Positions 1 to 64,000 of a stretch of 64,000 nt of DNA are shown here, piece after piece; position 1 is the first letter of the stretch; each line of letters begins with the position of its first letter. The stretch comes from Novilysobacter antarcticus (GTDB lineage: Bacteria > Pseudomonadota > Gammaproteobacteria > Xanthomonadales > Xanthomonadaceae), in the NCBI RefSeq assembly GCF_019802285.1, contig NZ_JAIEUJ010000004.1:1-64000 (forward strand). Reading direction: 5' to 3'. The notes below the pieces were generated by a model. It did no database searches. It was not told the DNA's origin and saw only the letters and a list, made by a program, of their open reading frames with translations. Made by a program: the position numbers and the translations under genes.

Positions 1-134
1 TCCGTCAACAAGCAAACCTGAACCGGGCGCCTCACCCTGCCGCGTCGTCTCGACCGGGGCGGGCCGCGAAGTATGCATGCTCGCGATGCGATTGTGAAGG
101 GGTGGTTGAAAAAGCTGTCGCGGGCCGCGGCTAT

Positions 135-1364
135 TCAGGCTTCAACCAGACGGACCCGGGAAAACGTCCGCTTGCCAACGGCGAGTACGCCCTCAAAGCC
201 GGGCCCAAAGACCTGCTGCGCATCCGTCACCACCTCGCCATCCACGCGCACCGCCTTCTCCTTGAGCTTGCGGTTGGCTTCGGAGTTGCTCGGCGTCAGG
301 CCTGCGGCAGTAAGCAATGCGGCGATCCGCAACCCATCCGCGGGAACGGCCACGTCGTTCAGCGGGAGCTGCGCGGTATCGCCCTGTCCGCGCACGGCGG
401 CGTTCCAGCCAGCAACGGCGAGTTCGGCGGCCGCCTCGTCGTGGAAGCGCGCAGCCAACTCGCGGGCGAGCCGCAACTTGAGGTCGCGCGGGTTGAGTGC
501 GCCCTCGGCGATCTCCCTCTTCAGCGTTTCCATTTCCGCCAGGCTGATATCGAAACTCAGCAACTCGATCCAACGCCACATCAACACATCGTCGATCTTC
601 ATCGTCTTGGTGACTATGTCGATGGCCGGCTCATTGATGCCGATGTAGTTGCCCAGCGACTTGCTCATCTTCTGCACCCCGTCCAGACCCTCCAGCAGCG
701 GCATGGTCAGGACGATCTGCGGTGGTTGGCCGTGCTGTTCCTGTAAGCCGCGACCCATCAGCAGGTTGAACTTCTGGTCGGTGCCGCCCAGCTCGACATC
801 GGCCTTCAGGGCTACCGAGTCGTATCCCTGCACCAATGGATACAGAAACTCATGGATGGCGATGGACTGCTGCGCGGCGTAGCGCTTGGCGAAATCGTCG
901 CGCTCCAGCATTCGCGCGACCGTGTGCTGGCCTGCCAGGCGGATCATGTCCGCGGCGCTCATCTGGCCGAACCACTCGGAGTTGAAGCGCACTTCGGTGC
1001 GCTCGCGGTCGAGCACCTTGAACACCTGTTCGGCGTAGGTCTCCGCGTTGGCCAGCACTTCCTCGCGGGTGAGGGGCTTGCGGGTCACGTTCTTTCCGCT
1101 GGGGTCACCGATCATTCCGGTGAAGTCGCCGATCAGGAAGATCACCTGGTGGCCGAGGTCCTGGAACTGGCGCAGCTTGTTCAACAGCACGGTGTGCCCA
1201 AGGTGCAGGTCCGGCGCGGTCGGGTCGAATCCGGCCTTGATACGCAGCGGACGTCCGCTGCGCAGACGGGCAGCGAGCTCGTCTGCTTTTAGGATCTCAT
1301 CGGCGCCACGGCCGATCAGGGCGAGGGCGGAGGCTACGTCGGTGGTTGGGGTGTTGGCAGGCAC
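135..1364 (-). CDS. tyrS: Tyrosine--tRNA ligase
   Basis: Charges tRNA-Tyr with tyrosine in the cytoplasm. The class I signature is complete: HLGH at residues 54-57 and KMSKS at 232-236, counted from the chosen start, with a C-terminal S4-like RNA-binding region ending in FSRVRLVEA. The length, 409 aa, suits the bacterial TyrZ-type subgroup. The open frame continues upstream to 1490, but that extension (rich in H, R and P) does not look like enzyme sequence. I start at the GTG at 1364, preceded by a weak AAGAG. It is divergent from the M23 peptidase gene, so promoters for both probably lie in 1365-1555. The 134 bases to the left edge show no gene. The function is sure; the start is less so. 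Confidence 0.95.
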
Positions 1365-1555
1365 GGAAGGGGCTCTTGAATAGGTCGGTCGGGGGACGAA
1401 ATGACGGGTGGTGGCCGGGAATACGTTCGAATCCGCGATGGACTGGTGCACCGCACGAAATCCCATTGCCCTCAAGGGTTTGACGCACACACCTCACGTG
1501 CTTATCGTAACGCCGCGACGCTGCCTTCACATCCTGCGCGCGGGAGACCCATCCG

Positions 1556-2992
1556 ATGACACCCCAAGATTCCGGTTCGAGCCGGCGTAAACGCCTGAAA
1601 AGCCTGCGCGAAGCCGCGCTTCATCGACCGGTGTTGGCAAGTCATCTCAGCGATGGTTTCAGTGGCCGTTGGTCGCGCCGACAGTGGGTGCAGGCCAGCC
1701 TTTTCGCCACGATCGGCGTCCTGGTCACGGCGATCGTGCCCGGATTCGGTGACTTGCAGGCCGGCGCCACCCCTTTGGCGCGCCAGTCAATGGCGCTGCC
1801 GTTGCCGCCGATTGCGCTGCAGCCGACGCAGCCCCGCCCGGAGCACGATTGGCAGGTAGTACGGGTGCAGAACGGGCAGACCCTTGGCGCGGTGTTCCAG
1901 CAGATGGGAATTCCGGCCGCGACCATGCATCGCATCCTCGAGCAACCGGGTGCAAAGCCTGCGCTGACCCGGCTGGGAACCGGCGCAGAACTGGCGTTCG
2001 ACATGGTCGATGGGGCCCTGCACCGCTTCCGCTACGACCGTGACCCGGCCCATCGCGTCGAGCTCAGCCTCAAGGGCGAGACGATCGAGCAGCGGGTAAT
2101 CGAACGGCCGACCGAACTGCGCAGCATCGTCAGCAGTGGCGAGATCGAAAGCTCGCTGTATGTCGCCGCACGCAAGGCCGGGCTGCCCGCCACCGCGATC
2201 GCGACGATGACCGACGAGATCTTCAAGTACGACATCGACTTCACCAGCGCCAAGAAGGGTGACCGCTTCAGCGTCGTATACGACCAGGTCTGGCGCGAGG
2301 GCGAGCTGGTCGGCAGCGGCGATATCCGCGCCGCGACCTTCACCACCGGTGGCAAGACGTTCTCCGGATTCCGCTTCGAGCATGACGGCAAGGTCGGGTA
2401 TTACACCGCCGATGGCCGGCCGCTGAAGAAGTCCTTCATCCGCATGCCGATTCCGTACGCGCGCGTGACCTCCGGCTTCTCCACCGCCCGCAAGCATCCA
2501 ATCCTGGGTAAGACACGCGCCCATCAGGGCGTTGACTATGGCGCCGGCTCCGGCACGCCGATCATGGCCGCCGGCGATGCGCGCGTGCAGTTCTCCGGCT
2601 GGAAGGGCGGCTACGGCCGCACGGTGATCCTCGACCATGGTCGCGGCTACACCACGCTGTATGCGCACATGTCGCGTCTCGGCAAATACAAAGTCGGGCA
2701 GCGCGTGCCCCAGGGCGCGGTGATCGGCTATGTCGGCAGCACCGGTTTGGCGACGGGGCCGCACCTGCACTACGAATTCCGGGTCAACGGTGTGCACCGC
2801 AACCCGCTCAACGTAACCATGCCGCCGGCCGAACCGCTCAAGGGCGCGGCACTGGTCGCCTTCCGCGCGGAAACCGCGCCGGCGCTGGCGCGCATCCAGG
2901 AAGTGGAAGGCCTGCTGCGCAACAACGCGCTGGTCGCCAGCAAAGAGCCGGCGAAGGCGGACACCACCGCGGGCGTTGACAAGAAAGCCTGA
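1556..2992 (+). CDS. M23 family murein DD-endopeptidase (MepM-like)
   Basis: A cell-wall endopeptidase predicted to cut peptide cross-links in peptidoglycan so that new strands can be inserted. A single membrane anchor lies at about residues 45-65 after a basic cytoplasmic tail. A LysM/OapA-like segment (about 95-180) and a linker domain follow, then the C-terminal LytM/M23 zinc peptidase. The zinc ligands are visible: His323 and the Asp of HQGVDYG, and the HLHYEF motif with His403 and His405. The family is active when all of these are present. It ends 5 bases before anmK, so the two are probably co-transcribed. The tyrS-M23-anmK order is familiar from Pseudomonas and Xanthomonas. Confidence 0.9.
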
Positions 2993-2997
2993 TCCAG

Positions 2998-4212
2998 ATG
3001 GCCACCAGCGATACGACGGGCCCGGCGGACTCCAGTTCGACCGGGCCCGCTGCTTTCCGGGCGGATGACAGGCGCGCCAACGGCCTTTTCATCGGCCTGA
3101 TGTCGGGCACCAGCGCGGACGGCATCGATGCGGCGCTGGTCCGCTTCGACGCGGGCACCGGCTGCACGCTGCTGCATGGCCACACCTGCGAGTGGGACCT
3201 GCCCACCCGCGCCCGCCTGCTCGAGCTTGGCCAGGGCGCGCCGATCGACTCGATCGACGAGCTGGGCACGCTGGATGTGCATATTGCGGAGTGCTTTGCC
3301 GATGCCGCGCTGCAGCTGATCCGCATCGCCGGTGTCGACGCCGCGCAGGTCCGGGCGATTGGCTCGCACGGCCAGACCGTGCGCCATCGACCCAACGGAG
3401 CCGCGTTCGATGGGCGGAACCGCTTCACGATGCAGCTGGGCGATGGGAACGTGATCGCCGAGCGCACTGGCATTGCGACGGTGGCGGATTTTCGCCGCCG
3501 CGACGTCGCCGCCGGAGGCCAAGGAGCGCCGCTGCTGCCTGCGCTGCATGCCGCGATGCTGCGCAGCGACGCCGAGCATCGTGCCGTGCTCAACCTTGGC
3601 GGCATTGCCAACCTCACGCTGCTGCCGGCGTCCTGCGACGGGGTTTCGGGTGCGGGCGTGCGCGGCTTTGACACCGGCCCCGCAAACGCCTTGATGGACG
3701 CATGGTGCCAGCGCCAGCTTGGCCAGGCGTTCGACCGCGATGGCGCGTTTGCCCGCCGGGGCAAAGTCGATGAGACCCTTCTGGCACGCCTGCTCAATGA
3801 GCCATGGTTCGCCCAGCCGCCGCCCAAGAGCACCGGCCGCGAGCAGTTCCAGTTGCAGTGGCTGCAACACCATCTGCGTGAAGATGAACGTCCCGAGGAT
3901 GTGCAGGCGACGCTGCTGGAATTGACCGCCGCCACCGTTGCCGATGCCCTCCTGGCGCAACAGCCGCACACCGCGCGGGTGCTGGTTTGCGGCGGCGGCG
4001 TTCACAACCCGCTCCTCTTGCGGCGCCTTGCGGCACGACTGCCGGACGTCGCCATCGAATCCACCGCGGAGCACGGAGTAGACCCGGACCACGTCGAGGC
4101 GATGGGGTTCGCCTGGCTGGCGCGTCAGACGTTGGCCGGGCTGGCGGGCAATCTGCCTGCCGTGACGGGTGCGCGCGGGCCGCGCACGCTGGGTGTGATC
4201 TACCCGGCGTAA
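2998..4212 (+). CDS. anmK: Anhydro-N-acetylmuramic acid kinase
   Basis: Phosphorylates and opens 1,6-anhydro-MurNAc released during peptidoglycan turnover, giving MurNAc-6-phosphate for recycling. The nucleotide-binding motif [13 protein letters not shown] lies near residues 35-47. GSHGQTVRH and FDTGPAN, both family signatures, follow, and [10 protein letters not shown] lies near the C-terminus. The 404 aa include about 30 residues before the usual family start that are rich in T, S and D. No better start codon is obvious downstream before the motif, so the ATG at 2998 is kept. The gene sits 5 bases after the murein endopeptidase gene and faces the AmpG-like permease gene, in keeping with wall recycling. 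Confidence 0.93.
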
Positions 4213-4223
4213 CGGCGGTGAAA

Positions 4224-4484
4224 TCAGCCTCCGGCGACGTCGATCCGACCGATCAGCGAGAAGCCCGGATCGTCTTCGACCTTTTCCAGCGCCTCGATGG
4301 CCGCCTGCAGGATGTGGGCGTCGGTGTCATCGAGCGCTACCGTGACGTCACCCTCGCATGCAAACAGGCCGTGCTCGATCAGATGGGTGATCGCAGCCGG
4401 CTGGCTCCAGCCCTTTGTCGCCGCGAACCGTCGTACCCGCTCCAGCAGCACCGGATCGATATCCAGCAGCACCGTCTCGCTCAT
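4224..4484 (-). CDS. Small conserved-type hypothetical protein
   Basis: An 86-aa acidic protein with no signal peptide or membrane segment. The N-terminal half (LLDIDPVLLERVRRFA, then AAITHLIEHGL) resembles a short helical DNA-binding or ribbon-helix-helix-like arrangement, but I cannot assign a family. The start ATG overlaps the stop of the upstream permease gene by 4 bases, so translation is probably coupled. It lies at the 3' end of the xth-ampG-like operon and converges on anmK with an 11-base gap. It might be an orphan antitoxin-like regulator, but no toxin partner is beside it, so no function is claimed. Confidence 0.6.
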   Translation of the reverse strand: MSETVLLDIDPVLLERVRRFAATKGWSQPAAITHLIEHGLFACEGDVTVALDDTDAHILQAAIEALEKVEDDPGFSLIGRIDVAGG

Positions 4485-5791
4485 CGTCCTTCCTCCACCT
4501 GCGACGCGCCCCCGTCATCACCCAGACGCACCTTTGGGCGGAGCCACAAAAACAGCATCACCGCCGGGATGACCAGAACCGCGGTCAGCACGAAATATGG
4601 CGCGTATCCTACCGCCTCCACGATGCGCCCGGAATAGAACCCCAGCACCTTGCCGGGCAGGGTGATCATCGAGGAGAACAGCGCGTACTGGGTGGCCGTG
4701 TATCGCTGGTTGACCAGCGCCGACAGGTAGGCGACCGCCGCGGTGCCGAGGAATCCCTGGGCCAGGTTTTCACCGGAGATGACCAGGGTCAGCATGCCCA
4801 CGTCGCCGTTGGCGCCAATCAGCAGGAGATACAGCAGGTTGCTGACCGCGCCCAGCACGATCGCCACAAGCAGGGTCCAGTTGACGCCCCAGCGCGCCAC
4901 AGCCAGACCGCCGACGAACGCGCCACCGATGCCGACCCAGATGCCGTAGATCTTCGACACGGCGGCGATCTGGGTCTTCGTGAACCCCTGGTCGAGGTAG
5001 AACGGTCCGATGATGCCGCCCACCAGCGCCTGGTCGGAAATCTTGAACAGCAGGATGAAGGCCAGCACGCCGATGCCGACCCGGCCGCCAAAGCGCCGGA
5101 AGAAGTCGGCAAACGGCTCGACCACGCCCTCGCGCATGGCCGCCGCCCAGTTCTGGGCACGGATACGGATGACGTCGGGCTCGCGGGCCATCAGGTTGGC
5201 GATGATCGGCACCAGCATCACGCACGCCATCACCCGGTAGACGTTGGGCCAGACCGCGTGGTCGGCGAGCACCAGCGCCAGCGCGCCGGTCACGATCAGG
5301 GCCATGCGGTAGCCCAGCGAGTAGGTGGCCACCAGCGCACCCTGCGATTCGACCGGGGCAATCTCGATCCGGTAGGCATCCACAGCGATGTCGAGCGTGG
5401 CACCTGCCACGGCCACGGTCAGGGTCAAGGCGATGAACAGTGGCAACGTCGCGGTACCCACTCCCGCCATCGCGAACAGGCCGGCCATGACCACCAGCTG
5501 CGCCAGCAGCAACCAGCCGCGGCGCTGGCCGAGCCGACCGAACAGCGGCAGCCGCCAGCGATCCACCAACGGCGCCCACAGGAACTTGAACGAATACGCC
5601 ATGCCCGCGCTGGCGATCATGGTGATGTCCTTGAGCTCCAGACCGTCCTCGCGCAGCCAGTACGCCAGCGTGCCGGCCACCAGCAGGAACGGCAGCCCGG
5701 ACGCGAAGCCGAAGAAGAACATCGTCCACGCCGACGGCTCGGCGAATGCCTTCCACGCTGATGGCTTGCGGGCCTTGGCCGGTGAACTCAC
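4481..5791 (-). CDS. AmpG-like MFS permease
   Basis: An inner-membrane major facilitator protein of 436 aa with about 12 hydrophobic segments, most similar by eye to the AmpG muropeptide permeases. Known AmpG proteins import GlcNAc-anhydroMurNAc peptides into the cytoplasm for recycling. Visible features are the early GFASGLPFLL segment, SFKFLWAPLVDR, and the long GATLDIAVDAYRIE stretch typical of AmpG and related acetyl-CoA transporters. The GTG start overlaps the xth stop (GTGA), so the two are likely one transcript. Its position facing anmK supports muropeptide import. Substrate specificity is inferred; another solute is possible. Confidence 0.82.
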   Translation of the reverse strand: MSSPAKARKPSAWKAFAEPSAWTMFFFGFASGLPFLLVAGTLAYWLREDGLELKDITMIASAGMAYSFKFLWAPLVDRWRLPLFGRLGQRRGWLLLAQLVVMAGLFAMAGVGTATLPLFIALTLTVAVAGATLDIAVDAYRIEIAPVESQGALVATYSLGYRMALIVTGALALVLADHAVWPNVYRVMACVMLVPIIANLMAREPDVIRIRAQNWAAAMREGVVEPFADFFRRFGGRVGIGVLAFILLFKISDQALVGGIIGPFYLDQGFTKTQIAAVSKIYGIWVGIGGAFVGGLAVARWGVNWTLLVAIVLGAVSNLLYLLLIGANGDVGMLTLVISGENLAQGFLGTAAVAYLSALVNQRYTATQYALFSSMITLPGKVLGFYSGRIVEAVGYAPYFVLTAVLVIPAVMLFLWLRPKVRLGDDGGASQVEEGR

Positions 5792-6600
5792 CCGCCCAGG
5801 TCCATGTCGAAGTCGACGGTAAACGGCGCGTGGTCGGAGAAGCGCGGCTCACGCGCGATCGCGCAGCTGCGCAGTCGCGACGCCAGCGCCGGGGTCACCA
5901 GCTGGTAGTCGATCCGCCAGCCGACGTTCTTGGCGTAGGCGGCGCCGCGATTGCTCCACCAGGTGTAGTCCTGGCCGTCAGGGTTCAGGCGCCGGTACGC
6001 GTCCTGCCAGCCTTCGCCGGAGCCCTCTGGCTCGCCACACAGGGCGTTGAGCCACTCGCGCTCCGGCGGCGTGCAACCGGAGTTCTTCTGGTTCGACTTC
6101 CAGTTGCAGATGTCCATGGCGCTGCGCACGATGTTCCAGTCGCCACATAGGACGTAGTCGCGGCCGCTGGCGAGCCATTCGTCCAGGATCGGCTTGAGCC
6201 AGTCCATGACCTCGAATTTGTAGCCCTGCCGCAACTCCCCGGAAGAGCCCGATGGGATGTAGAACGAGACCACGCTGAGATTGCCAAAGCGCGCCTCGAT
6301 GTAGCGCCCCTCCTCGTCGAAGGCGTCCCAGCCCAGCGCGGTACGCACCTGATCGGGCTCGCGCCGGCTGTAGATCGCCACGCCGCTGTAGCCTTTTTTT
6401 GTCGTCGCGTCGCTGAAGAACGCGTGGTAGCCGTCGGGCAGGAATGCGGGATCCAGTCCGTCCGGGCCGGTCAGCTGGTGCTCCTGGGACTTGGTCTCCT
6501 GCATGCAAAGCACGTCGGCATCCTGATCACGGAACCAGTCGAAGAATCCCTTGCGGGCCGCCGAGCGGATCCCATTGGCGTTGAAGCTGATGATGCGCAT
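5788..6600 (-). CDS. xth: Exodeoxyribonuclease III
   Basis: An AP endonuclease and 3' exonuclease of base excision repair, acting on abasic sites and blocked 3' ends. The product is 270 aa of the EEP fold. It begins MRIISFNANGIRSA and carries LCMQETK (metal-binding Glu), YSGVAIYSR, GDWNI and the terminal SDHAPFTVDF with the catalytic Asp-His pair. The open frame extends upstream as far as 7365, but that part lies antisense to pyrE and does not resemble the enzyme. The ATG at 6600 gives the usual family N-terminus. The stop overlaps the start of the AmpG-like gene by 4 bases. It is divergent from pyrE. Confidence 0.95.
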   Translation of the reverse strand: MRIISFNANGIRSAARKGFFDWFRDQDADVLCMQETKSQEHQLTGPDGLDPAFLPDGYHAFFSDATTKKGYSGVAIYSRREPDQVRTALGWDAFDEEGRYIEARFGNLSVVSFYIPSGSSGELRQGYKFEVMDWLKPILDEWLASGRDYVLCGDWNIVRSAMDICNWKSNQKNSGCTPPEREWLNALCGEPEGSGEGWQDAYRRLNPDGQDYTWWSNRGAAYAKNVGWRIDYQLVTPALASRLRSCAIAREPRFSDHAPFTVDFDMDLGG

Positions 6601-6738
6601 GTAGTACCGGAAGTGTGGGCAATGCGGGCGCTGGACCCGACGCGGAAGGATAGCGCAGCCCCGCCGCGGGCCGGGCGGCGCCCGACAGGGGCAGCGCGGC
6701 TGGTTATCATCGACCCCTGTTGATTGCCTGGATGCCTC

Positions 6739-7407
6739 ATGCAGGACCACCGCGGACGATTCCTCGAGCTGGCCATGCGCGCCGATGCGCTGCGCTTTGG
6801 CGAATTCACCCTGAAATCCGGTCGTACCAGTCCGTATTTCTTCAACGCCGGACGCTTCGATTCCGGCGCGGCCCTGGCCGGTCTGGCCGCCTGCTACGCC
6901 GATGCCATCGATTCGGCGCGCGCAGACGGCTCGCTCGGGGAGTTTGACGGGCTGTTCGGGCCGGCCTACAAGGGCATCCCGTTGGCCACGGCACTGGCGT
7001 GCGAGTATTCCCGCCGTGGCCAGGACTTGCCGGTGACCTTCAACCGCAAGGAGGCGAAAGCCCATGGGGAAGGCGGCAGCCTCATCGGTGCGCCACTGCA
7101 AGACCGCCGGGTGCTTATCGTCGACGACGTGATCACGGCCGGCACCGCGATTCGCGAAGCACTGCAGATCATCGGCGATGCCGGCGGGATCGTGAGCGGG
7201 ATCGTTATCGCGCTGGATCGCCAGGAAGCCATCGACCCTTCCAGCAGCCGACGCTCGGCGGCACAAACTGTCGCAACTGAGTACGCGCTTCCGGTGGTCG
7301 CGGTCGCCAGCCTGGCCGATCTGCTGGCGATGGCGGAGCACTCCACGCTGCTGGCCGGGCAGCACGAGCGTTTGCTGGCGTACCGCGAGGCATACGGAAG
7401 TCGCTGA
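6739..7407 (+). CDS. pyrE: Orotate phosphoribosyltransferase
   Basis: Joins orotate to PRPP to make orotidine 5'-phosphate in pyrimidine biosynthesis. The PRPP-binding loop VLIVDDVITAGTAIRE is intact, as are the family motifs KSGRTSPYFFN and GPAYKGIPLA and the catalytic-loop segment FNRKEAKAHGEGG. I chose the ATG at 6739, giving MQDHRGRFLELAM; an in-frame TTG at 6724 would add five residues. The length of 222 aa is normal. The promoter shared with the divergent xth gene probably lies in 6601-6738. No attenuator hairpin or leader peptide was recognised upstream. Confidence 0.95.
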   Translation: MQDHRGRFLELAMRADALRFGEFTLKSGRTSPYFFNAGRFDSGAALAGLAACYADAIDSARADGSLGEFDGLFGPAYKGIPLATALACEYSRRGQDLPVTFNRKEAKAHGEGGSLIGAPLQDRRVLIVDDVITAGTAIREALQIIGDAGGIVSGIVIALDRQEAIDPSSSRRSAAQTVATEYALPVVAVASLADLLAMAEHSTLLAGQHERLLAYREAYGSR

Positions 7408-7501
7408 GCGCGGAGTGGATGCGCGGCCTTTTCGCGCTTGGCCCGAGTCTTGCGTCTCTCTCTGCTGATCGTCGTCTGCTTATCGTCCAAGGTAAAAGGC
7501 C

Positions 7502-8173
7502 ATGCACGCTTCGTCCCGCACTTCCCTGCTCTCCTGCGCGCTGCTGTCAGTGGCGCTGGCGATGGCCGTTTCACCGGCGTCGGCGCAGAAGAAGGTCCAG
7601 GGCGGGAAGAAGATCTATTGCTGGGACGACCAGGGTGAGCGGGTGTGCAGCGATGCGCTTCCTGCCAATGCGGTGGACAACGCACGCACCGAGTTCAGCC
7701 CGACCGGCGTCGCAACGGCCCGGATCGAACGCGCCAAGACCGATGAGGAGCGGGCGCTGGCGGAGACCGAGGCCAAGCGCCAGGAACGCGAGAACTGGTC
7801 GGACGCCGAGCGCGCCCGGCGTGAGCGCGCGATGGTGGTTTCCTTCGCAAGCGAGGCGGATCTGGAGCGCAACTTCGCGAACCGGATCGAGCTGATCGAC
7901 TCCAGCATCGAGACCTCGCAACTGGGTATCAAAGGAGCGCGGCGCAGCCTGCTCAACCTGCTGCAGCGCGCGAGCGAGTCGGAACTGGAAGCCAAGCCGG
8001 TGGCCAAATCGCTCGCCGAGCGCATCAATGCCCAGCACGATGCGCTGCGCCGCCATCAGGAGCTACTGGAACGACAGGTCCAGGCCCGTGCCACGATCGA
8101 CCAGGAACTGGACTCGGCGTTGGAGCGCTACCGCGAGCTGAAGGCGGCTGCGGGCGCATCCAGCCGTAGCTGA
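7502..8173 (+). CDS. Secreted DUF4124-like coiled-coil protein
   Basis: A 223-aa exported protein with a clear signal peptide (hydrophobic stretch at about residues 9-25, likely cleavage after ASA). A short segment, IYCWDDQGERVCSDALP, resembles the DUF4124 domain with its paired cysteines. The rest is charged and helical, with long runs of E, R, A and L from about residue 75 that suggest a periplasmic coiled coil. It follows pyrE after 94 bases and is closed by a hairpin terminator. The role is unknown; DUF4124 proteins are common in Xanthomonadaceae envelopes. Confidence 0.75.
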   Translation: MHASSRTSLLSCALLSVALAMAVSPASAQKKVQGGKKIYCWDDQGERVCSDALPANAVDNARTEFSPTGVATARIERAKTDEERALAETEAKRQERENWSDAERARRERAMVVSFASEADLERNFANRIELIDSSIETSQLGIKGARRSLLNLLQRASESELEAKPVAKSLAERINAQHDALRRHQELLERQVQARATIDQELDSALERYRELKAAAGASSRS

Positions 8174-8204
8174 CGGCTGCGGGGGCGGTGCCCTCAGCTT
8201 GACC

Positions 8205-8229
8205 AAGGCCGGCCGCTGAAGCCGGCCTT
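8205..8229. terminator. Bidirectional hairpin between convergent genes
   Basis: A perfect 9-bp inverted repeat, AAGGCCGGC and GCCGGCCTT, separated by 7 bases, sits between two convergent genes. There is no long T run, so termination may be partial or factor-assisted, but the position suits a shared terminator. Confidence 0.65.
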
Positions 8230-8235
8230 GCGGTC

Positions 8236-10569
8236 TCAAAACGGCAGCGGCAGGTCCGGATCCAGCGCCAGCAGCTGCTCGCGGAACGTGGCCGTTATCC
8301 GCGCCATGGCCTCGTTGCTGTCGGCATCAAAGCGCATCACCAGCACCGGCGTGGTGTTGGACGCGCGCACCAGTCCCCAGCCGTCGGGCCAATCCACCCG
8401 CAAGCCGTCGATGGTCGACAGGCGCGCGCCATCGAAATTCGCCTCGCCCACAAAGCGCTCCACGAACGCGTGCGGATCTCCTGCCGGTGCATCCACCTTG
8501 ATCTCCGGCGTGGAAACACCGTCGGGGAGCGCGTCGAGCACATCGCTGGGACGGCCGGGCTGGGCGGCGAGGATTTCCAGCAGACGCGCCGCCGAATAGA
8601 TGCCGTCGTCGAACCCGTACCAGCGCTCCTTGAAGAAGAAATGGCCGCTCATCTCGCCGGCCAGCTCGGCACCGGTCTCGCGCATCTTCGCCTTGACCAG
8701 CGAGTGCCCGGTTTTCCACATCAGCGGACTGCCGCCGTGGCGCAGGATGTAGCCCGGCAGGCGGCCGGTGCACTTCACGTCGAAGATGATCTGCGCCCCG
8801 GGGTTTCGCTCCAGTACGTCGGCGGCAAACAGCATCAGCAGCCGGTCGGGGAAGATGTTGTGGCCGTCGCGGGTGACCACGCCCAGGCGGTCGCCATCGC
8901 CGTCGAAGGCGATGCCCAGGTCGGCGTCCAGGCGGTCGACCATCTGGATCAGGTCGGCAAGGTTGCGCGGCTCACTCGGATCGGGGTGGTGGTTGGGGAA
9001 ATTGCCGTCGATCTCGCAGTACAGCGGCACGACCTCCGCGCCGATCGCCTGCAGAACCGCCGGGCCCAGTTCGCCGGCCACGCCGTTGCCGGCGTCCACC
9101 ACCACTTTCAGCGGGCGGTCGATCTGGATGTCGGCCGCCACGCGCTGGACGTAGTCGTCGTTGATATCGCGGTGCTCCAACGCGCCTTCGGTGTCGGCGA
9201 CATACAGCCGGCCTTCGGCGATGCGCGTGTACAGCGCGATGATCGCATCGCCCGACAGCGTCTCGCCGTCGATCACGATCTTGAACCCGTTGTAGTCCGG
9301 CGGATTATGGCTGCCGGTGACCGACACGCAGGACCCGGCGTTGAGGTGGTAGGCGCCGAAATACACCAGCGGCGTCGGCGCCAGCCCGATGTCGATGACG
9401 TTACGACCGGCCTTGCGCAGGCCGGCTACGAGCCCGTCGAGCATGTCCGGTCCGGACAGGCGCCCGTCCCGACCGACGACGATCTCCCGCTGCCCGGCCT
9501 CGTGCATGACCGAGCCGATTGCGTGGCCGATACGCTCGGCGACACCCACATCGAGACTTTTGCCGACGATGCCGCGGATGTCATAGGCGCGGAAGATGTC
9601 GCGGTCCAGGATGACCGGGGCGACAGCGGCCGCCGCAGCGGCGAACGGCACCGGCGAGGACGCGGCACCCGCGTCCAGTGAATCGTCGCTCATCGATTCT
9701 TCCAGCGTCTGGTTGGACCCTTCCTCGGCTTCGTCCATCGTGCTGTTGCGCCGGCGTGCGAGCAACTGTGGCCCGCGCCACGCCAGCAGTGCCAACAGCG
9801 CAAACACGCCTGCGGCGATGAAGCACGCGAGCGCACCGATGCCGAACGGCGCAAACGCCGGGTAGGGGATCCCGGCCGCCACCCGCAGGCTGCTGCCGGG
9901 CACGGCCACGGCAAGCGCTTCGGCGCCACCGGCCAGGCTGGTATCGCCGCGCTCGACCAGACTCTGACGTCCCTGGCGCAACGCCAGGTAGCCATCGCCG
10001 GGAAGGGCAGCGGCGTCCACAGGGCCGGTGATCCGCTGCAAGGGCAGCAATACCAGTGCTACAGCGCGAACCAACTGTCCGTCCCCCACCGGCGCCGCCA
10101 GCGCGAGCCGCGAGGCCTCGCCATCGCGCACGACCCACGACACCGGTTTGCCCTCGACCAGTGCCGCTTCCAACGCCGCGAGCCGGCCGTAGCTGCCATC
10201 GGGCAGCGCGGCGTAATCCTCATCCAGCTGCGGCGCCAGCACCTCCGGCTGGCTGGCGCCGGGCCAACCCGAGCCCAGCAGCTGGGCTGCCCGCGCGTTG
10301 TTGCTGTTGGCTACGGCTGTCGTAAAAGCGGGATCCGCGAGTTTGTCGGCAAACCGCTTGTGCTCGGACGCAAGCGCCGTCGCGATCGCCTGGACGGTCT
10401 GGTCGCGCGATTGCTCCACTGCCACCCGCCGGCTGCCGTCGCGCTGCTGCTGCCAGCCGCTCCATGCGAACCACGCTGCCAGCAGCACGCAGGCCACCAC
10501 CAGCGCGGGCAACAGCGGCTTGAGCGGCTCCAGCGACACAGACGGTCGCTTGGTCTTGGTGTCCGGCAT
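8236..10569 (-). CDS. Membrane-anchored phosphomannomutase/phosphoglucomutase (AlgC/XanA type)
   Basis: Interconverts mannose-6-P/mannose-1-P and glucose-6-P/glucose-1-P, feeding LPS and exopolysaccharide sugar nucleotides. The C-terminal part from about residue 320 is a complete alpha-D-phosphohexomutase. It has FRAYDIRGIVG, the phosphoserine loop TGSHNPP (Ser420), the magnesium loop FDGDGDR (Asp556, 558 and 560) and the sugar loop GEMSGHFFF. Usual enzymes are about 450 aa; this one is 777. The extra N-terminus has a membrane segment near residues 18-36, a periplasmic-looking domain, a second membrane segment near 250-270 and a disordered linker. Similar long AlgC forms are annotated in pseudomonads and xanthomonads. 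It lies downstream of coaC-coaB-dut on the same strand. Confidence 0.92.
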   Translation of the reverse strand: MPDTKTKRPSVSLEPLKPLLPALVVACVLLAAWFAWSGWQQQRDGSRRVAVEQSRDQTVQAIATALASEHKRFADKLADPAFTTAVANSNNARAAQLLGSGWPGASQPEVLAPQLDEDYAALPDGSYGRLAALEAALVEGKPVSWVVRDGEASRLALAAPVGDGQLVRAVALVLLPLQRITGPVDAAALPGDGYLALRQGRQSLVERGDTSLAGGAEALAVAVPGSSLRVAAGIPYPAFAPFGIGALACFIAAGVFALLALLAWRGPQLLARRRNSTMDEAEEGSNQTLEESMSDDSLDAGAASSPVPFAAAAAAVAPVILDRDIFRAYDIRGIVGKSLDVGVAERIGHAIGSVMHEAGQREIVVGRDGRLSGPDMLDGLVAGLRKAGRNVIDIGLAPTPLVYFGAYHLNAGSCVSVTGSHNPPDYNGFKIVIDGETLSGDAIIALYTRIAEGRLYVADTEGALEHRDINDDYVQRVAADIQIDRPLKVVVDAGNGVAGELGPAVLQAIGAEVVPLYCEIDGNFPNHHPDPSEPRNLADLIQMVDRLDADLGIAFDGDGDRLGVVTRDGHNIFPDRLLMLFAADVLERNPGAQIIFDVKCTGRLPGYILRHGGSPLMWKTGHSLVKAKMRETGAELAGEMSGHFFFKERWYGFDDGIYSAARLLEILAAQPGRPSDVLDALPDGVSTPEIKVDAPAGDPHAFVERFVGEANFDGARLSTIDGLRVDWPDGWGLVRASNTTPVLVMRFDADSNEAMARITATFREQLLALDPDLPLPF

Positions 10570-10605
10570 GGCGTTGTATCCCCTGTTGAATTACAGACAG
10601 CGCGC

Positions 10606-11064
10606 TCAACGCACGCCGGTATGGCCAAAGCCACCGGCGCCGCGGACGCTGGTTTCAAATGTATCCACCACCTGCAGCTGCGCCCGCACAATCGGCAGCA
10701 CAACCAGCTGGGCGATGCGATCCCCCGGCTGCATCGTAAAAGGCTGGGCGCTCCGGTTCCAGACGCTGATCATCAGCGGCCCCTGGTAATCGGCATCGAT
10801 CAACCCGGTGCCGTTGCCCAGCACAATACCGTGCTTGTGCCCCAGTCCCGAGCGCGGAAGGATCACCGCGCACAGACCGGGATCGCCGATATGGATCGCC
10901 ACCCCAGACGGCACCAGCGCAGATGCGCCCGGCTCCAGCTGCAGCGGCTCGTCGATCGCGGCCCGCAGGTCCATGCCGGCGCTGGCCTGGGTCGCGTAGG
11001 CGGGCAGCGGCCATTGCGTGCCAAGGCGCGGATCGAGCACTTTCAGTTCAAGCGTGTGTGGCAT
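10606..11064 (-). CDS. dut: dUTP diphosphatase
   Basis: Hydrolyses dUTP to dUMP, keeping uracil out of DNA and supplying thymidylate synthesis. The 152-aa protein shows the five trimeric-dUTPase motifs: AGMDLRA (1), [11 protein letters not shown] (2), GLIDADYQG with the catalytic Asp (3), GDRIAQLV (4) and the flexible P-loop-like [10 protein letters not shown] (5). The usual Glu of motif 5 (RGEGGFG) is Ala here, and motif 3 has Gly-Thr before Gly-Leu. These are small departures that should not abolish activity. It lies between coaB and the phosphohexomutase gene, matching the dfp-dut-algC order known in Pseudomonas. Confidence 0.95.
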
Positions 11065-11111
11065 GAGACCCCCCGATTACAGCGTGTCGCCTGCAGCGCG
11101 CAGGGTGATTT

Positions 11112-11813
11112 TCAGCGGGCGCTGCCGGTCCCGGTCGCCGCGACGGACAGCCGCTGGCAGATCAGGTCGAGCAACTGGCCGGCAAGTTCGTGCTTGGACG
11201 CCGGTCCCAACGGCAGCGCCAGATCGGCTCCGTAGATGACCAACGCGTTGTCGTCGCTCTCAAACCCGGATCCCGCCACACCGACACGGTTGGCCGCGAT
11301 CAGGTCGAGCCGCTTGGCAGCGAGTTTCCCGCGCGCATAACGCTCCACATCCTCGGTCTCGGCGGCAAAGCCAACCACCAGCTCGGGACGGCGCGGGTGG
11401 CCCGCCAACTCGGCAAGGATGTCGCGCGTGCGCACCAGCTGCAGCGTCAGGCCTTCACTGCCGGAGCCTTTCTTGATCTTTTCCTCGGCCACCCGCGCCG
11501 GCGTGTAGTCGGCCACGGCAGCCGCGCCGATGTAGACGTCCGCCGGCAACGCGCCGATCACGGCCGCGTGCATCTGCGCCGCCGAGCGCACGTCGATCCG
11601 ATGCAGCGAGCCAGTCCCCGCTGCGGGCGTGGGCAAAGTGACGGGGCCCGCGATCAGGCTCACGCGCGCACCACGCGCTGCTGCAGCCGCGGCGATGGCG
11701 AAGCCCATCTTGCCGCTGCTGCGATTGCCGAGAAAACGCACCGGATCCAGATCTTCGTAGGTGGGACCTGCGCTGATGACCACGTGCCGACCGGCCAACG
11801 AACAGCCGCTCAT
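11112..11813 (-). CDS. coaB: Phosphopantothenate--cysteine ligase domain protein (CoaB half)
   Basis: Carries the CoaB activity, joining 4'-phosphopantothenate to cysteine in coenzyme A synthesis. The 233-aa product begins at the GRHVVISAGPTYEDLDPVR strand of the CoaB domain. It contains NRSSGKMG, the AAAVADY segment, the KIKK dimer-loop lysines and the AANRVG strand. In most bacteria this domain is the C-terminal half of a fused CoaBC. Here it is a separate frame whose ATG overlaps the CoaC stop (ATGA). It may be made by coupled re-initiation, or the split may be a single-base frameshift. Confidence 0.88.
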   Translation of the reverse strand: MSGCSLAGRHVVISAGPTYEDLDPVRFLGNRSSGKMGFAIAAAAAARGARVSLIAGPVTLPTPAAGTGSLHRIDVRSAAQMHAAVIGALPADVYIGAAAVADYTPARVAEEKIKKGSGSEGLTLQLVRTRDILAELAGHPRRPELVVGFAAETEDVERYARGKLAAKRLDLIAANRVGVAGSGFESDDNALVIYGADLALPLGPASKHELAGQLLDLICQRLSVAATGTGSAR

Positions 11814-12358
11814 GCTGCACGCTGCGCCAGCGCTGCAACGATCTCGTCGGGCTCCAACAAGCGCCCTGCACCGGTTTCACCGCAGGCCTGGTCACCCACT
11901 CCGGGACCCAGCAACAGGACACCGCGACCGCGCAGCACATCGATATTGGCGCGGGTCGCCGGATGCGACCACATCTGCTGGTTCATGGCCGGCGCCACCG
12001 CAAGTGGTGCGTCCGTGGCGAGGCACAGCGTGCTGACCAGGTCATCGGCCAGGCCGTGGGCGAGCTTGGCGATGGTGTTGGCGCTCGCCGGTGCGACCAG
12101 GATGCGGTCGGGCCAGCGCGCCAGCTCGATGTGCCCCATCGCGGCCTCGGCCGCGTCGTCCCACAGCGTGGTCCGGACCGGCCGGCCCGACAGCGCCTGG
12201 AAGGTTGTGGCGGAAACGAAGTGCCCGGCGCTGGCGGTCATCGCCACCTGCACCTGGGCGCCGGCCTGGATCATCCGGCGGACCAACTCGGCCGCTTTGT
12301 AGGCAGCGATCCCGCCGCATACACACAACAGGATTTTCTGGTCGTGGAGCGCTGACAC
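11810..12358 (-). CDS. coaC: Phosphopantothenoylcysteine decarboxylase domain protein (CoaC half)
   Basis: An FMN-dependent HFCD-family decarboxylase converting 4'-phosphopantothenoylcysteine to 4'-phosphopantetheine. The 182-aa protein shows the flavin-binding CVCGGIAAYKA start, the substrate motif APAMNQQMW (PXMNXXMW) and the substrate-recognition segment GDQACGETGAGR with the active Cys. Its last codons (LAQRAA) stop at the point where a fused CoaBC would continue through a short linker. The stop overlaps the coaB start by 4 bases. It is divergent from radC. It is the first gene of the coaC-coaB-dut-phosphohexomutase run. Confidence 0.88.
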   Translation of the reverse strand: MSALHDQKILLCVCGGIAAYKAAELVRRMIQAGAQVQVAMTASAGHFVSATTFQALSGRPVRTTLWDDAAEAAMGHIELARWPDRILVAPASANTIAKLAHGLADDLVSTLCLATDAPLAVAPAMNQQMWSHPATRANIDVLRGRGVLLLGPGVGDQACGETGAGRLLEPDEIVAALAQRAA

Positions 12359-12637
12359 GTGAGGAAAACCCCTACTGTTCTGGCGATGGCTAGCTTACCC
12401 GATGCCGCGTCGTCGGCCGACGCCGCAAAGCCGTGCCAGTCGACATTCTGCAGCTGTGGCTGAAGCGGGGACGGAACGTGGCGATGCGGCTTCCCCGGTC
12501 CATCGCAACGTCTGGCTGGGCAGTCTGGTCCGTCTCCGCTTCGTTTTTATCCGCCGGCCACACCCGTGGTGACACCTCACCGGCGGAGGCAGCACGTCGC
12601 AAGGCGTGCACGCGCGACCAGCGCAGGGATCGAGACT

Positions 12638-13312
12638 ATGCACATACGTGATTGGCCGGCCGAAGAGCGTCCACGCGAGAAGCTGCTTGCACGTGGCGTA
12701 GGTGCGCTGTCGGATGCCGAACTTCTGGCAATCTTCCTGGGCTCAGGACTGCGGGGTCGCGACGCAGTCAGCACGGCACGCGAACTGTTGCGCGACCACG
12801 GGCCGCTACGCCCACTTCTGGAACGCCCGCCCGCGCAGCTGGCCAAACTGCCGGGGCTGGGGCCAGCGCGTGCGTGCCTGCTGGCCGCGGCGCTTGAGCT
12901 GGGCCATCGGCACCTGTCGGCCGAGCTGGAACGCGGCGCGGCACTGACCGATCCGCAGGCTGCCGGTCGCTACTTCGCCCAGCGCCTGCGCGGCCTTGAG
13001 CACGAGGTATTCGCGGTGCTGTTCCTGGATACCCGCCACCGTGCGCTGGCGTTCGAGGAAATGTTCCGCGGCACCATCGATGGGGCCGAGGTGCATCCGC
13101 GCGAAGTGGTCCGTCGCGCGCTAGCCCATAACGCGGCCGCCGTGATCGTGGGCCACAACCATCCCAGCGGGAATCCCGAGCCAAGCGCCGCGGACCGGGC
13201 CGTGACCGCGCGCCTGAAACAGGCCCTGGCGCTGGTCGACCTGCGCCTGCTGGATCACTTCGTCATCGCCGACGGGCCACCGGTGTCACTGGCGGCCCGC
13301 GGCTGGGTCTGA
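12638..13312 (+). CDS. radC: RadC family JAB/MPN-domain protein
   Basis: A 224-aa RadC-like protein; the cellular role is unsettled despite the name. The N-terminal helix-hairpin-helix region ([12 protein letters not shown]) precedes the MPN/JAB domain, whose metal site [14 protein letters not shown] is intact. I use the ATG at 12638, which gives the usual [17 protein letters not shown] start rather than the upstream in-frame extension. It is divergent from coaC across 279 bases that hold no recognised gene, and converges on tssH. Confidence 0.93.
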
Positions 13313-13369
13313 GGCAGGCCTGCCAGGACCTGACAAACACGTTCCTGACATGGGTCATGACCTGCTCCG

Positions 13370-16168
13370 TCACTGCATCTGGTAGCGGAAGCTGCCCTTC
13401 TTGTCGGCCGAGACCTTGATCCGGCTGATCTCCTCGCCTTCGGCCATTTTCGCCAGCACCGACTCGGCGATCTCCGGCAGCAGGGTGCCGTTGAGGATGT
13501 GGTCCACGTTGCGGGCGCCCGAATCGACTTCGGTGCAGCGCTGCAACACCGCCTCCACCAGCGCCTGGTTCCACTCGAACACCGCCTTGTGGTTGGCGAC
13601 GATGCGATCGCGGATTCGGCCCAACTTGAGCTCGATGATGCGGGCCAGCACGTCGTCGCTGATCGGGAAGAAGGGCACCACCTTCATCCGTCCCAGGAAA
13701 GCCGGCTTGAAGGTCTTCATCAGAACCGGGCGCAGCGCGTCGGCCAGCTCGTCCGAGGAGGGCAGCTCGCCGGCCGGGACGTTCAGGCATGACTGCATGA
13801 TCTGACTGGAGCCGATGTTGCTGGTGAGGATGATCAGGGTGTTGCGGAAGTCGATCTCGCGCCCTTCCGCATCCTCCATCTGGCCCTTGTCGAAGACCTG
13901 GAAAAACATCTCCAGCACATCCGGATGGGCCTTCTCGACCTCGTCCAACAGGACCACCGAGTAGGGATTGCGGCGCACCGCTTCGGTCAGCACGCCGCCC
14001 TCGCCGTAGCCGACGTAGCCGGGCGGCGAGCCCTTCAGTCCAGACACGCTGTGCGCCTCCTGGTACTCACTCATGTTGATCGTGACCAGCTTGCGTTCGC
14101 CGCCGTAGAGGATGTCCGCCAGTGCCAGCGCGGTCTCGGTCTTGCCGACCCCGGACGGGCCGACGAACATGAAGACGCCGCGCGGTTTGTTCGGATCCTC
14201 CAACTTCGCCGACGCGGTACGCACGCGCTGCGCGACGGCGTCCAGGGCATGGTCCTGTCCGATCACCCGCTCGCCCAGCAACGGGCTCAGATTGCGCACG
14301 GTACGGATCTCGTCCTTGACCATGCGCCCCAGCGGCACGCCGGTCCACGCACTGACGATCTCGGCGACCACCCCGCCGTCCACCTGCAGGGGCACCATCG
14401 GCGCCTCGCCCTGCAACGCGCGCAACTCGGCCAGCAGCAGGTCCAGCTCGGCCAGCTTGGGGTTGGCGGCAGCGCGGGAATTCCTCGGCGCGGTCTTGCT
14501 CGTCTTGCTCGTCTTGCCGGCTCTGGCCGCCTTCGGGCGGACCGCGACCGCGGTGTCGCCGCCATCATGATCGGGGCTGCCGCCATCTCCATTGTTGGAT
14601 GCGTGTGGCGGATCGTCGCTGGGCACCGCTTGCGCATCGGCCTCCAGTTCCTGACGCAGTTGCTGGATCTTCTTCGCCAGCGCGGTTTCCACTTCCAGGC
14701 GCTCGCGGCTCTGCTGCAATACCCCGGTTGCCACGGAGTGCGCCTTGGTCAACTCCGCCAGACGCTCGTGGTGCGCCGCACCCGCAACACTTTCGCGCCG
14801 CAATGCGGCCAGCTCGGCGTCGAGCCGATCCAGGTGCTTGCGGGTGTCGTCGATCATCGCCGGCGTCGCGCTTTGGCCCAGCGCAACCTTGGCGCAGGCG
14901 GTATCCAGTACGCTGACCGCCTTGTCGGGCAGCTGGCGGCCACTGATGTAGCGGTGCGACAGACGCACCGCCTCGGTGATCGCCTCGTCCATCACCCGGA
15001 TGCCGAAGTGCTTCTCCATCAGCGGCACCATCCCGCGGAGCATGGCGGCGCAGAGCGCCTCGGAAGGCTCCTCGATCTTGACGACCTGGAAGCGGCGGGC
15101 CAGTGCGGCATCCTTCTCGAAGTACTTCTTGTACTCCGACCAGGTGGTGGCGGCGATGGTGCGCAACTCGCCACGTGCGAGCGCTGGCTTCAGCAGGTTG
15201 GCGGCGTCGCTCTGTCCGGCCTGGCCGCCGGCACCGATCATGGTGTGTGCCTCATCGATGAACAGGACGATCGGATGCGGGCTCTTCTTGACCTCATCGA
15301 TCACGTTCTTGAGCCGGTTCTCGAACTCGCCCTTGACGCTCGCTCCGGCCTGCAACAGCCCCATGTCCAGAGTGTGCAGCTCGACGGCCTGCAACACGTC
15401 CGGCACGTCCGCCGCGACGATCCGCAGGGCGAGCCCCTCCACCACCGCGGTTTTGCCGACACCGGCCTCGCCGGTGAGGATCGGGTTGTTCTGGCGCCGC
15501 CGCAGCAGGATGTCGACCATCTGCCGGATCTCGGCATCGCGGCCGATCACCGGGTCCAGGTGACCGTCGCGCGCCCGTTGGGTGAGGTTGGTCGTGTACT
15601 GGTCCAGCGCCGGTGTGCGCGACAGGCCGGGGGCGGCATCGGCTGCGGTGCCCTCGCTCTCCACCCCCGCATCGGCAAAGCGGACATCGCCGCCTTCGAT
15701 GGAACCTTCGGTGAGCTTGGCGAAGTTGTGCTTGAGCTCATCGCGCTTGATCCTGACGAACTGGCCAGACCCCCGGTACGCCAGTTGCGACAGCCCCGGC
15801 TCGGTCAGCAGGGCCAGCAACAGGTGGCCGCCGCGGATTCGAGTGGTGTGCGAGTCCAGCGAGGCCAGCAGCCACGCGTGCTGGAACAGCGTCGGCAAGT
15901 GCTGGGAAAACACCGGCGTGCGCGTATTGCCTGCCTTGAACCGGCCGATCTCCGTTTCCAGGTCCTTGCGCAGGCTGTCCACGCCAATTCCGCTGCGCTG
16001 CGCGATCAGGGCGACGTCGCCCTGCGGGTGCTCCAGCAACGCCAGGAACAAGTGCTCCAGGTCGACCTCGTAGTTGCCGCGCGCCATGCACAGGTTCGCC
16101 GCGCGTTCGGCGGACTGGCGACAGGTGTCATTGAGCTTGCCGATCAGGGTTTTCAGGTTGGTATTCAT
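13370..16168 (-). CDS. tssH: Type VI secretion ATPase TssH (ClpV)
   Basis: An AAA+ disaggregase that unfolds the contracted TssB-TssC sheath so it can be reused. The order is an N-terminal Clp repeat domain (1-150), a first AAA+ with Walker A GEAGVGKTA near residue 238 and Walker B FIDEAHTMIG, and a middle domain. A second AAA+ follows, with GPSGVGKTE near 674 and VVLLDEVEKAHPDV. The 932 aa run slightly long because a low-complexity stretch (about residues 510-570; D, G, K, T and A rich) sits between the middle domain and the second AAA+. The ATG at 16168 gives MNTNLKTLIGKLN, the standard start. It is the last gene of the leftward T6SS operon. Confidence 0.95.
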   Translation of the reverse strand: MNTNLKTLIGKLNDTCRQSAERAANLCMARGNYEVDLEHLFLALLEHPQGDVALIAQRSGIGVDSLRKDLETEIGRFKAGNTRTPVFSQHLPTLFQHAWLLASLDSHTTRIRGGHLLLALLTEPGLSQLAYRGSGQFVRIKRDELKHNFAKLTEGSIEGGDVRFADAGVESEGTAADAAPGLSRTPALDQYTTNLTQRARDGHLDPVIGRDAEIRQMVDILLRRRQNNPILTGEAGVGKTAVVEGLALRIVAADVPDVLQAVELHTLDMGLLQAGASVKGEFENRLKNVIDEVKKSPHPIVLFIDEAHTMIGAGGQAGQSDAANLLKPALARGELRTIAATTWSEYKKYFEKDAALARRFQVVKIEEPSEALCAAMLRGMVPLMEKHFGIRVMDEAITEAVRLSHRYISGRQLPDKAVSVLDTACAKVALGQSATPAMIDDTRKHLDRLDAELAALRRESVAGAAHHERLAELTKAHSVATGVLQQSRERLEVETALAKKIQQLRQELEADAQAVPSDDPPHASNNGDGGSPDHDGGDTAVAVRPKAARAGKTSKTSKTAPRNSRAAANPKLAELDLLLAELRALQGEAPMVPLQVDGGVVAEIVSAWTGVPLGRMVKDEIRTVRNLSPLLGERVIGQDHALDAVAQRVRTASAKLEDPNKPRGVFMFVGPSGVGKTETALALADILYGGERKLVTINMSEYQEAHSVSGLKGSPPGYVGYGEGGVLTEAVRRNPYSVVLLDEVEKAHPDVLEMFFQVFDKGQMEDAEGREIDFRNTLIILTSNIGSSQIMQSCLNVPAGELPSSDELADALRPVLMKTFKPAFLGRMKVVPFFPISDDVLARIIELKLGRIRDRIVANHKAVFEWNQALVEAVLQRCTEVDSGARNVDHILNGTLLPEIAESVLAKMAEGEEISRIKVSADKKGSFRYQMQ

Positions 16169-16220
16169 GCGTTGCGATCCATGCGGTGTCGTGTCCAGGG
16201 GCGGCGCTGTTCCGCCATCG

Positions 16221-17309
16221 TCATTGCAGGGTGTGGATGCCGTAGCGGGTATCCGAGCGCGGTGCGCGGGGCGGGCGTGAGCACAGGTAACTGTCAAAAC
16301 CCAGCTCACAGCCTGCCTGGGCATGCAATGCGATCCCGCGCAGATGCGCCGGTTTCAGACTCAGGCAGACCTCGTATTCCAAGGTGCTGCCAGTCAGCAG
16401 GGTGAGCCACTTGGCCAATGCCTTGGCCGCGCTGCGCCCGGGCAGGAAGTCATCGAACTGCGCGCGGTCCAGCGGGCCGACCCACAGGCGCATCTTCAGG
16501 TCGCGCTGCCAGACGCGATTCCCGGCCAGGGCCGTGCTGCCCAGCATCGCGTTGCCGACGCCCAGACGCGTCTGCTGCGCCTCGGGCACCCGGTACCAGG
16601 CGCCGACGAACTGCTCGACTCGCAGCGGCACCTTGAAGTAGTCGGCGAGGATCCGCTGCAGCATCACCGCCGACAGCGGACGCTGGCGGATCGCCCCGGC
16701 GTAGTGGGCGACGGCGTGGTCGAACACGTCGCTGTCATCGCCGCGCATGCGCCCGCGCAAGCCCTTCATGCCCATGCCGGCCAAAGCCAGCACCAGCGGC
16801 AGGAAGCGCTCGTCGCCGTCCAGTTCGTACTGCAGGGCCAGACGGTGCTTCTTCCACGCGGCGTAATGCAGGGCCACCGCGCGGTTGCCGAAAATGTCCA
16901 GAAAGGCGCGGGCGGTGCGGTCGCGCTGGTAGGTTTCGCGCTCGCCCAGCGCCTCGGTGTAGTGCAGGGGCAGGACGCCATGGCTGCCCAGCATGCCCAT
17001 GAAGGCCGGCGTCAGATGGACCTCGCCCAGCTCCTCCATCGTGATGGCGTGTTCAACCGCCGCGTCGCGGTCCAGCGCGGTTCCGTCGCGCGCATAGGCC
17101 TGCGCGGACTCGATCTGACTGGCCGGAAATCCCAGTGACATCGAGGAACGGAAACGCAGGCTGCGCGGCACCACCTCGCCTGGCTGCTGGCCTTGCCTGA
17201 TGAAGAGCCGCTCGAGGATCCGCAGGGCCTGGAAGAACTCGAAGCGCTGCGGGCCGGCGAGCAACTGCTGGGCTACACCAGGATCGATTCGCCGCTTCGC
17301 GGTTCGCAT
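16221..17309 (-). CDS. tssG: Type VI secretion baseplate protein TssG
   Basis: A component of the T6SS baseplate wedge with TssE, TssF and TssK. The 362-aa protein shows the family's FEFFQALRILERLF start, VPRSLRFRSSMSLGFPASQI and HLTPAFMGMLGSHGVLPLHYTE (in part), and the GCELGFDSYL tail. The open frame extends further upstream inside tssF, but those residues are arginine-rich shadow. The ATG at 17309 overlaps the tssF 3' end by 37 bases. It is followed by tssH after 52 bases. Confidence 0.92.
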   Translation of the reverse strand: MRTAKRRIDPGVAQQLLAGPQRFEFFQALRILERLFIRQGQQPGEVVPRSLRFRSSMSLGFPASQIESAQAYARDGTALDRDAAVEHAITMEELGEVHLTPAFMGMLGSHGVLPLHYTEALGERETYQRDRTARAFLDIFGNRAVALHYAAWKKHRLALQYELDGDERFLPLVLALAGMGMKGLRGRMRGDDSDVFDHAVAHYAGAIRQRPLSAVMLQRILADYFKVPLRVEQFVGAWYRVPEAQQTRLGVGNAMLGSTALAGNRVWQRDLKMRLWVGPLDRAQFDDFLPGRSAAKALAKWLTLLTGSTLEYEVCLSLKPAHLRGIALHAQAGCELGFDSYLCSRPPRAPRSDTRYGIHTLQ

Positions 17310-19108
17310 CGCATCAGTTCCTCGCCGTTGTCGGCCGACAGCACGGTCAATTGGGTAAAGCTGTTGGCGTGCACATACAGGCCAAAGAAGTGGTCCAGCA
17401 CGCGGGCGAATGCGGCAATGCCGTGCCCGACAAAAGCGGTCTCGTCGATGCCAACACGGATCTCGATGCCGCGCACCACGCTGGCAAAATGCTTGCCGGG
17501 CAGCCATGCGCTGGCAGTGCGGTGCTCCAGGGAAACGATGCCGTCGATCTGTCGTCCGGAGGTGCTGCTGCGCGCGATGTCGTACAGCCGCAGCATCTCC
17601 TTCAGCGCCGGCAGGCCGTCCTGGCTCAGAGACAGGTGGTTGAGCGAGAGATGCGAGACCAGTCGCCACTGCGCACCGCGCCCGCGCTCGAAGCGCATCG
17701 GCCGGGTTGGCTTGCGCAGGAGCGCGATTGAGCGCGCCGGGCCGCCGCCCTCCATGGTCAGGTCGCCGCCCTGCACGCCGTAGGCGAGAAAGCTGGGAAG
17801 GTCGCGGTTGCTGCAGGTCAGCTCAAGGCTGACCACGTCGGTCTGCGGCTGGACCGGATTGAAATCCAGGTCCACGAAGGAAAGTTCCGTCTCAAAGCCG
17901 GGACTGCTGCGAGCCACCTGCTCGTCGCGGTGGGCGAACCAGTAATGGCCCGACTCGTCGGGCAACTGGCCGTGCTGGAGCGAGTAGAACGGGCGGAACT
18001 CGGTAACCTTCTCGCCTTGGGCGGTCTGGCGGATCCGCTTGACCGAGTCGATCGACACCACTGCGTAGGCAAACGCGCGTCGCGCATCCGCCACGACCGG
18101 ATACGACGTGCTGCGATGGGTTACCCGGATGGGCTCACCGTGCTGCGCAAACAGGTTCACGACCGGCGTGCAACCCAACAGGATGTTGTCGGCCGACAGC
18201 GACTCCAGCACTCGAGTCACAGGGGCGTCGGCCGCCTGCGCGGCGAGCACCAGATGGACCGTGAAGGTGGCGCCGACACTGCCGTGCAGTGGCTTCAGAT
18301 CGAGGTCGAAGAAACCGAACTTCTCCGGGAAGCCGAACAACTCGGTCAGCAGGCGGTACGCCGGGTGCGAGCGGTCGGGATAGTCGATCAGGGACTCGTC
18401 GGCGCCGAACCCGGCCTGGTTGAGCGGTGATTTCTGCAGCGCCTTCCAGCGCCCGCTGCCGGCAGACTCCAGATACGCGGCGCGGACCCCGAAGGCGAAC
18501 GTGTCGCGCAACGCGGCGCAAAAGCTGGCCTCGCCCTCGGTGAACAAGCGCAGACTGTCCAAGCCCAGAGCCGACAGTTGTTGATGCTCTCCGAGCAGCT
18601 CGAAGCTCAGCGATATCTGCCCCCCGCACCCGGCCGGCAGACTGGTCGCCATCGGCGCCTCGGCGATGGCGCGATAACGCGCTTCGCGCAGCCGGATCGG
18701 TGCCAGCACCACGTCGCAGGTTGAGCGGAAGCGGCAGCTGACACCGCGTACCGCGCGCGAGTGCAGCAACGTGTCGCGCGGAATGTGGACCGGTGCGCTG
18801 AGCTGGGCGAGCGCGGGCCCCATGTCGAATCGGGCGATCGAGCACGAGGGAAACGGACGCAGGTAGTGGGGATACATGACCTCCAGGAGCGCCTCGGTGA
18901 ACTCCGGGTAGTCGTCCTCGATCTTCTTGTTGGTGCGTGCGCTGAGCAGCGCGAAGGACTCGATCAGGCGCTCGACGTGCGGGTCCTGGCTGCCATCGGC
19001 GGACAGCAGCAGGCGGCCGGCGATCTTGGGGTAGCGTTCGGCAAATTCGCGACCATGACGGCGCAGGTAGCCAAGCTCACGCTCGTAGAACGGCAGCAGG
19101 TCCTCCAT
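17273..19108 (-). CDS. tssF: Type VI secretion baseplate protein TssF
   Basis: The largest baseplate wedge subunit, 611 aa, close to the family norm of about 600. It opens with the highly typical MEDLLPFYERELGYLRR and has RIESFALLSARTNKKIEDD-like and MYPHYLRPFPS segments near residues 50-90. Later family patterns include FPEKFGFFDLD and LEVRVGIDE-like strands. It is tightly packed in the operon: 15 bases after tssE and overlapping tssG. The product is cytoplasmic and assembles under the membrane complex. Confidence 0.94.
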   Translation of the reverse strand: MEDLLPFYERELGYLRRHGREFAERYPKIAGRLLLSADGSQDPHVERLIESFALLSARTNKKIEDDYPEFTEALLEVMYPHYLRPFPSCSIARFDMGPALAQLSAPVHIPRDTLLHSRAVRGVSCRFRSTCDVVLAPIRLREARYRAIAEAPMATSLPAGCGGQISLSFELLGEHQQLSALGLDSLRLFTEGEASFCAALRDTFAFGVRAAYLESAGSGRWKALQKSPLNQAGFGADESLIDYPDRSHPAYRLLTELFGFPEKFGFFDLDLKPLHGSVGATFTVHLVLAAQAADAPVTRVLESLSADNILLGCTPVVNLFAQHGEPIRVTHRSTSYPVVADARRAFAYAVVSIDSVKRIRQTAQGEKVTEFRPFYSLQHGQLPDESGHYWFAHRDEQVARSSPGFETELSFVDLDFNPVQPQTDVVSLELTCSNRDLPSFLAYGVQGGDLTMEGGGPARSIALLRKPTRPMRFERGRGAQWRLVSHLSLNHLSLSQDGLPALKEMLRLYDIARSSTSGRQIDGIVSLEHRTASAWLPGKHFASVVRGIEIRVGIDETAFVGHGIAAFARVLDHFFGLYVHANSFTQLTVLSADNGEELMRCEPRSGESILV

Positions 19109-19123
19109 CAGCGGCGCCCCCGG

Positions 19124-19609
19124 TCAGGCTGCTGCACGGCGCAACCTGCTGACGGAGTACTGCAGGGTGCTTGGCTGCAGCATCGCGTCGAAACTGATGG
19201 GCTCGCGCGCGGGGCGCACGTCCAGCAGGCCATGGATCGAGAAGTGCAGGCCACCCACCGAGCGGCTGTTGCCTTCCAAAGTGACTCGGACATTGTGCAA
19301 GCGCTGCTCATGGCGACCGATCGCCTGCTCAAGGGAACGACAGATCGCGGCGCGGTCATGGCCGTTGGCCAGGCTCATGGTGGAGAAATCGCGCAGCCCG
19401 TAGGTCATCAGGGAGTTGCGGCAATTGGGGAATTCCTTCAGGTCGTCCTCGGAAAATGCGGCCCGGCTGTTGAGCAGGCCTTCCAGGTCACGGGCGACGG
19501 ATTCCTTGTACTGATCCAGCGAGATCGATTTGAAGATGCCGCTGGCAGCGGTGACGCGCGGTTGATCGTCAAACAGCTTTTCCAGGAGGCTGGGTTCGAA
19601 TCCTTTCAT
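19124..19609 (-). CDS. tssE: Type VI secretion baseplate protein TssE
   Basis: A gp25-like baseplate protein that starts sheath polymerisation. It is 161 aa from the ATG at 19609 (MKGFEPSLLEKLFDD). The gp25 pattern is visible: SVARDLEGLLNSR, then FPNCRNSLMTYGLRDFS, then LEQAIGRHEQRL followed by a beta-strand pair. The upstream open frame to 19693 lacks family character. Short gaps to hcp on one side and tssF on the other place it in one operon. Confidence 0.93.
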   Translation of the reverse strand: MKGFEPSLLEKLFDDQPRVTAASGIFKSISLDQYKESVARDLEGLLNSRAAFSEDDLKEFPNCRNSLMTYGLRDFSTMSLANGHDRAAICRSLEQAIGRHEQRLHNVRVTLEGNSRSVGGLHFSIHGLLDVRPAREPISFDAMLQPSTLQYSVSRLRRAAA

Positions 19610-19722
19610 GGTTCCCTGTCTGCCTTCGCGCCACTGGCCGGATGCAGGTTGCAGCCCGGAAATACAATGCGATGACGACCAGCTGGCCGCCATCGCACCG
19701 ACCCATCAGGGCGTTACGGCAA

Positions 19723-20220
19723 TCAAACCCGGTAGCTGGGCGTGTTGTCGGTGTTGCTCCACTGCGCGACGGCCTTGCCGCCAACGCCGCCACCCTGCTT
19801 CTGCTGGGTGTAGGACCACTTGATCGCACCAAAGCTCAGCTGGACCTGCTCGGACGGCATGCCGTCATGGCCCATTCCGGTGGTGACGCGGTGCACAAGC
19901 ACGTTCAACAGTTCGATCGTGTAGTAGTTGATCGCCTTGCCGTCCTTGTCGGCACGCATGAACTCGATGCGGGCCTTGGGGAACGTGGTGCCGTTGGCGC
20001 ACGCCTGGAACAGGGCCGTCGATGCGAGGTCGATACGCTTGTTGATCTCGATCGGGGACATTTCCACGCGTGCCGCGGTGGTGCCGCCAGCGCTGGATGC
20101 GGTAGCCGAACGCGGCTGCAGGACATCCTGGTTGAAGGACTCGATCTCGATCCAGTCCTTGTGCTCGGAGTCCTTGGACTCACCCTTGATGGTGTCAATG
20201 CTGAGGAATGCATGCTGCAT
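19723..20220 (-). CDS. hcp: Hcp tube protein (TssD)
   Basis: Forms the hexameric inner tube that is propelled out by sheath contraction. The product is 165 aa and begins MQHAFLSIDTIKGESKD, a typical Hcp1-family start. It shows the WIEIESFNQ strand, the small-residue-rich loop (SATASSAGGTTAA), MSPIEINKRIDLAS and the closing QVQLSFGAIKWSY. No C-terminal effector extension is present. It lies between tssC and tssE and has a hairpin upstream that may stabilise or insulate its message, fitting the need for many Hcp copies. Confidence 0.95.
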   Translation of the reverse strand: MQHAFLSIDTIKGESKDSEHKDWIEIESFNQDVLQPRSATASSAGGTTAARVEMSPIEINKRIDLASTALFQACANGTTFPKARIEFMRADKDGKAINYYTIELLNVLVHRVTTGMGHDGMPSEQVQLSFGAIKWSYTQQKQGGGVGGKAVAQWSNTDNTPSYRV

Positions 20221-20259
20221 GATCTGGTTTCCTTTTGTTCCGTTCTTCCGTGAGAGTCA

Positions 20260-20280
20260 GCACCGGGACAAGCCCGGTGC
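20260..20280 (-). promoter_or_regulatory. Stem-loop in the tssC-hcp gap
   Basis: A perfect 8-bp stem (GCACCGGG and CCCGGTGC) with a 5-base loop lies in the 158-base gap between tssC and hcp. No T run follows on the minus strand, so it looks more like an RNA-processing or stability hairpin before hcp than a terminator. The role is inferred. Confidence 0.45.
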
Positions 20281-20378
20281 AGTAGTTGCTGCCAACTTGA
20301 TAGAACCAAAGCGGGCGGCCAGCCCCACCGGGATCTTTGTCCCGTAGTGTCGACCGCCTTTCAGCACGCGAGTGCCGT

Positions 20379-21869
20379 TTACCCCTTGGCGCTGGCGGGA
20401 AGCTCAGCGACAAGACGCAGTGACACCGACAGCTCGTCGAGCTGGAAATGCGGGCGAAGGAAGGACACCGCCCGGTACACACCGGGCTTTCCGGGCACTT
20501 CCGACACCTGCACCGAAGCCTCTCTCAGTGGGTATTGCGCTTTCGCTTCCTGCGTCGCGTTGTCATCCAACAACACGTACTGCGCAACCCACCGGTTGAG
20601 GAAATCCTCGACATTACCGGCCGAGGCAAAACTGCCGATCTTCTCCCGCATCATTGCCTTGAGGTAATGGGCGACGCGGGAGACGGCAAACATGTACTGC
20701 AACTGGGACGACAGCGACGCGTTCGCGTTCGCCGCATCGGTGTTGTATTTCTTCGGCTTCTGCGCCGATTGCGCGCCGAAGAACGCGGCGTAATCGGTGT
20801 TCTTGCAGTGCACCAGGGGAATGAAGCCCAGGTCGGAGAGCTCCTTCTCGCGCCGGTCGGTGATTGCCACCTCGGTCGGGCACTTCAGGGCCACCTCGCC
20901 ATCGTCGGTGCGGAAGGTGTGGGTCGGCAGGTCCTCGACCAGCCCGCCACCCTCCACGCCCCGGATCGCCGCGCACCAGCCGAAGTCCTCGAAGGCCTTG
21001 GTCAGGCGCGCGCCGAAAGCATAGGCGGTGTTGCACCACAGGTACTTGGAGTGGTCGTTGCCATCCACCTCTTCAACATAGTTGAAGCCCTCCACGGTGG
21101 TGCCGTCCTTGGGGTTGTACGGCAAACGGCCGAGGAAGCGCGGCAGGGTCAGGCCCACGTAGCGGCTGTCCTCGGAATCCCGGAACGACTTCCACTTGGC
21201 GTATTCGATGGTGTCGAACACCTTGGCGAGGTCACGCGGCTTGCCCATCTCGGTGAAGCTTTCCAGGCCGAACATGTCCTCGCTGGCAGCGGCGACGAAG
21301 GGTGCGTGCGCAGCAGCGGCCACGTGCGACATCTGCTCAATGAAGTACATGTCCTCTGGCTGGCGACCGATGTTGTAGTCACCCAGCAAGGCGCCGAATG
21401 GCGAGCCACCAAACGTCCCGAATTCCTCCTCGTACACCTTTTTGAACAACGCGCTCTGGTCGAAGTCGATCGCGGACTTGAAGTCCTTGACCACGTCCTT
21501 CTTCGGCGCATTGAGCACCTTGATCTTCAGCTGGGTGCCGGTCGACGTCTGGCTGCACAGGTAGTGCAACCCGCGCCAGGTGGACTCCAGTTGCTGGAAC
21601 TGCGGAGCATGCATCACCGCAGTCAGCTGCTCGGAGATCATCCGGTCCAGTTCGGCGACGCGCGCATCCAGGGTCAAATTGAGGTTTTCCGACACCACCA
21701 CGGTGCCTTTCAGGACCTCGCGGGCGAGCTCGGAGATGATGTCGCGGGCACGCTGGTGCTCGGCGTCGGAGCGGGCGACCTTGCTCTGCTCGACGATCTG
21801 GTCGAGCAAACCCGGCTCGGAAGTGGTGGTCGTGGCCTGAGCCGGGGCCGCGCTTGCCTGGGTATTCAT
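20379..21869 (-). CDS. tssC: Type VI secretion sheath large subunit TssC
   Basis: The larger contractile-sheath protein, 496 aa, pairing with TssB. Family marks are LDQIVEQSKVARSDAE near the start, ESTWRGLHYLC, GDYNIGRQPEDM, FLGRLPYNPKDG and the C-terminal PGVYRAVSFLRPHFQLDEL. The ATG at 21869 was chosen because the open frame upstream of it overlaps tssB and has no family sequence. Only 4 bases separate it from tssB. Confidence 0.96.
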   Translation of the reverse strand: MNTQASAAPAQATTTTSEPGLLDQIVEQSKVARSDAEHQRARDIISELAREVLKGTVVVSENLNLTLDARVAELDRMISEQLTAVMHAPQFQQLESTWRGLHYLCSQTSTGTQLKIKVLNAPKKDVVKDFKSAIDFDQSALFKKVYEEEFGTFGGSPFGALLGDYNIGRQPEDMYFIEQMSHVAAAAHAPFVAAASEDMFGLESFTEMGKPRDLAKVFDTIEYAKWKSFRDSEDSRYVGLTLPRFLGRLPYNPKDGTTVEGFNYVEEVDGNDHSKYLWCNTAYAFGARLTKAFEDFGWCAAIRGVEGGGLVEDLPTHTFRTDDGEVALKCPTEVAITDRREKELSDLGFIPLVHCKNTDYAAFFGAQSAQKPKKYNTDAANANASLSSQLQYMFAVSRVAHYLKAMMREKIGSFASAGNVEDFLNRWVAQYVLLDDNATQEAKAQYPLREASVQVSEVPGKPGVYRAVSFLRPHFQLDELSVSLRLVAELPASAKG

Positions 21870-21873
21870 GGCA

Positions 21874-22389
21874 TTACTCCTCGTCAGCCGGGTCGTTCTG
21901 GCCCAGCTGCCGAAGCTGCTCGGTATTGGCCAGGACATCGTTGAGCAGGTCTTCCAGTTTCTCGTTACCGGCCACCTTGTTGCGCAGGTCGGCGAGCTTG
22001 GAGCGTGCTTCCAGCAGCTTGCGCAGCGGTTCGACCTGCTCCACCACCGCCTCGGGGCGGAAGTCGTCGATCGAGTTGAACTTCAGCTCGACGGCGAATT
22101 CGCCGCCGTCTTCGGAGAGCTTGTTGGGCACCCGGAAGGCGGCACGCGGCGCCATGCCGGAGATCACCTCATCGAAGTTGTCCAGATCAACGTTGACGAA
22201 CTTGCGGTCCTTCAGCTTCGGCAACGGCTCGTCGGGCTGGCCACTGAAGTCCCCCAGGACGCCGACGACGAAAGGGATCTCCTTCTGCTCGATCGCATCG
22301 CCCTTCTCGACGTCATAGGTGAGCTGGACGCGGGGCGGACGGACCTTCTGCAGGCGCTTCTGGATACTTTCCTTCTTGGACATCTTCAT
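21874..22389 (-). CDS. tssB: Type VI secretion sheath small subunit TssB
   Basis: The small sheath protein, 171 aa. It shows the family's SIQKRLQKVRPPRVQLTYDV start, VVGVLGDFSG, KFVNVDLDNFDEV and the C-terminal helix (LRKLLEARSKLADLRNKV) that binds TssC and ClpV. An ATG six bases further in is an alternative start. It is the first core gene of the leftward operon after a lipoprotein gene, and its stop is 4 bases from tssC. Confidence 0.95.
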   Translation of the reverse strand: MKMSKKESIQKRLQKVRPPRVQLTYDVEKGDAIEQKEIPFVVGVLGDFSGQPDEPLPKLKDRKFVNVDLDNFDEVISGMAPRAAFRVPNKLSEDGGEFAVELKFNSIDDFRPEAVVEQVEPLRKLLEARSKLADLRNKVAGNEKLEDLLNDVLANTEQLRQLGQNDPADEE

Positions 22390-22423
22390 CGTCTCCCTGA
22401 CGATCGCATGCGGATTCGGAGGC

Positions 22424-23038
22424 TCAGCTGCCTATGCCGCCGAAGGGGTTGGCGATATCCGAAGCACTCTTCGGCTTCTCGGCGGCCGGCGTCGCCGGCT
22501 TCGGCGCTGGCGTGGTGGCACGTCGTGCCGGGGCACGCGTGCGCGCCTTCGGGGCAGTCGGTGCACCGCTGTCGAGGATGCTCTCGCCCATGGTCGCGCG
22601 CATGGTCGCGGCGAGTCGCTCGGCTTCGATGCGGGCGGTCTCCGAGGCCAGCGCACCGCTGCCCTGCAGCCGCTCCAGCGACTGCGACGCGATGCGCAGC
22701 CCGGACACGGTCAGCACACTGTCGGCGACCTGGTCGGCAGGATCTCGCTGCAGGACTTCTTCAGCGGCGACGATGGCGCGGCCGTAGTTGCCGGCATCGA
22801 ACTGCAACTGGGCGATCCGCAGCCACGGTTGCTTGCTGGTCGGATCGGCCTGGGCCGCCTCGTCGAAGCTGACCAGGGCGGACTCGAAGCGCCCGGCATT
22901 GACCGCCGCCTCGGCGTTCTCCAGGACCGTCGCGTAGTTGCCGGTCTTGGCCGGCATCGTGCTGCACGCTGCCAGCACGGGCACCAGTGCGGCAGCCGCC
23001 AGCAAACGACAGACGACGGAATAGGGGGAAGCCTGCAT
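22424..23038 (-). CDS. Lipoprotein with TPR-like helices, T6SS-linked
   Basis: A 204-aa predicted outer-membrane lipoprotein: signal peptide with the lipobox LAAC near residue 24, from the ATG at 23038. The body has paired helices resembling tetratricopeptide repeats (ENAEAAVNAGRFESALVSFD, then RIAQLQFDAGNYGRAIVAAE). The C-terminal third is a low-complexity A, P, T, K and R tail that ends in NPFGGIGS. It heads the leftward tssBC operon and is divergent from tssJ, so it is likely co-regulated with the secretion system, perhaps as an accessory envelope factor. No named T6SS component can be assigned. Confidence 0.75.
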   Translation of the reverse strand: MQASPYSVVCRLLAAAALVPVLAACSTMPAKTGNYATVLENAEAAVNAGRFESALVSFDEAAQADPTSKQPWLRIAQLQFDAGNYGRAIVAAEEVLQRDPADQVADSVLTVSGLRIASQSLERLQGSGALASETARIEAERLAATMRATMGESILDSGAPTAPKARTRAPARRATTPAPKPATPAAEKPKSASDIANPFGGIGS

Positions 23039-23309
23039 GTCTCCACTCTCCTTGTGAGCCCCGCACGGCGTGCGGCGGCCTGTCACTCCATGACCAGATC
23101 AAAGGCATCTGATGCGCCTTCGACTAGATATAGTAGCCTACGCCGCCGGCCGTCAAGCTGTCCTTTGGCGGCGTGCATTGTTGACCACGCAACGGCTTGA
23201 TGCCAAGTCGGCACACGCCGGGCGGCGGGGTCGGTGCAAGATACGGTTGGCCGGTTACGATCCTGGGTCGCGATATCGGAAGCGGACTTTACCAATGGAG
23301 TGGCAAGCA
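23039..23309. promoter_or_regulatory. Divergent T6SS promoter region
   Basis: This 271-base gap separates the two T6SS operons. On the minus strand a TTGACG box (23156-23151) stands 15 bases before TACTAT (23135-23130), a plausible but short-spaced sigma-70 promoter for the tssBC side. No matching strong promoter was recognised for tssJKL, and no sigma-54 box was evident. Confidence 0.35.
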
Positions 23310-23990
23310 ATGGATGCTGGTTATCGCTGTTCCGACAGGGGTTGCAACGACTCGTCCGCCGCGCCCGTGTGCGCTGCGGGTTCCTCAGCAACGTGGGCCC
23401 GCCACGCGGTCTGGTTGCTGGTTTTCGCCGCCTGCCTGGCGATCTCGGGTTGCGCCACCCAGGGCGCTGGCGTCAAGCAGGCGCTGGGCAAGACGCTGCA
23501 GGCGGTTGGCCTCAAGCAGGGCGAGGCAAAGCGCGGCGAGCTGCCCATTCGCCTGTACGCGGGCGACAACCTCAACAGCGGAGACGATGGGCGGGCCGTT
23601 GCACTGGTGGTTCGCGTCTACCAGTTGCGCGAGGCGAAGCGCTTCGACGCCGCCGCCTTCGACGTGTTCCTTGACGAGCGCCGCGAGCACGACGTGCTCG
23701 GCGACGACCTCATCTCGGTGACCGAATTCCTGCTCACGCCCGGCAAACGGCATGAGGTGCTGGAGTCCCTACCCGAAGACGGAACCCACGTCGGCGTGGT
23801 TGCGCTGTTCCGTGCGCCGGCACCAACGCGCTGGCGTTTGACCTTCGATACCCGCCAGACCGATGCCGAAGGCATCACCGTCGGCCTGCACGGTTGCGCG
23901 ATGACCACCGCCTCCGCAGGACTGATTACCAAACTCTCGACGCCCGCACACAGCCTGTCGGCCAGCCGATGCGGGGCGGTCGGGGGGTGA
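23310..23990 (+). CDS. tssJ: Type VI secretion lipoprotein TssJ
   Basis: The outer-membrane lipoprotein of the T6SS membrane complex, which normally binds TssM. A hydrophobic signal ends in the lipobox LAISGC. It is followed by a beta-sandwich with the family patterns ELPIRLYAGDNLN, VVRVYQLREAKRFDAA and VGVVALFRAPAPTRWRL. The N-terminus is uncertain: ATG at 23310 or 23295 both leave about 35 residues before the hydrophobic core, which is longer than usual, and a later GTG may be the true start. It is first in the rightward operon, 91 bases before tssK. Confidence 0.87.
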   Translation: MDAGYRCSDRGCNDSSAAPVCAAGSSATWARHAVWLLVFAACLAISGCATQGAGVKQALGKTLQAVGLKQGEAKRGELPIRLYAGDNLNSGDDGRAVALVVRVYQLREAKRFDAAAFDVFLDERREHDVLGDDLISVTEFLLTPGKRHEVLESLPEDGTHVGVVALFRAPAPTRWRLTFDTRQTDAEGITVGLHGCAMTTASAGLITKLSTPAHSLSASRCGAVGG

Positions 23991-24081
23991 TTCGAGTGAC
24001 CGTAAACGTTCTCCAGCACATGGTGTAACCTGCCCCGCGAATGCACGGAACGCCGGGATTTATCAAAGGATCGAGTGACGC

Positions 24082-25428
24082 ATGACCGGGATGTCGAAGG
24101 TTTTCTGGGGCGAGGGCCTGTTTCTGCGCCCGCAGCACTTCCAGCGTCAGGACGCTTATCACGAAGCCCGTGTGCAGCGCATGGCCACCACCATCGCGCC
24201 CTATTCCTGGGGCCTGCGGCAGGCCGAGTTCGACGCCCAGGCACTGGCCGCCGGGACCCTGCGCGCGCAGCAACTGTCGGTGGTGTTCCCCGACGGCGAG
24301 TTCTACAGCGCGCCTGGTGATGACCTCCTCCCGGAGGCAATGTCACTGGAAGGTTTGCCTGATGGCGTGCAGAGCACAACCGTGCACCTCGCCCTGCCAC
24401 TGCTGAAGGAGCACGGCGGCAACTGCGCCGGCGAGGGCGACAGCGGCGGCAACAGCCGCTACATGCAGGCCAACCGGGCCACGACCGACCTGTACACGGA
24501 TGCGGGCGAGGCCGAGCTGGCCTACCTGGGCAAGAACGTGCGCTTGCTGCGCGATGACGAACCGCGCGATCCGTATGTCAGCGTGCCCGTGGCGCGCATC
24601 CGCCGCAGCGCGACCGGCGGCTTCGAGATCGACCCCGGTTTCGTCGCACCCAGTCTGAGCCTGGGCTCTGCGCCGCAGTTGCAACTGCAGTTGCGGCGGC
24701 TGCTGGACAGCCTGCAGGCCAAGGCGGATGCCCTCCACGGCCTGCACCGCGAGGCCTCCCAGTCAGTCGTCGAGTTCCGCTCCGGTGACATCGCCTCGTT
24801 CTGGTTGCTGCACACCGTCAACGGCGCCTTTGCATCGCTCTCACACCTGTTCCGCCATCCGGGCCTGCACCCGGAACGGCTGCACCAGGAACTGCTGCGC
24901 CTGGCCGGCGGCCTGCTGACGTTCTCGCGCAGCCATACCCTGGCCGACCTGCCCAACTACCAGCACGCAAACCCCGAGGCCGGGTTCGAGCGCCTGTTCG
25001 AGATCATCCGCGCGCTGCTCGACACGGTGATCTCCGCGCGCTACTTCAAGATCGCCCTCAGCGAGGTCAAGCCGTCCTTCCATCTGGGGCGACTGGATTC
25101 CCAGCGCATCGACGAGGATTCCGCTTTCTACCTCGGGGTCAGTGCGGACATGCCTGCCAACGAACTGGTCCAGACCGTGCCGGTGCGCTTCAAGGTCGGC
25201 GCGCCGGACGACGTGGACAAGTGCGTGCTGTCGGCGCTGCCGGGCGTCAAGCTGGTCCACGCCGCGCAGGTTCCCGGGGCCATCCCGGTGCGCACCGGCG
25301 CGCAGTACTTCGCCATCGAGGCACGCGGTCCGCTGTACGAACGCATGATCAAGGCCCAGTCGCTGATGATCTACGTGCCGTCTGGCGTGCGCGAGCTGAA
25401 GCTGGAACTCATCGCCGTCACCCCGTAA
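24082..25428 (+). CDS. tssK: Type VI secretion baseplate protein TssK
   Basis: The connector between baseplate and membrane complex, 448 aa, the standard size. It opens with the diagnostic VFWGEGLFLRPQHFQRQD. Later features include FLLHTVNGAF-like and GGLLTFSRSHTLADLP segments and the C-terminal YFAIEARGPLYERM. The downstream tssL begins 27 bases later, indicating co-transcription. Confidence 0.95.
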   Translation: MTGMSKVFWGEGLFLRPQHFQRQDAYHEARVQRMATTIAPYSWGLRQAEFDAQALAAGTLRAQQLSVVFPDGEFYSAPGDDLLPEAMSLEGLPDGVQSTTVHLALPLLKEHGGNCAGEGDSGGNSRYMQANRATTDLYTDAGEAELAYLGKNVRLLRDDEPRDPYVSVPVARIRRSATGGFEIDPGFVAPSLSLGSAPQLQLQLRRLLDSLQAKADALHGLHREASQSVVEFRSGDIASFWLLHTVNGAFASLSHLFRHPGLHPERLHQELLRLAGGLLTFSRSHTLADLPNYQHANPEAGFERLFEIIRALLDTVISARYFKIALSEVKPSFHLGRLDSQRIDEDSAFYLGVSADMPANELVQTVPVRFKVGAPDDVDKCVLSALPGVKLVHAAQVPGAIPVRTGAQYFAIEARGPLYERMIKAQSLMIYVPSGVRELKLELIAVTP

Positions 25429-25455
25429 CGCGCCACCCACGCCAGGCAGGACGCC

Positions 25456-26244
25456 ATGAACTACCCCAATCCTCCGGTCCCCAACCGCATGCCCTCGCTG
25501 GGTCCGGCGCATGCCGCCGTACCGCCGTCCGGCGCCGCCACCCCGCGCAGCCTGGTGGAGCTGATGGCAGACGGCTTTTATTTGTTGATGCTGCTCAAGC
25601 GCGGCCAGTTGCCGTCCAGCGAAAGCGGTTTCGTGGCATCGATCCAGCGCTTCCTGGAAGGGGTCGAACGCGGCGCGGCCAAGCTGGATATCGCCGCCGA
25701 GGACATCTACGCAGCGAAATACGCGTTTTGCGCCGCCGTCGACGAGGCGATGCTGGGCCAGCCCTCGTCGCTACGCGAGGAGTGGGAACGCAACCCCCTG
25801 CAGCTGCGCCTGTTCGGCGAACACCTGGCCGGCGAGCACTTCTTCGACCGCCTCGAGGAGCTGCGCGCGCAGGGTGCCCCGCGACTGCCGTCGTTGGAGG
25901 TCTACCACTACTGCCTGCTGCTCGGCTTCGAAGGCAAGTACCGCCTGGAAGGCCCGGAGAAGCTTGGCTATCTGGTGGCCCGCCTGGGCGATGAGATCGT
26001 CTACCTGAAGGGCAAGCGCACCGGCTTCGCGCCGCACTGGGCGCCGCCGGACCGGGTTACCCACGCGTTGCGCCGGGTGATGCCGCTGTGGGCTCCGCTT
26101 GCGCTGTTCGCCGTGCTCGGCCTGGGCGCGTTTTTCACACTGCACACGATGCTGGCGCGCGATACCGATAAGCAGCTGGCCGGGTACCAGCAGGTTGTGC
26201 AGATGCCGGGCAAGACCGCGCACGTGACCATCACCCTGCCCTGA
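25456..26244 (+). CDS. tssL: Type VI secretion membrane protein TssL (DotU/IcmH family)
   Basis: An inner-membrane T6SS protein, 262 aa, that works with TssM in other systems. A disordered proline-rich start precedes the cytoplasmic DotU domain (AAKYAFCAAVDEAML, then HLAGEHFFDRLEEL, then YHYCLLLGFEGKYRL). One C-terminal membrane span (about residues 215-238) and a short periplasmic tail follow. It has no OmpA-like peptidoglycan-binding extension. The operon ends here: the next gene is hemF, not tssM, which usually accompanies tssL. Confidence 0.93.
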   Translation: MNYPNPPVPNRMPSLGPAHAAVPPSGAATPRSLVELMADGFYLLMLLKRGQLPSSESGFVASIQRFLEGVERGAAKLDIAAEDIYAAKYAFCAAVDEAMLGQPSSLREEWERNPLQLRLFGEHLAGEHFFDRLEELRAQGAPRLPSLEVYHYCLLLGFEGKYRLEGPEKLGYLVARLGDEIVYLKGKRTGFAPHWAPPDRVTHALRRVMPLWAPLALFAVLGLGAFFTLHTMLARDTDKQLAGYQQVVQMPGKTAHVTITLP

Positions 26245-26284
26245 GCGGGCAGATGCGGCGGCGGGTCTCGCCTAGAATGGGCGA

Positions 26285-27226
26285 ATGAACCTGCCCGCAT
26301 CCCCCAAAGAATCCGACCACGACTTCGCACGCGTCCGAAGCTACCTCACCGACCTGCAGGACCGCATCTGCGCCGCGATCGAGGCGGCCGACGGCAGCGC
26401 GCGCTTCGGTGAGGACAACTGGATCCGCGCAGAAGGCGGCGGCGGTTGCACCCGTATCCTGCGCGATGGCTCGGTATTCGAGCAGGCCGGCATCGGCTTT
26501 TCGGATGTCTCAGGGCGCACGCTGCCGCCGTCGGCGAGCGCCAATCGTCCGGAGCTGGCAGGCGCAGCGTGGCGGGCGATCGGCGTATCGCTGGTGTTCC
26601 ACCCGCGCAATCCCTACCTGCCGACCACCCACGCCAACGTGCGCCATTTCCGCGCCATGCGCGACGGGGAGACCGTCGCCTCGTGGTTCGGTGGTGGCTT
26701 CGACCTGACCCCGTTCTATCCGTTCGACGAAGACGTGCTGCACTGGCACCGGACCGCGCGTGAGTTGTGTGCGCCCTTCGGTGGAGACGCCCGCTACGAG
26801 GCGCACAAGCGTTGGTGCGATGACTACTTTTTCGTCAAGCACCGCAACGAGACCCGCGGCATTGGCGGGCTTTTCTTCGACGACCTGAGCGAGGACTTCG
26901 AGCGCGAGTTCGGCTACATGCGGGCGGTCGGCGACGGCTTCCTGGATGCCTACCTGCCAATCGTCGAGCGCCGCAAGGATGTCCCCTACGGTGACCACGA
27001 GCGCCAGTTCCAGCTCTACCGGCGCGGCCGCTATGTCGAGTTCAACCTGGTCCTGGACCGCGGCACGCTGTTCGGCCTGCAGTCGGGCGGACGCAGCGAA
27101 TCGATCCTGATGAGCCTGCCGCCGCTGGTGCGCTGGGAGTACGGCTACACGCCGGAAGCGGGCAGCGCGGAGGCCAGACTGGCCGATTACCTGCGGCCAC
27201 GCGACTGGTTGAACGAGCTGGCCTGA
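26285..27226 (+). CDS. hemF: Oxygen-dependent coproporphyrinogen III oxidase
   Basis: Converts coproporphyrinogen III to protoporphyrinogen IX with oxygen in haem synthesis. The 313-aa protein has the aerobic-enzyme hallmarks: [62 protein letters not shown] and [18 protein letters not shown]. It follows tssL after 40 bases but is functionally unrelated to secretion. Convergent with the DUF421 gene. Confidence 0.96.
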
Positions 27227-27314
27227 GCGCGTCGCGAAAAGCGAACGCGCTGGACAGCTGTGCCCGACGTTCCGGCGCGGCGACACCCGGATGAAACGGG
27301 CCGCTGGAGCGGGC

Positions 27315-27800
27315 TCAGTCCTGCTCGTCGCGGTGGGTGATGATCGAGATATGCCCATTGGTTTCCAGCAGGGCCAGCTTGATGTGGTCCAGCTCGGTGC
27401 AGCTGGCCTCGCGCATCGCCTTGTCAAAATCCGCCCGACTGACCAGCTCGCGGCGCAGGACATCGCGGTGGATGTGGCCATCCCTTGCCAGCTCGACCGG
27501 ACTGCCCTCGATCAGCCGCCGCATCGGCGGGTAGCGCGCGGTCAGCCACGCCACCAGATAGTTCAGGGCCATCAGGCTGAGGGCCAACAGCATGGCACCG
27601 GTGAGGGAATTGTCGCCGCCGTTCATGCCGTTCTGGACGGCGTTGCCGACCAGGATCAGCAGGACCAGGTCGAACGGGGTGAACTGGCCGACGGCGCGCT
27701 TGCCCGACAGGCGCACCAGCAGCATCACCGCGATGTAAACCGCCACGGGTCGCAACAGGAACTGCCACCACGGAAACGATAGTTCGAACAGGTTCGACAT
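27315..27800 (-). CDS. DUF421 membrane protein (YetF/YcaP-like)
   Basis: A 161-aa protein with two or three N-terminal membrane segments (WWQFLLRPVAVYIAVMLLVR, then VLLILVGNAV, then MLLALSLMALNYLVAWL). A cytoplasmic alpha/beta domain follows, with the family patterns RLSGKRAVGQFTPFDLV and SPVELARDGHIH. The ATG at 27800 gives the shortest full family match. The function of DUF421 proteins is not established; some have been linked to envelope or spore physiology. It is isolated between hemF (convergent) and the small RNA candidate. Confidence 0.85.
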   Translation of the reverse strand: MSNLFELSFPWWQFLLRPVAVYIAVMLLVRLSGKRAVGQFTPFDLVLLILVGNAVQNGMNGGDNSLTGAMLLALSLMALNYLVAWLTARYPPMRRLIEGSPVELARDGHIHRDVLRRELVSRADFDKAMREASCTELDHIKLALLETNGHISIITHRDEQD

Positions 27801-27844
27801 GGATCGGGTTCCAGCGTGGCGACATGCAGAACCGTACACCAGGG

Positions 27845-27963
27845 CAATAAAAAGCCCCGCAGGCAGGGGGGGCCGGCGGGGCTGGTGGAGCTAGGCCTGG
27901 GGAGGGGCCTTGGCTCCGGGATCACTCCAGGGGAGGGAGAGATCTGCGACAGGCGTTGCACCT
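27845..27963 (-). ncRNA. sX13-like small RNA candidate
   Basis: Read on the minus strand, this gap downstream of polA folds into successive hairpins. The first pairs ACAGG with CCTGT. A later stem (GGAGC/GCTCC enclosing AGGCC/GGCCT) has a CCTCCCCA loop. The last is a GC-rich terminator hairpin with a C-rich loop followed by TTTTTATT. A TATGCT -10-like box at 27975-27970 would start a transcript of about 118 nt near 27963; no good -35 was seen. Several CCCC loops and this size match the described Xanthomonas sRNA sX13, which pairs C-rich loops with G-rich mRNA sites. The assignment is from memory of that family and from structure only. Confidence 0.6.
27846..27883 (-). terminator. Intrinsic terminator of the sRNA candidate or polA transcript
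   Basis: On the minus strand AGCCCCGC (27883-27876) pairs with GCGGGGCT (27860-27853) around a 15-base C-rich loop, followed by a T tract ending TTTTTATT. This is a strong rho-independent terminator. Confidence 0.85.
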
Positions 27964-28067
27964 GTCGCGAGCATATGACCACTATTTGCATTGACGGTTC
28001 GTGAAGATTGGGACCGGCTGCAGAAAAGGTTCAGGATTGATTCATGGCCGGAATGTCTGCCAACGTG

Positions 28068-28082
28068 ACGTTAAAATAACGT
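28068..28082. promoter_or_regulatory. Perfect inverted repeat, possible operator
   Basis: ACGTTA-AAA-TAACGT is a perfect 6-bp inverted repeat with a 3-base spacer. It stands in an A/T-rich patch between polA and the small RNA candidate, about 105 bases upstream of the inferred sRNA start. It could bind a dimeric regulator. No protein is assigned. Confidence 0.3.
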
Positions 28083-28228
28083 TATTGCGCTGAATCGGCG
28101 CTACGTTTGCCGAAGTGGCTGTGACACCGTGCGGGAAAGGCCGAAAACGGCTGTTTTCGCGGCGACCGGTGGGTCGATGCCCCATTGCTCCGGTCCAACC
28201 GTCCGCCGCACCGCCAACACGCTCAACG

Positions 28229-31030
28229 TCAGTGCGCTTCATCCCAGTTCGCGCCTACGCCGCTCTCCACCAGCAGCGGCACCCGCAACTGCGCGGCGCC
28301 GACCATCCTCTTCACCACCTGCTCCAGCAGCGGGTCTACAAAGTCCGCATCAACCTCGAACACCAGCTCATCGTGCACCTGCAGGATCATCAGCGCCCGC
28401 TCGGCGTGATCGGCCAACCACGTGTGGATCTGGATCATGGCGCGCTTGATGATGTCCGCCGCCGTGCCCTGCATGGGCGCGTTGATCGCGGCGCGCTCGG
28501 CGCCGGCACGCAGGCCCTGGTTGCGGGCGTGGATATTGTCCAGATACAGGCGCCGGCCGAACACGGTCTCCACATAGCCGCGTTCGCGGGCCTGCTCGCG
28601 GGTACGGTCCATGAACTCGCGCACGCCGGGATAGCGGGCGAAGTACAGGCCGATGTAGTCCTGCGCATCGCCGCGTGACACCCCCAGCTGCTTGGCCAGG
28701 CCGAATGCGCTCATGCCGTACATCAGGCCGAAGTTGATCGCCTTGGCGGCGCGGCGGTCGTCGCTGCTGACGGTGTCGAGCGTTTTCCCGAACACCTCCG
28801 CGGCGGTCGCCTTGTGGATGTCGGCACCGGCCGCGAACGCGCGCAGCAGGCCTTCGTCACCCGACAGGTGGGCCATGATCCGCAGCTCGATCTGCGAGTA
28901 GTCGCAGGCGACGATGCGCCGGCCCGGCGGTGCGACAAAGGCGGTGCGGATGTGGCGGCCGTCGACGGTGCGGATGGGGATGTTCTGCAGGTTGGGGTCG
29001 CTGGACGCCAGCCGGCCGGTCGCGGCGCCGGCCTGGTGGTAACTGGTGTGGACCCGGCCGGTGTCGGGATTGATCATCTGCGGCAGCTTGTCGGTGTAGG
29101 TGCTGCGCAATTTGGCCAGGCTGCGGTAGTCGAGGATCACCCGCGGCAGCTCGTGCAGGTCGGCGATCGCCTCCAGCGCCTCCTCGTTGGCGGAGGGCTG
29201 GCCCTTTGGTGTCTTCACCATGGCCGGCAGCTTGAGTTCCTCGAACAGCAGCGCGCAGACCTGCTTGGGCGAATCCAGGTTGAAGCTGCGACCCGCCAGT
29301 TCGGTGGCCTTCTGCTGCGCGGCGAGCATGCGCTTGCCCAGGTCCGCCGACTGCCGGCGCAGCTCGTCCGCATCGACCAGCACGCCGTTCGCCTCGATCC
29401 GCTCCAGCACCGGCACCAGCGGCATCTCGATCTCGCGGTAGACCTTCTCCAGCGCCGGTTCGGCGGCCAGCTTGGCCGACAGGACGCGGTGCAGGCGCAG
29501 GGTGATGTCGGCGTCCTCGGCGCCGTAGTTGACGGCGTCGTCCACGGCGACCTGGTTGAAGGTGATCTGCTTGGCGCCCTTGCCGGCGATGTCGGTGTAC
29601 TTGGTGGTCTCGTAGCCCAGGTAACGCAGGGCCAGCGAATCCATGTCGTGGCGACTTGCGGTGGCGTTGTGGACGAAGCTCTCCAGCATCGTGTCGTCGG
29701 CATAGCCGCGGATCGCCACGCCGTGGCGACGCAGCACGTGCATCTCGTACTTGCCGTGCTGGCCGACCTTGCGTTTGGCCGGGTCGGTCAACAGGGGCCG
29801 CAGGGCGTCGAGCACCTCCGCGTGGTCCAGCTGCGCCGGTGCGCCCGGGTAGTCGTGGCCGACCGGGATGTAGCAGGCGCGGCCGGGTTCGACGGCGAAG
29901 CTCAGGCCGACCAGGTTGGCGCGCATCGCGTCGAGCGAGTCGGTCTCGGTGTCGAAGGCGAACTCCTCGGCGCCCTGCAAGCGGGCAATCCAGGCGTCGA
30001 GCTTTTCGCGGGTGTCCACGCACTCGTACTCGCCCGGGGCCGAGAGCGCCGGATCGGGCGCCTCAGCCACCGCCGTATTGTTGCGGGCGTAGCCGGCGGC
30101 GGTGTTGCGCACGCTGCCGGCATCGGTCGCCGCGTCGCCCGGGCCATCGGCGGCCTCCCCGCCCAGATCACGCAGGGCCTGCTTGAACCCGAAGCGGGCG
30201 TAAAGACGGCGCAGGTCGTCGACGTGCTGTTCGCGCAGGACCAGCTCGGTCGGGCTGCGGCCGACGTCGACGTCCAGCTTGATGGTCGTCAGGGTGCGGT
30301 TGAGCGGCAGGCGGGGGAGCGCGGCGCGCAGGTTCTCACCGATCTTGCCCTTGATGCTGTCGGCATTGGCGATCACGCCGTCCAGCGTGCCGTACTCGGC
30401 CAACCACTTGGCGGCGGTCTTGGGGCCGCACTTGTCGACACCGGGAATGTTGTCGATCTTGTCGCCCATCAGCGCCAGGTAATCGACGATCTGGTCCGCG
30501 CGCACGCCATGCCTCTCGATCACCGCCTCGTCGTTGTCCAGGCGGCTGCCGCTCATGGTGTTGACCAGCGCGATACCCGCGCGCGCCTCGCCATTGGCGT
30601 CGTGGCCGCTGCGCACCAGCTGGGCGAAGTCCTTGTCGCTGGTGGAGATGGTGACGTCGATCCCGGCATCGGCGGCCTGCACGGCAAGCGTGCCGATCAC
30701 GTCGTCCGCCTCAACCCCGTCGATGCGGATGATGTCGATGCCCAGCGCGTGCACGATGTCGCACATCGGCTGTATCTGCGGTCGCAGGTCCTCGGGCATG
30801 GGCGGGCGGTTGGCCTTGTACTCGGGGTCCAGGTCGTCGCGGAAGGTCTTACCCGGCGCATCGATCACAAACGCGATGTAGTCCGGGTTTTCCTTCAGCG
30901 TGGCGCGCAACATGTTGACCACCCCGAACAGCGCGCCGGTTGGTTCGCCCTCGGCATTGGTCAGCGGAGGCAGCGCGTGGAAGGCGCGGTAGAGGTAGCT
31001 GGAACCGTCGATCAGCACGAGTCTTTTCAT
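28229..31030 (-). CDS. polA: DNA polymerase I
   Basis: Full-length, 933 aa, for Okazaki fragment processing and repair synthesis. An N-terminal 5' nuclease domain opens with LVLIDGSSYLYRAFHALPPL and includes SDKDFAQLV. The 3'-5' proofreading domain has FAFDTETDSLD with catalytic acidic residues kept. The polymerase domain has motif A CDYSQIELR (Asp710), the O-helix KAINFGLMYGMSAFG and motif C QVHDELVFEV (Asp887). It is divergent from the DUF2782 gene, which accompanies polA in other gammaproteobacteria. The terminator for this gene may be the one at 27846-27883. Confidence 0.97.
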   Translation of the reverse strand: MKRLVLIDGSSYLYRAFHALPPLTNAEGEPTGALFGVVNMLRATLKENPDYIAFVIDAPGKTFRDDLDPEYKANRPPMPEDLRPQIQPMCDIVHALGIDIIRIDGVEADDVIGTLAVQAADAGIDVTISTSDKDFAQLVRSGHDANGEARAGIALVNTMSGSRLDNDEAVIERHGVRADQIVDYLALMGDKIDNIPGVDKCGPKTAAKWLAEYGTLDGVIANADSIKGKIGENLRAALPRLPLNRTLTTIKLDVDVGRSPTELVLREQHVDDLRRLYARFGFKQALRDLGGEAADGPGDAATDAGSVRNTAAGYARNNTAVAEAPDPALSAPGEYECVDTREKLDAWIARLQGAEEFAFDTETDSLDAMRANLVGLSFAVEPGRACYIPVGHDYPGAPAQLDHAEVLDALRPLLTDPAKRKVGQHGKYEMHVLRRHGVAIRGYADDTMLESFVHNATASRHDMDSLALRYLGYETTKYTDIAGKGAKQITFNQVAVDDAVNYGAEDADITLRLHRVLSAKLAAEPALEKVYREIEMPLVPVLERIEANGVLVDADELRRQSADLGKRMLAAQQKATELAGRSFNLDSPKQVCALLFEELKLPAMVKTPKGQPSANEEALEAIADLHELPRVILDYRSLAKLRSTYTDKLPQMINPDTGRVHTSYHQAGAATGRLASSDPNLQNIPIRTVDGRHIRTAFVAPPGRRIVACDYSQIELRIMAHLSGDEGLLRAFAAGADIHKATAAEVFGKTLDTVSSDDRRAAKAINFGLMYGMSAFGLAKQLGVSRGDAQDYIGLYFARYPGVREFMDRTREQARERGYVETVFGRRLYLDNIHARNQGLRAGAERAAINAPMQGTAADIIKRAMIQIHTWLADHAERALMILQVHDELVFEVDADFVDPLLEQVVKRMVGAAQLRVPLLVESGVGANWDEAH

Positions 31031-31190
31031 GCCTTGATTCTACGTGCCGCGCCGGCAAGGACGGACTCTCCGTCGCTGGCGGGAGTGCAGCGGGGGCTTT
31101 TTGGGGTCCCAGCCACGTGCATGCGCGGTATCCTGTGAGCCGTGCCGCGGCCTTGCGCCGCCCCCTTACTTATCCAACGGAGAGTGCGCC

Positions 31191-31493
31191 ATGCGTATCG
31201 TCCCGACCCTGTTGATCGCACTTTCCCTGGTCCTGGCGGGCTGCAGCACCACCGGTGGCCAGCCCGATCCCAACGACCCGACCGCGGACCTGCGCAATGC
31301 CGAGGTGATCGAGAGCGTGCAGGACAACGGCGACGTGATCCAGGAATACCGGGTGAACGGCCAGCTGAAGGTGGTCAAGGTCACCCCCCGCCGCGGACCG
31401 ACCTATTACCTGATGGACCGCGACGGCGACGGTTTCCCGGACGAGACGTCCAAGGACGCCAAGGTTTACTGGAAGCTGTTCGACTGGAACTGA
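31191..31493 (+). CDS. DUF2782 lipoprotein
   Basis: A 100-aa lipoprotein: short signal with lipobox LVLAGC at about residues 13-18. A compact domain follows with EVIESVQDNGDVIQEYRVNG, KVTPRRGPTYYLMDRDGDG and a final YWKLFDWN. This is the DUF2782 pattern, a small periplasmic beta-rich fold of unknown function that is often next to polA. The ATG at 31191 follows a GGAGAG ribosome-binding site. Its 3' end overlaps the convergent alkB by 28 bases. Confidence 0.85.
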   Translation: MRIVPTLLIALSLVLAGCSTTGGQPDPNDPTADLRNAEVIESVQDNGDVIQEYRVNGQLKVVKVTPRRGPTYYLMDRDGDGFPDETSKDAKVYWKLFDWN

Positions 31494-32146
31494 GCGCTTG
31501 CACCAGCCTTGCGGAAGGTGAGATTGATCCGCTGTTCGCCCAGTTGCGGGTGCACTCCCGGGGCGACCGGCAGCACGCCGTGGAAGCGCAGCCGGTCCAC
31601 CCCGCCCCAGACCACCACATCACCGTGTGAGAGCGGCACGCGCACGGGCCGCTCACTGCGCGCGCGTCCGCCGAACAGGAACGTTGCCGGCAGTCCGAGG
31701 GATACCGAGACGATCGGTTGAGCCATGTCGTGCTCGTCCCGGTCCTGATGCAGGCTGAGACGGGTGCCCGGGCGGTAGCGGTTGATAAGACAGGCATCGG
31801 GCTGGAAGTTGGGGAAACCGGCGGCAGCGGCGGCCTTTGACGCCATGCCCAGCATCGGTTGCGGCATCGGCGGCCAACCGTGGCCGCTGTCAGGATCGCG
31901 GCTGACATACCGGTAGCCACGGCGGTCGCTGATCCAGCCGAGCGCACCGCAACTTGTCGTCGCCACCGACATGGCCAAACCGCCGGGCGTGGTCATGTGG
32001 CGGAACGGCGCAGCGCGGATGACCTCCTTCAACGCCGGCAACAGCGCGTCGATATCGGCCAGCGCGAAGCCGTGCAACAGCCACGCATGCTCGCCGAGCC
32101 GCAGGCGGGTGCCGTCGACCATGGCGGCGAAAAGATCGGCGCTCAT
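31466..32146 (-). CDS. alkB: AlkB-type DNA/RNA oxidative demethylase
   Basis: A 2-oxoglutarate/Fe(II) dioxygenase that removes alkyl lesions such as 1-methyladenine from DNA. The 226-aa protein has the expected signatures: INRYRPGTRLSLHQDRDE with the HxD iron ligands, the second His in RLRFHGV, and the terminal RINLTFRK arginine that binds 2-oxoglutarate. The ATG at 32146 gives MSADLFAAM; the upstream extension overlaps the cyclase gene and is shadow. It lies 16 bases downstream of the REC-GGDEF gene but is functionally separate. Its 3' end overlaps the DUF2782 gene. Confidence 0.93.
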   Translation of the reverse strand: MSADLFAAMVDGTRLRLGEHAWLLHGFALADIDALLPALKEVIRAAPFRHMTTPGGLAMSVATTSCGALGWISDRRGYRYVSRDPDSGHGWPPMPQPMLGMASKAAAAAGFPNFQPDACLINRYRPGTRLSLHQDRDEHDMAQPIVSVSLGLPATFLFGGRARSERPVRVPLSHGDVVVWGGVDRLRFHGVLPVAPGVHPQLGEQRINLTFRKAGASAQFQSNSFQ

Positions 32147-32162
32147 CCCGCCCGGCTCGCGC

Positions 32163-33131
32163 TCAGGGCGCCAGCGCGAACTCGCCGGTAGCAGGCGCGA
32201 CCCGTACACAGTTCCGGCCCGCCGCCTTGGCGGCATACAGCGCCCGGTCCGCGGCCGCCAGCAACACCTCCGGCTCACCGCCAGGCTCAGGCACGATCGT
32301 GGCCACGCCGACACTGATGCTGAGCCGCCCAAGATCGCCTGCCGGATGCGCGATCGACAGATCCGCGACCGCTTGGCGGATGTGTTCAGCGACGATCGCC
32401 GCACCCGACGCATCGACGTGCGAGAGCAGCGCGGCGAACTCCTCGCCGCCGGTACGCGCCACCAGGTCGCCGGGCCGGGAAACGCACCCGGCGGCGGCCT
32501 CCGCGACCGCGCGCAGCGCATCGTCGCCGGCCAGATGGCCATTGCTGTCGTTGAAGCGCTTGAAATGATCGATATCGAAACTGACCAGCGACAGCGGCGA
32601 GGCGAGGCGCGCGCAGCGGCTCCATTCGTCCTGCAGGCAGTCGTCGAAATGGCGGCGGTTGGCGATCCCGGTCAGGCCGTCGATCCAGGCCAGCCGTCGC
32701 AACAGGTCGGCCTGACGCTTGAGCGTGAGGTGGGCGCGCACGCGGTGACTGACGGTGCGCGCGTTGAACGGCTTGGTGATGAAATCCACCCCGCCCGCGT
32801 CCCAGCAGGCGGCCTCGCCCTCCGGATCATCCACGCCGGTGACGAAGATCACCGGGATGTCGCGGGTGGCCGGATCGGCGGCGAGGGCACGGCAGACCGC
32901 CAGGCCGCCCGGCTCGGGCATGACCACGTCCAGCAGCACGAGGTCCGGCGGTGTGCGCCGGCAGAACGCCAGCGCCTGCTCGCCACCGGTGGCCATGAAC
33001 ATGTCGTGCTCATCCTCGAACAGGCGATGCAGGGTAAGGATGTTGGTGGGCTGGTCATCCACGACCAGGATCCGGGCGCGCCGACCGGGGGCCAGCTGGG
33101 GCGGCAACGAAATTCGCTCGGCTGAAGTCAT
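32163..33131 (-). CDS. REC-GGDEF response regulator (diguanylate cyclase)
   Basis: A 322-aa response regulator predicted to make cyclic-di-GMP when phosphorylated. The receiver domain (about residues 18-135) has VVDDQPTN and the phospho-acceptor in LVLLDVVMPEPG. The GGDEF domain (about 150-315) has the active signature GGEEF with an RPGD inhibitory I-site five residues before it, so product inhibition is likely. The ATG overlaps the stop of the hybrid kinase gene (ATGA), strongly suggesting that the kinase phosphorylates this regulator. Confidence 0.95.
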   Translation of the reverse strand: MTSAERISLPPQLAPGRRARILVVDDQPTNILTLHRLFEDEHDMFMATGGEQALAFCRRTPPDLVLLDVVMPEPGGLAVCRALAADPATRDIPVIFVTGVDDPEGEAACWDAGGVDFITKPFNARTVSHRVRAHLTLKRQADLLRRLAWIDGLTGIANRRHFDDCLQDEWSRCARLASPLSLVSFDIDHFKRFNDSNGHLAGDDALRAVAEAAAGCVSRPGDLVARTGGEEFAALLSHVDASGAAIVAEHIRQAVADLSIAHPAGDLGRLSISVGVATIVPEPGGEPEVLLAAADRALYAAKAAGRNCVRVAPATGEFALAP

Positions 33132-36100
33132 GGACGATCCTTCTGCAGCAATGTGTCGACCCGCTCCAGTGCCGCGGCGAACGCCAGGTTGGCGAGCGCG
33201 TCATCGATCACGGCGGCGGCGGGCGCGTCATGATGCGCAAGGTCCTGGCGAAGCGCGGTGAAGGCGTCCAATGCAGTCAGGCTGGAGGCTTCCAGCAGCC
33301 TGCGCAATTCCCGCAGCCCCGCCTCCAGCTCAACCGGCATCGGGCCGTCCCCGGCCGGCGCCTGCAGATCGACTTCCGTTTTCGTGACGCTGTCCGCGCC
33401 AGGCCGGATGCGGGCGATCTCGGCGATGACCGCGTCGATGGCGTTGCCGATCCGGGCCAGTGTCGCCTCGTCGGGCAGCTCCTCCGGGCTGCCTGCCCCA
33501 GCCACCGCGCGATGCGACACGCCGCGCGCCAGCGAGGCCAGTTGCTCCGCGCCGGCGATGCCGGCCAAGCCGTACAGCGTGTGCAGGTGGCGCAGCACGG
33601 CTTCGCGATCGGCCGCAGCGTGCGCGGACAGCAGCGACAGGTGCACGGTGCGAGCAGCACTGGAGAACCGGTCAAGGTTGCCGTCCAGTGCGGCCTGGTT
33701 GCCGGCAAAACGCTGCAGCGTCGCCGCGACGTTCAGCACCTGCGCGGTCTGGCTGCGGGATTCGCCGCGGCGGTCGGTCGAAGTGGCCTGCGTGGATGGC
33801 GCAGTCGGCAGGGCGGGTTGATAGCCGCCCCGGGTGGCGCCCTGCGCGACGTCGCCGGTCCAGTGGCGCAGGCGCGCAATCAGGTCATCGAGGTCGAACG
33901 GTTTGCCGATGTGATCGTTCATCCCGGCAGCAAAGCTGGCCTCGCAGTCGCTCGCCTGGACGTTGGCGGTCATCGCCACGATCGGCAGGGCGTCAAAGCC
34001 CGGCATCGCCCGGATCCGCCGGGTGACGGTGTAGCCGTCCATGTCCGGCATCTGGATGTCCATCAGCACCACGTCGTAGCGGGTCGGCTCACCGGTCAAA
34101 AGCTGCAGCGCGATCGTGCCGGCTCCGGCAATGGAAACCTCCGCGCCTTCCGCCGAGAGCAGTTCGTCGACCACCTGCTGGTTGGCCGGGTTGTCCTCGA
34201 CCACCAGGATCCGCATCCCGTCCAGTCGCCTGGCGTCAGGCAGCGCTGCTTCCGTGCCTGCAGCGCCGTCGTGCGCGTTCACTCCGGCCACCGCATCCAG
34301 CAGCATCGTCACTGTCACCGGCTTCATGAGGAAGCCGTCCAGCGCCGAGGTCTCCGCCGCGCTGCGCTCGCTGAGCAGTTCGCGGCCGTGGGCGGTGACC
34401 ATGACGATCAATGGCTCGGCGACATCGCTGCGGCCGGCACGGATTCGCTGGCTGGTCTCCCAGCCATCCATGCCGGGCATCCGCCAGTCGAGGAACACCA
34501 CCCCATACGGCTGCCCAGCGGCACGTGCGGCCTCGATGCTGTCCAGTCCTTCCTGGCCGCCGGCAGCGACATCCACCTGCCAGCCCAGCGACAACAGCAT
34601 CTCCCGGATCGACTCGCGCGCACTGTGGTTGTCGTCCACCACCAGCGCCTTCATCGATTCCCGCAAGCCAGCCCGGTGGACGGCCGCGGCGGCGTCCGTC
34701 CCCGCGGAGGCGCCAGCCGGCACCTGGAACGCGAGGGTGAAATGGAAGCGGCTGCCCATGCCGCGCTCGCTTTCCACGCCCAGCTCGCCGCCCATCAGGC
34801 GGACCAGTTTGCGACTGATCGCCAGCCCCAGGCCGGTGCCACCGAAGCGGCGGGTGGTCGATGCCTCGGCCTGGGTGAAGCCTTCGAAAATGCTCTCCAG
34901 CTTGTCGCTGGCAATGCCGATGCCGGTATCGCGGACCTCGAAACGGATGCTGACCTGCTGCCCGTCGCGTGCGGAAACCCGCGCACTCACCACCACCTCG
35001 CCGTAGTGGGTGAACTTGACCGCATTGCCGGCCAGGTTGATCAGCACCTGCTGCAGTCGCAGCGAGTCGCCCATCAGCTGCGAGGGGATCGCCGGGTCGA
35101 GGTCGTAGACGATCTCGATGTCCTTGTCCTCGACATTGGTGCCCAGGATGGTCGCGAGGTTGCGCAGCAGCGGGTCGAGCGAGAATTCCTGCAATTCCAG
35201 CAGCTGGTGGCCGGCTTCGATCTTGGAGAAGTCCAGGATGTCGTTGAGGATCGCCAGCAAGGTGCTTGCCGCCTGTTCGGTATTGGCGGCGTAGTCGCGC
35301 TGGCGGGGGTTCAGCGGCGTGCGCTGCAACAGCTTCAGCATGCCCAGGATGGCGTGCATGGGGGTCCGGATCTCGTGGCTCATGTTGGCCAGGAAGTCGC
35401 TCTTGGCGCGGCTGGCCGCCTCGGCGTCGGCCACCGCACTGACCATCGCCGCCTCGGCGGTGCGCTGCACGGTGATGTCCTCGACGATGGACCACACGTA
35501 GCGCTCGTCATCGATATCGAGGGTCAAGCCATTGAGCCGCACCGGTACGTGGGTTCCGTCCTTGCGCAGGAAATGCTTCTCATAGGGCCCGTAACTACCG
35601 GTGCGCTCCAGTGTTGCCAGCAGGCGTCTCTCCTGATGCGCGTATTCCCGCGGCGTAATCGCACTGAGGTGGAGATTTCGCAGCTCCCCGAGCGGATAGC
35701 CGACGAGGTTCTGAAAGGCCGGATTGAACTCGACGAACGCGCCGCGGCTGTCGGTCAGCACGATACCCAGGGGGGAAAGTTCGAACAGGCCACGCAGCTT
35801 TGCTTCGCTGAACTTCAGCGCGGCCTCGCGTGCCTTTCGCGCACTCAGGTCGACCGCGATGCCGAGGTAGCCGAGCAAGCCGCCGTCGTCGCGGCGCAGC
35901 GCACTGATCGTCACAAGTACAGGGATGCGGCGTCCACTGGCTGCCACGTAGGTCCACTCACTCGTCTCTGGCGCCTCGTGGGCACGGGCGATCAGGGCGG
36001 CAAAGCCCACCGCGACCGGTCGGCCCAGCTCGGCCTCGCTGTGCATCGCTCGGATCGCGAGTTCGTGCGGGTCGTGGAAACGCTCGATGCTGCTGCCCAG

Positions 36101-37723
36101 TGCATCGACCGCAGGCACACCCAGCATCTGCTCGGCGGCTGGATTGAACAGCGTGATCGCACCTTCCGGATCGGTGGCGATGATGCCGTAACCGGCGTTG
36201 GCCAACACCGCACGGCGCAATGCCGAGGAGGCTTCCAGCTGCGCGGTGCGGACCTGGACCTGGCGCTCAAGGTTGGCGTTCAACTCCTGCACTTCGCGCG
36301 CGCTGCGATTGCGTTCACGGATGTCGCGGATGGTCATCGCCACCCCGGCAACACCGCGCTTGGCCCTGCGGATGGGGGCCGTGGAAATCTCCACCTCGAT
36401 CAGGTGCCCGTCCTGGTGGCGGCGAACGGTTTCGAGCGCGACCACCGCTTCGCCCGCCAGCGCCGAGTCCATGACCCGGGCGTCCTCGCGGATCTGCTCA
36501 AACGGCACGATCAGCTCGACCAGGGCCACACCCAGCGCCTGCTCGGCCTGGTAGCCAAACAGCTGGGTCGCCGCCGCATTCCACTCGGTCACCCGGCCGT
36601 TGGCGTCGGTGGCGATGATCGCGTCGTGCGAGCTCTCGGCGATCGCCGCCATGCGCGCGCGGCGGTTGAACACCCGCAGGCGCCGTTCGCGCGCAGACAT
36701 GCCCAGCAGCAGGATCAGCGCCAGCAGCGATGCGCCTCCCAGCGTGGTGCTGGCGACGGTCAGCGGCGAGGTGATGTTCTGTCGTGCCAGCAGAGCCCGG
36801 CTGGGGTGGATCACCAGCTCCCAGCGCCGGCCGTACATCGATAACTGGCGCTGGCGGTCGAAGGCGACCGCGGCTGGCGCGCCCTGCGCCGGCAACTCGT
36901 TCAACACGACCGGGGCCCCGGGGTCGGTCACATCGCGCAGTTCCACCGAGTAGCTGCGATCGGCGCTCCCGCCGAGGAACTCCGCTGTCACCAGTGGCGC
37001 AAACACCCAGCCGGTGCCCAGCGCGGCGCGCTGCTCCGGCGGCGGCGTTACCCCGCCGCGGTACACGGGCAACAGCAGCAACATGCTGTAGCCGGGCTCG
37101 CCGCGCGACTGGATCAGGGTGATCGGCCCGGTGAGTGTCGCTTGGCCGCTGGCCATTGCCGCCAGCGCCGCGTCGCGCCGCGCGGGCTCGGAGGCGATGT
37201 CCAGTCCCAACGCGGGATGGTTGCGCTCCAGCGGCTCGATGTAGGTGACGACAAAGCGGTCACCCGTGTTTGGACTCATCGATTGAAGCGTGAAATCCCG
37301 GGTGCCGCCCTCGCGCTGGGCAGCGAGAAACGCCGCTTCAGCCTCGGGGCGTACCCGCTGCACGTAGGCGAACCCACGGGCGCCGGGGAACTCGGCCTCG
37401 ATGTCGCGCGACATGACGTAGTCGCGATAGCGCTGGCGCGTCTCCGGGGTGGCCCGGCCGTCGCCGGGTACGGCGCCCCGCGCCCCGCGCAAGCCGTACT
37501 CGTAGAGCTTCATCCGTCGCTGCAGCTCACTGGCGGCAGTGTCGGCAACGGCGTCAACCGCCGCGCCCATCGCCTCGATCTTGGCGTCGTGCTGGCGGAT
37601 TCCCAGCACGCCGGCGGCGACCAGACCGACCAGGAACACGGCGCCGGGCAAGACAAGCGACAGCCGCACGGGCCGGCGGCTGTTTCCGGGCGTGGGTGGA
37701 TGCCGCGGCGGCGGAGCAGCCAT
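33128..37723 (-). CDS. CHASE-PAS hybrid histidine kinase with two receivers and Hpt
   Basis: A 1531-aa inner-membrane sensor kinase. In order: membrane span near the start, a periplasmic CHASE-like domain ([15 protein letters not shown], then [11 protein letters not shown]), and a second span near residues 335-350. Three PAS domains follow (each opening around IIATD or IVLTD), then HisKA with [15 protein letters not shown] and HATPase with [11 protein letters not shown] and [11 protein letters not shown]. Two receivers ([28 protein letters not shown]) and a C-terminal Hpt ([12 protein letters not shown], with the usual Lys replaced by Tyr) complete it. The cis phosphorelay is complete. I prefer the ATG at 37723, just past the uvrD stop, over 37765. 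It overlaps the downstream cyclase gene by 4 bases. Confidence 0.93.
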
Positions 37724-37725
37724 GC

Positions 37726-39936
37726 CTAGGCGGGGCTCAGGTTGGCGTAGGAGAGCACCAGCCACTTGCTGCCGACATCGGCGAAGTTGACCTGCACCCG
37801 CGCATGCGCGCCGCCGCCCTCGAAGTCGGTGACCACACCGGCGCCAAACTTGGGATGGGTGACGTTGGCTCCCAGCGGCAGCGGCGGGGCTTCAATGGCG
37901 GCGTGGCCGAGGTCACGGCGCGGTGCGCTGTTGTACATCGGGCGCGATACCTGCAGCTTCGGCCGCACCTCATGCAGCAGCGCCGGGGGAATCTCGCGCA
38001 GGAAGCGCGACGGGATCCCGTACATCTCCTGGCCGTGGATGCGCCGCGCTTCGGCATGGCTGAGCACGAGCTTCTCGCGGGCGCGCGTGATGCCGACATA
38101 GGCCAGCCGGCGCTCCTCCTCCAGCCGCCCAGCCTCCTCGATGGAGCGGTGGTTGGGGAACAGGCCTTCCTCCAGTCCGACCAGGAATACCAGCGGGAAT
38201 TCCAGGCCCTTGGCGCTGTGTAGGGTCATCAACTGCACGCCGTCCTCGCCCGCCTGTGCCTGGCCCTCACCCGACTCCAGCGACGCGTACGCGAGGAAGG
38301 CGACCAGCTCGGGCATCGCCTCGGCATCCTCCTCGTCGGCGCGGACGAAACGCGAGGCCACCGACACCAGCTCGTCCAGGTTGTCGGTGCGCGAATCGAG
38401 GGTGCCCTTGGATTCACGCGTGTAGTGCTCGCGGAGGCCGGAGCGCAGCAGGACGTGGTCGATCTTCTCCTGCAGCGGCATCTCGGCGATATCCGTCTGG
38501 ATCGTCTCGATGAGGGTGATGAAGCCGGCCAAGGCATTGCGCGCCCGCGCGGCGAGCACGGTGCCGCCGGTCAGTGTGCGCGCTGCGTCCCACAATGGGG
38601 ATGCGTCGTCGCGCGCGCGCCGGCGGACCTCGTCCAGGGTTCGCTCGCCAATACCGCGGGTGGGCGTGTTGACGGCGCGCTCAAAGGCGGCGTCATCGTT
38701 GCGGTTGGCGACGAGGCGCAGGTAAGCCAGGGTGTCCTTGATCTCGGCGCGCTCGAAGAAACGCTGGCCGCCGTAGACGCGGTAGGGCACCTTTTCCGCC
38801 AGCAGCTGCTCTTCAAAGGCGCGCGACTGGGCGTTGCTGCGGTACAGGATCGCCACATCGCCGTGGCTGCCGCCGTCGCGCACCCACTGCGCCAGGCGCT
38901 CGACCACGAAGCGCGCCTCGTCGATCTCGTTGTAGGCCTGGTAGACATCGATCGGATCGCCGCCTCCGCTGTCGGTCCACAGCTTCTTGCCGAGCCGGTC
39001 CGGGTTGTGGGCGATGACCGCGTTGGCGGCATCCAGGATGTTCGCGCTGGAGCGGTAGTTCTGCTCCAGCCGGATCGTCTGCGCGCCCTCGCCGTCACCG
39101 CCGGTCTGGCCATCGGGGCCGAAGTCCTTGAGGAACTTCTGCATGTTCTCCACCTTGGCGCCGCGCCAGCCGTAGATCGACTGGTCGTCGTCGCCGACCG
39201 CGAAGACCTTGCCGGTGTTGCCGGCCAGCAGGCGGATGAAGCCGTACTGGATCGCGTTGGTGTCCTGGAACTCGTCGACCAGGATCTGGCCGAACCGGTG
39301 CCGGTAATGGGCCAGCAAGGCCGGGTTGTCGCGCAGCAGCTCGTGGGCGCGCAGCAGCAGCTCGGCGAAATCCACCAGGCCGGCGCGATCGCAGCGTTCC
39401 TGGTAGGCCTCGTAGCAGCGCCGCATCACGTCGGTCCACTGGTCGCCCGGGTCCACCTGGAGATGTTGCGCTCGCCGGCCCTCGTCCTTCTGGGCGTTGA
39501 TCCACCAGACGATCTGGCGCGGCGGGAAACGGCTGTCGTCCAGCTCCAGCGCCTGCACCACCCGCTTGACCAGCCGCAGCTGGTCGTCGGAGTCGAGGAC
39601 CTGGAAGGCTTCGGGCAGCTTGGCTTCCTGCCAGTGCAGGCGCAGCAGGCGGTGGGCGATGCCGTGAAAGGTGCCGATCCACATGCCGCGCACGCCGCTG
39701 CGCAACTGCGCATCGACCCGGTGGCGCATCTCGGCGGCCGCCTTGTTGGTGAAGGTGACGGCGAGGATGCCGTGGGTCGGCACCCCGAAAACTTCGTTGA
39801 GCCAGGCGATGCGGTGGGTCAGCACCCGGGTCTTGCCGGAACCGGCGCCGGCCAGGATCAGGTAGTGGCCCGGCGGCGCGCTGACCGCGTCGCGCTGCGC
39901 GGGATTGAGCGCGTCAAGCAGGTGGGAGACATCCAT
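37726..39936 (-). CDS. uvrD: DNA helicase II
   Basis: A superfamily 1A 3'-5' helicase for mismatch and nucleotide excision repair. The 736-aa protein starts MDVSHLLDALNPAQRDAV, the UvrD rather than Rep form. It shows Walker A AGAGSGKTR (29-37), motif Ia FTNKAAAEMR, motif II LVDEFQDTN, motif III GDDDQSIYGWRGA, motif IV LEQNYRSS, motif V MTLHSAKGLEF and motif VI YVGITRAREKL. The C-terminal Tudor-like tail (NVTHPKFGAGVVTDFEG) is also present. It ends 2 bases before the kinase start. Confidence 0.95.
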   Translation of the reverse strand: MDVSHLLDALNPAQRDAVSAPPGHYLILAGAGSGKTRVLTHRIAWLNEVFGVPTHGILAVTFTNKAAAEMRHRVDAQLRSGVRGMWIGTFHGIAHRLLRLHWQEAKLPEAFQVLDSDDQLRLVKRVVQALELDDSRFPPRQIVWWINAQKDEGRRAQHLQVDPGDQWTDVMRRCYEAYQERCDRAGLVDFAELLLRAHELLRDNPALLAHYRHRFGQILVDEFQDTNAIQYGFIRLLAGNTGKVFAVGDDDQSIYGWRGAKVENMQKFLKDFGPDGQTGGDGEGAQTIRLEQNYRSSANILDAANAVIAHNPDRLGKKLWTDSGGGDPIDVYQAYNEIDEARFVVERLAQWVRDGGSHGDVAILYRSNAQSRAFEEQLLAEKVPYRVYGGQRFFERAEIKDTLAYLRLVANRNDDAAFERAVNTPTRGIGERTLDEVRRRARDDASPLWDAARTLTGGTVLAARARNALAGFITLIETIQTDIAEMPLQEKIDHVLLRSGLREHYTRESKGTLDSRTDNLDELVSVASRFVRADEEDAEAMPELVAFLAYASLESGEGQAQAGEDGVQLMTLHSAKGLEFPLVFLVGLEEGLFPNHRSIEEAGRLEEERRLAYVGITRAREKLVLSHAEARRIHGQEMYGIPSRFLREIPPALLHEVRPKLQVSRPMYNSAPRRDLGHAAIEAPPLPLGANVTHPKFGAGVVTDFEGGGAHARVQVNFADVGSKWLVLSYANLSPA

Positions 39937-39945
39937 CCGCCCATT

Positions 39946-41712
39946 CTACCGGTGGCCCGCATCCTCGCCGGTGGACGCGCAGGCCGTGCCCGACTCCTCC
40001 TGTGGGCCCAGCATCAGCCGGCGCAACTCGGCTTCCAGCGCTTCGATGCGCCGGCCGATGCCGGCAGTGACCGTGCTGTCGAGGTGGCCAAGGCCGTCGA
40101 GCAGCTGGGCCAGTCCGTCCAGTCTTGCTTTGTGGTCCTGCAGATACAGCCCACGAAACGGGCTTTCCGCCGGGTCCAGGCGGTCATCGCGTGGCCTGGA
40201 GAGACGACGCTGCTCGCGCAACATGCGGTGCAGGCGTTCGGCGCCGCGGCGGTCCGCGTCCGACCACTCGCGGCTGCGTCCCTGCACCAGCTCACGCCAG
40301 GTCGCAAAGCTGCGCCGTGGCGCCAGACGCACGCCGTCGTCGGTGGCGACCCTGCCCTCGTGCGGATCGCCCGCCCAGTGCACCTCCTCGACCTGTTCGA
40401 TGCGGAACAGGAACACCCAGTCCTGCGGTGAGCCCAGGTTGATCGCCAGCAGTCCCGCCAACCGCGGCGCCTGCAATGCGGGCACATTCCAGTCCGCAGC
40501 GACGTCGCTCATGGCGACGCCACCGCGCGCCTCGGCGTTTGCCCACCCGACCAGGGCGGTGGGGTCGGCGCCGCCGGGCGCACGGCCGACCACGTTCCAC
40601 TGCCCGTTGATCGCCAGCCCGGCACCGTCGCCGTCAAGAACCTGGCGCAAACCGTCCAGCTCGGCCAGCAGCGCAGTGTCGAAATCGCCGGCGGCGGCCA
40701 GGCGCATCACCACCGCGTCGCGCAGGCGCTGGGTAGCCTCGAAGCGCTCCATCGCCAGCTCCTGCTCGCGGGCGGCGATGCGCACGGACACGAACATTCC
40801 GAACAGGTCGGCCGCCGAACGGGCACTGGCGCTCAACCGCCTCGCCTCGCGGTGATGGCAGGCGATCAGGCCCCAGAGGCGGCCGTCACTGATGATGGAG
40901 ATCGACATCGACGCGGCGACCCCCATGTTGCGCAGGTACTCCAGGTGCACCGGGGAGACGCTGCGCAGGACGTGCTGGCTGAGGTCCACCGGCTCGCCGG
41001 ACCGACCGGTGGCGGGCACGATCGGGACCGGTTGGTAGCGCGCGTCCGGGATGACCCGCACCCGGTTGCGCAGGTACAGGTGCCGCGCCGGCGGCGGGAT
41101 GTCGCTGGCCGGATAGCGCAGGCCCAGGTAGGGCTGCATGCCGTCGGCGGCCACCTCGGCCACCACTTCGCCGGTATCGTCGGCGCGGAAGCGGTACACC
41201 ATGACCCGGTCGTATCCGGTCAGCTGGTGGACCTCCATCGCGACGTGCTGGAAAAACTCGGCACCGACGGCGTCGCTGCCCAGCCGGCTGACCATGCGCT
41301 GTGCGACCCGCGTCGGAGCGCGCGTCTCCTGGCGTAAGGACTGCGGCTCAAATTCGATGTGCAGCAGGCCGTCCATCGCGTGCGCGCTGATGCCGCACGG
41401 CATCATCAGTGCGCCGACGTTGCCCACCCCCACGCGCTGCGCGGTGTCGTCATCCGCACCTGCCGCGGCCACCGCATCGCGGACCTGCAGCAGCATCTCG
41501 TCCTCCAGGAAGTGGGTCATCTCCAGGCCGAGCACTTCGGCCGGCTCCAGACCGAGCAGGTCGGCGATGTTGGCCGACACGTGGCGGATGCGCTGATCGA
41601 TGACGCCGCAACTGACCATGTACCCGTGCGGCTGGATGGCACCGGTGGTGTGGATTGGCGCGGTCAGGCAATCCTCCGTTGGATCGGTCATCGGTTGGAT
41701 CGTTTCACTCAT
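39946..41712 (-). CDS. Bacteriophytochrome photosensory module without output domain
   Basis: A 588-aa red/far-red light sensor-like protein. It has the PAS domain with the N-terminal biliverdin-attachment candidate Cys15 in EDCLTAPIHTTGAIQPHG. The GAF domain has the PASDIP motif (201-206) and SPVHLEYLRNMGV. The PHY domain has the tongue motif PRRSF. After PHY there is only a short helical stretch with leucine heptads and a Ser/Thr-rich end: no histidine kinase, GGDEF, EAL or PAS9 output. No haem oxygenase gene (bphO) is adjacent. It lies 9 bases upstream of uvrD on the same strand and next to a kinase and a diguanylate cyclase, so it may act by protein contact. Light sensing is inferred. Confidence 0.88.
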   Translation of the reverse strand: MSETIQPMTDPTEDCLTAPIHTTGAIQPHGYMVSCGVIDQRIRHVSANIADLLGLEPAEVLGLEMTHFLEDEMLLQVRDAVAAAGADDDTAQRVGVGNVGALMMPCGISAHAMDGLLHIEFEPQSLRQETRAPTRVAQRMVSRLGSDAVGAEFFQHVAMEVHQLTGYDRVMVYRFRADDTGEVVAEVAADGMQPYLGLRYPASDIPPPARHLYLRNRVRVIPDARYQPVPIVPATGRSGEPVDLSQHVLRSVSPVHLEYLRNMGVAASMSISIISDGRLWGLIACHHREARRLSASARSAADLFGMFVSVRIAAREQELAMERFEATQRLRDAVVMRLAAAGDFDTALLAELDGLRQVLDGDGAGLAINGQWNVVGRAPGGADPTALVGWANAEARGGVAMSDVAADWNVPALQAPRLAGLLAINLGSPQDWVFLFRIEQVEEVHWAGDPHEGRVATDDGVRLAPRRSFATWRELVQGRSREWSDADRRGAERLHRMLREQRRLSRPRDDRLDPAESPFRGLYLQDHKARLDGLAQLLDGLGHLDSTVTAGIGRRIEALEAELRRLMLGPQEESGTACASTGEDAGHR

Positions 41713-41788
41713 CGTGCGTTCGTCTCACTGGCAGGATGCGACATCGGATTGACGGGCTCACCATACGACACGCCATTCATACCGCCGC

Positions 41789-42661
41789 TCAACGCAGCAG
41801 CAGCACGGCGATCGGGCAGGTGCGCACCACGTGCGTGGTGGTGCTGCCGACCACAAGATTGCGGATGCGGGAGTGGCCGTAGGCGCCCATCACCAGCAGG
41901 TCGATTGACTGCGCGGCGACCTGTGCGGCAATGACGTCCTCGGCCGCGCCCGGGACGGCGCGGATGACCGGCGCGAAGCCGGCCGACGTCAGCTGCGCCT
42001 GCGCCCATTGCATCGGTTCCGCGTCCACCTTGTCCGCGTCGGCCACCATCAGCACCTCGCATTGCAGCCCCTTCAGCAGTGGGCTGGCGGCGACCAGCTC
42101 GACGCAGCGGCGGGTGGTCACGCTGCCGTCGAAAGCGATCATGAAACGCTGCACCGGTCGCCAGGCACGCGGTGCGACAAGCACCGGCCGCTCCACGGCG
42201 CGGATCACCCGCTCCAGGTTGCTGCCCAGATGCCCGCGGGCGAAATCCGCGTGCTCGCCGCGTTTGCCAAGGACGAACAGGCGCACGTCGTCCTGCAGGT
42301 CCAGCAGGGTGTCCACCAGCCGGCCCTGACGCTGGCGGATGCTGGCCTGCGCACCGTGGGCGGCGGCGACGGCGCCAGCCTCCTCGAGCAATGCACGCCC
42401 GCGCTCCTGGGCCAGCTTGCCGCGCTGCTCGTCGAGCAAGGCCATCTGCTCCAGCAGGCCTTCCTGGGCGCCCAGATTGAGATTGCCGGTGAGGTCGATG
42501 GGCACCGGCGCGGCCTCACGGTCGATCGCGTGCATCAGCTCCAGCGGCGCGGACAGGCGCGCCGCCGCCCAGCCCGCATGCGCGGCGACACTGGCCGCGT
42601 AGCCGGACACGTCGATCGCGCCAAGTACGCAACGTTCGGGAAAAGTGGCAGCACCGGTCAT
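41789..42661 (-). CDS. Tandem universal stress protein
   Basis: A 290-aa cytoplasmic protein with two UspA-like domains. The first (1-150) opens RCVLGAIDVSGYAAS and ends with VLGKRGEHADFARGHLGSN. The second (about 155-290) opens RFMIAFDGS and has the ATP-binding GAYGHSRIRNLVVGSTT glycine pattern. I start at the ATG at 42661 because GAGGAG lies about 8 bases before it; an upstream ATG at 42685 is also in frame. It lies just downstream of the SulP gene, as is common for Usp proteins paired with anion transporters. Confidence 0.9.
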   Translation of the reverse strand: MTGAATFPERCVLGAIDVSGYAASVAAHAGWAAARLSAPLELMHAIDREAAPVPIDLTGNLNLGAQEGLLEQMALLDEQRGKLAQERGRALLEEAGAVAAAHGAQASIRQRQGRLVDTLLDLQDDVRLFVLGKRGEHADFARGHLGSNLERVIRAVERPVLVAPRAWRPVQRFMIAFDGSVTTRRCVELVAASPLLKGLQCEVLMVADADKVDAEPMQWAQAQLTSAGFAPVIRAVPGAAEDVIAAQVAAQSIDLLVMGAYGHSRIRNLVVGSTTTHVVRTCPIAVLLLR

Positions 42662-42688
42662 CGCGACGTTCTCCTCAATGGCCAATCT

Positions 42689-44161
42689 TCAGCCGGCGGC
42701 GCCGGGTTTGTCGTACACGCCCAGCTGCGCCACCAGCGCGGTGCTCGCCTCGTCCAGGCCGACCACCTCGACGGTCGCACCCTCGCGGCGGAAGCGCATC
42801 ACCGCCTTGTCCAGCGCGCCGACCGCGCTCAGGTCCCAGAAACGCGCACCCGAGACATCGATGGTGACGTGCTGCAGGACCTCGCGGAAATCAAATCCCG
42901 CGGCGAACGCGCTGCTCGAGGCAAAGAATACCTGTCCGGTCACCGTATACCGGCGCGCGTTGCCGTCGGCCTCCAGCTGCGACTCGATCTGCAGTACCTG
43001 GCCGACCTTGCGGGCGAAGAACAATGCCGACAGCAGCACCCCGGTCAGCACCCCGCGGGCGAGGTCGCTGGTCAGAACGGTCACGACCACGGTGCCGAGC
43101 ATCACGATGCTGGAGGTGGCCGGGTAGTGGCGCAGGTTTTTGATCGAGGACCAGTTGAAGGTGCCGATGGAGACCATGATCATCACCGCGACCAGCACCG
43201 CCATCGGAATCTGCTCCACCCACGGCCCGGCGAACACCACCATCACCAGCAGCACCGCGCCGGCGACAAAGGTCGACAGCCGTCCGCGTCCACCGGATTT
43301 CACGTTGATCACCGACTGCCCGATCATCGCGCAGCCGGCCATGCCGCCGATGAAGCCGGTGGCGACGTTGGCCACGCCCTGGCCCACGCATTCGCGGTTC
43401 TTGTTGCTGGGCGTGTCAGTAAGCTCGTCGACGATCTGCGCGGTCAGCAAGGATTCCAGCAGGCCGACCACGGCCAGGGTCAGTGAGACCGGCAGGATGA
43501 TCCGCAGCGTCTCCAGATTCAGCGGCACATCCGGCAACAGGAACACCGGCAAGCTGTCGGGCAGTTCGCCCATGTCGCCCACGGTGCGGATGTCGAGCTT
43601 GAGTACCACCGCGACGATGGTCAGCACCACGATCGCGACCAGCGGCGAGGGGATCGCGCGGGTCAGATACGGGAACAGGTAGATGATCCCCAAGCCGGCG
43701 GCGGTCATCACGTACACCGTCGAGGGCACGTTGGTCAGCTCGGGGAGCTGGGCCATGAAGATCAGGATCGCCAGCGCATTCACGAAGCCGGTGATCACCG
43801 AGCGCGAGACGAACCGCATCAGGCCGCCAAGCTTGAATACCCCGGCCAGCATCTGCCACACGCCCGTCAGCACCGTGGCGGCGAGCAGGTATTGCAGCCC
43901 GTGATCCTTGACCAGGGTGACCATCACCAGCGCCATCGCCCCGGTGGCGGCGGAGATCATCCCCGGCCGGCCGCCGGTGAACGCGATCACCACCGCGATG
44001 GAGAACGACGCGTACAGGCCGACCTTGGGATCGACCCCGGCGATGATCGAGAACGCGATGGCCTCGGGAATCAGTGCCAGCGCGACGACCAGACCGGCGA
44101 GCACGTCGCCGCGGATGTTGCCGAACCATTCGCGGCGCCATGTGGAGCTGATTGCCGGCAC
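42689..44161 (-). CDS. SulP family anion transporter with STAS domain
   Basis: An inner-membrane transporter of the SLC26/SulP family, about 490 aa with 10-14 hydrophobic segments. It shows [19 protein letters not shown], the anion-site stretch [32 protein letters not shown] and a C-terminal cytoplasmic STAS domain (about 390-490; [19 protein letters not shown]). Family substrates are sulfate, bicarbonate or dicarboxylates; none can be chosen from sequence. The start is uncertain: a GTG at 44161 stands one base after the S9 peptidase stop, while the ATG at 44209 would overlap that gene. It is followed by the universal stress protein gene 27 bases on. Confidence 0.9.
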
Positions 44162-44162
44162 T

Positions 44163-46529
44163 TCAGGGGGTGTCCGACTGCATCTTGTACTCGACCGGCG
44201 GCTGCGCACCCATCAGGTGGCGAACGAAGTAGTTCCAGCGACGCCGGGTCATGTAGCCGGTGTCCTTGCCGAAGCTGTGGCGCGCGTTGGGAAACAGCAG
44301 CAGGTCAAAGTCCTTGTTGGCCTTGATCAGCGCGTCCACCACCAGCAGCGTGTTGGAGGGATGCACGTTGCTGTCCATCATCCCGTGCGCCAGCAGCAGC
44401 TTGCCGCGCAGGTGGGCCGCGCGGTTCTGGTTGGCCTGGGCGTCGTAGTTGCTGCTGCCGTCCTCGGCGATGACCTCCAGGCCCATCCACTTCTCCGCCC
44501 AGTCGTCCTCGTAATTGCGGTTGTCGTGGTTGCCGGCCTGGGCGACGCCGACCTTGTAGAACTCCGGGTAGGTGAACATCGCATCGACCGTGGCATAGCC
44601 ACCGCCGGAATGGCCCCAGACGCCGACACGGTCCAGGTCCATCCACGGAAAGCGCTCGCCCAGCTGGCGCAGACCGGCGACCTGGTCGGGCAGCGTGTTG
44701 TCGCCGATATCGCCATCGAAGGCGTCATGGAAGGCCTTGGAGCGCCACGGGGTGCCCATGCCGTCAATGGCGACGACGATGAAGCCCAGCTCGGCCAGCG
44801 CCTGGTGGTCGGCGCGGGCGACATTGAAGCTGCGCCCGCGCACCGAGCCGGTCTGCGGGCCCGGGTAGATGTAGTTCACCACCGGATACTTGCGCGACTC
44901 GTCCAGGTTGGTCGGGGTGAACATCATTCCGTACAGGGTGGTCTTGCCGTCGCGGGCGGTGACCGTAATGGACGTGGGCGGCACCCAGCCGGTGGCGCGC
45001 AGGCGGCTGTCGTCGGCGCGCGCGATCACTGCGATGTCGCTGCCGTCGTCGCTGCGACGCAGGCGCGTGACCGGTGGTTTCTGCGGGGTGGAATACGCAT
45101 CGACGAAGTAGGTGCCGTCGGGCGACATCGTGATGGTGTGGTCGGCATCTTCCGGGGTCAGCAACTGCGGCTGGCCACCGTCGAAACCGACCTTGTAGAA
45201 GTGCTGGTAGTACGGATCGCAGCCGGGCTCCATGCCCACGCCTCGGAACCAGATCGTGCGGCTGTCCGGGTCCACCCGCAGCACCTGGGTCACGTTGCCC
45301 TCGCCGCGGGTGATCGCGTGCTTGAGCTTGCCGGTCGTCAGGTCGTGCAGGTACAGATGGCCCCAGTTGCTCTTCTCGCTGAACCAGATGAACTCGTTGC
45401 TGGCGGGCAAATAGTGCCAGTTGACCTTGCCGTTGCCGCTCTCGAAATAGGTCGGCGCGTGCTCGTGGTAAACCTCGCGCACCTTGCCGGTGGTCGCATC
45501 GGCCACCCGCAGCCAGGTGTCCTTGTGGTCGCGCGAGGTCGAGGCGAACGCCAGCGTCGCGCCATCGGGCGCCCACTGCACGTCCTCCCAGCCGCCGTCG
45601 CAACTGATGTCATCGCACAGGGTCGAGCGGTGCTGGTCGGGCGGCATGTCCAGACGCACCACCTTGCGGGCGGGCACGTCGATGATGACGCGCTCGATCA
45701 TGGCCACGTGCTTGGCCCCCGCCAGCGGGTACTTCCAGCGCTCGACCTTGGGCAAGCCGACATTGGTGCCGACCAGCACCATCTCCCCGACCTTGCGCTG
45801 GTCCTGCTGGAAGGTGGCGATCTTGCTGGAGTCCGGCGACCAGACCAGGATCGCGCGATCGCTGTGGGTCCAACCGGCGTTGTCGGTGGCGTAGCCGTAG
45901 TCGGTGCGGCCATCGGTGGTCAGCTGGGTCTCCGCGCCCGTGTCGATGTCGCGCACCCACAGGTTCCAGTCGCGGATGAACGCGCCCAGCTTCTCATTGG
46001 GCGACAGGACCATCGGGGGCTTGGCGCCGGCATCCGCGTCCTGTGTCGCGGGCTTGCGGGTGTCGGCATCGACGGCGATGCAGGCGTTCTTATCGTGCAG
46101 GTCACATAGATAGCGCTGCTTGGCCACGGTGACGTCGAGGCGCCCGTCCTCGGCGACCTTGAACGCAGTGACTGCCAGCTTGGTCGCGTCCGTCGGCTTG
46201 CCGGTCACGTCCGCCAATGCTTTGGCGAGCAGCTCGCGGTCGAAGGCGTCGCTGATGGTCCCGGTGGCCGCGTCGACGCGGCGGAAGTGGTCGCCGTCAG
46301 CGTCGTGGTCCCGGAACCAGAAGTGGCCGTCGTCCTGCCAGACTACGGTGTTGACCGCATGGTCGAGCAGCGGCGTGGTGTTGTAGCCCATGAAGGCTTC
46401 CGCACGAACGTAGTCCTCAGCGGTGACGGACGGCATCGCGTGCTGCGCCCCCGCCGCTGGAGCGGCCGCTGCCAGCACCCCGCCGATCATGGCACCCAGA
46501 ACCCGCGAACTGCTTTTGCCCACACCCAT
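44163..46529 (-). CDS. S9 family peptidase (dipeptidyl peptidase IV-like)
   Basis: An exported serine peptidase expected to remove X-Pro or X-Ala dipeptides. The product is 788 aa: signal peptide (about residues 8-30), an eight-bladed beta-propeller N-terminal region with repeated WSPDSSK and SPDGTYF motifs, and a C-terminal alpha/beta hydrolase. The catalytic triad is visible: Ser641 in GHSGGG, Asp719 in [10 protein letters not shown] and His751 in ARHSFG. The substrate amino-terminus recognition part (YVRAEAF, WVRDID) is in the propeller. The ATG at 46529 gives the better signal peptide. It is the first gene of the S9-SulP-Usp run and stands at the left border of the cassette array, on the opposite strand. 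Confidence 0.92.
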
Positions 46530-46877
46530 CGACCTCACTCCTGCCAGTGATTCCAAACGGGGTGATTGGAACACGGATGCATTGGCGGGTCATGCGGAGC
46601 AACGCGGAGGTTCGGGCTGGAATCAAACTTTCCACGCGTTTCGGGACCGCAGTTGCACCAATCGATCCGGAATGGGACGATCCGTGCCTTGGGGAGTACC
46701 GCCGCACTACATTCCAGATTAGACACCAGGATTAGACGACACCTGAGAGGTATGTCGTTGATCCGATCCGGTTATTCGTTGATACGGGACCCGAGTGGCG
46801 GGATTATACACGAGGAATAGGCACCACTTTGGTGTCGAATAGGTGTTAGGCGTCTGACACGCTTCCAGGGGACTGCA
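46530..46877. other. Left border of the cassette array; no clear gene
   Basis: The 348 bases between the S9 peptidase start and the first cassette gene hold two or three short open frames (62 to 84 codons, arginine-rich) that I do not regard as genes. A direct repeat GATTAGAC (46717-46724 and 46730-46737) and a CACCA/TGGTG hairpin precede GTTAGGC at 46845-46851. That heptamer is an integron R'-type core and would be the left boundary of cassette 1, from either an attI remnant or a truncated attC. No integrase frame is present. The peptidase promoter must also lie here. Confidence 0.5.
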
Positions 46878-47297
46878 GTGTCTAGAGATGAACGGGTTTA
46901 TATCTGTGGCATATCACTCGGCATTCTCTGGGATGTTGTGCAGCTTTCTGTAACTTGGAGCAATCCTGTTTTGAGGTTTGCTGGCATCGCCACGCTGCTC
47001 ATCACAGCATTTGGATGGATGCGTGAGTACTACAACATCAATGAGATCGGTGACCGCTGGATGCTTGCCTATCTCATACCGGCAGCGATCATTTTCTTTG
47101 GCCTAGTCGGCGTCTTCTATGACATCCAGAATGCTGGTATTAGACTGGCCAATGGAAATGAAATTCAGAGAGCTGTGCCGCGAGCTGACTACGCTGCGGC
47201 CGTTATCTCACATTACCTTTCCATGGCTATCCCGTTAATTTCATTAGGTATAGCAAGCTTAGTTGGGTGGTTCAAAGGGCGTCGGGCAGACGCCTAA
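46878..47297 (+). CDS. Cassette 1: integral membrane protein
   Basis: A 139-aa protein of unknown family with about four hydrophobic segments (ICGISLGILWDVVQL, AGIATLLITAFGW, MLAYLIPAAIIFFGLVGVF, ISLGIASLVGW). It begins at a GTG preceded by AGGGG. The stop codon TAA lies inside the R'' core of the following attC. Composition is clearly less GC-rich than the flanking chromosome. No function is proposed. Confidence 0.75.
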   Translation: MSRDERVYICGISLGILWDVVQLSVTWSNPVLRFAGIATLLITAFGWMREYYNINEIGDRWMLAYLIPAAIIFFGLVGVFYDIQNAGIRLANGNEIQRAVPRADYAAAVISHYLSMAIPLISLGIASLVGWFKGRRADA

Positions 47298-47351
47298 CAA
47301 ATCATTCAAGCCGAACACGCTTCGCGTGTCGGCTTAATTCAGGCGTTAGGC
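47292..47351 (+). repeat. attC1 (60-bp family)
   Basis: Intact 60-bp site: GCCTAAC left core, CAAGCCG and CGGCTTAA inner arms, a loop around CGCTTCGCG, GTTAGGC right core. The cassette 1 stop codon is within the left core. Confidence 0.93.
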
Positions 47352-47409
47352 CTCGGAGCAGTTTTCGGGGTATGCTGATCCAGCAAGAAAACCAACCAGG
47401 GGAACCACC

Positions 47410-47796
47410 ATGTATAAGCTAATTTTTGCTGTCGCTATCTTATCTGCTTCTAGCCTCGCCGCTGCACAATCGACATATTCGACTTACGGCAACACGACTT
47501 ATCAAAACCAGAACGACGGTAACTCGTCGACGTACAGCACGTATGGAGATACCACGTATCGCAACGATACGTCCGGTACAAGCGGCACTTACCAAACCTA
47601 CGGAAACACCACGTACCGCAACGACAGTGATGGGTACGGGACGTCGAGTCAGACTTACGGCAACACAACGTACACTAACGACAACCAAGGTAATAGCGCC
47701 ACCACCACGCGATATGGCAATACCAGCTACACCAATGACAGTAATGGCAATCGCCGCACCTGCACTACTTACGGCAATCAAACCTACTGCAACTAA
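47410..47796 (+). CDS. Cassette 2: secreted Thr/Tyr/Asn-rich repeat protein
   Basis: A 128-aa protein with a signal peptide (hydrophobic stretch LIFAVAILSASSLAAA, likely cleaved near AQS). About six imperfect repeats of 15-17 residues follow, on the plan TYGNTTYRNDSDGNSS. The repeats are almost free of charged helices and would favour a beta-solenoid or fibre-like structure; the last one has a Cys pair (RRTCTTYGNQTYCN). AGGGGAACC lies upstream of the ATG. I know no named family. It might be an adhesive or surface-associated protein, but this is speculation from composition. Confidence 0.75.
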   Translation: MYKLIFAVAILSASSLAAAQSTYSTYGNTTYQNQNDGNSSTYSTYGDTTYRNDTSGTSGTYQTYGNTTYRNDSDGYGTSSQTYGNTTYTNDNQGNSATTTRYGNTSYTNDSNGNRRTCTTYGNQTYCN

Positions 47797-47805
47797 TAGC
47801 CGGCG

Positions 47806-47865
47806 ACCTCACAGGTCATTCAAGCCGAACCCGCTTCGCGGTTCGGCTTGATTCAGATGTTGGCT
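47806..47865 (+). repeat. attC2 (degenerate 60-bp family)
   Basis: The inner arms (CAAGCCGAACCCGC, GCGGTTCGGCTTGA) are kept but the outer cores are altered: ACCTCAC on the left and GTTGGCT on the right. It is probably poorly recombinogenic. Confidence 0.75.
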
Positions 47866-47885
47866 CAGCGGGGATAGATCACGAT

Positions 47886-48212
47886 ATGCGGACACACACC
47901 ATCCTCTGGCTCGTGATAATCGCGGTGGCTGTGGCTCTCATTCCGTCGCTACCGTATGGCTACTACTCGGTAATGCGCTGGGTTGTCTGCGCATCGTGCG
48001 CATGGCTTGCACTCACTTCTTACCGCAGCGGACGAGAAGAGTTGGCTTGGTGCTGGGGGGTGATCGCAGGGATCTACAACCCAATATTTCCCGTACATGC
48101 CAATCGGGAGATTTGGTCTATCGTCAACGTCGCGACGATTGGGGTGGCGGCTTGGTATGGCTATAAAGTGGCACGACTCAACAGGGGGAAGGATCGTGGG
48201 GGAGAAGCGTGA
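47886..48212 (+). CDS. Cassette 3, gene A: small membrane protein (DUF6804-like)
   Basis: A 108-aa protein with about four hydrophobic segments. The core pattern YYSVMRWVVCASCAWLAL, then AGIYNPIFPVHANREIW, recalls the small DUF6804-type membrane family, recognised by eye only. Its stop overlaps the GTG start of gene B by 17 bases, and no attC separates them, so the two move as one cassette. Confidence 0.7.
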   Translation: MRTHTILWLVIIAVAVALIPSLPYGYYSVMRWVVCASCAWLALTSYRSGREELAWCWGVIAGIYNPIFPVHANREIWSIVNVATIGVAAWYGYKVARLNRGKDRGGEA

Positions 48213-48501
48213 CAGCGCACTGGGTTGCGGGTTCGCAATCCTTTTGTTTGGTTTCGGCATAGTGCAGCTCGGCGCTGGCTGGGCCGGAATTGAGGATTCC
48301 TTTGGCTGGGGCTGGGGAGTTGCGGCAGCCTTTGCTGCAATTTTCTTCCGCTTCACCATCCCAATAGTTTTTGGCGCATTCCTTTGCGCCAAGTATATCT
48401 GGGGTTGGCATTGGTTTTTCGCGCTCCTTTTCGCGGCGCCGGGACTGCTCTTTATGGTGCCAGCGTTCTTTGCGTCACTTGCCAGTGCCGTGAAGCGCTA
48501 A
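48196..48501 (+). CDS. Cassette 3, gene B: small membrane protein
   Basis: A 101-aa membrane protein from the GTG at 48196, which has a strong GGGGAAGG ribosome-binding site 4 bases upstream. The longer frame from 48097 would lie inside gene A and lacks a site. It has hydrophobic segments GCGFAILLFGFGIVQLG, GVAAAFAAIFFRFTIPIVFG and WFFALLFAAPGLLFMVPAFF. The family is unknown. Translational coupling to gene A suggests a two-protein unit. Confidence 0.65.
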   Translation: MGEKRDSALGCGFAILLFGFGIVQLGAGWAGIEDSFGWGWGVAAAFAAIFFRFTIPIVFGAFLCAKYIWGWHWFFALLFAAPGLLFMVPAFFASLASAVKR

Positions 48502-48560
48502 GCAAACAATACATTAAAGCCGACGCCGCTTTGCGGCTCGGCCGAAGCCAGGCGTTAGAC
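48497..48560 (+). repeat. attC3 (degenerate)
   Basis: The right core GTTAGAC is intact, and AAGCCGACGCCGC with a GCGGC-type loop is kept. The left core is reduced to GCTAAGC, and the second arm reads CGGCCGAAG. It is diverged from the 60-bp family. Confidence 0.7.
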
Positions 48561-48576
48561 CCTACGGGAGGGGCCT

Positions 48577-48987
48577 ATGCACACGCAGTCAAAACAGCCG
48601 TATCAGTGGTGGCGTTGGCCGCTCATGCCGCTTGCAGCCATAGCCGGCTCCGTGCTTGGAACAATTGTCATGGGGATCCTTATGTGGCTTGGAATGAAGC
48701 TGTCTGGTGGCTACAGCGAGGACGGGTGGTACTTCCGATACATCATGCCGGTGATCACCTCAGGTATTTTTGGTTACCTATACGCCACGATTTCATACAC
48801 AGTAGCGCCATCCGGGAAACGAATCGCCGGAATTATAATGGTTACCGCACTCGGCATTTTCAGCGGCTTGAGCGCCATCTTGGGCTGGGTCATGCCCTCC
48901 TACTCCACCGGTCAAGCAATCCAAGCAACCGTTGCCAGCATCGCAACGATGATTGGTGCGGTAATGGCGCTAGCGGACCCTGACTAG
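48577..48987 (+). CDS. Cassette 4: integral membrane protein
   Basis: A 136-aa protein with four predicted spans (PLAAIAGSVLGTIVMGILMW, YIMPVITSGIFGYLYATI, IIMVTALGIFSGLSAILGWV, VASIATMIGAVMAL) and a short polar N-terminus. GGGAGGGG before the ATG is a good ribosome-binding site. The family is unknown; the even spacing of the helices suggests a compact four-helix protein. Confidence 0.75.
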   Translation: MHTQSKQPYQWWRWPLMPLAAIAGSVLGTIVMGILMWLGMKLSGGYSEDGWYFRYIMPVITSGIFGYLYATISYTVAPSGKRIAGIIMVTALGIFSGLSAILGWVMPSYSTGQAIQATVASIATMIGAVMALADPD

Positions 48988-49021
48988 CTAGGGGGTGATC
49001 TATACATCAAGTGCGACAAAC

Positions 49022-49138
49022 GCCTAACAGGTTGTTCAAGCCGGACCCCCGTATTCCCATTTTCGGGCAGAGTCATTGCTCCATTTCCACCAACCTCCGC
49101 CCAACTCGTCGGGGGTCGGCTTAACTACGGTGCTAGGG
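49022..49138 (+). repeat. attC4 (117-bp family)
   Basis: GCCTAAC left core, CAAGCCGGACCCC arm, a long apical region including TTTTCGGGCAGAGTC, then GGGGGTCGGCTTAACTACGG and a slightly altered right core GCTAGGG. It is exactly 117 bp, like attC14, attC15 and attC16. Confidence 0.85.
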
Positions 49139-49141
49139 CTC

Positions 49142-49387
49142 ATGGGCGGGATCCTTGAAGTTGCAGCGTGGCTATTGCTTGCAGCGTTGGCAATTTATTG
49201 CCTGTGGCATGGTGGGCGAGCCTTGCTAACCGGAGCCGTGGACTCCCCAACTGCCTTGAGTCCAGGACTCACGAAGCGATCGGAAGCGCCTTTTAGCTTT
49301 TGGGTCCAAGTCGGCTTCTGGCTTGTTGGCGCGGCCGTGATTGGCTACAACTTGGTCAACTGGGCTCTCAACACAATTGAGGCCTAA
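49142..49387 (+). CDS. Cassette 5: two-span membrane protein
   Basis: An 81-aa protein from the ATG at 49142, three bases after the attC4 right core; the longer frame from 49076 would start inside attC4. It has two hydrophobic segments (ILEVAAWLLLAALAIYCLW and VQVGFWLVGAAVIGYNLV) around a polar loop. The stop TAA is in the attC5 left core. The family is unknown. Confidence 0.65.
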   Translation: MGGILEVAAWLLLAALAIYCLWHGGRALLTGAVDSPTALSPGLTKRSEAPFSFWVQVGFWLVGAAVIGYNLVNWALNTIEA

Positions 49388-49441
49388 CAAATCATTCAAG
49401 CCGAACCCGCTTCGCGGGCCGGCTTAATTCTGGTGTTAGGC
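49382..49441 (+). repeat. attC5 (60-bp family)
   Basis: A complete site: GCCTAAC, CAAGCCGAACCCGC, loop TTCGCGG, CCGGCTTAATTCTGGT, GTTAGGC. Confidence 0.93.
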
Positions 49442-49444
49442 GCC

Positions 49445-49894
49445 ATGGAACCTGTGCAGCAACTGACATTCTCTCTACACGTTGAAGACGACTGGCCGCC
49501 GGTAGCTGCGGAATGCCTGCCCGTGGAAGAGCATCTAGGCGGCTTCAGGCTCCTCTCACCACCGCTATTCGTGAAACGTCTCTCAGTCGGCGATGTGATT
49601 CGGGTCGAGGAGACAATCAACGATCAAGTCGTTGCCTGGACTGTGCAATCTGCATCCCAACATTCCACCATTTGGGCTATGGCATTCGGCGGTTTTGATC
49701 TCGGCCCGATCCTATCCAAAGCGCGAGCCCTTGGCTGCCACACTGCGACCTTCTCTAGTGGCGCATTGGCCGCAGTCGATGTCCCTCCTACCGTGACTGC
49801 GCACCAGCTCGATAGCATGCTGACAGGTTACGACGAGGCAGAACTCGCAGTAGTCTACCCGTCGTGGCGTCATGAGGAGTCGCTTGGCGCCTAA
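49445..49894 (+). CDS. Cassette 6: DUF4265 domain protein
   Basis: A 149-aa soluble protein beginning four bases after attC5. The N-terminal half matches the DUF4265 pattern by eye: DDWPPVAAECLPVEEHLGG, then RLLSPPLFVKRLSVGDVIRV. The C-terminal half (FDLGPILSKARALGCHTATF, YDEAELAVVYP) fits the rest of this family. The function of DUF4265 is unknown. No signal peptide. The stop TAA is in attC6. With so short a leader, ribosome binding must use attC sequence. Confidence 0.75.
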   Translation: MEPVQQLTFSLHVEDDWPPVAAECLPVEEHLGGFRLLSPPLFVKRLSVGDVIRVEETINDQVVAWTVQSASQHSTIWAMAFGGFDLGPILSKARALGCHTATFSSGALAAVDVPPTVTAHQLDSMLTGYDEAELAVVYPSWRHEESLGA

Positions 49895-49948
49895 CAATTC
49901 ATTCAAGCCGACACCGCTTCGCGGCGCGGCTTAATTCAGGTGTTAGGC
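49889..49948 (+). repeat. attC6 (60-bp family)
   Basis: A complete site: GCCTAAC, CAAGCCGACACCGC, TTCGCGGCGCGGCTTAA, GTTAGGC. The arms are nearly identical to attC10, suggesting recent duplication or gene-conversion-like exchange. Confidence 0.93.
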
Positions 49949-50024
49949 CGCTAGAGTCACCGCCGCAGTTGTGCCGCGAAGCTTCGAGCTTGGCAGTTCA
50001 CTGCAATCTATGGAGACATCTTTG

Positions 50025-50195
50025 ATGAGCGTGTCGCCTCGTTCCAAACAGAAGATGATCGGCGCTGGACTTGCAGTGGGTGCCGGCGTCGGCAGCGCCC
50101 TAGGTGTGGTTTTTGGCAACATGCCCATCGGACTAGCACTCGGCGTGGCCTTGGGCGTGCTTGCAGGTGCTGTGGCAGCAAAACGTGCGGATTGA
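50025..50195 (+). CDS. Cassette 7: glycine-zipper membrane peptide
   Basis: A 56-aa protein from the ATG at 50025, which has GGAG nine bases upstream; in-frame GTG 49971 and ATG 50010 are alternatives. After a basic start (SPRSKQKM) it is one long G/A/V/L segment with GxxxG spacing (GAGLAVGAGVGSALGVVFG and LALGVALGVLAGAVAA), the glycine-zipper look of two packed membrane helices. Small peptides of this kind can insert into or permeabilise membranes, but nothing here proves toxicity. Confidence 0.6.
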   Translation: MSVSPRSKQKMIGAGLAVGAGVGSALGVVFGNMPIGLALGVALGVLAGAVAAKRAD

Positions 50196-50226
50196 ACCAT
50201 GTGACATGGGGTTGGCTGCAAACGCG

Positions 50227-50286
50227 GCCTAACGATTCATTCAAGCCGATGCCGCTTCGCGGCACGGCTTAATTCTGGTGTTAGAC
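50227..50286 (+). repeat. attC7 (60-bp family)
   Basis: A complete site with GCCTAAC, CAAGCCGATGCCGC, TTCGCGGCACGGCTTAA and a GTTAGAC right core. Confidence 0.93.
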
Positions 50287-50307
50287 ACTAAGAGAACTTC
50301 TGGCCCT

Positions 50308-50742
50308 ATGAATACCTCGCAAGCCACGTTGCTGACGACCGCCACAGCTGCTTGCTGCGCGCTGGCATTGTTAGGAGCTAATACCGCGTGTGCCGAAGAG
50401 CCTCTGGCGAGTACTACCACGCTATGTGAGATTACTGTCTCTCCGTCGCACCTGAATTCTGAGGTCTCGTTCATAGCCGTTGCTTCAACCGACTTGCATC
50501 ACGGCATCACCCTCTCGGATGCTGACTGTCCAAACGCAGGCGTTCGGCTTGGCCATGCGTCCGACAGCGCAGACCCAAGCGTCGAGCAATTCCTAACCCG
50601 TCTAAGCTCCGCGGCACCGCCTAATAAATGGCGCGACTTCACTGGTACCTTCACTGGTAGGCTTGAGCTCAATCCGGCGGGTAAGCCGCGCTTTACCCTT
50701 TCCGCAGTAGATGATTTCCGCGAGCTCCCGAATGGGCTTTAA
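50308..50742 (+). CDS. Cassette 8: exported protein of unknown function
   Basis: A 144-aa protein with a signal peptide (TAACCALALLGANTACA, cleavage near AEE). A predicted beta-rich domain follows, with EITVSPSHLNSEVSFIAV, a Cys in DADCPNAGV and DFTGTFTGRLEL. The last pattern is common in small periplasmic OB-like proteins of proteobacteria, but no named family is claimed. The ATG lies 22 bases after attC7. Confidence 0.7.
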   Translation: MNTSQATLLTTATAACCALALLGANTACAEEPLASTTTLCEITVSPSHLNSEVSFIAVASTDLHHGITLSDADCPNAGVRLGHASDSADPSVEQFLTRLSSAAPPNKWRDFTGTFTGRLELNPAGKPRFTLSAVDDFRELPNGL

Positions 50743-50751
50743 CCGGGCGCA

Positions 50752-50809
50752 GTCTAACTGGTCGTTCACGGAGTACGTACCGGGGGTCGGCTTAACTACG
50801 GTGTTAGGC
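50752..50809 (+). repeat. attC8 (internally deleted 117-bp type)
   Basis: Left part GTCTAACTGGTCGTTCA and right part GGGGGTCGGCTTAACTACGG match the long family, most closely attC4, but about 59 bp of the middle, including the CAAGCCG arm, is gone. The outer cores are intact (GTCTAAC, GTTAGGC). It is probably inactive or weak. Confidence 0.8.
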
Positions 50810-50814
50810 AGCAT

Positions 50815-51273
50815 ATGAAAGCTCACTTGCTCTCAGTCGCTCTTGCTTTGACTTGGCTGCCCATCCAAGCCGCCCAGGCCAAAACGGATTCGCTTTGCGC
50901 TCCGCTCCGTGAATTCGTCAAATCTGTAAGACCTGACGAGAGCAAGACTTTTGAGTTCCACACCTCTTGGGGTCGCAACTTCAAGGACTCTGCGGAGCTA
51001 GCCATTTCCGCCAAGCGCTGCAATCACTTCGGCTACGGACCGGCAGAGGATGCGTGCACGTATCTGATGGAGCACGGGGCCACCGAGTTCTCGGACAATA
51101 ATTTCAAGCGCGCCGTAGTCTGCCTTTCGCCCAAAACAAGGTTTGACTCCGGCCTATCCGTATCCGACGCTGTCATGTCCCTTTCCTACGGCAGCGCCGA
51201 CGTAACCCTTGAGTTCTCTGAGGATTCGCAAACTGGCGGCATGGTTCTCAAAGTGGCAGCGGACGGCTACTAG
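50815..51273 (+). CDS. Cassette 9: exported protein of unknown function
   Basis: A 152-aa protein with a signal peptide (LLSVALALTWLPIQAAQA). The mature part has four Cys (SLCAPL, KRCNHF, DACTYL, VVCLSP), which could form two disulfides in the periplasm. The pattern FGYGPAEDACTYLMEHGATEF is distinctive but unassigned. The ATG lies five bases after the attC8 right core, so the ribosome-binding site is within or next to attC8. Confidence 0.72.
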   Translation: MKAHLLSVALALTWLPIQAAQAKTDSLCAPLREFVKSVRPDESKTFEFHTSWGRNFKDSAELAISAKRCNHFGYGPAEDACTYLMEHGATEFSDNNFKRAVVCLSPKTRFDSGLSVSDAVMSLSYGSADVTLEFSEDSQTGGMVLKVAADGY

Positions 51274-51280
51274 GTCTGCT

Positions 51281-51340
51281 GCCTAACAATTCATTCAAGC
51301 CGGACCCGCTTCGCGGGTCGGCTTAATTCAGGCGTTAGAC
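51281..51340 (+). repeat. attC9 (60-bp family)
   Basis: A complete site: GCCTAAC, CAAGCCGGACCCGC, TTCGCGGGTCGGCTTAA, GTTAGAC. Confidence 0.93.
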
Positions 51341-51350
51341 GGTGGAAAAA

Positions 51351-51785
51351 ATGACTCGCGGATTGCTACTCAGAACACTCGCCGTCCTGCTCCCGTTCGC
51401 TGCGCCCGCGGCATACGGTCACGACCAACATGACTGGCTATTTGGTGAGTGGCTGCTCTGTGAGGACCCAGACGGCAGCCCAAAGGACGCTCTTCAGTTC
51501 AATTCCGACGGCACCGGCATGGTCGTTCGCCAGGACAAGCAGACCGAGTTTGTGCACCGTAGGTCTGGGGACCGCGTCGAGATGCTGGCCAATGCTAATG
51601 GTTACGCGATTCCGATCGACATGACTGCCTCCCCGGAGCGCGACAAGCTTCTGCTCTATAGCGATAAGACGGGAAGTACGTCCGCGTATATTCGCCGGGA
51701 CAGCGGGTTGATGGAGAGTTGCACGGTCAAGTGGCCACCGTCTAACAATTCATTCAAGCCGACACCGCTTCGCGGCGCGGCTTAA
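51351..51785 (+). CDS. Cassette 10: exported protein with attC-encoded tail
   Basis: A 144-aa protein. The signal peptide (LLLRTLAVLLPFAAPAAYG) precedes a beta-rich domain opening WLFGEWLLCEDPDG and FNSDGTGMVV, the lipocalin-like pattern seen in many small secreted proteins. I start at the ATG at 51351; a GTG at 51342 is in frame. The reading frame has no stop before attC10 and runs through it, so the last residues (NNSFKPTPLRGAA) are encoded by the recombination site. Confidence 0.72.
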   Translation: MTRGLLLRTLAVLLPFAAPAAYGHDQHDWLFGEWLLCEDPDGSPKDALQFNSDGTGMVVRQDKQTEFVHRRSGDRVEMLANANGYAIPIDMTASPERDKLLLYSDKTGSTSAYIRRDSGLMESCTVKWPPSNNSFKPTPLRGAA

Positions 51786-51799
51786 TTCAGGTGTTAGGC
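51740..51799 (+). repeat. attC10 (60-bp family)
   Basis: GTCTAAC left core, CAAGCCGACACCGC, TTCGCGGCGCGGCTTAA, GTTAGGC. Cassette 10 is translated through most of it and stops at the TAA in the CGGCTTAA arm. Confidence 0.93.
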
Positions 51800-51803
51800 C
51801 GCT

Positions 51804-52262
51804 ATGGATCACTCACCGCGCGTCCAGTTCTCAGTTCGCTACCGGCTCGGGGAGTATCTCAAGTTCGTAACGGAGCACGCATTCGATACGCAGGAAGAAT
51901 TGCGCATGCTCCGCGGCGTGAGGCGACTTCTGTCGCGCATTGTGCTGCCAATTGTTGCAACGCTCGGTTTCGTGTACAAGTCGTCTCGCGTCGGCCGGTG
52001 TGACTTCATCGTTGCTGCCGCGGGCGTGAGCAGACGCACCAGACGCGGTCCAGGCTCTGTGCCTTGGTCCAGGGTAAAAGCAGTCCACACCTACAGTCTC
52101 GGCTTCCTGATCGAGCTAGAGAGCGGTGCCATGCCCATACCGTTCCGCGTACTCTCACCTGAGCAGCGCAGCCAGATATGTCAGTTGGCAGCCGGGCTGC
52201 TCGTTACGGGGGCGCAGCCTAACCATTCGTCCAAGCCGACGCCACTTCGTGGCGCGGCTTAA
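51804..52262 (+). CDS. Cassette 11: YcxB-like protein with attC-encoded tail
   Basis: A 152-aa protein starting five bases after attC10. The N-terminal half has a hydrophobic segment (RIVLPIVATLGFVY) after basic residues. The C-terminal half (FIVAAAGVSRRTRRGPGSVPW, VKAVHTYSLGFLIELESGAM, PIPFRVLSPEQR) resembles the YcxB-like C-terminal domain found in small membrane proteins. It runs through attC11 and ends PNHSSKPTPLRGAA, again site-encoded. The family call is by eye only. Confidence 0.68.
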   Translation: MDHSPRVQFSVRYRLGEYLKFVTEHAFDTQEELRMLRGVRRLLSRIVLPIVATLGFVYKSSRVGRCDFIVAAAGVSRRTRRGPGSVPWSRVKAVHTYSLGFLIELESGAMPIPFRVLSPEQRSQICQLAAGLLVTGAQPNHSSKPTPLRGAA

Positions 52263-52276
52263 CTCAAGCGTTAGCG
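52217..52276 (+). repeat. attC11 (60-bp family, variant right core)
   Basis: GCCTAAC, CAAGCCGACGCCAC, TTCGTGGCGCGGCTTAA and right core GTTAGCG, which departs from GTTRRRY. The loop change C to T is compensated by G to A on the other arm. Confidence 0.88.
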
Positions 52277-52291
52277 CTCATAGGGGGTTTG

Positions 52292-52738
52292 ATGTTACTT
52301 CTGCCGGAAACACGAAAAGCTTTTCTGGAGCATTGCCGCAATTTGAGTGGACAGGTGCTAATCCTCACCTTGACCATTGTTCTCGCGAATATCACCTCAT
52401 TTCCGTCATGCGCTTTGCGAGACGTCGCACTACTTGTCGTGGTCGCTCTCATGGCTTGGCTTTACTGCTATTCAGTCGTAGCGAATGGCATGACATTTCT
52501 TGAGAACGCATTGCAAGAGACAATGAAAGCCCAGACAGTTCAGGATGCGGCTGCTGATGCAGAGTTGCCTCGGCTTACAAGGATGAGCATTTTCCTCAAG
52601 ACAATGTGGTGTCACCGAAAACTTATTTGGAAAGAAGCGCTACTTGGTGTTCTCGTTGTGGCTGCTGGCGGCTTAATTTCGATAACCCTCGGGCTCGCAT
52701 ACGGAGTCAAGGTCGCCAAGGAACTCATTGGGGGGTGA
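52292..52738 (+). CDS. Cassette 12: membrane protein
   Basis: A 148-aa protein from the ATG at 52292, with AGGGGG six bases upstream. Two N-terminal spans (LILTLTIVLANITSF and VALLVVVALMAWLYCYSVV), a charged central helix with many E, K and Q (LENALQETMKAQTVQDAAAD) and a C-terminal span (LLGVLVVAAGGLISITLGLA) are visible. The family is unknown. Confidence 0.7.
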   Translation: MLLLPETRKAFLEHCRNLSGQVLILTLTIVLANITSFPSCALRDVALLVVVALMAWLYCYSVVANGMTFLENALQETMKAQTVQDAAADAELPRLTRMSIFLKTMWCHRKLIWKEALLGVLVVAAGGLISITLGLAYGVKVAKELIGG

Positions 52739-52846
52739 GCGCCGCCTATTCGTTCAAGCCGAGACCGCTTCGCGGCTCGGCTAACGCGGTATCGTGTACC
52801 ACAACGCCGTGCCGCTGCGCAGTCCGGCTTAACTCAGGTGTTAGCG
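52739..52846 (+). repeat. attC12 (diverged, about 108 bp)
   Basis: TTCAAGCCGAGACCGC and GCGGCTCGGCTAACG form one hairpin; a second AGTCCGGCTTAACTCAGGT with GTTAGCG closes the site. The left core is degenerate (GCCGCCTATTC). It looks like a 60-bp site with an inserted or partly duplicated segment. Confidence 0.7.
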
Positions 52847-52853
52847 CTCAGAA

Positions 52854-53465
52854 ATGGCAGAACTGCAGACCGAGGCTATAAAGCTACTGACGTACTTGCT
52901 ACCCGGCTTTACTGCCGCGTGGCTCTTTTATGGATTGACTTCCCACCAGAAGCCATCTCAGTTTGAGCGTGTAGTTCAAGCCTTAATCTTCACTTTTGTC
53001 GTTCAAGTGCTGCTGCAACCCTTGAGCTGGTTGCTACTACTAATTGGTAAGAACATCCCAATTGGGTCTTGGGGCAAAGGTGCTGAACTATTCTGCTCTC
53101 TGGTGCTCGCGTTGGCGCTCGGCGGGTTTGTCGCCTACTTCACCAACAATGATTCCTTCCACAAGCTGCTTAGGCGCTGGGGATTCACTTCCAGAACTTC
53201 ACACCCCTCTGAGTGGTTCTGCGCGTTTACGGATCACGTCACCTACGTCATTCTCCATCTGAGAGATGGGCGTAGGCTTTATGGCTGGCCAAAGGAATGG
53301 CCCATCGATCCGCAACAAGGCCAGTTCTACATCCAAGTTCCAAGCTGGATTGGCGACGACGCTGAAGCAGTTGATCTTCCACAACTCGACGGCATCTTGG
53401 TTCACGTTAAAGATGTTGAATGGGTAGAGTTCATGAGGCACGAGGAGAAGCCAAGTGACAGATGA
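52854..53465 (+). CDS. Cassette 13, gene A: DUF6338-type membrane protein
   Basis: A 203-aa protein that resembles the DUF6338 family by eye. Near the N-terminus is the family-like LLPGFTAAWLFYGL, then two further spans (LIFTFVVQVLLQPLSWLLLL and FCSLVLALALGGFVAYF). The cytoplasmic half carries the pattern HLRDGRRLYGWPKEWPIDP and GQFYIQVPSWIG. The function of DUF6338 is unknown. Its 3' end overlaps a 50-codon proline-rich gene by 11 bases. The ATG lies seven bases after attC12. Confidence 0.78.
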   Translation: MAELQTEAIKLLTYLLPGFTAAWLFYGLTSHQKPSQFERVVQALIFTFVVQVLLQPLSWLLLLIGKNIPIGSWGKGAELFCSLVLALALGGFVAYFTNNDSFHKLLRRWGFTSRTSHPSEWFCAFTDHVTYVILHLRDGRRLYGWPKEWPIDPQQGQFYIQVPSWIGDDAEAVDLPQLDGILVHVKDVEWVEFMRHEEKPSDR

Positions 53466-53607
53466 TAGAAAAGAGCGCTATGAGCCGACTGAGCGCAAAG
53501 GGTCAAATCCCCCACCGCCGCGTGGCCCAAATTCCGGGAGCAACCCTTCACCTACCCGGCAAAGCAAGCCGACGCCTCCGCCAAACCCCCCGCCTGCAAA
53601 GAAGTAG
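53455..53607 (+). CDS. Cassette 13, gene B: small proline-rich protein
   Basis: A 50-aa protein from the GTG at 53455, overlapping the DUF6338-type gene and therefore probably translationally coupled. It is very basic and proline-rich (TDDRKERYEPTERKG, then NPPPPRGPNSGSNPS, ending NPPPAKK) with no hydrophobic segment, so it is likely disordered. The stretch QSKPTPP is where its frame enters the decayed attC13 arm. Small disordered partners after DUF6338 genes are my recollection of a recurrent arrangement, to be checked. It may bind the membrane protein's cytoplasmic domain. Confidence 0.55.
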   Translation: MTDDRKERYEPTERKGSNPPPPRGPNSGSNPSPTRQSKPTPPPNPPPAKK

Positions 53608-53650
53608 GCTGACCTCTGCTTCGCAAGTCGGCTTAATTCAGGTGTTAGAT
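53552..53650 (+). repeat. attC13 (diverged, overlaps a coding tail)
   Basis: The arm CAAGCCGACGCC and its partner AAGTCGGCTTAATTCAGGT are present, with right core GTTAGAT. The left core is not recognisable (CTACCCGG), and the loop contains the 3' end of the proline-rich gene. Confidence 0.65.
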
Positions 53651-53668
53651 ACCCAAGAGAGGCCGAAT

Positions 53669-54082
53669 ATTCACAAGTATCTATTTGTCACGACGCTCTT
53701 GCTCGCTGCTTCTTTTGGCGCAAGCCATGCGCAAGGCATGGCAGATGAGGCTATTCGTGGAAAGGCATTGGCTGCTGCCATGAGCGAGTATCTTGCGGCA
53801 TTTCACGTATGCCAGAATTACACCGGAGTCGAGCAGTAGATGGCGGCAAGGTCAATATCTACAAATCTGTTTGAAAGAGCTACGGGTGACCGCAATAAAG
53901 CCGTTATTGGTATTGACATGCTGGAAAGAAAGATCAACAGCCTAAAAGGGGGTGAACGTCTTGATAATCAGTTCAACGAGGACAGCTTACCACTCTCTGA
54001 TCGCGCTGACTTTTGCTACAACCTCACGAGAGAGAGTAAGAATAAGCTTGATATTGAGCAGGCCAAGAGTGGACTCCTGTAA
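53669..54082 (+). pseudogene. Cassette 14: exported protein interrupted by an in-frame TAG
   Basis: One reading frame from 53669 to 54082 would encode a 136-aa exported protein with a single internal TAG at 53837-53839. Before it: signal-like HKYLFVTTLLLAASFGASHA, then MSEYLAAFHVCQNYTGVEQ. Immediately after it, in the same frame, ATGGCG opens a continuation with a second Cys (RADFCYNLTRESKNKLD). There is no ATG at the natural start; ATT at 53669 stands about 6 bases after AGAGAGG, so the start codon may be ATT or a mutated ATG. A GTG further up (53642) lies in attC13. It is most simply a decayed gene; amber readthrough or restart at 53840 is possible. Confidence 0.6.
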
Positions 54083-54088
54083 GTACGC

Positions 54089-54120
54089 GCCTAACAGTTC
54101 ATTCAAGGCGAACGCGCGAA
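54089..54120 (+). repeat. attC left half-site
   Basis: GCCTAACAGTTCATTCAAGGCGAACGCGCGAAG matches the left half of a 60-bp site, with one change in the CAAGCCG arm, but no right half follows; about 60 unrelated A/T-rich bases lead into attC14. It is a remnant of deletion or of an incomplete exchange. Confidence 0.7.
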
Positions 54121-54183
54121 GTTCTGTACATAATATTCTGGGAAAATGGGTATATATGGTTGCGTAGATCTCAGCTCCCAACC

Positions 54184-54300
54184 CTCTAACTGGCCATTCA
54201 AGCGGAACCCACGAAGTCTCATTTCCAGACAGAGTCGTGGCTCTACTTCCGTCAGCCTCCGACCAGCGCGTTGCGGATCGGCTTAATTCCGGTGTTAGAC
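54184..54300 (+). repeat. attC14 (117-bp family)
   Basis: CTCTAAC left core, CAAGCGGAACCCACGAAG, CATTTCCAGACAGAGTCG in the apical part, GGATCGGCTTAATTCCGGT and GTTAGAC right core. Confidence 0.88.
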
Positions 54301-54315
54301 CTCAGGGGGAGGTGC

Positions 54316-54642
54316 ATGTCTAGCTGTAAAACATTGGTCGCCTTGGCTCTACTGTTGGTTTCGGCATCTGCAATTGGGCACAGCGGAGGCTTGAACAGCG
54401 ATGGCTGCCACACCAATCGAAGTACGGGTGATTACCACTGCCACAGAGGTAGCTCTCCGAAACTTTCGTCTAGCTCACGCCAAACGCTGTCACCGACCAG
54501 GCTCGCCCCCGCACCGTCAAAAAGAGGGGTATTCCATAACTGTGCTGCAGCTCGGGCTGCAGGCGCTGCTCCGGTTCGTCGTGGCGATCCAGGCTACGGG
54601 CCGCACCTTGACCGAGACAACGATGGAATTGGATGTGAGTAG
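54316..54642 (+). CDS. Cassette 15: exported Excalibur-domain protein
   Basis: A 108-aa protein with a signal peptide (LVALALLLVSASAIGHS). A His/Cys-rich segment HSGGLNSDGCHTNRSTGDYH, then CHRG, recalls the YHYH/metal-binding segment often found with Excalibur. A Ser-rich linker follows, then a C-terminal Excalibur calcium-binding motif ending DRDNDGIGCE. Excalibur domains occur in extracellular nucleases and surface proteins; this protein lacks any nuclease part. GGGGGAGG lies before the ATG. Other open frames across it are shadows. Confidence 0.82.
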   Translation: MSSCKTLVALALLLVSASAIGHSGGLNSDGCHTNRSTGDYHCHRGSSPKLSSSSRQTLSPTRLAPAPSKRGVFHNCAAARAAGAAPVRRGDPGYGPHLDRDNDGIGCE

Positions 54643-54657
54643 ACTGCTTAAAGACAC

Positions 54658-54774
54658 GCCCAACTGGTCATTCAAGCCGAACCCACGTCGAAGCATTTCC
54701 AGCCAGCGTCGTCGCTCGATTTCAATCAGCATCCGTCCCACGCATTGTGGCTCGACTTAATTCCGGTGTTAGAG
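54658..54774 (+). repeat. attC15 (117-bp family)
   Basis: GCCCAAC left core, CAAGCCGAACCCACG, CATTTCCAGCCAGCGTCG, TGGCTCGACTTAATTCCGGT and GTTAGAG right core. It is the same length as attC4, attC14 and attC16. Confidence 0.87.
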
Positions 54775-54813
54775 AACAATAGCAACCAAGCAACCAATCA
54801 ACCAGGGGGAAAA

Positions 54814-55299
54814 GTGGCTACATGCATCACCTGCGGCAAGGAAGAAGCTGCGTTTCTATCTAAGAAATGTCATTCCTGCATAGAGCTCGGCTTACTTCAA
54901 GACGGAGATAGCTCTTCATTTCAAGAGTTAAAAGAGAACTCGGCCTCGAGTACGCATCACCACCTAGCAAGGCTTCGCAGCAATAGCTGCTATCCAACTT
55001 TTCGCGGATTCATTCAGGTCTACACGCTACTCGGCTATTTGACAGCCGCGCTCGTTGCTATAACCGGAATCGTCGCAGGCCAGGTTGGCAATATTCTATT
55101 GGCGCTACCAGCATCAATCATGATTGCACTTCTCATCCGTGTGACCAAGGAGGCCTCTCTCATGCTCGCGGACATAGCGGACGCAACGATTGAATTGTCA
55201 TTCGGGTCAGCTGGCGCATCTATCAGGTCCACGTCCAGGACCGTACAACCGACCACTCAGATTCTGCCGGAAGCTGATGCTACTTCAATGAATTGCTAG
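54814..55299 (+). CDS. Cassette 16: zinc-ribbon-like membrane protein
   Basis: A 161-aa protein from the GTG at 54814, which has AGGGGGA five bases upstream. The N-terminus has two CxxC pairs (TCITCGKEE and KKCHSCIEL), a small zinc-ribbon or rubredoxin-like knuckle. Two spans follow in the middle (YTLLGYLTAALVAITGIVAG, NILLALPASIMIALLI), then a Ser/Thr-rich tail. The family is unknown. Cytoplasmic zinc ribbon plus two spans is a layout seen in several small sensor or scaffold proteins. Confidence 0.68.
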   Translation: MATCITCGKEEAAFLSKKCHSCIELGLLQDGDSSSFQELKENSASSTHHHLARLRSNSCYPTFRGFIQVYTLLGYLTAALVAITGIVAGQVGNILLALPASIMIALLIRVTKEASLMLADIADATIELSFGSAGASIRSTSRTVQPTTQILPEADATSMNC

Positions 55300-55401
55300 A
55301 GCGCTATCTTAAAAGGTGAGGAAATATAGTCGACAATTGAGTATCGCAGACTCAGTTGCGCAGCGCTTTTACCAAAGATGGGTCCAATAGCTTGTACAAA
55401 C

Positions 55402-55518
55402 CTCTAACTGGTCATGCAAGCCGAGCCCGCGAAGCCTAATTTCCCGGCAGAGTTGCGGTTCCATTTCAATAAATATCCGGCTCGCAAACTGCGGGCCGGC
55501 TTAATTTCGGTGTTAGCC
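55402..55518 (+). repeat. attC16 (117-bp family)
   Basis: CTCTAAC left core, CAAGCCGAGCCCGCGAAG, AATTTCCCGGCAGAGTTG, GGGCCGGCTTAATTTCGGT and GTTAGCC right core. The 102 bases between the cassette 16 stop and this site hold no gene. Confidence 0.88.
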
Positions 55519-55543
55519 GTCACACATACAACTGGGGGATCTG

Positions 55544-56293
55544 ATGAAAAGTTCAATGACTATTTTGTTGTGCTGCTTTGTGCTTGCAGCCTGCAGCAGC
55601 GCCAAGAACACACCTCTTCCGCGAGAGCTGGAGAATATGGACTCCATTAAGCCAGCGATGGAAAAACTTGAGCCGGAAGATCGGGAACTTGCAACCGGCT
55701 ACATCATGCGCCACACAGTCGGCGCAAAAATGGGAGCCATATTTGGCGGCGCTGAGGGACCAGGCATCCCTGAAGGAATGACTATTGGTAAAGCTATCGA
55801 GGAACAACGCAAATTTATAGCTGATCAAGAAGCAGAAGAGCAAAAACAAGCTGCGCTCAAAGTCCTGTTACAAGCCCAACGCGAGGCAGCGATAAAGCCC
55901 ATGCGGGAGGCAGTAACTGTAACTCTGGTATCAAAGAGAATTAACCCAGAATATGGCTACAGCGGCATACTCATGGATGAAAATCTAGAAGTAATTTTTG
56001 GCTACAAGAACAACACACAAAAAGATATTTCTGGCGTTAAGGGCTATGTGTCTGTCCGCGATTTATTCGGTGACGAGCTGTCCGGCTTCGCAATCTCTAA
56101 CGATGACACGATTCCAGCCGGCGAAAGCATAACGTGGACTGGCTCGCGTTCTGTCAAATATGCAGTCGGTGACAACAAAGATCGCAAATTGGCGGAGCTT
56201 GATGACTCGAAATACAAAGTAAACTGGGAGCCTCGAATGATTGTCTTTGCTGACGGCACAAAGTTAGAAGTCCCAACAGGCAGCGACGGCTAG
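55544..56293 (+). CDS. Cassette 17: lipoprotein of unknown function
   Basis: The longest cassette gene, 249 aa. A lipoprotein signal has the lipobox LAAC near residues 14-17, so the product is probably anchored in the outer or inner membrane. A helical region rich in E, Q and K (about 75-125; EEQRKFIADQEAEEQKQAAL) follows. The C-terminal half is an Ig-like beta domain (FGYKNNTQKDISGVKGYVSV, TIPAGESITWTGSRSV, WEPRMIVFADGTKLE) recalling uncharacterised FxLYD-type or transport-associated lipoprotein folds. The sequence is A/T-rich compared with the flanks. Confidence 0.75.
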   Translation: MKSSMTILLCCFVLAACSSAKNTPLPRELENMDSIKPAMEKLEPEDRELATGYIMRHTVGAKMGAIFGGAEGPGIPEGMTIGKAIEEQRKFIADQEAEEQKQAALKVLLQAQREAAIKPMREAVTVTLVSKRINPEYGYSGILMDENLEVIFGYKNNTQKDISGVKGYVSVRDLFGDELSGFAISNDDTIPAGESITWTGSRSVKYAVGDNKDRKLAELDDSKYKVNWEPRMIVFADGTKLEVPTGSDG

Positions 56294-56344
56294 CAATTCA
56301 TTCAAGCCCCCCCTTCTCGGCAAGGCTTAACTCAGGCGTTATTC
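56288..56344 (+). repeat. attC17 (degenerate, terminal)
   Basis: GGCTAGCAATTCATTCAAGC and AAGGCTTAACTCAGGCGTTA outline a 60-bp site, but both cores (GGCTAGC, GTTATTC) and the loop are damaged. It is the right end of the recognisable array. Confidence 0.72.
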
Positions 56345-56387
56345 CGCTAATCCAGCAATCAAGTTAGCCGTCAGGATCCAGCCCCAG

Positions 56388-56640
56388 AGGGCGGGCTTTC
56401 AGACTCGGGCGCTAGGGCTTCTGGCTCCTTCTTCGGAACAAATTGCTCGGCGTGTGGTGCTCTGAGCTATATAAACGGCCAGTCCTTTCTCGGCAGCCCG
56501 GGCTTTCGGCTCCATGTTCCGCACAAATGCCTCGGGCGCTGGAGCTCAGGACTCGGCGGTCGGTGCTGTAGGCTCCAGCTTCGGAGCAAGCAGCTCGGGG
56601 GTCGGAGCTCAAAGCCCCATCGGCGGGCCTTTCTGCTCAG
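56388..56640. repeat. Degenerate imperfect repeats at the right border
   Basis: Between the last attC and the cardiolipin synthase gene, about 400 bases hold no convincing gene. A motif of about 50 bases (GGCTCC, TTCGGAACAAATTGCTCGG, GGTGCTC) recurs three times from 56423, 56508 and 56571 with drift. In one frame each unit reads like GSSFGASSSGVGAQS, so it may be the relic of a short-repeat coding region. A 68-codon frame at 56514-56720 spans part of it, but without a ribosome-binding site I do not call it a gene. Confidence 0.5.
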
Positions 56641-56745
56641 CTTCCGGGGTGCTGAGCGCGATGAGTGCACCGCCCTTGTCCGTGGCTGCCGGTTGTCGCA
56701 CCTATTTCACGAGTGCGTGATTGGCGGGTCAGCTTATGCATCGAA

Positions 56746-58176
56746 CTAAAGCACCGGCCCAACCGTCGCGATCACGTTGTTCCATATCCGCCGGTACCAC
56801 GGCCACGCCAGCACGGCTGGCAACAAAACCTGTTCAGACCGTCGGATGTAATCCTGCTGACGCTCGAATATCGCATTCGTGACCACCTCGTCCTGCAACA
56901 GGATGTTGTTCTCGTAATTTAGGTCAAAGCTGCGCAGGTCCAGGTTGGAAGACCCCACCACCGAGACCTTGCCGTCAATCGTCATGGTCTTGGCGTGCAG
57001 CAGGCCACCCTCGAACTCATGGATCACGCACCCTGCGTCCAGCAGCCGGTGGTAGTAGCTGTGGCTGACGGCGGCCACGATCCAACTGTCGTTCACCTTG
57101 GGGAAGATGAGCGTCACCGCGACCCCGCGATAGGCAGCCGCGCACAGGGCGTCCGTCAATGTCGTGTCCGGCACGAAGTACGGGGTGGAAATGGTCAGGT
57201 CGCGGTCCGCGCTGGCGATCAGATTCGCAAACAGCTGGGGCGTCGCGCCGCGCCGTCCGGTCGGCCCGACACCCATGACCTGCGCGGGAAAGCCGCCCGT
57301 CACTGGCTGCGCCAGCAGATCGAACCCGTCGAGTGACTCACCCGTGGCTTGCATCCAGTCACTGGCAAACAGCAGCTGGTTCTGCGCCGCCACCGGGCCG
57401 GTAAAGCGCAGCATGATGTCGACCCAGGGCGCGTATTTGGCCTTGGGCAGAAACTCGGGATCGGCCAGGTTGCGACTGCCGCAATAGGTAATGTGTCCGT
57501 CGATCACGATGATCTTGCGGTGGTTGCGCAGGTCGACGCGGCTGGTGACAAAGACGCGCACCAGATTCCGGAACGACAGCGCGATTGCACAGTGGACCCC
57601 CGCCTCACCCATCCGCTTCCAGAGCGCGGACTTGACCATGGCCCTCGACCCCATGCCGTCGGCCATGGCGCGACAGGTCACGCCCCGTCTGGCGGCACGC
57701 ATCAAGGCCTCGGCGATCTGCGTGCCGGTGTGGTCTTCCAGCCAGATGTAGGACAGCAGGTGGACCTGAGCGGTCGCCGCATCGATGTCGGCCACCATCC
57801 GGCGCAGGGTTTCGTCGCCATCCGCCATCAGGTCGGCGGCATTGCCCTCGACCGGATGGAACCCGTTGATCGAGGCGGCGTAGCGGAACGCCGGCCGATA
57901 GAGCGGGTCGATCAGCGTTTCGGACGCACCGGGTGCGCCCATGAATGCGGAGGCCTTGGTCCTGATCTCGGCGGAGACTTTCCGATGCCGGCGCCTGGCA
58001 CTGCGGCCAATGGCGATCTCGCCGAACAGGAAGTAGATCACCGTACCGAAGTAGGGCAACAGGATCAGGACCACGAACCACGCCAGGCGCGCCGGCGGCG
58101 ACAGATCGTCGCGCAGCAGGATGCGGACCACGATGGCCAGGACCAGGATGGTGTGGAAGGCGAAAAACAGCGTCAT
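56746..58176 (-). CDS. Cardiolipin synthase
   Basis: A membrane phospholipase-D-superfamily enzyme of 476 aa, making cardiolipin from phosphatidylglycerol. Two N-terminal spans (LFFAFHTILVLAIVVRILL, AWFVVLILLPYFGTVIYFL) precede two catalytic HKD motifs. The first is NHRKIIVIDG with SRNLAD downstream; the second is HAKTMTIDG with GSSNLDLRS downstream. Both are complete. The ATG at 58176 gives the normal first span. It is divergent from the ketosynthase gene and just outside the array's right end. Confidence 0.93.
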   Translation of the reverse strand: MTLFFAFHTILVLAIVVRILLRDDLSPPARLAWFVVLILLPYFGTVIYFLFGEIAIGRSARRRHRKVSAEIRTKASAFMGAPGASETLIDPLYRPAFRYAASINGFHPVEGNAADLMADGDETLRRMVADIDAATAQVHLLSYIWLEDHTGTQIAEALMRAARRGVTCRAMADGMGSRAMVKSALWKRMGEAGVHCAIALSFRNLVRVFVTSRVDLRNHRKIIVIDGHITYCGSRNLADPEFLPKAKYAPWVDIMLRFTGPVAAQNQLLFASDWMQATGESLDGFDLLAQPVTGGFPAQVMGVGPTGRRGATPQLFANLIASADRDLTISTPYFVPDTTLTDALCAAAYRGVAVTLIFPKVNDSWIVAAVSHSYYHRLLDAGCVIHEFEGGLLHAKTMTIDGKVSVVGSSNLDLRSFDLNYENNILLQDEVVTNAIFERQQDYIRRSEQVLLPAVLAWPWYRRIWNNVIATVGPVL

Positions 58177-58358
58177 CGGTGCCGTACCAATCTCCGGTGT
58201 GCAGGAAACCGCGTGCATCACCCTACACACCCGGGCGCCCCCTGTTCACCCTGTCCGGTCGCGGCCGCTGGCTATACTCCGCGTCAACCCGCGTTTCCTT
58301 CCACCCCGCACAGGACAGCCGCTTGCCAGTCGCGCCATTGACCCCCGTGCCATCGCCG
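58177..58358. promoter_or_regulatory. Divergent promoter region before the aryl polyene genes
   Basis: TATACT at 58273-58278 is a good -10 box on the plus strand, 81 bases before the ketosynthase start; a weak CTGTCC at 58251-58256 stands 16 bases upstream. It probably drives the ketosynthase operon. No promoter was clear for the cardiolipin synthase side. Confidence 0.35.
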
Positions 58359-59579
58359 ATGCCACCGCTCGCCGTGCGGGCCTGGAGCGCGACCACCGCG
58401 CTGGGCCGCGGCGTGAAGGCGCAGCACGCCGCGCTGATGGAGCGCCGCAGCGGGCTGCAGCCCAACGACTTCGGTCCCGTCAACGCGGACGGCGTGCCCC
58501 TGCCGTGCTGGATCGGCCGTGTCGCCGGGATCGAGGACGCGCCGCTGCCGGCCGAGTTCGCACGCTGGGAGTGCCGCAACAACCGCCTGGCATGGCTGGC
58601 GCTGCAGCAGGACGGCATGCTCGAGGCGGTCCGCGATGCGGTCAGTCGCCACGGCGCAGAACGCGTTGCGCTGGTGATCGGCACTTCGACTTCGAGCATC
58701 GGCGCCAGCGAGGAGGCCTATCGCGACCTGCGGCCCGACACCGACGGCACACCCGCGTTTCCGCCCGAGCTGGCCCGCCCGATCGTGCATACCGTGCATT
58801 CGCTGGGCGACTTCGTGCAGCAGGTCAGCGGCGCGCGCGGCCCCTGCATCACCGTGGCCACGGCCTGCTCTTCCAGCGCCAAGGTGTTCGCCCAGGCGGC
58901 CCGGCTGATCGAGGCCGGCGTGGTCGATGCCGCGCTTGTTGGCGGCGTGGACACCCTGTGCGGCAGCGTCCTGTACGGCTTCAACTCGCTGCAACTGGTC
59001 TCGGCGGAGCCGTGTCGACCCTTCGATGCCGACCGCGACGGTCTGTCGCTGGGCGAGGCAGGCGGGTTTGCCCTGCTGGAACGCGTACCGGCCGGCGCGC
59101 AGGCGCCGCGCGCGCTGCACCTGCTCGGCTACGGCGAGTCCAGCGACGCTCACCACATGTCCTCGCCGCACCCGCAGGGTCTGGGCGCGTTGCAGGCGAT
59201 GAACGATGCACTGGCGCGGGCGGGCATCGCCCCGGCGCAGGTCGATTACCTCAACCTGCACGGCACCTCGACCCCGGCCAATGACCGCATCGAGGCGGCC
59301 GCGGTGGCCAGCCTGTTCCCGGCGCAGCTGCACGCCAGTTCAACCAAGGGCTGGACCGGGCACACCCTGGGCGCGGCCGGCATCGTGGAGGCGGTGTTCT
59401 GCCTGATCGCGCTCCAGCACGGCACGCTTCCCGGCATCCTCAACAGCACCACGCCGGACCCCGCCTGCGGTCCGCAGATCCGCTTCGACAACGCGCAGGC
59501 GTCGATCCAGGTGGCGATGACCAACTCGTTCGGATTCGGCGGCAACAACGCCTCGCTGGTGTTCGGGGTCCCGGCGTGA
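58359..59579 (+). CDS. Beta-ketoacyl-ACP synthase (aryl polyene/xanthomonadin type)
   Basis: A thiolase-fold condensing enzyme, 406 aa, likely elongating the polyene chain of a xanthomonadin-like pigment. The catalytic triad is complete: Cys170 in ATACSSS, His301 in HGTSTPAND and His335 in GHTLGAAG. The family's NSFGFGGNNASLVF ends the protein. I use the ATG at 58359 (MPPLAVRAWSATTALGRG); an in-frame TTG at 58323 is possible. The stop overlaps the next gene (GTGA), and the four genes to 62916 look like one operon. Confidence 0.9.
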   Translation: MPPLAVRAWSATTALGRGVKAQHAALMERRSGLQPNDFGPVNADGVPLPCWIGRVAGIEDAPLPAEFARWECRNNRLAWLALQQDGMLEAVRDAVSRHGAERVALVIGTSTSSIGASEEAYRDLRPDTDGTPAFPPELARPIVHTVHSLGDFVQQVSGARGPCITVATACSSSAKVFAQAARLIEAGVVDAALVGGVDTLCGSVLYGFNSLQLVSAEPCRPFDADRDGLSLGEAGGFALLERVPAGAQAPRALHLLGYGESSDAHHMSSPHPQGLGALQAMNDALARAGIAPAQVDYLNLHGTSTPANDRIEAAAVASLFPAQLHASSTKGWTGHTLGAAGIVEAVFCLIALQHGTLPGILNSTTPDPACGPQIRFDNAQASIQVAMTNSFGFGGNNASLVFGVPA

Positions 59580-60379
59580 GTGCACTGGTCGCCACCATTG
59601 AAGGCGTGGGTTTCTGGACCACGGGCCTGCCCGCCTGGGACAGTGCCCGCGACTTTGTCCGCGAGGGCCGGTTGCCCGAGGCGCCACCGGCACGTCCGTC
59701 GCCGCAGTTACTGGCACCCAACGAGCGCCGCCGCGCGCCGGGCACCGTCGCGGTCGCCCTTGAAGTCGCGCTGGCCGCGTGCGAGGTCGCCGGGCGCGAC
59801 CCCGCGTCATTGCCGTCAGTGTTCGCCTCCACCCACGGCGAACTGGCGATCACCGACTACATGTGCGCCACCCTGGCGGACCAGCCGGCGACGATCTCGC
59901 CGACCCGTTTCCACAACTCGGTCCACAACGCCGCCGCCGGCTACTGGAGCATCGGTACCGGTGCGACCGCGGCCACCACCGCGATCAGTGCCTACCAGGC
60001 GACATTTGCCCAGGGCCTGCTCGAGGCACTGGTGCAACTGGCGACCGGCGTGCCCGCAGTGTTGCTGGTCGCCTACGACGGGCCCTCGATCGGACCGCTG
60101 GGGAAAGTTTCACCCAGCGCCGGTCTGCTTGGCGGCGCGCTGGTGTTATCCAACCGCGAGCGCGCCGGAGCGACGCGACTGGCGGCCACGCTGACCGATG
60201 GTGATGCGCCGTCCACCGCCGGGCCGCTGGCGGCGCGCGATGCCGGCAACGCCATGGCGCAGATGCTGGGGCTGTTTGACGCGCTGGCGTCCGGCGATCA
60301 GCACGCAACCCTATTCGCCGGCGCCGGGCGGATACTCCAGCTGTCGCTGCAGCAAACGGGAGTGGAACGCCGTGGCTGA
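59576..60379 (+). CDS. Ketosynthase-like chain-length-factor protein
   Basis: A 267-aa protein like the N-terminal ketosynthase-like domain of the 'chain length factor' family found in aryl polyene clusters. It shows VFASTHGELAITDYM and FHNSVHNAAAGYWSIGTGA, where a normal synthase would have its active Cys region, followed by GALVLSNRERAG. The catalytic Cys is absent, so it probably pairs with the preceding synthase as a non-condensing partner. It starts at a GTG that overlaps the upstream stop, and overlaps the glycosyltransferase start by 8 bases. Confidence 0.83.
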   Translation: MSALVATIEGVGFWTTGLPAWDSARDFVREGRLPEAPPARPSPQLLAPNERRRAPGTVAVALEVALAACEVAGRDPASLPSVFASTHGELAITDYMCATLADQPATISPTRFHNSVHNAAAGYWSIGTGATAATTAISAYQATFAQGLLEALVQLATGVPAVLLVAYDGPSIGPLGKVSPSAGLLGGALVLSNRERAGATRLAATLTDGDAPSTAGPLAARDAGNAMAQMLGLFDALASGDQHATLFAGAGRILQLSLQQTGVERRG

Positions 60380-61220
60380 ACGCCTCCATCGGGACAACAT
60401 CGTTGTCGTGATTCCCGCGCTCAACGAGGCCCTGCGCATCCGCGAGGTCGTGGCCGGCGCGCTCCGCCAATGCGCCAACGTGATCGTGGTCGATGATGGC
60501 TCCGACGATGACACGGTGGCCCGGATCGCCGCCCTGCCGGTGACCGTGCTGCGCAACCGGCAACGGCAGGGCAAGGGCGCCAGCCTGCGCCGCGGTTTCC
60601 AGGCCGCGCTTGACTCCGGTGCCAAGGCGGTGCTGACCATGGACGGCGACGGCCAGCACCTCGCCGACGACATTCCGCGCCTGATTGAAGCGGGCAACCT
60701 GTATCCCGATCACATCGTCATCGGTGCGCGGCTGCGGCGGCGCTCGCAGCAACCGCGCTACCGACGTGCGGCCAATGCATTCGCCGACTGGGGCATCGCC
60801 TGGGGTACCGGCTACCAGATCGCCGATACCCAGAGCGGGCAACGCCTGTATCCGGCCGAAGTCGCGGCACTGGGGGATGTTCCCGGAGAGGACTTCGTGT
60901 TCGAGGCGCAGATCCTGATCTCGGCGGCGCGCACGCTGGGGACCCGCTGCGTGTCGGTGCCGATCGAGTCGCGCTACGCCGTCACCGCGCCTGCCTCCGC
61001 GCGCGGCGTGGCTGACGACACCGCCGTGCAGTTCCGACGCAGCCACTTCCGCCCGCTGCGCGACTTCACCCGCATCACCAGCCACGTCATCGGCCAGTGC
61101 TGGGACACCCGCCGCATGCCGGCGATCCTGCGCCAGATCCGCGCCAACCCGGCGCTGATCCACGATCCCGCCGGCGACTTCGCCCCCGTGCGCGACCACC
61201 CCCACGCCTCCAAGAGCTGA
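60372..61220 (+). CDS. Family 2 glycosyltransferase
   Basis: A 282-aa GT-A fold transferase. It has NIVVVIPALNEALRIREVV, VIVVDDGSDDDT, QGKGASLRRGFQAAL and the nucleotide-sugar DGDGQH motif (a DxD type), then ADTQSGQRLYP, as in dolichol-phosphate-mannose-synthase-like enzymes. No membrane spans, so it is probably cytoplasmic. I use the GTG at 60372, preferring it over a long upstream extension inside the previous gene. In xanthomonadin-type clusters such a transferase is thought to modify the pigment or its carrier lipid; that is inferred from context. Confidence 0.87.
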   Translation: MAERLHRDNIVVVIPALNEALRIREVVAGALRQCANVIVVDDGSDDDTVARIAALPVTVLRNRQRQGKGASLRRGFQAALDSGAKAVLTMDGDGQHLADDIPRLIEAGNLYPDHIVIGARLRRRSQQPRYRRAANAFADWGIAWGTGYQIADTQSGQRLYPAEVAALGDVPGEDFVFEAQILISAARTLGTRCVSVPIESRYAVTAPASARGVADDTAVQFRRSHFRPLRDFTRITSHVIGQCWDTRRMPAILRQIRANPALIHDPAGDFAPVRDHPHASKS

Positions 61221-61224
61221 CCCT

Positions 61225-62916
61225 ATGCCAGACCCGCACGCGAACATCGATGTACTGATCCTCGGCGGCGGACTGGCAGGACTGAGCCTGGCGATCGAAC
61301 TGAAGCGTCGCGATCCGGCAATCTCCATCACCGTGCTGGAGCGCAACACGCACCCGGCACCGGAGGCGGCGTTCAAGGTCGGTGAGTCCACGGTCGAGAT
61401 CGGCGCCCACTACTTCAGCACCGTGCTCGGGCTGAGCGAGCATCTCGACAGCCGCCAGATCCGCAAGTTCGGGTTCCGGTTTTTCTTCAGCGACGGACGC
61501 GAGGATATCGACGCGACCACCGAGGTTGGTGTGCGCCACGCGCTGCCGATGATGTCCTGGCAGCTCGATCGCGGACGCTTCGAGAATTTCCTCGGCGAGC
61601 ATGCAGCGTCTTTAGGTGTCGACTTCCGCCAGGGCTGCAAGGTTCTTGCTGTGGACCTGGCCGAGCCGGGAAGCGACGGCGCGCATCAGGTCCGCCACGT
61701 ACAGGACGGTGTCGAATCGGTGTCGACGGCGCGCTGGGTCGTGGATGCCAGCGGTCGCGCCGCCCTGCTCAAGCGCAAGCTGGGGCTGGCCAAACCGCAC
61801 CCGCACGATGCCAACGCGGCGTGGTGGCGGGTCGAGGGACGTCTGGATCCGGGCAGCTGGTCGTCCGACCTCGACTGGAAGCAGCGCTGCCAGCCGGCGG
61901 AGCGCTGGCGCTCGACCAATCACCTGTGCGGCCCCGGCTACTGGTTCTGGATGATCCCGCTGGCATCCGACGTGCACTCGTTGGGCATCGTCTGCGACGC
62001 GCGGATGCACCCGCTGGACACCATCAACAGCCACGACAAGGCGATGGCCTGGCTGCGCGAACACCAGCCCCGCGTCGCCCAGGCGCTCGACGCCCCGCAG
62101 CACGCGGTGCGCGACTTCCGCTTCCTGCGCCATTTCAGCCACGACTGCGAGCAGGTGTTCTCGGCCGAGCGCTGGGCGATCACCGGCGAGGCCGGGCTGT
62201 TCCTGGACCCGTTCTACTCACCGGGCAGCGACTTCATCGCGATCAGCAACGGCTACATCTGCGAGCTGATCGGGAAAGACCGCGCCGGCGCGCGTATCGG
62301 CGCCCACGCCGAGCTCTACCAGCAGCTGCTGTTCTCGTTCTTCGACAACACGATGAGTCTGTACCAGGACCAGTACCCGCTGTTCGGCGACGCGCTGGTG
62401 ATGCCGCTCAAGGTGGTCTGGGACTACACCTACTACTGGTCGGTGCTGGCGCCGCTGTACACCGCGGGCAAGATTGCCGACCTGTCGCTGATGGGGCGGC
62501 TGCGCAAGCCCCTGGAGCGCGCGACCGCGCTCAACAAGACGACGCAGGTCCTTCTGCGCGGCTGGGGCGAGGCCAACGCCGCCGCCGGCTACGCCCCGCC
62601 CGATGGGCGCGAGCTGGACCAGTCGGCGATCGGGTGGTTCCGCGATCTCAACGGGGCGTTGCTGGACAGTCCCGACGACGCGGAACTGTCCGCACGGATC
62701 CGCGCCAACGTCGAGCGCATGGAAGTGCTCGCCAGCGAGATGGCGCAGCAGGCCTGCCGCCAACACCCGGCCCTGTCCGGGATGAGTCCGGTGGACGGAA
62801 CCGCTGCCGCCGATGCCACGGCAATGTTGCTGCCGCCGGTCTGGTACGGCCTGGAAGACCTTCCTCCTGCCGGCCAGGCGGCGTCACCGACGCCTGGCGT
62901 GGCCCTGACGGCCTAG
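61225..62916 (+). CDS. Flavin-dependent halogenase-like oxidoreductase
   Basis: A 563-aa FAD enzyme of the tryptophan-halogenase superfamily. The dinucleotide fold is seen in LILGGGLAGLSLA (14-19), a KVGES segment follows (Lys51), and the halogenase-type motif WFWMIP (residues 240-245, WxWxIP) is intact. GEAGLFLDPFYSPGSDF closes the FAD site. Xanthomonadins are brominated aryl polyenes, and a halogenase of this kind is a normal part of their cluster, so aryl bromination is the likely task. Four bases separate it from the transferase gene; it converges on a lipoprotein gene with a 4-base overlap. An unhalogenated oxidase role is a less likely alternative. Confidence 0.87.
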   Translation: MPDPHANIDVLILGGGLAGLSLAIELKRRDPAISITVLERNTHPAPEAAFKVGESTVEIGAHYFSTVLGLSEHLDSRQIRKFGFRFFFSDGREDIDATTEVGVRHALPMMSWQLDRGRFENFLGEHAASLGVDFRQGCKVLAVDLAEPGSDGAHQVRHVQDGVESVSTARWVVDASGRAALLKRKLGLAKPHPHDANAAWWRVEGRLDPGSWSSDLDWKQRCQPAERWRSTNHLCGPGYWFWMIPLASDVHSLGIVCDARMHPLDTINSHDKAMAWLREHQPRVAQALDAPQHAVRDFRFLRHFSHDCEQVFSAERWAITGEAGLFLDPFYSPGSDFIAISNGYICELIGKDRAGARIGAHAELYQQLLFSFFDNTMSLYQDQYPLFGDALVMPLKVVWDYTYYWSVLAPLYTAGKIADLSLMGRLRKPLERATALNKTTQVLLRGWGEANAAAGYAPPDGRELDQSAIGWFRDLNGALLDSPDDAELSARIRANVERMEVLASEMAQQACRQHPALSGMSPVDGTAAADATAMLLPPVWYGLEDLPPAGQAASPTPGVALTA

Positions 62917-63398
62917 TTGCGCGGCGGCTGGCTGCCGGGCGTGACCGTCGGCCGATAGTCCATCGGCGGCGGATCGAAGACGTAGATCGCGATCCCGGCG
63001 GCATGGGTCGGCGACGGGCTGACGTTGACACCGATACCACCGCCCACCGAGCTGCGCCGACCGTAGCTGCTGCTGCCCACGCCGATACCGACGTTGCTGC
63101 CGCCGTAGCCCTGCGCGGCGCCCTGGAACAGCACGCCGTTGGCACCCACCTGGGCGGCGGACGCGCGCAGCTTGCCCATGACCTCGTTGGTCTTGTTCTG
63201 CTCGCCGTAGGTCAGCGCGCCGCTGGCCGTGCTCAGCATCGCAATTTCCTCGTAGCGACCCGGCGGCGGGGTGTAATAGATGCGCACCTGCTCGGGCGCC
63301 ACGGCCGGGCGGGCCGGGCCGAGCATTGTTCGCGACGTGGTTGCGCAACCACTGGCCGCAACGGCCAGACAGACGATCAATGCGGTCTTGACGTGCAC
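62913..63398 (-). CDS. Glycine-rich outer-membrane lipoprotein
   Basis: A 161-aa lipoprotein from the GTG at 63398, which has AGGAGGA about 8 bases upstream and gives HVKTALIVCLAVAASGC with a good lipobox. Mature part: VRIYYTPPPGRYEEIAMLS, then KLRASAAQVGANGVLFQGAA (a fold recalling small DUF4156/YjfY-type lipoproteins), a Gly/Ser-rich stretch and a Pro-rich end. Upstream frame sequence is not coding-like. It sits between the halogenase and the ketoreductase genes; a link to pigment export is possible but unproven. Confidence 0.75.
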   Translation of the reverse strand: MHVKTALIVCLAVAASGCATTSRTMLGPARPAVAPEQVRIYYTPPPGRYEEIAMLSTASGALTYGEQNKTNEVMGKLRASAAQVGANGVLFQGAAQGYGGSNVGIGVGSSSYGRRSSVGGGIGVNVSPSPTHAAGIAIYVFDPPPMDYRPTVTPGSQPPRN

Positions 63399-63496
63399 GA
63401 TGGCATTCCTCCTGCGATGCGGCCCGGACGCCCCGGAACCGGTGTTCGGCACTCCGATTATGTCGCGCGCACGCGGCACGCGCAGGTGAAGCCGGC

Positions 63497-64000
63497 TCAT
63501 CCCATGCCGCCGTTGATGCCGATCACCTGGCCGTTGATGTAGCCCGCCGCGTCGGAACACAGGAAGCCCACCAGCGCGGCGACCTCCTCGGGACGTCCCG
63601 CGCGCCCTGCCGGGACCATCTGCTTGAGCACGTCGGCAGGAAACGCGTCCCCCGCCATGCGCCCTTCGATCACCCCCGGCGCGACCACGTTGACGCTGAT
63701 GCCGCGGCTGGCCATCTCACGGGCGAGCGACTTGCTGGCGCCGTGCAGGGCCGACTTGGCCGCCGCGTAGTTGACCTGGCCACGGTTGCCCAGCACGGCG
63801 GCGACCGAGGAAACGCTGACGATGCGTCCCCAGCGGCCGCGCGCCATCGGCAGCAGCAGCGGCTGGGTGACGTTGAAGAAACCGTGCACGGAGACATTGA
63901 TCACGCGCCGCCACTGCTCCTCGCTCATCCCCGCCATCGGGCCGTCCTCGTGGATGCCGGCGTTGTTGACCACCACCGGAATCGGTCCGTCCGCGAGCAG
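63497..64000 (-). CDS. 3-oxoacyl-ACP reductase, FabG type (5' end beyond window)
   Basis: The C-terminal 167 or so residues of a short-chain dehydrogenase; the start lies past the right edge. Visible: VVVNNAGIHEDGPM (NNAG), the catalytic Ser in IVSVSSVAAVLGN, the YAAAK Tyr-Lys pair, SVNVVAPGVIEG and the terminal SDAAGYINGQVIGINGGMG, all as in FabG. It would reduce the beta-keto intermediate, fitting the aryl polyene block, and reads leftward, opposite to the ketosynthase operon. Confidence 0.92.
   Translation of the reverse strand: MLADGPIPVVVNNAGIHEDGPMAGMSEEQWRRVINVSVHGFFNVTQPLLLPMARGRWGRIVSVSSVAAVLGNRGQVNYAAAKSALHGASKSLAREMASRGISVNVVAPGVIEGRMAGDAFPADVLKQMVPAGRAGRPEEVAALVGFLCSDAAGYINGQVIGINGGMG

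What the first reader, a model, noticed from the sequence alone, without database searches (positions are those of the whole stretch)
27845..27975. sX13-like sRNA candidate downstream of polA
A minus-strand segment of about 118 nt has serial hairpins with C-rich loops and ends in a strong intrinsic terminator. This matches what is described for the Xanthomonas regulator sX13, which targets G-rich mRNA sites. If real it could regulate many genes, including surface and secretion functions.
Basis: partly seen in the sequence, partly recalled or inferred. Interest (0 to 1): 0.6.

Follow-up and report, generated by a model that had tools for sequence, protein, structure and literature searches.

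The report
sX13 regulatory RNA beside polA gene
This is a genuine copy of a known small regulatory RNA, and comparing it with relatives suggests that it has an overlooked extra hairpin and belongs to a much older, wider family of RNAs found next to the DNA polymerase I gene in many bacteria.

Summary
polA lies upstream on the same strand; the host is Lysobacter-like. By itself this is an ordinary family member.

Three results go beyond the published description (PMC3771888). (1) A fourth, 5' stem-loop (27968-27946) straddles the published start; 6 of 7 pairs change on both sides among 59 family sequences. (2) A sigmaE-type core, GAAC-N17-GTC, lies upstream, as at rpoE. (3) The RNA is not confined to Xanthomonadaceae: 54 of 112 polA-downstream regions of other Gammaproteobacteria hold a match on polA's strand. 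A model built only from RNAs outside the family finds the window RNA at 102.9 bits and nothing else in the window, and finds a Pseudomon-1/ErsA locus.

I infer one ancient polA-linked family that includes sX13, ErsA and probably Burkholderia anti-hemB; convergence is not excluded. Transcription, true 5' end and targets in this organism are untested.

The parts
27848..27970 (-). sX13 RNA gene including the extra 5' stem-loop (extent of the match to models R1 and R2)
   Evidence: R1 134 bits (the sequence is in R1's training set), R2 102.9 bits (R2 was built without the family), Rfam RF02232 72 bits over 27957-27848
27946..27968 (-). SL0: 5' stem-loop, absent from the Rfam model and from the published structure; the Rfam start (27957) lies in its loop
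   Evidence: inverted repeat, fold, covariation on a structure-free alignment
27920..27944 (-). SL1, loop CUCCCCU
   Evidence: fold, Rfam consensus structure
27887..27917 (-). SL2, loop CCUCCCCA
   Evidence: fold, Rfam consensus structure
27853..27883 (-). SL3, loop CCCCCCU, intrinsic terminator followed by a T-rich tail
   Evidence: fold, terminator scan
27977..28000 (-). sigmaE-type promoter core GAAC-N17-GTC (predicted)
   Evidence: site starting at 28002 ranks 33rd of 255,864 placements in the window with a matrix trained outside the order; same core upstream of rpoE in ten genus loci
28229..31030 (-). polA, DNA polymerase I; stop 271 nt before the Rfam start
   Evidence: Pfam DNA_pol_A and exonuclease domains; gap
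27315..27839 (-). downstream gene with a DUF421/YetF C-terminal domain (GTG start shown; an internal ATG is possible)
   Evidence: Pfam PF04239, ORF list

Best explanation
The segment is the sX13 gene of a Lysobacter-like bacterium. Shown by computation: it is a full-length family member with polA upstream on the same strand and a terminator-like 3' end. Strongly supported: the RNA has a fourth stem-loop (SL0) at its 5' end, which the Rfam model and the published 'unstructured 5' region' lack. Inferred: transcription starts near 27968 from a sigmaE (RpoE)-type promoter, so the RNA should respond to envelope or other stress; the 115-nt form described in Xanthomonas, which starts inside the SL0 loop, is then a processed product or a mis-set start. 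Inferred from the Xanthomonas work: the C-rich loops pair with G-rich sites near start codons and block translation without needing Hfq; hfq itself is a likely conserved target. Also inferred: sX13 is the Xanthomonadaceae branch of an older Gammaproteobacterial family of polA-linked RNAs that includes ErsA and probably Burkholderia anti-hemB.
For: sX13 identity; polA upstream on the same strand in 100 of 104 family loci. SL0: 98.5% of 413 cells paired, 6 of 7 pairs with changes on both sides, 0 of 500 shuffles as high on any measure, slid controls 27-55% paired; RNAalifold finds it unprompted. Promoter: GAAC-N16-18-GTC in 43 of 66 family upstreams, the same core at rpoE, in class loci GAAC-N16-19-TC[TA] in 27 of 44 with about 1.35 expected. 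Wider family: R1 hits of 15 bits or more on polA's strand in 44 of 112 class regions and on the other strand in 5; control 43 kb gave one hit of 7.2 bits; R2, built without the family, finds the window RNA at 102.9 bits and the ErsA locus at 36.2 bits. Target: GGGG at -13 to -10 of hfq in 10 of 10 genus genomes.
Against: No transcript, start site or target was tested. The published start is 27957-equivalent, inside SL0. 23 of 66 family upstreams lack the full GAAC...GTC core, and the four printed upstreams of genus g17, presumably Xanthomonas, have none. 58 of 112 class regions gave no match on polA's strand. R1 does not find ErsA; only R2 does. On the window, Rfam's own ErsA model gives no hit at E<=10 and anti-hemB gives 11.4 bits. 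The best Rfam hit outside the family (G422, 53.8 bits, over the cut-off) has no polA in an 11-kb stretch (L120). Sequences of one family are related, so shuffles overstate significance.
Confidence: 0.8

Rival explanations
1. The inverted repeat upstream is a DNA operator for a dimeric regulator; the RNA starts at 27957 with an unstructured 5' end, as published.
For: The published 115-nt RNA starts at what corresponds to 27957: 175 bp after the polA stop in the paper, and 175 nt in L006 and L007. Structure probing of the 115-nt in-vitro RNA showed RNase T1 cuts in the 5' region (PMC3771888).
Against: Both arms change together in many ways and in RNAs outside the family (helix 1: 8 of 8 pairs with double changes, 92.6% paired, on a model-fitted alignment). 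Over eight pairs, 59 cells are G-U or U-G (47 of them one conserved U-G pair) and 8 are other mismatches, which suits RNA. The probed RNA lacked the 5' arm by design. The only core found lies 20 to 43 nt upstream of 27957, far for a start there (inference).
Confidence: 0.1
2. RNAs with C-rich loops arose several times beside polA; sX13, ErsA and anti-hemB look alike by convergence on the same targets and the same stress promoter.
For: C-rich loops and terminator stems are easy to reach. alpha-r7 has a similar look and weak R1 scores but is divergent from polA. R1 misses ErsA. 58 of 112 regions have no match on polA's strand.
Against: Same side and strand of polA, promoter core, 5' hairpin and hairpin order recur together. 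R2, built without Xanthomonadaceae, recovers the window RNA at 102.9 bits over its full length. Some loci match the sX13, ErsA, anti-hemB and ar14 models at the same place.
Confidence: 0.25
3. It uses a housekeeping sigma70 promoter and is constitutive, as reported for Xanthomonas.
For: PMC3771888 calls sX13 constitutively expressed, although it also reports higher levels in high salt, at 37 C and in minimal medium. The conserved block includes ATA, TATA-like.
Against: The sigma70 scan finds no site in 27700-28300 (a strict consensus). The conserved spacing and core match the rpoE upstream.
Confidence: 0.3
4. It is only the polA terminator or 3' UTR, not a separate RNA.
For: It follows polA on the same strand after 271 nt.
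Against: Full-length sX13 match; sX13 is an expressed, functional RNA in Xanthomonas (PMC3771888); conserved upstream region and SL0.
Confidence: 0.02

Closest known systems
sX13 (Rfam RF02232), Xanthomonas; PMC3771888
   Same: Full-length model match, polA upstream on the same strand, three C-loop hairpins, terminator.
   Different: An extra 5' stem-loop and a sigmaE-type core are seen here and across the family; the paper describes 115 nt and an unstructured 5' region, and confines the gene to Xanthomonadaceae.
ErsA / Pseudomon-1 (Rfam RF01719), Pseudomonas
   Same: ErsA is AlgU/sigma22-dependent (PMC5819304, passages) and lies in the polA-engB interval (PMC8575079, passages). L296, an ErsA locus by Rfam (121.3 bits), is just after polA on its strand, with GAAC-N18-GTC upstream, a 5' hairpin, and an R2 match of 36.2 bits.
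   Different: Its inner part has diverged: R1 does not find it, and the ErsA model does not hit the window at E<=10. ErsA activation of an anr reporter was lost without Hfq, whereas sX13 is reported as Hfq-independent.
anti-hemB / Burkholderia RNA 7 (Rfam RF02837)
   Same: Its model matches many polA-downstream RNAs found here, L213 over the cut-off at 58.4 bits; tandem copies follow polA in L256.
   Different: Only 11.4 bits on the window. I did not check the polA position of a named Burkholderia copy.
alpha-r7 (Rfam RF02342), Alphaproteobacteria
   Same: Next to polA (7 of 9 loci), serial hairpins with C-rich loops; R1 15-23 bits in 9 of 9 loci, R2 hits in 4 of 9.
   Different: Divergent from polA, upstream of it, and no GAAC...GTC core seen.
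Spot 42, E. coli
   Same: Encoded at the polA locus (PMC3771888).
   Different: No Rfam hit on the window at E<=10; requires Hfq and lacks sequence similarity to sX13 according to the paper.

Membership tests
sX13 (RF02232) | Covariance-model score above the curated cut-off over the full length | tested here: met
   72 bits, cut-off 50, positions 1-115
sX13 (RF02232) | Downstream of polA on the same strand | tested here: met
   271 nt after the polA stop
sX13 (RF02232) | Three stem-loops with 4C/5C loops and a terminator | tested here: met
   fold, terminator
sX13 (RF02232) | Unstructured 5' region | tested here: not met
   SL0 covaries across the family. This questions the published description, not membership: Rfam's defining region is met
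sX13 (RF02232) | Stable transcript | not testable with these tools
   no RNA data
sX13 (RF02232) | Represses mRNAs with G-rich sites, hfq among them | tested here: inconclusive
   GGGG at -13 to -10 of hfq in 10 of 10 genus genomes, at the published +9 site in 4 of 10 and not in the window's own genome; no activity data
ErsA / Pseudomon-1 (RF01719) | Rfam model match | tested here: not met
   no hit on the window region at E<=10
ErsA / Pseudomon-1 (RF01719) | sigma22/AlgU (RpoE-type) promoter | tested here: inconclusive
   GAAC-N17-GTC core present; use not shown
anti-hemB (RF02837) | Rfam model match | tested here: not met
   11.4 bits, cut-off 49.5
alpha-r7 (RF02342) | Rfam model match | tested here: not met
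   no hit at E<=10
Spot 42 | Rfam model match | tested here: not met
   no hit at E<=10

The most novel reading that the evidence does not exclude
sX13, ErsA and Burkholderia anti-hemB are lineage names for one ancient RNA gene, fixed downstream of polA across much of Gammaproteobacteria and driven by sigmaE-type promoters. It carries a conserved 5' cap hairpin, whose loop holds the published sX13 5' end, and C-rich loops that silence G-rich ribosome sites: a class-wide stress regulator hidden under local names.
Probability: 0.6. Interest if true: 0.75.

Novelty: new member of a known kind. Interest (0 to 1): 0.5.

Why it matters
The element itself is an expected sX13 copy; the comparison is what matters. 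The 2013 sX13 paper calls the gene exclusive to Xanthomonadaceae and asks whether the polA locus of other bacteria also encodes such RNAs. The data here point to yes: 54 of 112 polA-downstream regions from other Gammaproteobacteria hold a match on polA's strand, with a shared promoter core and an added 5' hairpin. If right, work on sX13, ErsA and anti-hemB can be pooled, the Rfam model should be extended at its 5' end and considered for a clan, and constructs that lack SL0, such as the 115-nt clone, deserve a second look.

Tried and rejected
A sigma70 consensus scan found no promoter in 27700-28300. Model R1 as a detector of ErsA failed; R2 succeeded. alpha-r7 as a member is left open: divergent from polA, no core. 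A weak second Rfam hit in the own genome (G000:C4:167996-168082, 24.2 bits) is taken as chance; no polA in its flank. Class hits L196-L198 (E 0.0026 to 0.0068) have no polA in the flank held (L197 is cut by the contig end) and were dropped. Order-level hits without polA nearby were kept out of R2: G422, G413, G404 and G399 show none in 10-11 kb stretches (L120, L122-L124); G408 has polA about 2.2 kb upstream on the same strand (L121).

Literature searches (open-licence PMC library only): sX13, 21 papers, all listed; ErsA, sX13, Spot 42, polA; 20 of 1,617 listed; ErsA; 15 of 144 listed; sX13 with RpoE or promoter; 12 of 696 listed; dRNA-seq; 12 of 21 listed; ErsA with sX13: 0 papers; anti-hemB; 10 of 223 listed; 'downstream of polA' with sRNA: 1 paper, PMC3771888; anti-hemB with ErsA: 0. 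Of PMC3771888 I saw the abstract and outline, section 18 part 1, section 5 parts 1 and 3, section 23 and passages, not the whole text or supplements. Of PMC5819304, PMC8575079, PMC12189769, PMC4652430, PMC5688073 and PMC3521395 I saw passages only. The paper that first mapped sX13 (PMC3300014) is not held, so how its 5' end was obtained is unknown to me.

Full report
What is there. The minus strand of 27845-27975 folds into four hairpins in a row, far more stable than shuffled sequence (z -7.06, 0 of 200 shuffles as low). Rfam's sX13 model matches 27957-27848 from its first to its last position at 72 bits (cut-off 50, E 1.9e-11) and is the only over-threshold RNA family in the 64-kb window. 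The whole genome (2.78 Mb, 6 contigs) has one match at E<=0.001. polA (Pfam) lies upstream on the same strand, its stop 271 nt before the Rfam start; a gene with a DUF421/YetF C-terminal domain follows. The nearest named relative by PolA is Lysobacter sp. A03 (97%; records very near the window's own genome may be left out there). Of 395 genomes of the same family, 378 have a match at E<=0.001 and 325 exceed the cut-off. polA is upstream on the same strand in 100 of 104 family loci that I held with 1.5-kb flanks; L089, L092, L111 and L116 show none.

A missed 5' hairpin. Upstream of the Rfam start lies the partner of an inverted repeat, 27946-27953 with 27961-27968. The published sX13 is 115 nt, begins 175 bp after the polA stop in X. 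campestris pv. vesicatoria, and is described with an unstructured 5' region (PMC3771888). Two loci of genus g17, the best-scoring and presumably Xanthomonas, have the same 175-nt gap to the Rfam start (L006, L007), so the published start and the Rfam start appear to be the same base. In 59 family sequences aligned without a structure, 98.5% of 413 cells of a 7-pair stem across this start are paired; 6 of 7 pairs have changes on both sides, 49 cells against 13.2 in shuffles; none of 500 shuffles reaches any of the five measures; slid controls pair at 27-55%. Relatedness inflates such contrasts, as the tool warns. RNAalifold finds the stem unprompted. Over eight pairs (472 cells), 59 cells are G-U or U-G, 47 of them one conserved U-G pair, and 8 are other mismatches. 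An RNA hairpin explains this better than a DNA operator. The annotated start falls in the hairpin's loop, GC|AA. I infer that the primary RNA starts near 27968 and that the 115-nt form is a cleavage product or a mis-set start.

Promoter. In 66 family upstream regions the conserved blocks are CTTCACGAAC at -50 to -41 and TGGT...ATA at -25 to -16 from the Rfam start; 43 of 66 have GAAC-N16-18-GTC, 7 only GAAC, 4 only GTC, 12 neither. rpoE is present in 10 of 10 genus genomes, and GAAC-N17 or N18-GTC lies 72-92 bases before the model match in each of the ten loci. A matrix trained on 23 class sites outside the order ranks the window's sX13 site 33rd of 255,864 placements; 92 of 103 family upstreams exceed the 99.9th percentile against 83 of 1000 random 80-nt regions, although only 66 of the 103 have their best site at -47 to -45. 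The four printed g17 upstreams have lost the core (GATC, GTGTTATAT), which would fit the constitutive expression reported in Xanthomonas. sigmaE use in this organism is likely but unproven.

Beyond the family. PMC3771888 states that sX13 is found only in Xanthomonadaceae. With the Rfam model, 13 of 35 genomes of the order outside the family had a hit at E<=0.1, one over the cut-off; polA was in the flank of 6 of the 15 loci L046-L060. Model R1, built from the 59 family sequences with SL0, gave matches at E<=0.1 in 52 of 121 order genomes, 33 of them outside the family; of the 31 loci L156-L187 outside the family, 15 have polA in the flank held and 16 do not, three of these being cut by contig ends. 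Run on 369 genomes of the class, R1 matched 15 at E<=0.01, 10 of these outside the order. In 7 of the 10, which are all those with E<=0.00114, polA lies in the flank, upstream on the same strand, with gaps of 52-1313 nt over eight copies. R1 matches of 15 bits or more lie on polA's strand in 44 loci and on the other strand in 5; at 30 bits or more, 14 and 0. In these 44, GAAC-N16-19-TC[TA] occurs near the start in 27, about 1.35 expected, and the 5' end folds better than 95% of shuffles in 26. Control: 43 kb around rpoE loci gave one hit of 7.2 bits.

A model without the family. I gave R1 47 outside loci, chosen because they were polA-linked hits; 49 matches from 46 of them passed E<=0.005 (L241 did not; four copies come from L190). 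On this alignment, which is fitted to the model, 92.2% of 1585 cells are paired against 59.6% in shuffles and under 50% when slid, and 36 of 36 pairs change on both sides; RNAalifold gives 34 pairs of much the same structure. Model R2 built from it hits the window RNA at 102.9 bits (27970-27848) and nothing else in the window at E<=1; the other hits of that search are 4 of 9 alpha-r7 loci. Among 87 regions not used to build it, R2 finds matches in 33 at E<=1: 29 on polA's strand, 20 of them with a looser GAAC/GAAAC...TC core, and 4 on the other strand, 3 of them with that core (no background was computed for the looser pattern). In all, 54 of 112 regions carry a match on polA's strand (L241 counted on its R1 score alone) and 58 do not. 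One of the new ones is L296, Pseudomon-1/ErsA by Rfam (121.3 bits): R2 36.2 bits, E 2.3e-5, 76 nt after polA, with GAACTTCGGGCCAAACAGGCGAGTC upstream and a 5' hairpin. Rfam's anti-hemB model matches many of the same RNAs, L213 over its cut-off; ErsA, ar14 and ar7 models match some, below their cut-offs. No clan is shown for sX13, ErsA, anti-hemB, ar7 or ar14 in these outputs. In two of four regions whose long frames I printed, an EngB-like frame runs towards the RNA (L213, L239; named from its motif by recall), which recalls the polA-engB place given for ErsA (PMC8575079, passage). alpha-r7 (9 of 200 phylum genomes) has a similar look and R1 scores of 15-23 bits, but is divergent from polA in the 7 of 9 loci where polA is seen; I leave it out.

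How it works. From PMC3771888: mutation of loops 2 and 3 impaired function in planta, mutation of loop 1 did not; repression needs G-rich motifs near start codons; Hfq is dispensable; hfq and pilH are among the repressed genes (abstract). In this genus hfq has GGGG starting at -13 to -10 in 10 of 10 genomes, and at the place of the Xanthomonas site, nine bases into the gene, in 4 of 10; the window's own genome reads GGGA there. A direct block of the hfq ribosome site is the natural prediction. The type III secretion effect in Xanthomonas is regarded as indirect and need not hold here.

Verdict. The element is a new member of a known family (0.97 for that point alone). SL0 is about 0.88 likely to be part of the RNA, sigmaE control about 0.65, common descent with ErsA about 0.7 and with anti-hemB about 0.6; these are judgements. 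No held paper contains both sX13 and ErsA or both anti-hemB and ErsA; papers under other licences could not be searched.

Noticed in passing
L190 (G665) 1501, 1718, 1921, 2136; L256 (G757) 153-893; L118 (G022); L119 (G049): Tandem copies of the RNA after polA: four in L190, five in L256, two in L118 and three in L119. The locus seems prone to local duplication.
   Followed up: partly
L282, L212, L279: RNAs matched by R2 (58.2, 54.9 and 33.9 bits) with a GAAC...TC core, on the strand opposite to polA: perhaps inverted copies.
   Followed up: no
L314-L317, L319, L320, L322: alpha-r7 RNAs lie upstream of polA and divergent from it, not downstream as sX13 does, although both are spoken of as polA-locus RNAs.
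   Followed up: partly
L120 (G422), L122 (G413), L123 (G404), L124 (G399): sX13-like hits in the order, one of them over the Rfam cut-off, with no polA in 10-11 kb stretches: moved copies, paralogues or chance.
   Followed up: partly
window 24082-25428 (+), 25456-26244 (+), 26285-27226 (+): Type VI secretion genes (VasE/ImpJ and DotU domains) and a coproporphyrinogen III oxidase gene lie just beyond the DUF421 gene.
   Followed up: no
window 55556 (-): The best sigmaE-like site in the window by the class-trained matrix, TTGAACTTTTCATCAGATCCCCCAGTTGTATGT, 19.78; the gene behind it was not examined.
   Followed up: no
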